This document shows, one piece after another, positions 1 through 20,121 of a stretch of DNA of 20,121 nt. Location: the IMG/VR virus record IMGVR_UViG_3300032282_001141, positions 1 through 20,121 of that record. One strand, written 5' to 3'. The DNA is from a virus. The notes under the pieces were generated by a model. The model worked only from the letters and a program-made list of their open reading frames with translations. It did no database searches and was not told the DNA's origin. Made by a program: the position numbers and the translations under genes. Position 1 is the first letter of the stretch. Each line of letters begins with the position of its first letter.

Positions 1-2
1 CA

Positions 3-128
3 GAGGGCATTCCAACCGATTCGCCGCTATCTGCCGACAAGCGCGCCAAGATGCGCGAAGACCTCCAGCGCGAGATCAATGACCTCAACGTGCGCCTGCG
101 CTTACTTGAGGAGCGTGCCAAGCGATGA
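3..128 (+). CDS. C-terminal end of a hypothetical phage protein (5' truncated)
   Basis: Only the last 41 codons are in the window; the reading frame begins at base 3 and ends with TGA at 126-128. The visible part is charged and helical, with a leucine-rich heptad-like stretch (INDLNVRLRLLEERAKR) that looks like a short coiled coil at the C terminus. It ends inside an ATGA overlap with the holin-like gene, so it is probably co-transcribed with the lysis genes. I do not recognise the family. The open frame, the charged helical composition and the overlap are the only support. Confidence 0.6.
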   Translation, partial: EGIPTDSPLSADKRAKMREDLQREINDLNVRLRLLEERAKR

Positions 129-652
129 TGCCGATTATCCAAACCCTGCTGACAAACGGGCTAGGGCTGGTCGCCAATGCCGTTATGGCAAAGGGGCAGG
201 AGTTCGTTGAGAACAAGTTGGGCGTCAAGTTATCGCCCAATATGCCGCCCGAACAGATCGCTCAGATTAAGGTTGCAGAGATGGAACACGAGGAGGAGCT
301 CATGCGGCTCCGCCTTGAGGAAAACAAACTCAACCTTGAAGAATTAGGGATGCGGTTGAAGGACACCGATTCCGCACGCAGCCGTGAAACCGCGATTGCG
401 ACGAGCAAGGACGCTCCCCTGCTGAACAAAGTCATCACGCCGATCTTGGCGTTAGGGATTCTACTCATCACGCTAGGTTTATTTAGCGTTGTCATGTTCC
501 AAGAGGCCCCGGTCGACTCATCCCGCAAGGACATTCTGATTTACATCCTTGGCGTCCTGTCGGCCATCAGCACGCAGATCGTGTCGTATTACTTCGGCAG
601 CAGCCAAGGCAGCAAGGACAAGGCCGAGCAACTAGAGAAGGCGCTCAAATGA
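125..652 (+). CDS. Holin-like membrane protein (resembles the 3TM GTA-type holin family)
   Basis: The protein has 175 residues. The N-terminal third holds a mildly hydrophobic helix (about 4-21) and a long charged coiled-coil-like region (about 43-90). Two clear membrane segments follow, at about 103-125 and 137-157, and then a hydrophilic tail starting YYFGSSQGSKDKAEQL. Two C-terminal helices followed by a YFGSS-GSK type tail resemble the holins of the gene-transfer-agent 3TM family; that match is from memory. The likely role is membrane permeabilisation that releases the endolysin encoded next, with which it shares an ATGA overlap. The ATG at 125 overlaps the upstream stop as ATGA, and GAGGAG lies about 10 bases before it; the ATG at 128 is an alternative. 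It could also be another membrane-associated phage protein. Confidence 0.7.
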   Translation: MMPIIQTLLTNGLGLVANAVMAKGQEFVENKLGVKLSPNMPPEQIAQIKVAEMEHEEELMRLRLEENKLNLEELGMRLKDTDSARSRETAIATSKDAPLLNKVITPILALGILLITLGLFSVVMFQEAPVDSSRKDILIYILGVLSAISTQIVSYYFGSSQGSKDKAEQLEKALK

Positions 653-984
653 GCATGGTGCAAGAGCAAGCCGCGTTCCTGCTCGATGCGTGCAAACTGA
701 TTGCTAAAGCCACGGAACTAGGCTTCACGGTCACGGGCGGCGAACTGTACCGCACCGCCGAACAACAGCAGATTTACGTCAAGACGGGCCGGTCAAAGAC
801 GATGCAGAGCAACCATCTGCGCCGGCTTGCCATCGACCTTAACTTCTTCAAAGACGGCAAATGTATCTACAATGTCGATACGCTTAAGCCGCTAGGCCAA
901 TATTGGGAGTCTTTGCACCCCAAAAACCGTTGGGGCGGGTCATGGCGGTTTGTCGACGTACCGCATTTCGAAAGAAACATATAA
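649..984 (+). CDS. Endolysin, M15 family (VanY/L-alanyl-D-glutamate peptidase-like)
   Basis: This 111-residue protein carries the metal-site pattern of M15 peptidases: SNHLRRLAIDLN supplies His56 and Asp63, and DVPHFER supplies His106, with Asp103 as a candidate general base. A GGELYRT motif near residue 30 is also typical of the group. The family cleaves peptide cross-links of peptidoglycan, so this should be the host lysis enzyme. The length fits a single catalytic domain with no wall-binding domain and no signal peptide, so export would depend on a holin. The start overlaps the holin-like gene as ATGA and is preceded by a GAGAAGG-type ribosome site. No separate spanin gene was recognised nearby. 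Confidence 0.9.
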   Translation: MSMVQEQAAFLLDACKLIAKATELGFTVTGGELYRTAEQQQIYVKTGRSKTMQSNHLRRLAIDLNFFKDGKCIYNVDTLKPLGQYWESLHPKNRWGGSWRFVDVPHFERNI

Positions 985-990
985 CGACAT

Positions 991-1036
991 TTGTTGTGCC
1001 ACAACTTTTGTGGTAAGGTGACTAAATCTTAGTCAC
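991..1036 (+). promoter_or_regulatory. Tandem inverted repeats upstream of the phosphoesterase gene
   Basis: Three symmetric elements sit in the 64-base gap between endolysin and phosphoesterase. TTGTG-C-CACAA occupies 994-1004, CCACAA-CTT-TTGTGG occupies 999-1013, and GTGACTAA-ATC-TTAGTCAC occupies 1018-1036, with perfect 8-base arms. The first two share the CCACAA arm, so they could be alternative structures. No T-run follows, so this is not an ordinary terminator. A weak promoter can be drawn (TTGTTG at 991, 17 bases, TAAGGT at 1014), which would place the repeats over it like operators. The symmetry is directly visible; the regulatory role is inferred. Confidence 0.5.
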
Positions 1037-1048
1037 GGTTGAGAAATT

Positions 1049-2113
1049 ATGGCTAAACGCACGGTTTCTAACGAACAGCTGATTGCCTGTTTGCGTAAAC
1101 ACAAAGGCATCAGAATGGACGCCGCGAAGGAACTTGGAATCACTCCACGGTCGGTCATAGAACGCGCCTCAATACTGATGGCAAACGGCGTAAAAGGGTT
1201 GGAGACGACCTACAACGTGCCGAAGAAGGCAGGCGACAAAGAGTTTGAGTTCACTCCGCTGCCCGAAAACGACATCAGCATCGAAGAACTTGTTAAGCAC
1301 CGTAAGCGGCAATTCGCACACAAACGCGAATACGAAGAAGCTTCTAAACTGATTCCAATTCGCGTTAAGGTGCCTGGCCCTATTGGCATCCTGCATTTTG
1401 GCGACCCGCACGTCGATGACGACGGCACCGACATTGAGGCCCTAGAACGCCATACGGCGCTCGTAAACGCCACTGAGGGCCTTTTCGCTGTTAATGTAGG
1501 CGACACCACAAATAACTGGGTGGGCCGCCTAGCAAGGCTATACGCCGATCAGAGCACCTCTGCGTCACAAGCGTGGAAGTTAGCCGAATGGTTTATCGGA
1601 CGGTGCAACTGGCTGTACATGATTTCGGGCAACCACGATGCGTGGTCGGGAGCCGGTGACCCCCTCCGTTGGATCGCCAAGCAGCAGGGAGCATTGTACA
1701 AGTCAAGTGAAGCGCGAATCGCGTTAAAGTTCGCAAACGGGGCTGAAGTGCGCATCAACGCTCGTCACGACCATGCCGGTTCGTCCATCTGGAACCCGGC
1801 TCACGGGCCGATGAAGGCTGCGATGCTAGGCACCCGCGACCATATCTACGTCGCCGGCCATAAGCACGAGTCGGCGTATAGCGTGCTGAAAGACCCGATT
1901 AGCGGGATTACGATGCACGCGCTAAAGGTTGCGAGCTACAAGGTGTTCGACCGGTTTGCAAAGGACAAGGGCTTCCGCGATAACGCGCTGAGTCCGTGCG
2001 CGCTCACGACAATCAATCCTACACTGCCGCCGGATCACCCAGATATGGTGAAGGTGTGGTGGGAACCGGAGGAAGGTGCCGATTACCTGCGCTTTCTCCG
2101 ATCACGCCGATAA
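1049..2113 (+). CDS. Calcineurin-like metallophosphoesterase with N-terminal helix-turn-helix
   Basis: The protein has 354 residues. The first 45 form a Fis/resolvase-like helix-turn-helix (DAAKELGITPRSVIERA). The catalytic domain follows with the full metallophosphoesterase signature: GDPH at 118-121, GDTTNN from 151, GNHD at 194-197, a histidine in NARHDHAG near 238-245, and GHKH at 270-273. These residues bind two metals in the family, so hydrolysis of a phosphoester (nucleic acid, nucleotide or phosphoprotein) is expected; the substrate is unknown. The same HTH plus phosphoesterase arrangement is common in phages. A GAGA element lies before the ATG. The last 95 bases overlap the leftward gene at 2019-2279. 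Confidence 0.9.
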   Translation: MAKRTVSNEQLIACLRKHKGIRMDAAKELGITPRSVIERASILMANGVKGLETTYNVPKKAGDKEFEFTPLPENDISIEELVKHRKRQFAHKREYEEASKLIPIRVKVPGPIGILHFGDPHVDDDGTDIEALERHTALVNATEGLFAVNVGDTTNNWVGRLARLYADQSTSASQAWKLAEWFIGRCNWLYMISGNHDAWSGAGDPLRWIAKQQGALYKSSEARIALKFANGAEVRINARHDHAGSSIWNPAHGPMKAAMLGTRDHIYVAGHKHESAYSVLKDPISGITMHALKVASYKVFDRFAKDKGFRDNALSPCALTTINPTLPPDHPDMVKVWWEPEEGADYLRFLRSRR

Positions 2114-2279
2114 GTTCCGCACGCTCCCGAGCGGCGCGCAACGTGCAGTAACGCTGATGCAGGCGCAGGGCAAACGTCTTGCGCTTGCGTCCGTCCATCT
2201 CCTCGTGCAACAACGCTTCGGCTTCCTGCTCCGTGAGTTTCGGCAGCATTGCGTTGAGCTCTGACCAGTTCTTAATCAT
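2019..2279 (-). CDS. Small conserved-type phage protein, function unknown
   Basis: This is an 86-residue protein starting MIKNWSELNAML. The core (residues 1-58) is helical and charged: LTEQEAEALLHEEMDGRKRKT, then LRLHQRYCTLRAARERAELI. This resembles a recurring family of small phage proteins of unknown role. The rest (about 28 residues, proline-rich) is encoded antisense to the end of the phosphoesterase gene, and the coding overlap is 95 bases. An upstream in-frame ATG (2366) would add 29 residues lying inside the nuclease gene and is rejected. The ribosome site is weak (GGCGGC). It is the last gene of the leftward Cro-like operon. Confidence 0.65.
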   Translation of the reverse strand: MIKNWSELNAMLPKLTEQEAEALLHEEMDGRKRKTFALRLHQRYCTLRAARERAELIGVIGESAGNRHLPPVPTTPSPYLGDPAAV

Positions 2280-2293
2280 GCCGCCATCATAAA

Positions 2294-2602
2294 CTATGTT
2301 GCGCGTTGGAGATAGAGGGCTTGCAGGGCGCAGATCGTGTCTTCTGCGGTACGCGCCTCGTACCACTCGCCCCTAGGCTCAAATAGCCTCTGAAACCGTT
2401 TCTGACCGTCTCTGAGGCGTCCGCTGCCGTCCTTGACCTCTACCCAACATATCCACGGCTGGCCGATCTGAGCCTCTTTGCTGACCAATAGGTCGGGAAT
2501 GCTGTGACCCGCCGAGCCAAAGTCGATGACCTCAAACCCTGCCGCCCGTAGCGCGGACACTATTTCTTTATGGTTATTGTCCCGACGTTTGGCGTATCTC
2601 AT
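2294..2602 (-). CDS. VRR-NUC-like nuclease, PD-(D/E)XK fold
   Basis: The protein has 102 residues. It shows the compact PD-(D/E)XK core: an N-terminal helix with HKEIVSALRAAG, then IPDLL (Asp37) and WVEVKDG (Glu55, Lys57), then a helix with DGQKRFQRLF. VRR-NUC domains are stand-alone structure-specific nucleases, often cutting branched DNA, and are common beside phage replication genes. The order and length fit a minimal VRR-NUC protein; a Holliday-junction resolvase-like role is plausible but not proven. The start overlaps the stop of the upstream gene as ATGA (2599-2602), so translation is probably coupled. Confidence 0.8.
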   Translation of the reverse strand: MRYAKRRDNNHKEIVSALRAAGFEVIDFGSAGHSIPDLLVSKEAQIGQPWICWVEVKDGSGRLRDGQKRFQRLFEPRGEWYEARTAEDTICALQALYLQRAT

Positions 2603-2970
2603 GGCAACCTCAAAGTTTTTGCCAAGTTCGCCACTGTGCCCCCTTGCAAGTTCGCCGCCGCCTCCTCAGCCCTTTTCTTCAGTCGGTTGATGCCCGGTTC
2701 GCCGTACAGGTGCCGTACAAGGCCGTGGCAATGCGGATCGTTCAGCACGTCCTGCGGCTTGGCGTCACGGATATGACCGCCGACCCAACCGCGTAGCTCG
2801 TCCATTAGCATCTTGCGCGTCTCCCACGGCCCGACGGTAATGCGAGCTAGGTACGCTTCGGCTAACCGCAGTTTGCCGATTGGCGTGGTCGCTATTTCCG
2901 CCCACATGGCTTGGTTTTCCGTTATCGAGTAACTAATGTCGCTACTAACGATTGATTTGTCGTTGGTCAT
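2599..2970 (-). CDS. Hypothetical phage protein in the Cro-like operon
   Basis: I do not recognise this 123-residue protein. It is mostly helical and soluble, with no membrane segment. Notable parts are a segment GPWETRKMLMDELRGWVGG, an HCHGLVRHLYGEP stretch in the middle and a basic C terminus ending LAKTLRLP. The ATG at 2970 is preferred over an in-frame ATG at 3045, because it forms an ATGA overlap with the stop of the Cro-like gene and has AAGAGAACGGAC upstream. It overlaps the nuclease gene by four bases at its end. Position suggests an early function linked to DNA metabolism or regulation. Confidence 0.75.
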   Translation of the reverse strand: MTNDKSIVSSDISYSITENQAMWAEIATTPIGKLRLAEAYLARITVGPWETRKMLMDELRGWVGGHIRDAKPQDVLNDPHCHGLVRHLYGEPGINRLKKRAEEAAANLQGGTVANLAKTLRLP

Positions 2971-3131
2971 CGTTGTCCGTTCTCTTGTTGCAGGATCATT
3001 ATTTGATACTGGCGCAGCATCGGGATTTTGTTGTCCCGAAACCACTTGTGAATGGCTTGGCGAGAGATGCCAAGGGCTTTAGCGGCAGCGTTCTGCGAGC
3101 CGTATTTTTTTAATAGGTCTTTCGGTTTCAT
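2967..3131 (-). CDS. Cro-like DNA-binding repressor (54 residues)
   Basis: This is a short gene of 55 codons including the stop. The protein begins MKPKDLLKKYGSQ. Residues about 12-30 form a helix-turn-helix (SQNAAAKALGISRQAIHKW), followed by IPMLRQYQI, the layout of lambda/P22-type Cro proteins and Cro-like YdaS proteins. The size is right for Cro. It should bind the symmetric operator at 3148-3168 and repress the divergent early operon, its own operon, or both. No Shine-Dalgarno sequence lies upstream of the ATG. The best leftward promoter would start transcription within a base or two of the ATG, so a leaderless message is likely. Its stop overlaps the next gene as ATGA. No partner CI-like repressor is in the window. 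Confidence 0.88.
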   Translation of the reverse strand: MKPKDLLKKYGSQNAAAKALGISRQAIHKWFRDNKIPMLRQYQIMILQQENGQR

Positions 3132-3147
3132 AGAATCAGACTAAAGG

Positions 3148-3168
3148 GGTTGACAGGCCATGTCAACC
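3148..3168. promoter_or_regulatory. Perfect operator with a TTGACA box on both strands
   Basis: Arms GGTTGACA (3148-3155) and TGTCAACC (3161-3168) are perfect inverted repeats around a 5-base centre, GGCCA. Each arm contains a consensus -35 hexamer: TTGACA at 3150-3155 for rightward and at 3161-3166 for leftward transcription. At 17-base spacing the -10 candidates are CAGACT (3173-3178, rightward) and TAGTCT (3143-3138, leftward), both poor matches. The two promoters would overlap face to face across the same operator. It lies 17 bases from the Cro-like start and is its obvious binding site. Confidence 0.75.
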
Positions 3169-3183
3169 TAGGCAGACTTGCCC

Positions 3184-3200
3184 GTGAGGATTGGCCTCAC
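3184..3200 (+). promoter_or_regulatory. Inverted repeat in the leader of the rightward early operon
   Basis: GTGAGG (3184-3189) and CCTCAC (3195-3200) are perfect arms around ATTGG. In RNA this would be a short hairpin ending two bases before AGGAG (3203-3207), the ribosome site of the gene at 3214. It could tune translation of the first early gene or be a second protein-binding site; its arms differ from those of the operator at 3148. Only the symmetry is seen. Confidence 0.4.
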
Positions 3201-3213
3201 TTAGGAGATACGC

Positions 3214-3423
3214 ATGGAAAACGACGATCAGATTCTGCAAGAGATGGAGCGTGACGCTCTGCGGCTAGAACAAGAAAAAGCCGAACTTGCGATGTTCAAC
3301 ATTATCGAAGCGACGAACGAACTGAAGCGCATTGGCTCTGAGGGTTCCGTTCCGATGCTCAAAATCCACAACGACATCATGTCGCACTTCAACGCGGCAT
3401 TTGACCGGGAGATCAAGCGATGA
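3214..3423 (+). CDS. Small acidic helical early protein, function unknown
   Basis: This 69-residue protein is almost entirely helical and charged (for example EMERDALRLEQEKAELA) and probably forms a coiled coil. No catalytic motif is visible and I do not recognise the family. It is the first gene of the rightward early operon, with AGGAG six bases before the ATG. It overlaps the ERF gene as ATGA at 3420-3423. First-position genes of such operons often encode accessory recombination or host-takeover proteins, but nothing here proves that. Confidence 0.75.
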   Translation: MENDDQILQEMERDALRLEQEKAELAMFNIIEATNELKRIGSEGSVPMLKIHNDIMSHFNAAFDREIKR

Positions 3424-4001
3424 AGGTTTACGAAAAGATTGCCGCTGTTACAGCGGAGTTATCGCGCATTGGTATTGCGAAAGATTCCAAGAACGCGCAG
3501 CAGGGCTATCAGTTTCGAGGCATTGACCAAGTTTACGGCGCGCTGTCGCCGCTATTGTCGAAGCACGGCCTTTGCATCCTGCCTCGTGTACAAAATCGGC
3601 AGGTACTGGAGCGGCAAACCAAGTCGGGCGGCGCGTTGTTCTACACCACGCTAATCGTTGAGTTCGACTTTGTAGCCGCCGAGGATGGCTCCAAACATAC
3701 CGTCATTACCGTTGGGGAGGCGATGGACTCCGGTGACAAATCAAGCAACAAGGCTATGTCTGCGGCTTATAAATACGCTGCGTTCCAAACTTTTTGTATC
3801 CCGACCGAAGCGGACAATGACGCCGATGCAACGACGCATGAAGTTGCAGCAACGCCAATGACCGATCCGGCGATTGAAACGGCAATTGACCTTGCGGCCA
3901 ATATGACCGAACTGACTGCGCTCTTTAAGCAGTTGTCGCAAGATGAACGCAAAGCGCACCAAGCGTTATTCACCGCGCGAAAAACGAAACTGGGGGCTTA
4001 A
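3420..4001 (+). CDS. erf: ERF-family single-strand annealing recombinase
   Basis: The 193-residue protein begins VYEKIAAVTAELSRIGIAKD and continues with YQFRGIDQVYGALSPLLSKHGL, a beta region (FYTTLIVEFDFV) and GEAMDSGDKSSNKAMSAAYKYA. This is the recognisable order of the ERF/Rad52-like annealing core, spanning about residues 1-140. The rest is a variable helical tail. ERF proteins coat single-stranded DNA and anneal complementary strands for phage recombination, end repair and concatemer formation. The next gene encodes a YqaJ-type exonuclease and the one after it an SSB-like protein, which is the classic partner set. The length is within the usual range. Confidence 0.92.
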   Translation: MKVYEKIAAVTAELSRIGIAKDSKNAQQGYQFRGIDQVYGALSPLLSKHGLCILPRVQNRQVLERQTKSGGALFYTTLIVEFDFVAAEDGSKHTVITVGEAMDSGDKSSNKAMSAAYKYAAFQTFCIPTEADNDADATTHEVAATPMTDPAIETAIDLAANMTELTALFKQLSQDERKAHQALFTARKTKLGA

Positions 4002-4613
4002 ATGGAACAGCGAACTGACGAATGGTTTGCCGCCCGCATTGGCAAAGTGACGGCGAGCCGCATGGCTGATGTATGCGCTAAGACACGGAACGGCTACGCA
4101 GCATCCCGCGCAAACTACATGGCGGAGTTGATCTGCGAGCGACTGACCGGCAAGCGCGAGGAAGGCTTCATCAACGCCGCAATGCAGTGGGGTATTGACC
4201 ACGAGGATGCGGCGCGTGATGCGTATGTCATTAAAACCGGCAACCTTGTGACGGAAGTGGGTTTCATTCCGCATTCGGCAATTTCGCAGTCCGGTGCGTC
4301 ACCCGATGGCCTCGTGGAGCCGAACGGCTGTATTGAGATTAAGTGTCCCAATACAGCAACCCACATTGAATGGCTACTGACGCGGGAGCCGCCGCAGAAA
4401 TACTTTTACCAGATGCATTGGCAAATGAATTGCATCGACGCAGAGTGGTGCGATTGGGTGTCGTATGACCCCCGTATGCCCGAAAGCCTGCAACTCTTGG
4501 TCGTACGAATCTTTCGAGATGACGACGCGATCAAGATGCTTGAGCATGAAGTCCGCGAATTCCTCGCGGAACTGGAAACCAAAGTCAGCAAACTAAAGGA
4601 GCTTGTCCTGTGA
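4002..4613 (+). CDS. YqaJ/lambda-exonuclease-like recombination nuclease
   Basis: The protein has 203 residues. It starts with the family opening QRTDEWFAARIGKVTASRM. It then shows GIDHEDAARDAYV, ASPDGLV with Asp102, and EIKCP with Glu112 and Lys114, the PD-(D/E)XK catalytic set. The C-terminal half holds the YFYQMHWQMNC segment seen in YqaJ proteins. The expected activity is 5'-to-3' degradation of one strand at duplex ends, giving the single strand used by the ERF protein. It begins directly after the ERF stop codon, and its own stop overlaps the SSB-like gene start as GTGA. The length is normal for a single-domain phage exonuclease. Confidence 0.92.
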   Translation: MEQRTDEWFAARIGKVTASRMADVCAKTRNGYAASRANYMAELICERLTGKREEGFINAAMQWGIDHEDAARDAYVIKTGNLVTEVGFIPHSAISQSGASPDGLVEPNGCIEIKCPNTATHIEWLLTREPPQKYFYQMHWQMNCIDAEWCDWVSYDPRMPESLQLLVVRIFRDDDAIKMLEHEVREFLAELETKVSKLKELVL

Positions 4614-4897
4614 AGCAATACGACAACACTAATTCTGGAATCTTGACCAAGAACAAAGACAAGGAAGCCAAGCAGCAGCCGGACTATCGCGGCTCGTTGA
4701 ACGTGGGCGGCTGCGAATACTGGTTGTCTGCATGGATCAAAGTCGGCAAGGAAGGCGGCAAACTGGCAGGGGAAGAATTCTTTTCGCTGTCGATCACGCC
4801 GAAAGACGGTTTGCCGCGTGAGAAGTCTGTGACCGGCAAGAAGGTTGCGAACAGCGACGTAGCGGCCCCGTTTGAAGATGACGACGTGCCGTTCTGA
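4610..4897 (+). CDS. SSB-like protein with acidic DDDVPF tail
   Basis: This 95-residue protein starts with GTG at 4610, inside a GTGA overlap, with AAGGAG upstream. The body (about 1-75) has alternating strands, including YRGSLNVGGCEYWLSAWIK and FFSLSITPKDGLP, and could form a small OB-like barrel. It ends FEDDDVPF, nearly the DDDIPF tip by which bacterial SSB recruits partner proteins. It follows ERF and YqaJ genes, so single-strand binding during recombination and replication is the natural role. The body is shorter than classical SSB (about 110 residues in the OB domain), so the fold is inferred. Confidence 0.65.
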   Translation: MKQYDNTNSGILTKNKDKEAKQQPDYRGSLNVGGCEYWLSAWIKVGKEGGKLAGEEFFSLSITPKDGLPREKSVTGKKVANSDVAAPFEDDDVPF

Positions 4898-5211
4898 TGA
4901 TTAGCGAAGAACGTGCAGAAAAAGCCCTGCGCTATCTCGTCGATACTGACGAGACTTGCGCGGCGGCGAAGGCGGACGTAGAGCGAGCGGAGTACGCATA
5001 CAAGCGCACGAAAGAGATGGTGTTTATCCATGCTGAGGGAACGGTCGCAGAGCGGCAGGCCACGGCAACGATGCACGCCAAGTCAAAAGAGGCGCACGAA
5101 CACTATGTATCGACGCTCGCGCTTTACGGCCATATTGCTAACAAGCGAGAGACGGAACGTATCGTCCTCGATACATGGCGCACAATTTGTGCCAATAGGA
5201 GACAGCAGTGA
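4897..5211 (+). CDS. Hypothetical phage protein, predicted helical
   Basis: The protein has 104 residues, is helical and charged, and starts MISEERAEKALRYLVDTDE. A middle region with EGTVAERQATATMHAKS and a C-terminal TERIVLDTWRTICANRR recur in a family of small phage proteins found near recombination genes; I know no function for them. It is probably a helical hairpin or coiled coil. The start shares one base with the preceding stop (TGATG), and its stop overlaps the next start as GTGA. It is part of the early operon. Confidence 0.75.
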   Translation: MISEERAEKALRYLVDTDETCAAAKADVERAEYAYKRTKEMVFIHAEGTVAERQATATMHAKSKEAHEHYVSTLALYGHIANKRETERIVLDTWRTICANRRQQ

Positions 5212-5423
5212 CGCAAAACGATGCAATTAAACAGCATTTACTGGCTGGCAAACCGATTACGCCGTTGGATGCTTTGCAGAATTACGGATGCTTTCGGTTA
5301 GCCGCACGCATTGACGAATTACGCAAGGCGGGGCTGGACATTGAAACGCTCACGGAAAAGCGTAACGGCAAACAGTACGCGAGTTATGTGCTGCGCGGAC
5401 AAATGCAAATGGTGGGGCTATGA
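5208..5423 (+). CDS. Small helix-turn-helix protein (HTH_39-like)
   Basis: This 71-residue protein contains ITPLDALQNYGCFRLAARI followed by DELRKAGLDIETL and a C-terminal strand region (GKQYASYVLR). That is the winged-helix pattern of a small phage HTH family in which the NYGCFRLA motif is very typical. It probably binds DNA as a regulator of early or middle genes; the target is unknown. It starts at GTG in a GTGA overlap, with AGGAGA upstream. The stop overlaps the next gene as ATGA. Confidence 0.8.
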   Translation: MTQNDAIKQHLLAGKPITPLDALQNYGCFRLAARIDELRKAGLDIETLTEKRNGKQYASYVLRGQMQMVGL

Positions 5424-5590
5424 ATGTCAAAGAAGTACGCCCGGAATTGGCGATTGCGCTGGTCGGGTTATTGGTTGGAGCGTGGTTTGGATACCTACTT
5501 GCGCAACGGACTGCCCAAGCTCAAGCCATTAAAAACGATTGCGCGCACTATGATGGCAAAACGGGCGAGTTTAAGTGGGGGACGCAATGA
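5420..5590 (+). CDS. Small single-pass membrane protein (56 residues)
   Basis: ATG at 5420 overlaps the previous stop as ATGA, and the TGA at 5588-5590 overlaps the next ATG in the same way. The product starts MNVKEVRPELAIALV and has one clear membrane segment at about 9-28 (LAIALVGLLVGAWFGYLLA). A hydrophilic C terminus follows and ends GEFKWGTQ. A competing frame in the same place (5424-5618) has neither the overlaps nor a coherent composition. The function is unknown; small membrane proteins in early operons may act in superinfection exclusion or host-envelope interaction. Confidence 0.75.
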   Translation: MNVKEVRPELAIALVGLLVGAWFGYLLAQRTAQAQAIKNDCAHYDGKTGEFKWGTQ

Positions 5591-5802
5591 ACAATCCAAT
5601 TCCAGATTGGTTTTATAAATACGCAACTATATTGAATATGCTTGAAGACACTGTAAACGCTGCTATTGCAGCTGAACGTGAGGGGTGTGCGAAGGCGTGC
5701 GAGAACTTGGTATTAGAACATCCCGAAAATTCTGCTTTAACTGCCGATCAATGCGCTGCTGCAATTCGAGCTCGACATGACAAAGTACCGTTATTTTTGT
5801 AA
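5587..5802 (+). CDS. Small hypothetical phage protein
   Basis: The protein has 71 residues starting MNNPIPDWFYKY. The helical centre AAIAAEREGCAKACENL followed by ALTADQCAAAIRARHDK is a pattern seen in many small phage proteins of unknown role. The ATG at 5587 is chosen because it overlaps the preceding stop as ATGA; an in-frame ATG at 5575 would overlap more and lacks support. The last 26 bases overlap the next small gene in another frame. Base composition here is somewhat richer in A and T than in neighbouring genes. Confidence 0.7.
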   Translation: MNNPIPDWFYKYATILNMLEDTVNAAIAAEREGCAKACENLVLEHPENSALTADQCAAAIRARHDKVPLFL

Positions 5803-5899
5803 GCACTGCAATCAGTATGTGCGTCGGCCCGTAAAACAGGCGTGGGTTAATTCGTTTTGCTCGACTATTGGGCGAGTCGTTCGGTTAGTGAGGAAGTGA
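5777..5899 (+). CDS. Putative small basic protein with CxxC (40 residues)
   Basis: The product begins MTKYRYFCKHCNQYVRRP, with Cys8 and Cys11 forming a CxxC and Cys28 further on, and ends with a basic tail VVRLVRK. It may be a half zinc ribbon. It starts within the end of the previous gene (26-base overlap) and shares one base with the next start (TGATG), which fills the gap of an otherwise gapless operon. The ribosome site is weak. Short length makes this less certain than its neighbours. Confidence 0.5.
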   Translation: MTKYRYFCKHCNQYVRRPVKQAWVNSFCSTIGRVVRLVRK

Positions 5900-6078
5900 T
5901 GGGGTACAAAGTGTCAAAGGTTCGGCAGTGCCATGAATGCAAGGAAGTCTTCGCGACGCCCGACAGTTTTCGCCAGCACAAATACATGGGCGGGCATTGT
6001 CGCAGCGTAGAAGCGTTGAATTTTGCAGGGTTTGTCAAAACCAGTAAGGGATGGAAGAAAGTCAATGAAGCAACATGA
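5899..6078 (+). CDS. Small zinc-finger-like protein
   Basis: The 59-residue protein contains QCHECKEVFATPDSFRQH followed by GGHC. This C-x2-C-x12-H pattern with a closing His/Cys resembles a C2H2 or C2HC finger. The rest, EALNFAGFVKTSKGW, matches a recurring type of small phage zinc-finger protein whose function I do not know; nucleic-acid binding is likely. ATG 5899 is chosen over in-frame ATG 5857 because it sits in a TGATG overlap with AGGA five bases upstream. Its end overlaps the next gene by 14 bases. Confidence 0.75.
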   Translation: MGYKVSKVRQCHECKEVFATPDSFRQHKYMGGHCRSVEALNFAGFVKTSKGWKKVNEAT

Positions 6079-6343
6079 ACACAAGTGGGAGCCGCCGTTG
6101 GTGTTGGAGAAATGGACGCCCCCGGACTTAAGCGGACAAACGCAGCCCGATCCGGTCAACCATCCCGCCCACTATACGGACGGGGGTATAGAAACCATCG
6201 ACTTTATCGAGGCGAAGCGACTCAACTATAACCTCGGAAACGTGGTCAAATACGTTTCTCGCGCCGGGAAGAAAGGCACGCCGTTGCAGGATTTGCAGAA
6301 AGCGGCATGGTACTTGGCGCGGGAAATCTCCAAGCACCAATAA
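6065..6343 (+). CDS. DUF3310 family protein (often labelled nucleotide kinase-like)
   Basis: The protein has 92 residues. It carries the DUF3310 hallmark NHPAHYTDGGIETIDFIEA starting at residue 32, then NLGNVVKYVSRAGKKG and LQDLQKAAWYLAREI. Databases sometimes name this family nucleotide kinase, but no P-loop is visible, and the name should not be read as a shown activity. It is a very common small phage early protein. The start at 6065 gives a 14-base overlap with the zinc-finger gene; an upstream in-frame ATG (6023) is rejected as a deeper overlap. It is the last gene of the early operon before a hairpin. Confidence 0.88.
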   Translation: MKQHEHKWEPPLVLEKWTPPDLSGQTQPDPVNHPAHYTDGGIETIDFIEAKRLNYNLGNVVKYVSRAGKKGTPLQDLQKAAWYLAREISKHQ

Positions 6344-6376
6344 AAAAAGCCCCCGCAGCTAGGAGTCTACGGGGGC
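6342..6376 (-). terminator. Rho-independent terminator reading leftward, with no leftward gene in front of it
   Basis: GCCCCCG (6349-6355) pairs with CGGGGGC (6370-6376), with two further possible pairs in the loop. Seven A residues (6342-6348) lie on the left, so the U-tract exists only for leftward transcripts. On the right there is no T-run, so rightward termination should be poor. Both flanking genes are rightward. It may stop antisense transcripts coming from the leftward operon that ends at 7794. Confidence 0.65.
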
Positions 6377-6395
6377 GAGTTACTCTCTCGGAGAA

Positions 6396-6418
6396 ACGAT
6401 GCCAGAGCATCGTAGGAG
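6396..6418 (+). promoter_or_regulatory. Hairpin abutting the helicase ribosome site
   Basis: ACGATGC (6396-6402) and GCATCGT (6407-6413) form a perfect seven-base stem with a CAGA loop. It is followed immediately by AGGAG (6414-6418), six bases before the TTG start of the helicase. A stem directly at the ribosome site may block or position ribosomes. The stem also contains the ATG of a possible leader peptide. Confidence 0.45.
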
Positions 6419-6440
6419 AACACATTGGAAAACGCAATAG
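6399..6440 (+). CDS. Possible 13-residue leader peptide before the helicase
   Basis: ATG at 6399 has GGAG at 6390-6393 at good spacing and reads MPEHRRRTHWKTQ, then TAG at 6438-6440. It opens inside the hairpin at 6396-6413 and ends inside the helicase gene, past the TTG start at 6425. Ribosomes on this frame would melt the hairpin and expose AGGAG, so it could couple translation. It is very short and may be chance. Confidence 0.25.
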   Translation: MPEHRRRTHWKTQ

Positions 6441-7774
6441 ACGATGTTCTTAGCGAAGTTGCTAAAGCCGATGTCAGCAACCTGCCGAAATCGGAGTGGC
6501 ACGCCCGCTTTGCGTATGTGAGCGACGGCGACAGTTATTTCGATCTCGTGGGCCGCAAGGAATACGCCCGCTCAGTCTTTAACGCTTTGTACCGGCATGA
6601 GCCGAACTTGCAGAGCATCCACGCGGAGCGGCGCATCGACCCTGCTTTATGGTTTGACGAGAACCGGCGCGCTCGCGGGGGCTATACGCTGCAAGGCGTG
6701 ACGTTCGCGGCGGGCGATGAAAACTTGGTCAGCCGCAACGGTGAAGTGTTCGGCAATCGGTGGAGAAATGCTCGCCCGAAGGGTCGCCCAGGTGATGCGC
6801 GACTGTGGCTCGAGCACGTTGAGCGCATGATTCCCGATCCAATGGAACGTGAGCACGTTTTAAACGTGATGGCGTTTAAGCGTCAAAACCCGAACCGCAA
6901 GATTAACCATGCGGTGCTGCATGGCGGTGCGCCGGGTAGCGGCAAGGATACGATGTGGGCCCCGTTTATCTGGTCGATTGGCGGCCCGCGTAACGCGAAC
7001 GTGGAAGTGGTGCGGCACGAGGAACTGCTCGGGCAGTGGGGCTACGCGCTGGAGTCTGAAGTGCTAGTCGTTAACGAACTGCGCCAGCACGCTCGCATGG
7101 ATAAACGGGGCTTTGAAAATACGTTAAAGCCGCTCATTGCCGCGCCCCCAGAATTCTTGCAAGTAAACCGGAAAGGGGTGCACCCGTATTACGCGGTAAA
7201 CCGGCTGCTGATGCTGGCGTTCAGTAACGAGCGAGCCGCTATATCCCTGCCCGCCGATGACCGCCGATGGTTTGTCATTTGGTCGGACGGTGGCCGCATG
7301 GCAGAGTCGGATGCAATTCGGATTTGGAACTGGTATCAAGCCGGCGGGTTTGAAATCGTCGCGGACTATCTCGACCAGCGCGACGTGGCCGCGTTCAACC
7401 CTGGCATGACACCGCCGACGACCGATGCCAAGCTCGCGCTCGTCGAATTGGCATTGAATCATGCGGAGTCGTATGTTCAGAATATGGCCGAGAACAAGGT
7501 GGGCGAATTCGCTCGTGGAGTGATCTCCACGCCGCTCAACCTAATCGCGCTGCGGATTATTAAAAATAACAAGGATGCGCCGAGGGTGAACCGCGAGAGT
7601 ATGTTGGTCGCGCTAAAGCAAGCCGGCTGGCTCGACCGTGGAATGTGCGCGAGCCGCAAGTACCCGAACAAACGTCACCTCTATTGTCACCCCGATTTCA
7701 TTAGCGTGCCGAAAAGCGAATTGCGCAACATGGTCGAGCAGCCCGTACCGGTGACGCTCACCGTCGTGAAATAA
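6425..7774 (+). CDS. SF3/D5-like phage replicative helicase (DUF5906-type ATPase)
   Basis: The protein has 449 residues. An N-terminal region rich in RIDPALWFDENRRARGGYTL-type sequence precedes the ATPase core. The core has Walker A GGAPGSGKDT (Lys174), a Walker B-like VLVVNEL (213-219), LKPLIAAP, and a sensor-type NRLLMLAFSNE before DDRRWFVIW. This order fits DUF5906/D5-related helicases of phages and plasmids, which unwind DNA at the fork. No primase domain is visible, so priming must come from another protein. The start is a TTG with AGGAG six bases upstream; no in-frame ATG gives as complete a protein. The N-terminal domain is of unknown role. Confidence 0.85.
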   Translation: MENAIDDVLSEVAKADVSNLPKSEWHARFAYVSDGDSYFDLVGRKEYARSVFNALYRHEPNLQSIHAERRIDPALWFDENRRARGGYTLQGVTFAAGDENLVSRNGEVFGNRWRNARPKGRPGDARLWLEHVERMIPDPMEREHVLNVMAFKRQNPNRKINHAVLHGGAPGSGKDTMWAPFIWSIGGPRNANVEVVRHEELLGQWGYALESEVLVVNELRQHARMDKRGFENTLKPLIAAPPEFLQVNRKGVHPYYAVNRLLMLAFSNERAAISLPADDRRWFVIWSDGGRMAESDAIRIWNWYQAGGFEIVADYLDQRDVAAFNPGMTPPTTDAKLALVELALNHAESYVQNMAENKVGEFARGVISTPLNLIALRIIKNNKDAPRVNRESMLVALKQAGWLDRGMCASRKYPNKRHLYCHPDFISVPKSELRNMVEQPVPVTLTVVK

Positions 7775-7777
7775 AAA

Positions 7778-7795
7778 AGCCCCCGAAAGGGGGCT
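7778..7795 (-). terminator. Terminator of the leftward operon
   Basis: AGCCCCC (7778-7784), loop GAAA, and GGGGGCT (7789-7795) form a perfect stem with a stable tetraloop. Six A residues (7773-7778) lie to the left, giving a U-tract for leftward transcripts. On the rightward strand only a weak T-stretch follows (GTCGTTT), so it may terminate the helicase message less well. It lies between convergent genes and shares the A-tract plus GCCCCCG core of the hairpin at 6342-6376. Confidence 0.8.
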
Positions 7796-7856
7796 AGTCG
7801 TTTGATAGCAGTTCGAGAATGAGTGCGGCAGCGACCGCAGCCAATAGGGCGATCAT
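7794..7856 (-). CDS. Possible 20-residue hydrophobic microprotein
   Basis: ATG at 7856 overlaps the stop of the upstream gene as ATGA. The frame reads MIALLAAVAAALILELLSND and stops with TAG inside the terminator stem. The peptide is one hydrophobic helix, long enough to lie in or nearly span a membrane. The overlap matches the pattern of every junction from 9002 leftward in this operon, which supports translation. The tiny size is the reason for caution. Confidence 0.4.
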   Translation of the reverse strand: MIALLAAVAAALILELLSND

Positions 7857-8113
7857 CCGTCCCCGTCCATGAGGCGGCCTATTGCGTCCTCAACTTTTCT
7901 TAACAATTCGTCGGCCAAGTCATCACGGCCAAGCCCACGGGCGGCTATCGCTTGCATGAGCCACGGCAAGGCTTCGGTACTCTGGCACTCCAGAATCGCC
8001 CCCAAAGCCCTCTCCGCTCGTTTTAAGCGAACGTGAGCAGAGTCCCACGGCTCCGGCGGTGTCGGGTCGTCTTCAAATAGTTGGCGCAGCTCTTCGTCGG
8101 TTAGGCGTGTCAT
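7853..8113 (-). CDS. Small hypothetical phage protein
   Basis: The 86-residue protein starts MTRLTDEELRQLFEDDP and is acidic and helical. It has RLKRAERALGAILECQ in the middle and a C-terminal DDLADELLRKVEDAIGRLM. I recognise no domain. The ATG at 8113 overlaps the preceding small gene as ATGA; in-frame ATGs at 8131 and 8140 are less likely for that reason. A GGGGGGT stretch about 10 bases upstream may serve as the ribosome site. Confidence 0.7.
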   Translation of the reverse strand: MTRLTDEELRQLFEDDPTPPEPWDSAHVRLKRAERALGAILECQSTEALPWLMQAIAARGLGRDDLADELLRKVEDAIGRLMDGDG

Positions 8114-8247
8114 AAATAATCGACCCCCCATCGACGACACCGCCAGTTAGGTTCCGGCAGCCCGCGCCAATCCTCGCGGACGGGCGGCGGCTCCACCCAC
8201 GGCGGCGCAAATAGCATTGATAGCACCCAAGTTATAAGCGACCTCAT
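8110..8247 (-). CDS. Small tryptophan- and proline-rich protein (45 residues)
   Basis: The product starts MRSLITWVLSMLFAPPWVEPPP. A short hydrophobic N terminus (about 3-14) is followed by a proline- and tryptophan-rich part ending RCRRWGVDYL. It could be membrane-anchored or a short exported peptide. The proline-rich part recalls Rz1-like spanins, but there is no lipobox and no partner gene, so that is not claimed. Both ends are ATGA overlaps with neighbours, which is the main support. Confidence 0.6.
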   Translation of the reverse strand: MRSLITWVLSMLFAPPWVEPPPVREDWRGLPEPNWRCRRWGVDYL

Positions 8248-8549
8248 ATAACGCGCCCCCTAGCCGCTGCGACGGCCTCCAATGCGCCCTTAATCGTGCA
8301 TCCATGCGCGTGCGAGGACGGGTGCCGGTTGCAGTCTTCGCAGCGTGCACAGTCGGGAGCGGCCACGCCTAGCGGGTCGAATCGTTTGACGATCTCGTCG
8401 AGTGCTTTCAACATAACTGGAGCGGCGGCCAACAGCGTCGCGTCGCTATAGTTTGGGATGGCGAGCGCAACTGTGCGCCCTCCGTCTGCGTCGGGTTCGC
8501 GTAATGCGTACCCACTCCAAGCGTCATCAATAATTGCTAAGCGTCTCAT
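8244..8549 (-). CDS. Hypothetical phage protein with cysteine cluster
   Basis: The 101-residue protein starts MRRLAIIDDAWSGYALREPD. It carries DATLLAAAPVMLKALDEIV, a helical segment repeated in many small phage proteins of unknown function, then CARCEDC with HPSSHAHGC, which may bind a metal ion. The ATG at 8549 overlaps the upstream stop as ATGA; an in-frame ATG at 8561 would add only four residues. Its own stop overlaps the next start in the same way. Confidence 0.75.
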   Translation of the reverse strand: MRRLAIIDDAWSGYALREPDADGGRTVALAIPNYSDATLLAAAPVMLKALDEIVKRFDPLGVAAPDCARCEDCNRHPSSHAHGCTIKGALEAVAAARGRVI

Positions 8550-8674
8550 ATCGGCCCCCATCGTGGTACGCCAGCATCGTCGGCGGCTCTATCTTCCCAA
8601 GACTCAGCCGGCGGCTCACGGTCTTCGAGATAGTCAAGCTCATGGTCGGGTATTTCGTCGCTTGGGTCGTTCAT
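8546..8674 (-). CDS. Small acidic protein (42 residues)
   Basis: The sequence begins MNDPSDEIPDHELDYLEDRE. It is strongly acidic and has no hydrophobic core, so it may be disordered. Such small acidic phage proteins sometimes mimic DNA, but nothing specific shows that here. ATG 8674 and TGA 8546-8548 both lie in ATGA overlaps with the neighbouring genes. Confidence 0.6.
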   Translation of the reverse strand: MNDPSDEIPDHELDYLEDREPPAESWEDRAADDAGVPRWGPI

Positions 8675-8832
8675 CGCGCGGCCTCAATTTTGGATTGGAT
8701 ATAGCGCACCGTCGAGGCGGGCAGCGTGGCGGCTATTTCTTCAGCCATTGCTACGCATTGCGACGCCGTGTCGTCGTCGGGTGCGGTAATGGCTAGCGTT
8801 AGGGCTAGCTCTAAAGCTTCTTCTGCGTTCAT
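8671..8832 (-). CDS. Small helical protein (53 residues), function unknown
   Basis: The product starts MNAEEALELALTLAITAPDD and ends STVRYIQSKIEAAR. It is likely two helices joined by an acidic loop. I recognise no domain. It starts and stops in ATGA overlaps in the leftward operon, and these, with its composition, support it as a gene. Confidence 0.6.
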   Translation of the reverse strand: MNAEEALELALTLAITAPDDDTASQCVAMAEEIAATLPASTVRYIQSKIEAAR

Positions 8833-9002
8833 GCGGTCACCTCCCGCAAATCTACGGTCTCTTCGTCGTACCGCTCGCGGTCGCCGGGGTCGGTCACGTC
8901 GAACACCTCGTGCGCCTCAATATAGGCTGCGTCTTCGTCGTCGGCTTGCACGCGAATCGTTTTTACAACGGTCGCCCGTATCGTCACGTCGTAAGTTTTC
9001 AT
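8829..9002 (-). CDS. Small beta-rich protein, DpnD/PcfM-like pattern
   Basis: The 57-residue protein starts MKTYDVTIRATVVKTIRVQADDED, followed by a helix (AAYIEAHEVFDV) and an acidic end. Strand-strand-helix with V-x-A-DDEDAA is typical of small phage and plasmid proteins such as the DpnD/PcfM group; the resemblance is by eye. The function is unknown. Both ends are ATGA overlaps. Confidence 0.65.
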   Translation of the reverse strand: MKTYDVTIRATVVKTIRVQADDEDAAYIEAHEVFDVTDPGDRERYDEETVDLREVTA

Positions 9003-9463
9003 GCGGCCACCTGCGCGGTGCTATTGGTCACGACAAAGGCAACGGTGCGGCCTTTTTTATCGCCTACCCGAGAGATATTGAACCCTATCGCTAAAGCGAC
9101 TGATAACATCGTCTGAACACCGCACGCACCGTCGAGCGATATGCGCCCGGTGTCATCGTTTCGCGTCATACCGTAAAAATACGCAGGGTCGGGACGGCCG
9201 AAAGGCAGGGACGAGCTAGGGACGCGGTGCGACTTATGACCGCCGGCCTTGCTGTAATAACTGCCCGCCTTGTCACCAATTGCGCGCAGCCGATCTTGAT
9301 GGGCATCGGTTAGCCATTGAGCTAACACCGTGCCGAGCATATCGTAACCGCCGCCGGACGTCCGATAACGTTTTCCGGTGGCCGTATCGTCAAGTCGGCA
9401 GATGTTCCACCCGTAAGTATTTACACCGCGCGACGTAGACCACGAAAGCATAAGAGTTTGCAT
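8999..9463 (-). CDS. Conserved-type phage protein of unknown function (SWSTSRG...SLDGACG)
   Basis: The 154-residue protein starts MQTLMLSWSTSRGVNTYGWN. Its distinctive features are WSTSRGVNTYGWNICRL, RYRTSGGGYDMLGTVLAQWL and a C-terminal SLDGACGVQTMLSVALAIGF. I have a sense of this combination recurring in phages as an uncharacterised family, with no known activity. It probably has a compact fold with strands first and a helix last. ATG 9463 is chosen over in-frame ATGs at 9613 and 9499, because those lie in the hairpin element or the clamp gene; CGGAG lies upstream. It follows the clamp-like gene after hairpin element A and leads the run of overlapping genes. Confidence 0.78.
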   Translation of the reverse strand: MQTLMLSWSTSRGVNTYGWNICRLDDTATGKRYRTSGGGYDMLGTVLAQWLTDAHQDRLRAIGDKAGSYYSKAGGHKSHRVPSSSLPFGRPDPAYFYGMTRNDDTGRISLDGACGVQTMLSVALAIGFNISRVGDKKGRTVAFVVTNSTAQVAA

Positions 9464-9480
9464 TGTCTTAACTCCGATAA

Positions 9481-9540
9481 GGTGCCCAGTGCACCCCATA
9501 GCACCCTCGAAGGAAGGTGCTACAGGCTGCGAACGGGTTA
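9481..9540 (-). repeat. Intercistronic two-hairpin element, copy A
   Basis: This 60-base element spans from the stop codon of the clamp-like gene to just before the next ribosome site. It aligns without gaps to 10192-10251 (offset 711; 40 of 60 bases identical by hand count). The main stem is TAGCACC (9499-9505) with GGTGCTA (9516-9522) and a 10-base loop. The minor stem is GGTGC (9481-9485) with GCACC (9491-9495) and a 5-base loop. Stem changes between copies are compensatory while the main loop differs. There is no U-tract. Confidence 0.8.
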
Positions 9541-10170
9541 GGCTGCGGCAGCAGTAGCAGTCGGCGCAAAGTCGGCCCAAGCGGGCACGTCTACGGACGT
9601 TATGCGGTCGCATCGCATCGGCATAATTACGCCTACCGCGTCACCCGTCAGCATGACCCGAGCGGCCGCACCGTCGCCATTTTCGCCGCCATTGTGAGCG
9701 ATAGCGGGCGAGTATTTCGACCCCAACAGTTTATTAATTTTCCCAAATGCGGCGACAAGATCGGCATCAAATTGCGACACCAGGCCCGACACAGTGTGCG
9801 GGATGACTCTCCGCCACTCGGGAAAACGGCCCTCGACGAGTTTAGTAGTTGTCGTGCTACCCCATGCGCCGATCGTCAACGACTGAGCGGTCGCGTCGAT
9901 CGACAAGGTAACGTGTCCGTTTTTAAAGGGAGCTTTTAACTTGTCGAGCGCATCGCGAGCAATAATGTATTGCCCAGGCACAAGCGGCGACTCGTCACCT
10001 TCGGCACGCTCAAGCGGCAGTGCGAGCAGCATATGCCCATCAGTGGCGACGGCGACCGCATCAGTGCCGCGCACGTCAATACAAATGCCGTTTAGGTAGT
10101 AACGCACGTCGTTCTTCGCGGCAGCGACGAGCAGTGCTTTGATTGAATCGACAGCAATGGAAAATTGCAT
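9538..10170 (-). CDS. Shortened beta-clamp-like protein (DnaN domains II and partial III)
   Basis: This 210-residue protein matches remembered E. coli DnaN in three places: DVRYYLNG (21-28), VATDGHML (41-48, DnaN VATDGHRL) and KLVEGRFPEWRRVIP (DnaN KLVDGRFPDYRRVLP). It then has VGVIMPMR near the end (DnaN YVVMPMR). These fall in domain II and at the end of domain III. Domain I is missing, and domain III is only about half its usual size; DnaN has about 366 residues. The kept motifs contain the pocket that binds clamp-binding peptides of polymerases and partners. It may form a ring of a different order, act with host clamp, or capture host clamp-binding proteins. A 24-residue alanine-rich tail follows MPMR. 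ATG 10170 has TCGGAG upstream, and hairpin elements lie on both sides. Confidence 0.85.
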   Translation of the reverse strand: MQFSIAVDSIKALLVAAAKNDVRYYLNGICIDVRGTDAVAVATDGHMLLALPLERAEGDESPLVPGQYIIARDALDKLKAPFKNGHVTLSIDATAQSLTIGAWGSTTTTKLVEGRFPEWRRVIPHTVSGLVSQFDADLVAAFGKINKLLGSKYSPAIAHNGGENGDGAAARVMLTGDAVGVIMPMRCDRITSVDVPAWADFAPTATAAAA

Positions 10171-10191
10171 AACATGGTTCTCCGATTAAAT

Positions 10192-10251
10192 GATGCCCAA
10201 CGCATCCCATAGCCAACGGTCACCCATTGGCTACAGGATACGAACGGATTA
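10192..10251 (-). repeat. Intercistronic two-hairpin element, copy B
   Basis: This second copy of the element begins with the stop codon of the 73-residue gene and ends before the ribosome site of the clamp-like gene. The main stem is TAGCCAA (10210-10216) with TTGGCTA (10227-10233), again with a 10-base loop. The minor stem is GATGC (10192-10196) with GCATC (10202-10206). Relative to copy A, four base pairs change on both sides and keep pairing. Unpaired blocks such as CGAACGG and CTACAGG are conserved. Confidence 0.8.
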
Positions 10252-10470
10252 AGCGTCTAAAGTCGTAAAATACTCAGAAGAATCGAACGATAAGCAGACT
10301 GGAACTTGTGACACCGAAAGACGTTTCGGAATTTCAACGTGCGGCGGGTCTGATCGCTCGGCATCAGCAGCCCAGGCTTCAAGCTGAGCGGAATTAATCG
10401 GCGGGTGGGTGCAATTGTCGCGTAGCCAATCCTGCAGCCTTGTTATGCCTTTTTCGTTGAGCGTGTTCAT
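10249..10470 (-). CDS. Hypothetical phage protein
   Basis: The 73-residue protein starts MNTLNEKGITRLQDWLRDN and has no recognised domain. A helical first half (RLQDWLRDNC, NSAQLEAWAADAERSD) is followed by a strand-rich second half (VEIPKRLSVSQVPVCLSF). ATCGGAGAACC lies just before the ATG, the same ribosome-site cassette as before the clamp-like gene. Its stop codon is the first base triplet of element B. Confidence 0.7.
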   Translation of the reverse strand: MNTLNEKGITRLQDWLRDNCTHPPINSAQLEAWAADAERSDPPHVEIPKRLSVSQVPVCLSFDSSEYFTTLDA

Positions 10471-10484
10471 GCATGGTTCTCCGA

Positions 10485-10589
10485 TTATTTAGCGTTGAAG
10501 TATTCGACGATGGCAGCCACAACGGATAGTGCTGCAAACGCCAAGAACGGAAGAAAGAAGCCAGAAAAGAGTGCGACTAGGTATTCCAT
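10485..10589 (-). CDS. Small membrane protein (34 residues)
   Basis: ATG 10589 shares a base with the preceding stop (TAATG). The product, starting MEYLVALFSGFFLPFLAFAA, is a single hydrophobic helix (about 4-28) with a short end VEYFNAK. It is likely an inner-membrane peptide of unknown role. Coupled start and clear hydrophobicity support it; the small size limits certainty. Confidence 0.6.
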   Translation of the reverse strand: MEYLVALFSGFFLPFLAFAALSVVAAIVEYFNAK

Positions 10590-10786
10590 TAGCCCACCGT
10601 TTTCGCAAAGTTAGGCGGCGAGCCGTCCCACGTTGTCACACGGATAGAGTGCCAACCCTGCGACGTTGCCGCAGACTTAACAGCATCAATATCTGCAGGC
10701 GTGCGGCAGTTAGCCGCCAAAAGCTGTTCCATAAAGTCTCGGGTTTCACCTCGCGGCAACCCATAAACCAATATCTGACTTTGCAT
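10589..10786 (-). CDS. Hypothetical phage protein, first gene of the leftward operon
   Basis: The 65-residue protein starts MQSQILVYGLPRGETRDFMEQ. It has a strand-helix-helix-strand look: QILVYGLP, ETRDFMEQLLAANC, DIDAVKSAATSQG, HSIRVTTWDG. This is consistent with a small alpha/beta domain of a recurring phage type, but I know no function. CCGGAG lies upstream of the ATG. A leftward promoter with an extended -10 sits 33-62 bases before the start. Confidence 0.72.
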   Translation of the reverse strand: MQSQILVYGLPRGETRDFMEQLLAANCRTPADIDAVKSAATSQGWHSIRVTTWDGSPPNFAKTVG

Positions 10787-10818
10787 TGTTTTCTCCGGTT
10801 AGTTATTCAACGAAACTA

Positions 10819-10848
10819 ACAATAGCACAACGCAATAGGTTGCAACAA
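10819..10848 (-). promoter_or_regulatory. Leftward promoter of the mini-clamp operon
   Basis: Read on the minus strand: TTGTTG (10848-10843), 18 bases, then TATTGT (10824-10819), preceded by TGC to form an extended -10. The start would be near 10812, giving a leader of about 25 bases with CCGGAG. The palindrome GTTGCAAC (10839-10846) overlaps the -35 and could be an operator. Confidence 0.5.
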
Positions 10849-11045
10849 GTATTGCTGCACCTGCCCGGCATGCGGACGATTTGTTGTAGGCTGATACGGA
10901 AACAGACCACCACGAACATACAACAATGACAACACTTTGCAGCAATCCATGTTGTGACGTGCTCAAGCGTAGTAGGTTGTGTAAACGGTGGCATGATCGA
11001 GCGGCAACGCTTAAGTGACTGAAAATCACAACTAAAAGTGCGGCG

Positions 11046-11054
11046 TGGTATAAA
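11046..11054 (+). promoter_or_regulatory. Rightward promoter, extended -10 type
   Basis: TGGTATAAA fits the TGn-TATAAT extended -10 form. The -35 at 17 bases is poor (TCACAA), as is usual for this type. Transcription would start near 11061 and run toward the terminase genes across the repeat region. Together with the leftward promoter near 10830 it makes 10787-11072 a divergent control region. Confidence 0.5.
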
Positions 11055-11072
11055 AAGTAGGGTGTCTAATAG

Positions 11073-11321
11073 ATGGATAAAAAAAGGCAAGAATATAGTG
11101 ATATAGACACACTCTTAGAACGACTTGAAACGCACCATACTTTTCCTACCACACTGCAACATAATTGCCAAGTTATCCACAGACGTTCACTGCGTGGTCA
11201 TGTTGCACCCGCACAACTTGTTGCGTTTACGCCACACTTAGCGCACTGTTGCGTAGAAACAACATCACGCTTGCGTGTTGCGTGCAGGCAACTGTTGCGT
11301 GAAAACGACAGGGGGGGGTAG
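11073..11321 (+). CDS. Doubtful open frame across the repeat region (82 residues)
   Basis: The frame starts MDKKRQEYSDIDTLLERLE, which looks protein-like, just downstream of the extended -10 promoter. From about residue 26 onward the composition turns rich in His, Cys and Arg with no pattern, and the frame runs through the TGTTGCGT repeats, the DnaA box and the G-run. No good ribosome site is present (TAGGG, 11 bases away). It may be a non-coding control region, or a short gene whose end is accidental. Confidence 0.25.
   Translation: MDKKRQEYSDIDTLLERLETHHTFPTTLQHNCQVIHRRSLRGHVAPAQLVAFTPHLAHCCVETTSRLRVACRQLLRENDRGG
11155..11300. repeat. Iteron-like TGTTGCGT / GTTGC repeats
   Basis: TGTTGCGT occurs four times in direct orientation, at 11219, 11247, 11276 and 11293. 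The related TGTTGCA is at 11201, and its inverse TGCAACA at 11155. GCAAC-T-GTTGC (11288-11298) is a palindrome. Seven GTTGC/GCAAC words fall within 146 bases, where well under one is expected by chance at equal base use. Spacings of the last five GTTGC words are 18, 28, 29 and 17 bases. This resembles binding sites of a replication initiator or regulator. Confidence 0.6.
11173..11181 (+). promoter_or_regulatory. Consensus DnaA box
   Basis: TTATCCACA at 11173-11181 is the perfect high-affinity DnaA box. It lies at the edge of the TGTTGCGT repeats in a gene-poor region. A 9-base match can arise by chance in 20 kb (roughly one in seven on both strands), but its place beside iteron-like repeats makes an origin role more likely. 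Confidence 0.5.
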
Positions 11322-11331
11322 GGCCGACGGG
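11311..11331 (+). other. G8 run and possible G-quadruplex
   Basis: Eight G residues (11311-11318) are followed by TA, GGG, CCGAC and GGG, so four G-tracts fall within 21 bases. This could fold as a quadruplex on the rightward strand or in RNA. A homopolymer of eight is also a place where length may vary or be misread. It lies between the repeats and the small terminase gene. Confidence 0.35.
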
Positions 11332-11336
11332 CGACC

Positions 11337-11382
11337 GGTCATTGTTACGATGGACCCACAAAAACTTTTTTTATTTTTTTAC
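11337..11382 (+). terminator. Possible terminator or T-rich tract before the terminase genes
   Basis: GGTCATTG (11337-11344) can pair with CGATGGACC (11347-11355 region) with one bulge and a G-U pair. After a short gap come two T7 runs separated by A. As a terminator the gap before the T-run is long, so it may be weak. The T-rich stretch could equally be an easily melted element of an origin. It would end a transcript started near 11061. Confidence 0.3.
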
Positions 11383-11401
11383 ATCCACTACACTTTCTCT
11401 T

Positions 11402-11881
11402 GTGACCGCATTTAAGTCGATCTCGTTTGTCCCGCGTGAGGTGAAAGCCTCGCCCGACCTTCTGGAGAAGATTTACGAATCTTCCCGGTTAGGGTTGAAG
11501 GGTGATGCGTTGGCGTATGCTGCGGGTTTGCAGCCTGTGGAGTTTCGCCAGTTATGCCAATTAGACAATGCTGCGTCGATTGCAGAGGCAAAGGGTCGTG
11601 CGGACGCTGAAGTTGAGGCGGCGTCAGTGCTGCGTAATGCTGCGCTCGATGGTGACGCAAAGTCCGCGCTTGAGTTGCTTAAACACCTTCACGGATGGGT
11701 TGCCAAGACTCAAGTGCAGGTGGATGTTAAGTCGCAAATCAGCATCGTTGCCGCGTTGCAAGAGGCGGAGTCTCGCGTCCTCACAGGCCGAGTATTTGAT
11801 GCTGAACGGCCTGCATTGACCGCGCAGTCGGAACCCCGCCCAACCCTCTTACAGGATTTCAATGCAACTGCCGATCTATAG
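11402..11881 (+). CDS. Terminase small subunit (putative)
   Basis: From GTG 11402 the product is 159 residues. The first half has LLEKIYESSRLGLKGDALAYAAGL then EFRQLCQLD, a helix-turn-helix-like arrangement. The centre GRADAEVEAASVLRNAALDGDAKSALELLKHLHGW is typical of phage small terminase-type proteins found directly before the large subunit. The role is recognition of the packaging site and control of the large subunit. No ATG exists in frame and there is no clear ribosome site before GTG 11402. TTG 11342 would add 20 residues read from the T-rich tract, which look non-native. The end overlaps the large subunit gene by 20 bases. Confidence 0.75.
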   Translation: MTAFKSISFVPREVKASPDLLEKIYESSRLGLKGDALAYAAGLQPVEFRQLCQLDNAASIAEAKGRADAEVEAASVLRNAALDGDAKSALELLKHLHGWVAKTQVQVDVKSQISIVAALQEAESRVLTGRVFDAERPALTAQSEPRPTLLQDFNATADL

Positions 11882-13388
11882 CCCCGAAGACGAACAACTG
11901 CTGATGGCGCGGGTGTGGGCACCCAAGATTAAAGACGACCCCGAAGCCTTTGTGATGTTCGCTTTCCCTTGGGGACAGCAAGGCACGCCGTTAGAACACT
12001 TCTCCGGCCCCCGTAAATGGCAACGTGCGGTGTTGCGGCAGGTGGCCGACCATATTGCTAAGAACAAGACAGCAACCGCTTTTGAAGTGTTGCGCATGGC
12101 AACCTCGTCGGGTCGCGGTATCGGTAAATCCGCCCTCGTGTCATGGCTAATCTTGTGGATGCTCTCTACCCGTATCGGCTCAACGACCATCGTGTCGGCC
12201 AATTCCGAAGCACAGCTGCGCTCAGTCACTTGGGCAGAAATTACCAAGTGGGCGGCGTTGCTGATTAACTCCCATTGGTTTGAAATCTCGGCTACCCGCG
12301 TCATGCCGGCTAAGTGGCTGGCAGAGTTGGTCGAGCGTGACCTCAAGAAAGGCACCCGCTATTGGTCGGTCGAAGGTCGTTTGTGGTCGGAAGAAAACCC
12401 AGATTCCTACGCCGGTGTTCACAATCACGATGGCGTGCTGGTCATTTTCGACGAAGCGAGCGGTATTCCCGACCCCATCTGGTCGGTCACGGCAGGCTTT
12501 TTCACGGAAAACACGCCAAACCGTTTCTGGTTTGCGTTTAGTAACCCCCGACGCAACGAAGGGTATTTTTTCGAGACGTTCCACGGGAAACGTGCCTTCT
12601 GGATGACCCAAAATATCGACGCCCGCGACGTGGAAGACACCGATAAAGCGGTGTACGAACAGATTATTGAGGAATACGGGGCCGATTCCATCCAAGCGAA
12701 GGTCGAAGTGTATGGCGAATTCCCGCTGGCCGGTGATGAGCAGTTTATTTCGCCGCAGTTGGTGGAAGAAGCCACCCGCAGACCTGCTCACAAAGACCTA
12801 TCCGCACCGATTATCCTCGGTATTGACCCTGCCCGTGGTGGGGCTGACTCCACCGTCATTGTGGTCAGACAAGGACGCGACATTGTGGCAATCAAACGCT
12901 ACAAGGGCGAAGACACGATGGAGATTGTGGGCCGCGTCATCGACGCCATCGAGGAATACAACCCCGCCCTAGCCGTCATCGACGAAGGCGGTTTGGGATA
13001 CGGCATCCTTGACCGACTGAAAGAGCAACGCTATCGCCAGGTGCGCGGCGTGAACTTCGGCTGGAAAGCCAAGAACCCGATCATGTGGAAAAACAAACGC
13101 GCCGAACTCTGGGGCAATATGCGCGAGTGGCTGAAGACCGCTGCGATTCCGTCCGACCGTGCGCTGAAGTCTGACCTCTGCGGGCCGCACCATAAACTCG
13201 ACTCATCCGGTGCCATTCAGCTGGAAGGAAAAAAAGAGATGAAAGCGCGTGGCTTGGCTTCACCCGATGCCGCCGATGCGCTTGCAGTAACATTTGCATT
13301 TCCGGTGGCTTCGCGGGAATATAGAGATGCAGGTACACGGCGTTTGTCAAGTCGAGACGCCGTGTTGACTTCGTGGATGGGTGCGTAG
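11862..13388 (+). CDS. terL: Terminase large subunit (packaging ATPase and nuclease)
   Basis: The protein has 508 residues. The ATPase domain shows Walker A SGRGIGKSA (Lys89) and Walker B VLVIFDEAS (Asp197, Glu198). A coupling-type FAFSNPRR segment follows near residue 226. The C-terminal RNase H-like nuclease has ILGIDPARGG (Asp322), AVIDEGGLGYG and SPDAADALAV, giving the three acidic residues. It cuts concatemers and pumps DNA into the prohead through the portal. Length and motif order are normal. ATG 11862 has AGGA upstream and overlaps the small subunit gene. It precedes the basic-protein cluster and portal. Confidence 0.96.
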   Translation: MQLPIYSPEDEQLLMARVWAPKIKDDPEAFVMFAFPWGQQGTPLEHFSGPRKWQRAVLRQVADHIAKNKTATAFEVLRMATSSGRGIGKSALVSWLILWMLSTRIGSTTIVSANSEAQLRSVTWAEITKWAALLINSHWFEISATRVMPAKWLAELVERDLKKGTRYWSVEGRLWSEENPDSYAGVHNHDGVLVIFDEASGIPDPIWSVTAGFFTENTPNRFWFAFSNPRRNEGYFFETFHGKRAFWMTQNIDARDVEDTDKAVYEQIIEEYGADSIQAKVEVYGEFPLAGDEQFISPQLVEEATRRPAHKDLSAPIILGIDPARGGADSTVIVVRQGRDIVAIKRYKGEDTMEIVGRVIDAIEEYNPALAVIDEGGLGYGILDRLKEQRYRQVRGVNFGWKAKNPIMWKNKRAELWGNMREWLKTAAIPSDRALKSDLCGPHHKLDSSGAIQLEGKKEMKARGLASPDAADALAVTFAFPVASREYRDAGTRRLSSRDAVLTSWMGA

Positions 13389-13648
13389 TGGCTAAGTCTG
13401 TTTCGTTATCCGTAGGGCGTCGCGAAAAACTGTCGACCAAGGCAGGTGCCGGCCTTACCGCAAAGGGTCGCGCTAAGTACAACCGCGCAACCGGGTCGAA
13501 ACTAAAAGCCCCTGCGCCGAATCCGAAGTCAAAGGCCGATGCTGGACGTAAAAAGTCGTTTTGCGCCCGCATGAAGGGCGTAGTGCGTAAGGCAAAAGGC
13601 CCTGCGGAGCGCGCTAAAGCGTCTTTGCGGCGATGGAAGTGTGGCTAA
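13388..13648 (+). CDS. DUF6321-like small basic protein
   Basis: GTG 13388 shares its first base with the large terminase stop (TAGTG), giving an 86-residue protein. It reads KSVSLSVGRREKLSTKAG, then KYNRATGSKLKAPAPN, KKSFCARMKGVV and an ending LRRWKCG. This set of motifs matches the DUF6321 family found between terminase and portal genes in many phages. The protein is very basic (Lys/Arg-rich) and probably binds DNA or packs in the capsid; the exact role is unknown. An ATG at 13373 in the same frame lies inside the terminase gene and is less likely. Confidence 0.8.
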   Translation: MAKSVSLSVGRREKLSTKAGAGLTAKGRAKYNRATGSKLKAPAPNPKSKADAGRKKSFCARMKGVVRKAKGPAERAKASLRRWKCG

Positions 13649-13800
13649 TGGCAAAGCGTGGTCTCTATGCAAATATTCATGCTAAGCGTGCGCGAATCGC
13701 TGCGGGAAGCGGCGAACGGATGCGCAAAGTGGGCGCAAAAAATGCTCCAACGGCTAAAGCATTTCGTCAATCTGCTAAAACCGCCAAAAAGAGAAAGTAA
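13648..13800 (+). CDS. Small basic phage protein ([14 protein letters not shown] type)
   Basis: ATG 13648 shares a base with the preceding stop (TAATG). The 50-residue product begins [20 protein letters not shown] and continues [19 protein letters not shown], with a Lys-rich end. This opening is a well-known recurring small phage protein of unknown function near head genes. A longer open frame starting at 13658 covers the same bases and the next gene but has no such similarity. GGAAG lies upstream at good spacing. The high charge suggests nucleic-acid contact. Confidence 0.82.
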
Positions 13801-13805
13801 TTCGT

Positions 13806-13949
13806 ATGCCTCTGATGAAATCGTCGAGCAAGCAAGCGTTCCGAAAAAACGTCGGAGCGGAAGTAAAGGCCGGAAAGCCGGTCAAACAAGCCGTCGCAAT
13901 CGCGTACAGCGTAAAGCGAAAAGTGGCAAGCCGAAAAGGTAAGAAGTAA
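13806..13949 (+). CDS. Small basic phage protein (DUF6496-like)
   Basis: The 47-residue product begins [19 protein letters not shown] and continues [17 protein letters not shown]. The pattern [24 protein letters not shown] is that of a common small phage protein usually placed near portal or capsid genes. The function is unknown. It is the third very basic small protein in a row. The ribosome site is weak (GAGAAAG). Its stop lies three bases before the portal start. Confidence 0.82.
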
Positions 13950-13952
13950 CTC

Positions 13953-16109
13953 ATGGCGAAAGACCCTACCGGCATTGCAGGCGCAGCAAAGGTTGCTAAC
14001 ACGCCAACCCGGCGTGGTGGACGTGACCCTGCCGACATTCTGTCGCAGGCCCGTCATCGCTTGCAGGTTGCCTTGGGGGCGTATTCAGACAGCCGCGAGG
14101 ATGAGCTGGATGACCTCCGTTTTATGGCAGGTTCTCCAGATAACCAGTGGCAATGGCCGGCGGACGTGCTTGCCACTCGTGGATCGGTGCAGGGCCAGAC
14201 AATTAACGCTCGCCCGTGCTTAACGATCAACAAGCTCCCGCAGCACGTCCGGCAGGTGACGAACGATCAACGCCAGAACCGCCCTGCGGGAAAAGTCATT
14301 CCGGTCGATGACGCTGCCGACATCGAAGTCGCGCAAGTGTTTGACGGCATGGTGCGTCACATTGAGTACATTTCCAACGCCGATGTCGCCTATGACACCG
14401 CGTGCGAAAACCAAGTGACGTATGGCGAGGGTTATTTCCGCATCCTCACCGAATACTGCGACGACAAATCGTTTGACCAAGACCTACGCATTGCGCGGAT
14501 TCGCAATTCGTTCAGCGTCTACATGGACCCGACGATTCAAGACCCGTGCGGTGAAGACGCGGAATGGTGTTTTATCACCGAAGACGTGCCCCGCGAAGAA
14601 TACGAGCGGATGTTCCCCGACGCGCAACCCATCACGTCGATCATGGCGCAGGGCGTGGGCGATTCGTCCATTTCGCAGTGGATTGACGAAAACACCGTCC
14701 GTATTGCGGAATACTTTTACATTGAGCATGAGCGCAAGACGCTTAACCTATACCCCGGCAACCAAACGGCTTTTGAAGGTTCGCCCGAAGCCGCGCAGTT
14801 TGAAGCCGTGGGCATGGCCCCCGTGCGTACCCGCGAAGTCGATGTCCGCAAAGTCAAGTGGATGAAGACCAACGGGTACGAGATTTTGGAAGAACGCGAT
14901 TGGGCGGGTTCGTACATTCCCGTCATTCGCGTCATCGGAAACGAATTTGAAGTCGACGGGCAGGTCTATATTTCGGGCCTTGTGCGCAACGCCAAAGATG
15001 CGCAACGTATGTACAACTATTGGGTGTCGCAAGAAGCCGAAATGTTGGCTTTGGCACCAAAAGCCCCGTTCATTGGCTACGGCGGCCAATTTGAAGGCTA
15101 CGAACAACAATGGAAGACGGCCAACACGACGAACTGGCCGTATCTTGAAGTCAATCCCGATGTGACGGACGGCGCGGGGAATACGCTGCCGTTGCCGCAG
15201 CGCGCACCCCCGCCGCTTGCTCAAACCGGCTTGATTCAAGCCAAAATGGGCGCGTCGGATGACATCAAATCAACGACGGGTCAATATGACTCTAGCCTAG
15301 GCGCTACGTCTAACGAGCGTTCGGGTCGGGCCATTCTGGCGCGTGAAAAGCAAGGCGACACAGGCACATACCATTACGTTGACAACCTGGCTCGCGCCAT
15401 TCGCTATTCCACGCGCCAACTCGTTGACTTGATCCCCAAGATTTACGATACGCAGCGCATTGCGCGCATCATCGGCATCGACGGGGAAATCTCAACGGTC
15501 AAGATCGACCCGACTCAACAAGAGCCGGTGCGCAAGATCGTCGACCAGACGGGCGTGGTAATTGAGAAAATCTACAACCCGTCTGTGGGTAAGTACGATG
15601 TGTGCGTCACGACCGGCCCGTCGTACATGACTAAGCGTCAAGAGTCGATGGACGCAATGGCGCAGCTGTTGCAGGGTAACCCGCAGTTGTGGCAAGTCGC
15701 TGGCGACCTGTTCGTCAAGAACATGGATTGGCCGGGTGCGCAGGAAATTAGCAAGCGTCTTTCCAAGATGATTGATCCAAAACTCTTGGCAGACGAAGAA
15801 GACCCGGCGTTGCAGGCTGCGAACCAGCAGATGCAGGCGATGGCTGCGGAAATGGACCAGATGCACCAGATGCTCAACGCCGTGCATCAATCCATTGAGG
15901 CGCAGCAGAATCGCATTAAAGAATACGAAGCCGACATCAAGGCATACGAAGCCGAAACGCGCCGTATCTCTGCCGTGCAAGCGGGGATGTCGGAAGAACA
16001 GATACAAGACATCGTTCGGGGTACAATCCACGCTGCGGTTGCTACAGGCGACATCGTGGGCATGATGCCCGAGCGTGAGATGCCCGACATGGGCGAGGGT
16101 ATGCAATGA
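13953..16109 (+). CDS. Portal protein, P22-like family
   Basis: The protein has 718 residues, close to the 725 of the P22 portal. An N-terminal region (EDELDDLRFMAGSPDNQW, then RPCLTINKLPQHVRQVTNDQRQNRP) and YDTACENQVTYGEGYFRI, DPTIQDPCGEDAEWCFITEDV are characteristic of P22-like portals of short-tailed phages. The middle has the NERSGRAILAREKQGDTGTYH wing/stem signature. The C-terminal 100 residues (about 610-690) form a glutamine-rich coiled coil resembling the P22 barrel. Twelve copies form the DNA entry channel and dock terminase and tail. Its end overlaps the next gene as ATGA. Confidence 0.95.
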   Translation: MAKDPTGIAGAAKVANTPTRRGGRDPADILSQARHRLQVALGAYSDSREDELDDLRFMAGSPDNQWQWPADVLATRGSVQGQTINARPCLTINKLPQHVRQVTNDQRQNRPAGKVIPVDDAADIEVAQVFDGMVRHIEYISNADVAYDTACENQVTYGEGYFRILTEYCDDKSFDQDLRIARIRNSFSVYMDPTIQDPCGEDAEWCFITEDVPREEYERMFPDAQPITSIMAQGVGDSSISQWIDENTVRIAEYFYIEHERKTLNLYPGNQTAFEGSPEAAQFEAVGMAPVRTREVDVRKVKWMKTNGYEILEERDWAGSYIPVIRVIGNEFEVDGQVYISGLVRNAKDAQRMYNYWVSQEAEMLALAPKAPFIGYGGQFEGYEQQWKTANTTNWPYLEVNPDVTDGAGNTLPLPQRAPPPLAQTGLIQAKMGASDDIKSTTGQYDSSLGATSNERSGRAILAREKQGDTGTYHYVDNLARAIRYSTRQLVDLIPKIYDTQRIARIIGIDGEISTVKIDPTQQEPVRKIVDQTGVVIEKIYNPSVGKYDVCVTTGPSYMTKRQESMDAMAQLLQGNPQLWQVAGDLFVKNMDWPGAQEISKRLSKMIDPKLLADEEDPALQAANQQMQAMAAEMDQMHQMLNAVHQSIEAQQNRIKEYEADIKAYEAETRRISAVQAGMSEEQIQDIVRGTIHAAVATGDIVGMMPEREMPDMGEGMQ

Positions 16110-16468
16110 AACCGGCAGACTTTGTTGGAATGTTGTTCCTAGCGCGGGATGTGACGCATAGCGTCCATTTGAACACGCGCTCGTATGCCAAGCACGTTGC
16201 GCTAAACGAGTTTTACGACGCGATTGTGGACTTGGCCGACAAGTTTGCCGAAGCCTACCAAGGTCGTCACGGGCTCATCGGCCCGATTTCGCTAATGTCA
16301 GCGAAGAAAACCACGAACGTCACCGAGTTTCTGCAAGATCAGTTGGCAGAACTTGAAGCGGCTCGCTATGAAGTCTGCGAGAAAACGGATACGGCGTTGC
16401 AAAACATCATCGACGAGATCGTCGGCCAGTATCTCTCTACGTTGTATAAACTCCGCTTTTTGGCATAG
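16106..16468 (+). CDS. DUF5856-like phage protein
   Basis: This 120-residue helical protein starts MKPADFVGMLFLARDVTHSV. It continues with NEFYDAIVDLADKFAEAYQGRHG and TNVTEFLQDQLAELEAARYEV. The FxxxLFLARDxxHxxHLxTxSYAxHxAL pattern with the later DLADKFAEAYQGR matches the DUF5856 family, whose ferritin/Dps-like four-helix form is suggested by the spacing of His, Glu and Asp. The function in phages is not known. The ATG overlaps the portal stop as ATGA, so it is made together with portal. Confidence 0.8.
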   Translation: MKPADFVGMLFLARDVTHSVHLNTRSYAKHVALNEFYDAIVDLADKFAEAYQGRHGLIGPISLMSAKKTTNVTEFLQDQLAELEAARYEVCEKTDTALQNIIDEIVGQYLSTLYKLRFLA

Positions 16469-16477
16469 GACACTCAC

Positions 16478-16753
16478 ATGGCTAATTACCATTACATCAC
16501 GGCGACTCAGCAGGTGAAGCCTGCCGCCGGTAAGTTTAAGGGCATTTTCGTTAGCGCCGCTTCGAGCACGCCGACGATCACGATTTACGACACGTTTGAC
16601 GGTACGACGACCAATACGACGATGGTGGCGACCTTTACGCCGACCGCTGCAAACCAGTATTGCTATCTGGGTGGCGACGGTGGGATGTATTTTAATAAAG
16701 GGCTATACGTTGTAATTGGTGGAACCGTTAACGCGACCGTCGTATTTGAGTGA
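16478..16753 (+). CDS. Small virion-type beta protein
   Basis: The 91-residue protein starts MANYHYITATQQVKPAAGKF. It is a string of beta strands (KGIFVSAASSTPTITIYDTFD, MVATFTP, YCYLGGDGGMYFNKGLYVVI) and ends NATVVFE. This layout appears in small phage proteins encoded among virion genes, and I suspect a structural or decoration role, without proof. AGGA is placed nine bases before the ATG. It lies between the DUF5856-like gene and the fibre-like gene, and the next gene has its own strong ribosome site. Confidence 0.7.
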   Translation: MANYHYITATQQVKPAAGKFKGIFVSAASSTPTITIYDTFDGTTTNTTMVATFTPTAANQYCYLGGDGGMYFNKGLYVVIGGTVNATVVFE

Positions 16754-16761
16754 GGTGAGTA

Positions 16762-19700
16762 ATGGCCGGGACTAAAATCTCTGACTTACCGTCAGCGAGT
16801 GCGCTTACTGGCGCAGAACTCGTCCCGGTAGTCCAAAGCGATGTTACGAAGAAAACAACCGTTTCGGACATCCTTACCTCGGCAGGTGCCGGTACGGTTA
16901 CGTCCGTTAATGTCTCCGGTGGAGCCACGGGCCTTACCGCAACCGGCGGCCCGATCACTACCACTGGTACTATTACGCTTGGTGGAACACTAGATGTTGA
17001 TAACGGCGGTACGGGAGCCACCACGGCTGCTAATGCGCGCACGAATCTCGATGTACCAAGCCGCTCTGGTTCGGGCGCTTCTGGAACGTGGTCGATTGAC
17101 GTTACCGGAAACGCCGGAACCGTCACCAATGGCGTTTATACATCCGGTTCGTATGCCAACCCGTCGTGGATTACGTCGCTCGCCGGTTCCAAAATTACCG
17201 GAAACATTAGTGGTAACGCGGCTGGACTGACCTCCACGTTAAGCACTAACACGGGTGGCACGGGTCAAACGACGTACACAAACGGCCAGCTGCTCATCGG
17301 CAATGCCTCGGGCAGTTTGAGCAAATCCACGCTGACTGCTGGCTCTAACGTCACTATTACCAATGGCGACGGCACAATTACGATTGCCGCGACGAGTGGC
17401 GGCTCCGGTACCGTAACTTCGGTCGACGCTTCGGGCGGTACGACCGGACTGACGTTCTCCGGCGGCCCAATTACATCGAGCGGCACGCTCACGATGGCGG
17501 GCACGCTTGATGCGGATAATGGTGGCACGGGGCAAACCTCGTACACCAATGGTCAGCTCCTCATTGGTAATTCGGCTGGCGGCCTAACCAAAGCCACGTT
17601 GACGGCAGGCTCCGGCATTTCGATTACAAACGGTAACGGGTCGATTACGTTAACCGCAGCGGGTTCGGGCCTTGGTGATGTCACGGGCCCTGCGTCGGCA
17701 ACTGACAATGCTGTTGCTCGATTTGACGGGACAACCGGCAAAATTATTAAAAACACGTCCGATTTTATTATCAACGGTAGCAATAACGTCGGTATTGGCG
17801 GTACAACGTCTTCGGACACCAAAGTCAACATTTCTGGCGTTTTGCCAGTTTCCGCTGCCGGTTATTCGTATGCGTTCGGCAATCGTGGAACGGTTGCGTC
17901 AACGGTTAATAATCCCGCAACCGGCGTGTTGTCTGAACTTAATACGCAAGCATCTGGATTAAGTTATATAGTTGGAACGTATTACCATTTTGCCGCAAAA
18001 AATGGCGCATTAGGATCAAATTCTGTTGTCAACAACCAAGTCGGTTATTGGGCTGAGGACTTTACTTTAGGCCAAGCGGTTTATGGTTATATTTCGTCAG
18101 TCAATGTCGGGGCAAATAAATGGGGATTGTATTTTTCCGGCGATGCTAAAAATTACTTCAAGGGTAATGTTGGCATTGGAAATGGCAACGATAACCCCGG
18201 TAGCGCACTTGATGTAAAAGGCACAATTCGGCTTTCAGGCTCAACTTCTGGTTATGTCGGATTAGCACCGGCTGCAGCGGCAGGATCAACAACTTACACG
18301 TTGCCTTCGGCGGACGGCACCAGCGGCCAAGTCCTTAAAACGGATGGCGCAGGCGCTTTGTCATGGACGAGCGTTGGTGGAACCGGCACGGTTACGTCCG
18401 TTAACGTATCGGGCGGCACGACGGGGTTAACGACATCTGGCGGCCCAGTTACGGGCTCTGGCACGATTACGATTGCCGGTACGCTTGGCACTGCGAACGG
18501 TGGTACCAATAGCACTGCGACCCCGACTGCGGGTGGTGTGGCTTACGGTAACGGCACGGCGCTGCTGTATTCGAGCGTCGGTACGGCAGGGCAATACCTG
18601 CAATCGGCAGGCGCGGGCACGCCGGTTTGGTCAAGCATTTCGTCTGGCGTTGGGTCAACTGCCTATGCAGGTGCATTCCAAGATACGACCACGCAGACCA
18701 TTGCAAGCACAACCATTGCATATCCAATTACGCTGAATACGGATGATTACGTCAACGGCGTAACCCGTGGTTCGCCCACTTCGCGCATCGTTTTTGCGAA
18801 CGCGGGTGTTTACAACATTCAATGGTCGGGACAGTTCCAAAGCACCAGCACGTCGCTTCAAGACGTGCGCGTGTGGATTCGCATCAACGGCACGGATGTT
18901 TCTGGATCAACCGGATACATTTCGGTTCCCAACAGTCACGGCGGTACGGACGGTCACATTGTTGTCGGTTGGAACTACGTTTTAAATCTTTCGGCTGGCG
19001 ATTACGTTGAGTTTGTATGGGCTGCAACGTCTACGGCAGTAACGCTACAAGCATATGCCGCAGGCACGTCCCCAACTTCGCCAACTACCGCAAGCGTCAT
19101 TGTCACGGCAAATCAGCTAACGCAGATCGGCATCGGCTATTACGGTTTGTCGTCTGCCTCGTCTGTACTAATCGGCACGGGCAGCAAAACCTTTACGACG
19201 AACCTTAACGCCACTAACACGGCGTTTACGGTTGGCTCGCGGGTGCGTGTGGCCTATACCACCACCCCGACCAATTTCATGGAAGGAAACATTACCGCCT
19301 TTAGCGGTACATCCATGACGGTAAACGTGGATGTGACGGGCGGCTCTGGTACTTACGCGGCATGGTCGTTTACTTCGGTCGGTTCGGCTGGCGTCACTAG
19401 CATTAGCGGCGGCACAACCGGCCTTACGCCGTCTACGGCCACCACGGGCGCTGTAACGCTTGCTGGTACGCTTGCGGTCGCTAATGGCGGTACGGGATTG
19501 ACTGCAGGCACGAGCGGCGGCGTCCTGTATTACTCAGCAGCCGGCACGCTTGCGTCATCAAGCGCCTTGGCGGCTAATGCCCTTGTAGTCGGTGGCGGCG
19601 CAGGTATAGCGCCCAGTACGGTTACGACCGGCACGGGCGTTGTCACGGCGTTGGGTGTCAATACGGGATCGGCTGGCGCGTTTGTCGTTAACGGCGGCGC

Positions 19701-19980
19701 GCTAGGCACCCCGTCCTCGGGAACTTTGACTAATGCGACCGGTTTGCCGCTTTCCACTGGCATAACCGGCACGTTGGGCATTGCAAACGGCGGTACTGGC
19801 CTCACCAGTACGCCTACGAATGGTCAAATTGATATTGGTAACGGCACGGGTTTTACCCGCACGACGATTACCGCAGGGTCAAACATTACAGTTACGAACG
19901 GTGCGGGCAGTATTACAATCGCCTCAACCGGCGTTTCCACCGGAAAATCAATCGCTATGGCGATGATTTTTGGATTTTAA
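16762..19980 (+). CDS. Large repetitive fibre-like protein with C1q-like head
   Basis: The protein has 1072 residues. The N terminus MAGTKISDLPSASALTGAEL is a typical fibre or spike attachment start. Gly/Thr/Ser-rich modules follow, each opening GTVTSV(N/D)-SGG-TGLT and moving through GGP(I/V)T, GT(L/I)T, then NGGTG; copies start near residues 43, 215 and 542, with a degenerate one near 874. Residues about 335-510 (NVGIGGTTSS... to SALDVKGTIRLSG) are a different, more A/T-rich segment. A C1q/TNF-like jelly roll spans about 635-790 (AYAGAFQDTTTQTIAS...) and another beta module 793-870. It ends GKSIAMAMIFGF with no S74 chaperone. It likely contributes to the virion fibre and receptor contact. 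GAGGTGAG precedes the ATG. Confidence 0.88.
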   Translation: MAGTKISDLPSASALTGAELVPVVQSDVTKKTTVSDILTSAGAGTVTSVNVSGGATGLTATGGPITTTGTITLGGTLDVDNGGTGATTAANARTNLDVPSRSGSGASGTWSIDVTGNAGTVTNGVYTSGSYANPSWITSLAGSKITGNISGNAAGLTSTLSTNTGGTGQTTYTNGQLLIGNASGSLSKSTLTAGSNVTITNGDGTITIAATSGGSGTVTSVDASGGTTGLTFSGGPITSSGTLTMAGTLDADNGGTGQTSYTNGQLLIGNSAGGLTKATLTAGSGISITNGNGSITLTAAGSGLGDVTGPASATDNAVARFDGTTGKIIKNTSDFIINGSNNVGIGGTTSSDTKVNISGVLPVSAAGYSYAFGNRGTVASTVNNPATGVLSELNTQASGLSYIVGTYYHFAAKNGALGSNSVVNNQVGYWAEDFTLGQAVYGYISSVNVGANKWGLYFSGDAKNYFKGNVGIGNGNDNPGSALDVKGTIRLSGSTSGYVGLAPAAAAGSTTYTLPSADGTSGQVLKTDGAGALSWTSVGGTGTVTSVNVSGGTTGLTTSGGPVTGSGTITIAGTLGTANGGTNSTATPTAGGVAYGNGTALLYSSVGTAGQYLQSAGAGTPVWSSISSGVGSTAYAGAFQDTTTQTIASTTIAYPITLNTDDYVNGVTRGSPTSRIVFANAGVYNIQWSGQFQSTSTSLQDVRVWIRINGTDVSGSTGYISVPNSHGGTDGHIVVGWNYVLNLSAGDYVEFVWAATSTAVTLQAYAAGTSPTSPTTASVIVTANQLTQIGIGYYGLSSASSVLIGTGSKTFTTNLNATNTAFTVGSRVRVAYTTTPTNFMEGNITAFSGTSMTVNVDVTGGSGTYAAWSFTSVGSAGVTSISGGTTGLTPSTATTGAVTLAGTLAVANGGTGLTAGTSGGVLYYSAAGTLASSSALAANALVVGGGAGIAPSTVTTGTGVVTALGVNTGSAGAFVVNGGALGTPSSGTLTNATGLPLSTGITGTLGIANGGTGLTSTPTNGQIDIGNGTGFTRTTITAGSNITVTNGAGSITIASTGVSTGKSIAMAMIFGF

Positions 19981-19992
19981 GGAGTCTGGTCG

Positions 19993-20121
19993 ATGGCTAA
20001 CCCAAACATTGTTAACGTCACTACCATATACGGTACAACGACGTACTACTCGCCGACCGGAACGACGGCAGTTGTACTGCTGGCTAACGCAGCTTCGAGC
20101 GGTAAGGTCTATAAGATCAAC
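19993..20121 (+). CDS. Start of a virion-type protein (3' truncated)
   Basis: The first 43 codons are in the window: MANPNIVNVTTIYGTTTYYS, then TAVVLLANAASSGKVYKIN. The opening MANPNIVNVT-IYG with NAASSGKV is a recurring start of small beta-rich phage virion-associated proteins. AAGGAG lies 9-10 bases before the ATG. The rest lies beyond the window, so no function is claimed. Confidence 0.75.
   Translation, partial: MANPNIVNVTTIYGTTTYYSPTGTTAVVLLANAASSGKVYKIN

Follow-up and report, generated by a model that had tools for sequence, protein, structure and literature searches.

A stop-codon pseudoknot class at phage gene junctions, recognised by shape

Covariation and controlled searches show that an RNA element found twice in a 20,121-nt stretch of viral DNA (IMG/VR record IMGVR_UViG_3300032282_001141, positions 1 to 20,121; the window) belongs to a class of pseudoknots at phage gene junctions. 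In transcript order, the 5′ strand of helix P1 lies at or over the stop codon of the upstream gene and is followed by a short linker and the hairpin P2; then come the 5′ strand of P3, the 3′ strand of P1, which forms the P3 loop, and the 3′ strand of P3. Downstream of P3 a G-poor spacer leads to the ribosome site and the start codon. All three helices can change in sequence, and the demands on the individual letters are loose. A sequence-only reading of the window had pointed to a duplicated intercistronic two-hairpin element; this observation is confirmed as real and proves to be larger than described.

Results

Two copies in the window

The copies A and B flank a clamp-like gene (Table 1). 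The genes around both are encoded on the minus strand, and the transcript runs from 9540 to 9481 through copy A and from 10251 to 10192 through copy B. Copy A begins with the TAA of the clamp gene and stops short of the GGAG that serves ORF 8999-9463; copy B begins with the TAA that closes ORF 10249-10470 and stops short of the GGAG of the clamp ORF 9538-10170. Coordinates, gene boundaries and the gapless alignment had been given correctly before; 40 of the 60 positions are identical. Of the compensatory changes claimed earlier, the one in the minor stem stands (G-C in A, A-U in B, pairing kept), and for the main stem the three pairs have to be replaced by five, which were read from the alignment (A-U/C-G, C-G/A-U, C-G/A-U, U-A/G-C and C-G/G-C, A versus B).

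On the coding strand both copies fold more stably than dinucleotide shuffles (z −4.84 for A and −6.98 for B; none of 200 shuffles equal), also with 10-20 nt of extra flank (z −3.31 and −4.96; 1 and 0 of 200 shuffles equal). The fold energies amount to −34.2 and −36.1 kcal/mol, compared with −25.5 and −19.5 kcal/mol on the opposite strand. The window's own P1 is weak, with three contiguous pairs followed by what appears by eye to be a pyrimidine mismatch and one further pair. No terminator-like site was found in 9400-10520 (mean of 1.2 in shuffles), in accordance with the earlier statement that the element is not a terminator.

Table 1. Positions of the element, its parts and neighbouring features in the window and in phage contig G030.
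Feature	Positions	Strand	Remark
Clamp-like gene, 210 aa	9538..10170	-	Pfam DNA_pol3_beta_2, E 6.1e-12; PHROG 947
Element copy A	9481..9540	-	between clamp gene and ORF 8999-9463
Copy A, TAA stop codon of clamp gene	9538..9540	-	first bases of element
Copy A, P1 5′ strand CCGUU	9532..9536	-	weak P1; beside, not over, stop codon
Copy A, P2 hairpin CC...GG	9495..9526	-	
Copy A, P3 5′ strand GUGC	9491..9494	-	
Copy A, P1 3′ strand ACUGG = P3 loop	9486..9490	-	
Copy A, P3 3′ strand GCAC	9482..9485	-	
GGAG ribosome site of ORF 8999-9463	9472..9475	-	ATG at 9461-9463
Element copy B	10192..10251	-	between ORF 10249-10470 and clamp gene
Copy B, TAA stop codon of ORF 10249-10470	10249..10251	-	
Copy B, P1 5′ strand CCGUU	10243..10247	-	weak P1
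Copy B, P2 hairpin CC...GG	10206..10237	-	
Copy B, P3 5′ strand AUGC	10202..10205	-	
Copy B, P1 3′ strand GUUGG = P3 loop	10197..10201	-	
Copy B, P3 3′ strand GCAU	10193..10196	-	
GGAG ribosome site of clamp gene	10180..10183	-	ATG at 10168-10170
Copies in contig G030	83917, 85272, 86640, 87121, 88612, 89216, 92450, 93607		

Pseudoknot fold and covariation

A pattern search for the main stem returned 34 viral contigs. A looser pattern gave at least 120 matches, a large part of which forms a separate enterobacterial prophage family with a GAAA loop that was excluded from the element counts. Removal of 10 nested or doubtful cases from 63 distinct pattern matches left 53 sequences; 49 of them (48 distinct) make up alignment A2, with L065, two L027 copies and one L029 copy omitted. 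The named stems are paired in 95.0% of the A2 cells, compared with 82.6% after shuffling, and double-changed cells number 112 versus 37.5. Base pairs in which both partners change number 7 versus 5.6, which is not unusual, 69 of 500 shuffles being as high. A corrected G-test over 1596 column pairs places seven predicted pairs among the eight top ranks, five of them in P2, one in P3 and one in P1, and the remaining P1 pairs occupy ranks 11, 18, 217, 1187 and 1448.

P1 was not part of the search pattern. At least four contiguous pairs between the strand before P2 and the P3 loop occur in 30 of the 44 distinct sequences (mean of 12.7 and maximum of 22 in 2000 shuffles; such counts are inexact probabilities here because the sequences are related), as in GACAUU/AAUGUC, AACAGU/ACUGUU, AAAGU/ACUUU and GAUAGC/GCUAUU. 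Since the second hairpin of the relatives has a loop that base-pairs with the strand at the stop codon, the two hairpins proposed from the window alone are both present but form parts of a pseudoknot. P2, counted alone, comprises 8-17 pairs with a median of 12 among 93 distinct sequences, none reaching 18. A2 shows little or no variation in the letters UAGC/GCUA, GG and UGC/GCA, a uniformity that is partly built in because most loci were chosen by pattern; the cross-searches, loop control and shape scan described below correct this bias only in part.

Reverse searches and freedom of sequence

With P1 and P3 fixed and P2 left free, 74 viral contigs were found (54 distinct sequences in the loci examined), and a second P1/P1′ pair gave 19 contigs with 15 distinct sequences. 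P2, which had not been searched for, is present with at least 7 of 10 pairs in 47 of the 48 distinct arm pairs from the P1+P3 searches, whereas shuffled arm pairs yield a mean of 14.9 and a maximum of 25. A non-complementary control loop (RTAC instead of RATC) returned 2 contigs versus the 74 with the complementary loop, and both have just 8-9 open codons before the TGA and only 4-5 of 10 P2 pairs. The compensatory P1 pair TGAGT/RCTC was found in 7 contigs, with P2 in six and an open frame of at least 40 codons before the TGA in four; L339 and L340 among them are identical. L298 from the P1+P3 search and L342 from the TGAGT/RCTC search look like chance matches.

A shape-only scan covered 4.7 Mb of strands in the loci examined. 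In its strict form (five P1, five P3 and at least nine P2 pairs) it gave 46 matches outside every pattern; in 16 cases the match coincides with the stop of an open frame of at least 40 codons. Such stops make up 8.2% of positions as background (p 3.5e-7 for 16 of 46). Some of these 16 (e.g. L009, L259, L263, L304 and L048) look like chance. The loose form (P3 of 4-5 pairs, P2 of at least 7), to which the comparison with shuffles is confined, gave 531 matches versus 400 and thus no separation, so that conclusions draw on the strict form alone.

Drift of the letters is also seen within single phages. The 95-kb phage contig G030 holds eight copies within 10 kb (Table 1), which differ in their P1, P2 and P3 letters and include the P3 helices GCUUC/GAAGC, CGGGC/GCCCG and ACUCC/GGAGU. 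Model matches further indicate that G016 holds four copies and G013 three, the latter with a P3 that is poor by eye. An obligatory role of UAGC/GCUA and UGC/GCA was discarded as a bias of the search patterns, since freer searches yield members without these letters. Cross-searches from P1 and P2, pairing counts, covariation and the loop control strongly support the proposed selection on RNA structure. Positions that vary without pairing in homologous phages would have spoken against it; pairing holds across the relatives.

Position between genes

The element sits between co-directional genes. In a set of 52 elements (A2, L065, one L027 copy and the L029 copy), for which a script selected the most suitable stop and start inside preset limits, a stop codon is located 6-24 nt upstream of P2 in all 52, at a distance of 9 nt in 19, 11 nt in 11 and 10 nt in 7 (37 of 52 at 9-11 nt). 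The frame closed by that stop comprises at least 40 aa in 47 cases, and a same-strand start codon follows 14-55 nt downstream in every case. Similarly, in 47 of the 54 sequences of the P1+P3 set a frame of at least 37 codons ends at the TGA with which P1 starts; the seven exceptions have another stop 4-5 nt upstream (L012, L260), reach the contig end (L276, L289) or show short frames (L252, L280, L298).

Among the 62 elements that passed both the stop and the start filter, the start codon lies in any frame relative to the stop (23/20/19), at a median of 23 nt from P3 (range 13-33), and the spacer after P3 consists of 45% A, 26% C, 25% T and 5% G. The stop-to-start distance is 63-90 nt among the 60 elements listed. 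One lineage, represented by L008, L009, L013, L016, L019 and relatives, has an additional small hairpin (GCCCUUCGGGG-like) in the stretch from P3 to the ribosome site. The element joins differing gene pairs and clusters in operons of small genes. The clamp gene is one flanking gene; others we take, by eye, to encode ArdC-like, DUF932-like, GP88-like and SprT-like proteins.

Carriers

A protein search gave five relatives of the clamp. L002 (91% identical) has the element, and no model match was found in the contigs of L003-L006 (clamps 28-53% identical); at its clamp junctions L003 shows just a short spacer and a ribosome site. The element is thus not bound to the clamp gene. Among PHROG families, phrog_3007 matches the clamp-like protein best (E 5.4e-34). 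It carries the label 'RusA-like Holliday junction resolvase', which may be wrong given that Pfam and PHROG 947 indicate a sliding clamp.

With its P22-type portal and terminase, the window phage is a tailed phage. Short repeats around GTTGC/GCAAC are found in 10800-11330, where the early genes, read leftward, are separated from the packaging genes, read rightward; they possibly mark a replication origin or divergent promoter region. A 1072-aa ORF on the plus strand (16762-19980) with repeated GTVTSVNVSGGTTGLT-like units is, by eye, probably a tail fibre.

Apparently, the element also occurs in filamentous phages. Zot was found in 12 of 50 element contigs; 5 of 14 control genomes match too, so Zot alone proves nothing. 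The Burkholderiaceae genome behind L046 carries two copies flanking a 100-aa ORF, followed by ORFs that by eye are coat-like and Zot-like. A CAGCGUUGUGAAACGUCG-like arm at the tip of P2 is shared by the Zot-bearing contigs L260, L264, L274 and L297 and by G046:C41:58863 from the L046 genome; elsewhere the tips vary.

The bacterial chromosomes searched rarely carry the element. An exact-pattern scan of bacterial genomes gave 23 matches, among which by eye L046 alone is clearly real and L058 doubtful. At E ≤ 1e-4 the model matched 2 of 399 genomes of one bacterial order, one being that of L046 itself, and 1 of 369 genomes of one class (G144, also in the order set); these searches are low in sensitivity because just 13-15 candidates were scored per genome. 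Among named phages, BLAST with the window region gave one match (7%), the portal-nearest phages checked (DSL-LC05, ctNMl277 and Rhodoferax P26218) had no model match, and queries from three other members led to few or no convincing cases.

A likely relative in KP34-type phages

KP34-type Autographiviridae carry a repeat that is probably related to the element. At E ≤ 10, 264 records were matched by a 65-nt query, 204 of them over at least 80% of its length. Model R1 or part of it gave weak matches in 7 of 10 named records, the other three being portal relatives of the window phage, and the KP34-type scores are low (12-25 bits). Homology of the KP34-type repeat with the element is likely, not proven. 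Like the element, the repeat is intergenic, and its CCUAUAGC...GCUAUG hairpin resembles P2. As judged by eye, Minorna, SFN6B, J8-65 and JKT5 appear to have an outer stem that includes the stop codon. Unlike the element, the repeat mostly lacks P3 by eye and hence the pseudoknot; P3 is possible in KP34 copy 2509 (AUGC/GCGU) and absent in Minorna and J8-65, both as judged by eye. Eriksson et al. put the repeat forward as a phage promoter, with a nick site as another possibility (PMC4411677), and Lu et al. describe a fragment with the KP34 repeat from which KP34 RNA polymerase made no transcript (PMC6834552). While the promoter reading failed, an RNA reading is now available for the repeat of about two hundred sequenced KP34-type phages.

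Comparison with known families

Rfam 15 at the gathering threshold gave no match in the window, in 30 element-bearing loci or in L003; below threshold two matches at chance level appeared (E 1.1 and 2.2). Listings and abstract openings of the literature covered, chiefly outside subscription journals, contained no such RNA class. Since every known kind with which it was compared differs from the element in a defining trait, it is placed in a structural class of its own, though its function could turn out to be a familiar one.

An intrinsic terminator would have a GC-rich stem followed by a U tract, and no such site is present in 9400-10520. Intercistronic RNase III sites of T7 are likewise about 60 nt long, lie between cistrons and contain a stem with an internal loop. 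They require about two turns of duplex (at least 18-20 pairs), whereas P2 with its 8-17 pairs is too short in most members and the element adds a pseudoknot and a stop codon within the fold. REP-type repeats have a conserved sequence; here all three helices vary, also within one phage. A riboswitch or protein operator with an invariant core is contradicted by members without UAGC, UGC or GG, with weakly conserved letters possible. The coupling pseudoknots of rpmI-rplT and plasmid repZ hide or present a ribosome site. They are similarly located at a gene junction before the start codon, but in the element the ribosome site is unpaired, after P3 and outside the fold (9472-9475 and 10180-10183 in the window), and the fold includes or adjoins the stop codon. 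For a recoding pseudoknot the downstream frame would have to be fixed, in contrast to the observed distribution. Readthrough, terminator and promoter readings were thus rejected on the basis of the free frames, the missing terminator site and the transcript-less KP34 fragment.

Two further structures also follow stop codons. The galE-galT hairpin of E. coli is structured RNA after a stop codon within an operon; it is simple, has no pseudoknot and is located about 130 nt past the stop, which remains outside the fold (PMC9239205). The enterobacterial prophage element (TGACGCAACTGATAGCC... GAAA loop) has P2-like and P3-like hairpins but differs by its near-invariant sequence and a tetraloop instead of the P1 pairing. 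It comprises 41 nt (CTGATAGCCAGTTATGAGCTGGCTATTGGGTGC GAAA GCAC) and was seen in L078, L083, L180 and about 60 other loci, after stops of differing upstream sequences (63 distinct flank combinations), and in 40 of 5426 E. coli genomes; by eye, TGACG before it and CGTCA/CGTTA after it could pair.

Discussion

From fold and position we infer, with a confidence slightly short of an even chance, that the element acts as a translational insulator that refolds over the stop codon. A ribosome terminating there would have to open P1 and, judging from the spacing, should reach just the foot of P2, whose start is presumably close to the mRNA entry of the ribosome. Upon its departure P1 would close over the stop codon and complete the pseudoknot, which would keep post-termination ribosomes from the next start; the downstream ribosome site, left in a constant unstructured spacer, would let each cistron initiate independently. 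If only shape and position matter, the sequence could therefore drift freely. Coupling correlates negatively with structure directly after the upstream stop (PMC12548453), and reinitiation is almost abolished at stop-start gaps of about 20 nt (PMC10666635). With a gap of 60-90 nt, reinitiation should be lost even in unfolded RNA, so that the pseudoknot seems excessive for insulation. Also counting against insulation are the weak P1 of the window beside the stop codon, the KP34-type relatives mostly without P3, the L003 clamp junctions, which lack the element, and a position that equally suits protection of a 3′ end.

The functions listed in the sequence-only reading (processing, stability or translation control) still form the right list, with translation insulation or 3′-end protection fitting best. 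The chief rival is a role in mRNA stability or processing, in which the fold would block 3′→5′ exonucleases after the stop and so provide every upstream cistron with a stable 3′ end, or would mark an endonuclease site (e.g. for RNase III) at which the operon is cut; it is rather unlikely in our estimation. The clustering in operons of small genes and the similar size of the T7 intercistronic RNase III hairpins are in favour of it, whereas P2 is short against the classical limit of that enzyme. Stability finds a parallel in the E. coli gal operon, where a junction hairpin halts exonucleases that digest 3′→5′ and defines the 3′ end of galE (PMC9239205). A 3′ shield would be expected at operon ends too, while all 52 elements have a downstream start (the script sought such starts only), and overlap of P1 with the stop codon would be unnecessary for either variant.

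Positive translational coupling, with a ribosome that opens P1 and thereby frees P3 or the spacer for the next initiation, appears improbable. The stop codon in or beside P1 would suit it, and rpmI-rplT is coupled at +52 nt through unfolding (PMC12548453); nothing obvious is freed by the opening of P1, however, because the ribosome site is outside the fold in the G-poor spacer. Still less credit can be given to an operator for a ligand or for a phage or host RNA-binding protein, the latter having been suggested for the window. The letters nearly invariant in A2 would agree with it but were fixed by the search patterns; pattern-free and P1+P3 searches yield members without them, and P1, P2 and P3 can all change with the fold kept, even within one phage. 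A DNA-level element (promoter, nick site or recombination boundary) is very improbable: the joining of differing gene pairs and the proposal in PMC4411677 point that way, against which stand the transcript-less KP34 fragment (PMC6834552), the stronger fold on the coding strand and pairing that is kept while the sequence changes.

Returning to insulation, we regard it as possible rather than probable that the stop-codon pseudoknot constitutes an unrecognised architecture, defined by shape and commonly with the stop in the fold, which occurs in two realms (tailed dsDNA and filamentous ssDNA phages), insulates cistrons and senses the clearance of the ribosome. Recognisable by shape across unrelated phages, this class of structured RNA is located where it links RNA folding with translation termination. 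If the element is an insulator, it would illustrate how compact phage operons can express their genes at individual levels without a promoter for each, and would offer a portable part for synthetic operons.

Follow-up and report, generated by a model that had tools for sequence, protein, structure and literature searches.

The region considered here (positions 10787–11401) lies in a 20.1-kb record, the whole stretch of DNA that was analysed and that is called the window below. The window belongs to a P22-like podovirus, as judged by its P22-like TerL and portal. The region is located between a block of minus-strand genes and the late genes, which begin with terS and terL. The terminase small subunit, TerS of type A (11402–11881, plus strand, with a proposed GTG start), was assigned because it precedes terL and is homologous to the TerS proteins of relatives; it has no match in Pfam. 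It is followed by the gene of the large subunit, a P22-like TerL (11862–13388, plus strand; phrog_2, tblastn). The original prediction, made from the letters alone, had seen no convincing gene in the region, and this holds, since an 82-residue frame at 11073–11321 overlaps the repeats described below and has no family match. Two minus-strand products of the window are a sliding-clamp-like protein (9538–10170), which matches the central domain of DnaN (PF02767) but is labelled as a RusA-like resolvase in PHROGs, and a small P22_Cro-like regulator (2967–3131; PF14549). Further upstream, the gene at 6425–7774 (plus strand) encodes a DUF5906 (D5-like) replicative helicase of 449 amino acids, recognized through Pfam PF19263, its structural model and fold matches. 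This helicase is the proposed initiator, a role for which the original prediction had recognized no gene.

Relatives were gathered by a TerL search and by a search with the conserved core element described below, giving well over two hundred loci, picked by TerL similarity except for 39 found by the core itself. The near-complete relatives measure 35–42 kb and many of them assemble as circles with end overlaps. The only named phages near the window by DNA are MW202483 and OR003940, both circular records. Near relatives of the TerL (L282–L285) occur in metagenome-assembled genomes labelled Rhodoferax, Burkholderiales and Methylococcaceae, which are possible hosts, a binning error being conceivable. 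Among loci with both genes visible, the TerS type and the replication module co-segregate fully: type A goes with DUF5906 (72/72), type D with AAA_25 (10/10) and type B with DUF3987 (3/3), even though the TerL is shared. Comparisons between types therefore cannot separate TerS from the helicase; this is possible only inside type A.

The most conspicuous feature of the region is an iteron array (11202–11309, plus strand). The four direct repeats reported originally are indeed present, with TGTTGCGT at 11219, 11247, 11276 and 11293 as its sole four copies in the window, a number reached in 1 of 100 shuffles. The word is the visible half of a 16-bp imperfect dyad, GTTGCGT-NN-ACGCAAC. In a scan of the whole window, the three best dyad sites fall in the array, at 11220–11235 (13/14), 11277–11292 (13/14) and 11248–11263 (12/14), while 11294–11309 (11/14) ties with one site elsewhere and 11202–11217 (10/14) is weak. 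The further GTTGC/GCAAC words noted at the outset are also enriched (10 in the region against 3.0 expected), as are TGTTG/CAACA (12 against 3.9), both being denser here than nearly everywhere else in the window. Some of these words are scattered at 10838–11010, including GGTTGCAACA at 10838–10847 and another at 11004–11008, and could be weaker outlying iteron sites. Adjoining the iterons, a stretch with 72% A+T (11067–11116) is the candidate unwinding region. The window thus has four to five iterons; those upstream of the AT-rich stretch are weak, so that they are clear on one side only. The blastn alignment of the window with L002 (87.7% identity) begins at 11275, within the array, which suggests a mosaic junction at the iterons.

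Conservation of the repeats has to be judged by the array rather than by the word. The closest relatives (L101, L106, L110 and L115) share TGTTGCGT with the window; beyond them the word varies between groups, while it is uniform inside one genome. An initial impression that the iterons are not conserved was discarded, as it came from counting the window's own word alone. In the 500 nt preceding the core, at least four copies of one 8-mer are found in 142 of the 168 relatives whose TerS is of type A or B (A, 114/128; B, 28/40; C/D, 0/27), against 62 of 3086 control windows. In type-A loci, an AT peak has iterons on both sides in 73 of 91. The near-complete genomes carry their words at the array site, with no cluster elsewhere. 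In type D genomes, whose replication protein is AAA_25, unlike the DUF5906 of the window, the array lies directly after the primase-helicase gene and 0.8–2 kb from the core; the two elements are thus separable.

The variation of the word among relatives gives access to the protein that may read it. When 73 loci of type A are compared, an 18-column stretch at the helicase C terminus is the best predictor of which of them share a word, with an AUC of 0.92, compared with a median of 0.64 for the helicase and best stretches of 0.83 in TerS and 0.86 in TerL. With TerL, TerS and the remainder of the helicase controlled for, a partial correlation of 0.23 persists in the last 70 columns of the helicase. 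The co-variation peaks over residues 403–420 (7631–7684, plus strand), a predicted wing and the proposed reader of the iteron word, where the partial correlation is 0.34 versus 0.16 in the preceding helix. The clamp gene and a gene for a 122-residue protein, both located between helicase and array, show no correlation with the word, which makes linkage insufficient as an explanation.

At the level of single residues, the pairing between helicase segment and word is near one-to-one in several groups. GRVASGD[FY] segments pair with ATGACCCAA, the divergent L083 and L092 included, and GRLKSR[DE][FY] segments pair with TTGTCCACA. The window helicase (GMCASRKYP) and that of its relative L110 (GLVHSRRYP) have the same TGTTGCGT word. 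Where the rest of the helicase is 55–70% identical, the same word is found in 34 of 69 pairs matching in at least seven positions of a nine-residue segment, and in 7 of 1715 pairs matching in five or fewer, although the loci are mutually related, so that such pair counts exceed the true number of independent events. The permutation p value is 0.001, with permutations handling the non-independence of pairs only in part. Taken together, this co-variation indicates that the iteron word is probably specified by the C-terminal domain of the helicase.

The structural model of the helicase has a mean pLDDT of 88.6, with the NrS-1 helicase (6k9c) and the SaPI5 primase-helicase (7ola) as best fold matches and PriRep1 with dsDNA (7pds) also among the matches. 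Taken alone, the modelled C-terminal domain has a winged-helix-like order of elements. Foldseek returned no match below E 0.001 for this domain, and the best VIA-align hit is weak (Z 5.8, rmsd 3.2, 80 residues aligned), the hits being mostly winged-helix proteins such as cullin WHB and PadR.

From evidence that is comparative throughout, it is proposed, with a probability of roughly 0.78, that the TGTTGCGT array and the AT-rich stretch form a replication origin for which the helicase encoded at 6425–7774 is the initiator, and that the adjacent 67-bp element is a different functional site. DUF5906 is a D5-type helicase domain (PMC9611036), and it is this, combined with the mechanism of SaPI Rep, PICI Pri-Rep and P4 alpha, that leads the array and 11067–11116 to be taken as origin and the gene at 6425–7774 as initiator. 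The helicase would bind the iterons through its winged-helix-like C-terminal domain, with the wing (residues about 403–420) reading the word; it would then melt the DNA nearby and load itself, so that replication begins. The original prediction is thus supported in part. Its iteron origin gains strong support, since the arrays keep their position and the word varies together with the helicase C-terminal segment, but the DnaA box is not conserved and the G8 and T tracts belong to the neighbouring core. A small HTH protein as driver found no support. The GC skew check suggested at the outset did not favour the site, as the minima in 29 near-complete relatives are scattered, with none at the site, where the skew is weak and follows gene direction.

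The second element of the region is a conserved single-copy core of 67 bp (11312–11378, plus strand), which comprises a G-run, AGGGCC, CGGTCA, TTACG, CACAAAAA and T tracts. The G8 run (11311–11318) and the two T7 runs (11366–11372 and 11374–11380) had been correctly noted, but as parts of the origin, whereas they belong to this separate element tied to terL. The core is present once in each of 241 loci, on the strand of terL in 237/237. Among the 220 loci in which 1500 nt or more precede terL, 8 lack the core, 5 of them with a TerL below 50% identity. It is positioned upstream of terS in type A and mostly so in type B, and separates the two terminase genes in types C and D, a placement showing that the core follows terL, not terS. 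It stays by terL in the type D genomes, where the array is elsewhere. The core is tied to the TerL clade and not to the TerS type.

Its single copy, fixed orientation and linkage to the terminase are as expected of a pac or cos site. The best guess, at about even odds, is that the core is such a packaging-initiation site, where the packaging of concatemers would begin. Contig ends give a weak hint: 7 of 100 truncated contigs have their first base in the interval from 63 nt before the core to 17 nt into it, compared with some 2 per 100 nt in the vicinity, but these starts share no fixed base. Near-complete contigs are broken at any position, and many have overlapping ends. Cohesive ends fixed at the core were rejected, given that contig starts are only mildly in excess and repeats could account for that. 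An RNA element was likewise rejected, with no Rfam match and no conserved consensus fold. The main competitor, possible though doubtful, is that the core (and not the array) is a late promoter or the leader of the terminase operon. Its constant place upstream of terL, on the same strand and at the start of the late block, would agree with this role. However, in types C and D the core is preceded by terS, its distance to terL ranges from about 5 to 2300 nt with genes between, and it contains neither promoter hexamers nor conserved RNA structure.

Packaging has also to be considered for the region as a whole, with TerS binding the iterons and TerL cutting the core, as in cosB/cosN or the SPP1 pac site. 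The region precedes terS and terL, the core is tied to terL in all relatives, and arrays beside the core are confined to TerS types A and B, in which terS follows the core. Furthermore, the N-terminal columns of TerS correlate with the iteron word, and a smaller partial correlation (0.17) remains there. Nevertheless, the helicase wing predicts the word better than TerS, the type D array sits against the replication gene and not the core, and identical TerS helix residues occur in different phages with different words, on which ground TerS was rejected as the iteron reader. This explanation is accordingly considered improbable.

It is still less probable, and indeed quite unlikely, that the iterons serve as operators, bound by a repressor or activator which controls transcription of the minus-strand genes and, divergently, of the late operon. 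The array does occupy a divergent junction and its sites are palindromic. However, after correction for the helicase end, no tested neighbouring gene family has predictive value for the word, and the words are found at one site only, absent from other promoters; genome-wide operators were discarded on the grounds that the words form no clusters elsewhere. The divergent extended −10 promoters of the original prediction were not recovered by a consensus scan of 10500–11900, which found none with 1.1 expected by chance, the best promoter-like candidate by eye being TGGTATAAA near 11046.

Finally, an origin driven by host DnaA is very hard to sustain. The perfect box claimed at 11173–11181 (plus strand) is present as TTATCCACA and adjoins the iterons, and some relatives use TTGTCCACA or TTATCCACA as words. 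However, of the relatives scanned, only 5, counting the window, have a perfect box close to the core, a box match is expected by chance (2 degenerate boxes in the window versus 1.5 expected) and a phage DnaA-domain protein occurs in only 2 of 47 records. That protein, a small DnaA-domain-IV-like product (PF08299; L087, 7083–7379, minus strand), was rejected as a reader on the same count. Conserved DnaA boxes, the mark of an oriC-like origin, were not found, and TTATCCACA is probably outside the mechanism.

If the helicase-driven origin is accepted, it would name a putative initiator for a large and mostly uncultured family of P22-like podoviruses. Nature supplies dozens of matched wing sequences and iteron words, which make a specificity code of D5-like initiator helicases directly testable. 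The core, for its part, follows the packaging motor across several TerS types and offers a handle on the start of packaging in the group. A more speculative extension, advanced tentatively, is that the wing is a modular determinant of origin specificity with many natural alleles, and that the core is a packaging start read by TerL (not TerS), kept constant while TerS types swap and placed by the origin to give replication and packaging a common point of control.

Among known systems, the best reading is an origin of the initiator-helicase kind, as in SaPI Rep, the PICIs and P4 alpha. Three features of that kind were found here: an array of short repeats at one site; an element-encoded hexameric-type helicase with a putative DNA-reading C-terminal domain, the winged-helix match of which is weak; and, as judged by co-variation, an iteron word specified by that domain. 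The closest structural match is the NrS-1 DUF5906 primase-polymerase-helicase (6k9c; Z 24.2, rmsd 5.3, 359 residues aligned), a likeness of protein structure, the two being far apart in sequence (15% identity). In P4, according to the part of PMC4234260 that cites Yeo 2002, the alpha helicase reads origin repeats through a C-terminal winged-helix domain; P4 has a primase belonging to the bacterial Toprim type (PMC4234260), whereas the DUF5906 helicase of the window has no primase domain in the same chain. The pri-rep-ori modules of Gram-negative PICIs likewise have a helicase, Pri-Rep, that reads origin repeats, and in PICI origins two iteron sets flank an AT-rich region (PMC6092414). However, PICIs are satellites, while the origin proposed here would be the phage's own, in a P22-like podovirus family. 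SaPI Rep is a self-loading initiator helicase whose C-terminal domain recognizes the short iterons of the origin (PMC7581432), and the fold search recovers the SaPI5 primase-helicase (7ola) and PriRep1 (7pds). The SaPI origin is directly downstream of rep, whereas in the window about 3.4 kb separate the helicase gene from the array, which lies downstream of it by the terminase genes; SaPI-type adjacency is found in the type D relatives, with a different (AAA_25) replication protein. Because of this distance, the proposed origin would work like that of a SaPI, without being of the SaPI type in the strict sense.
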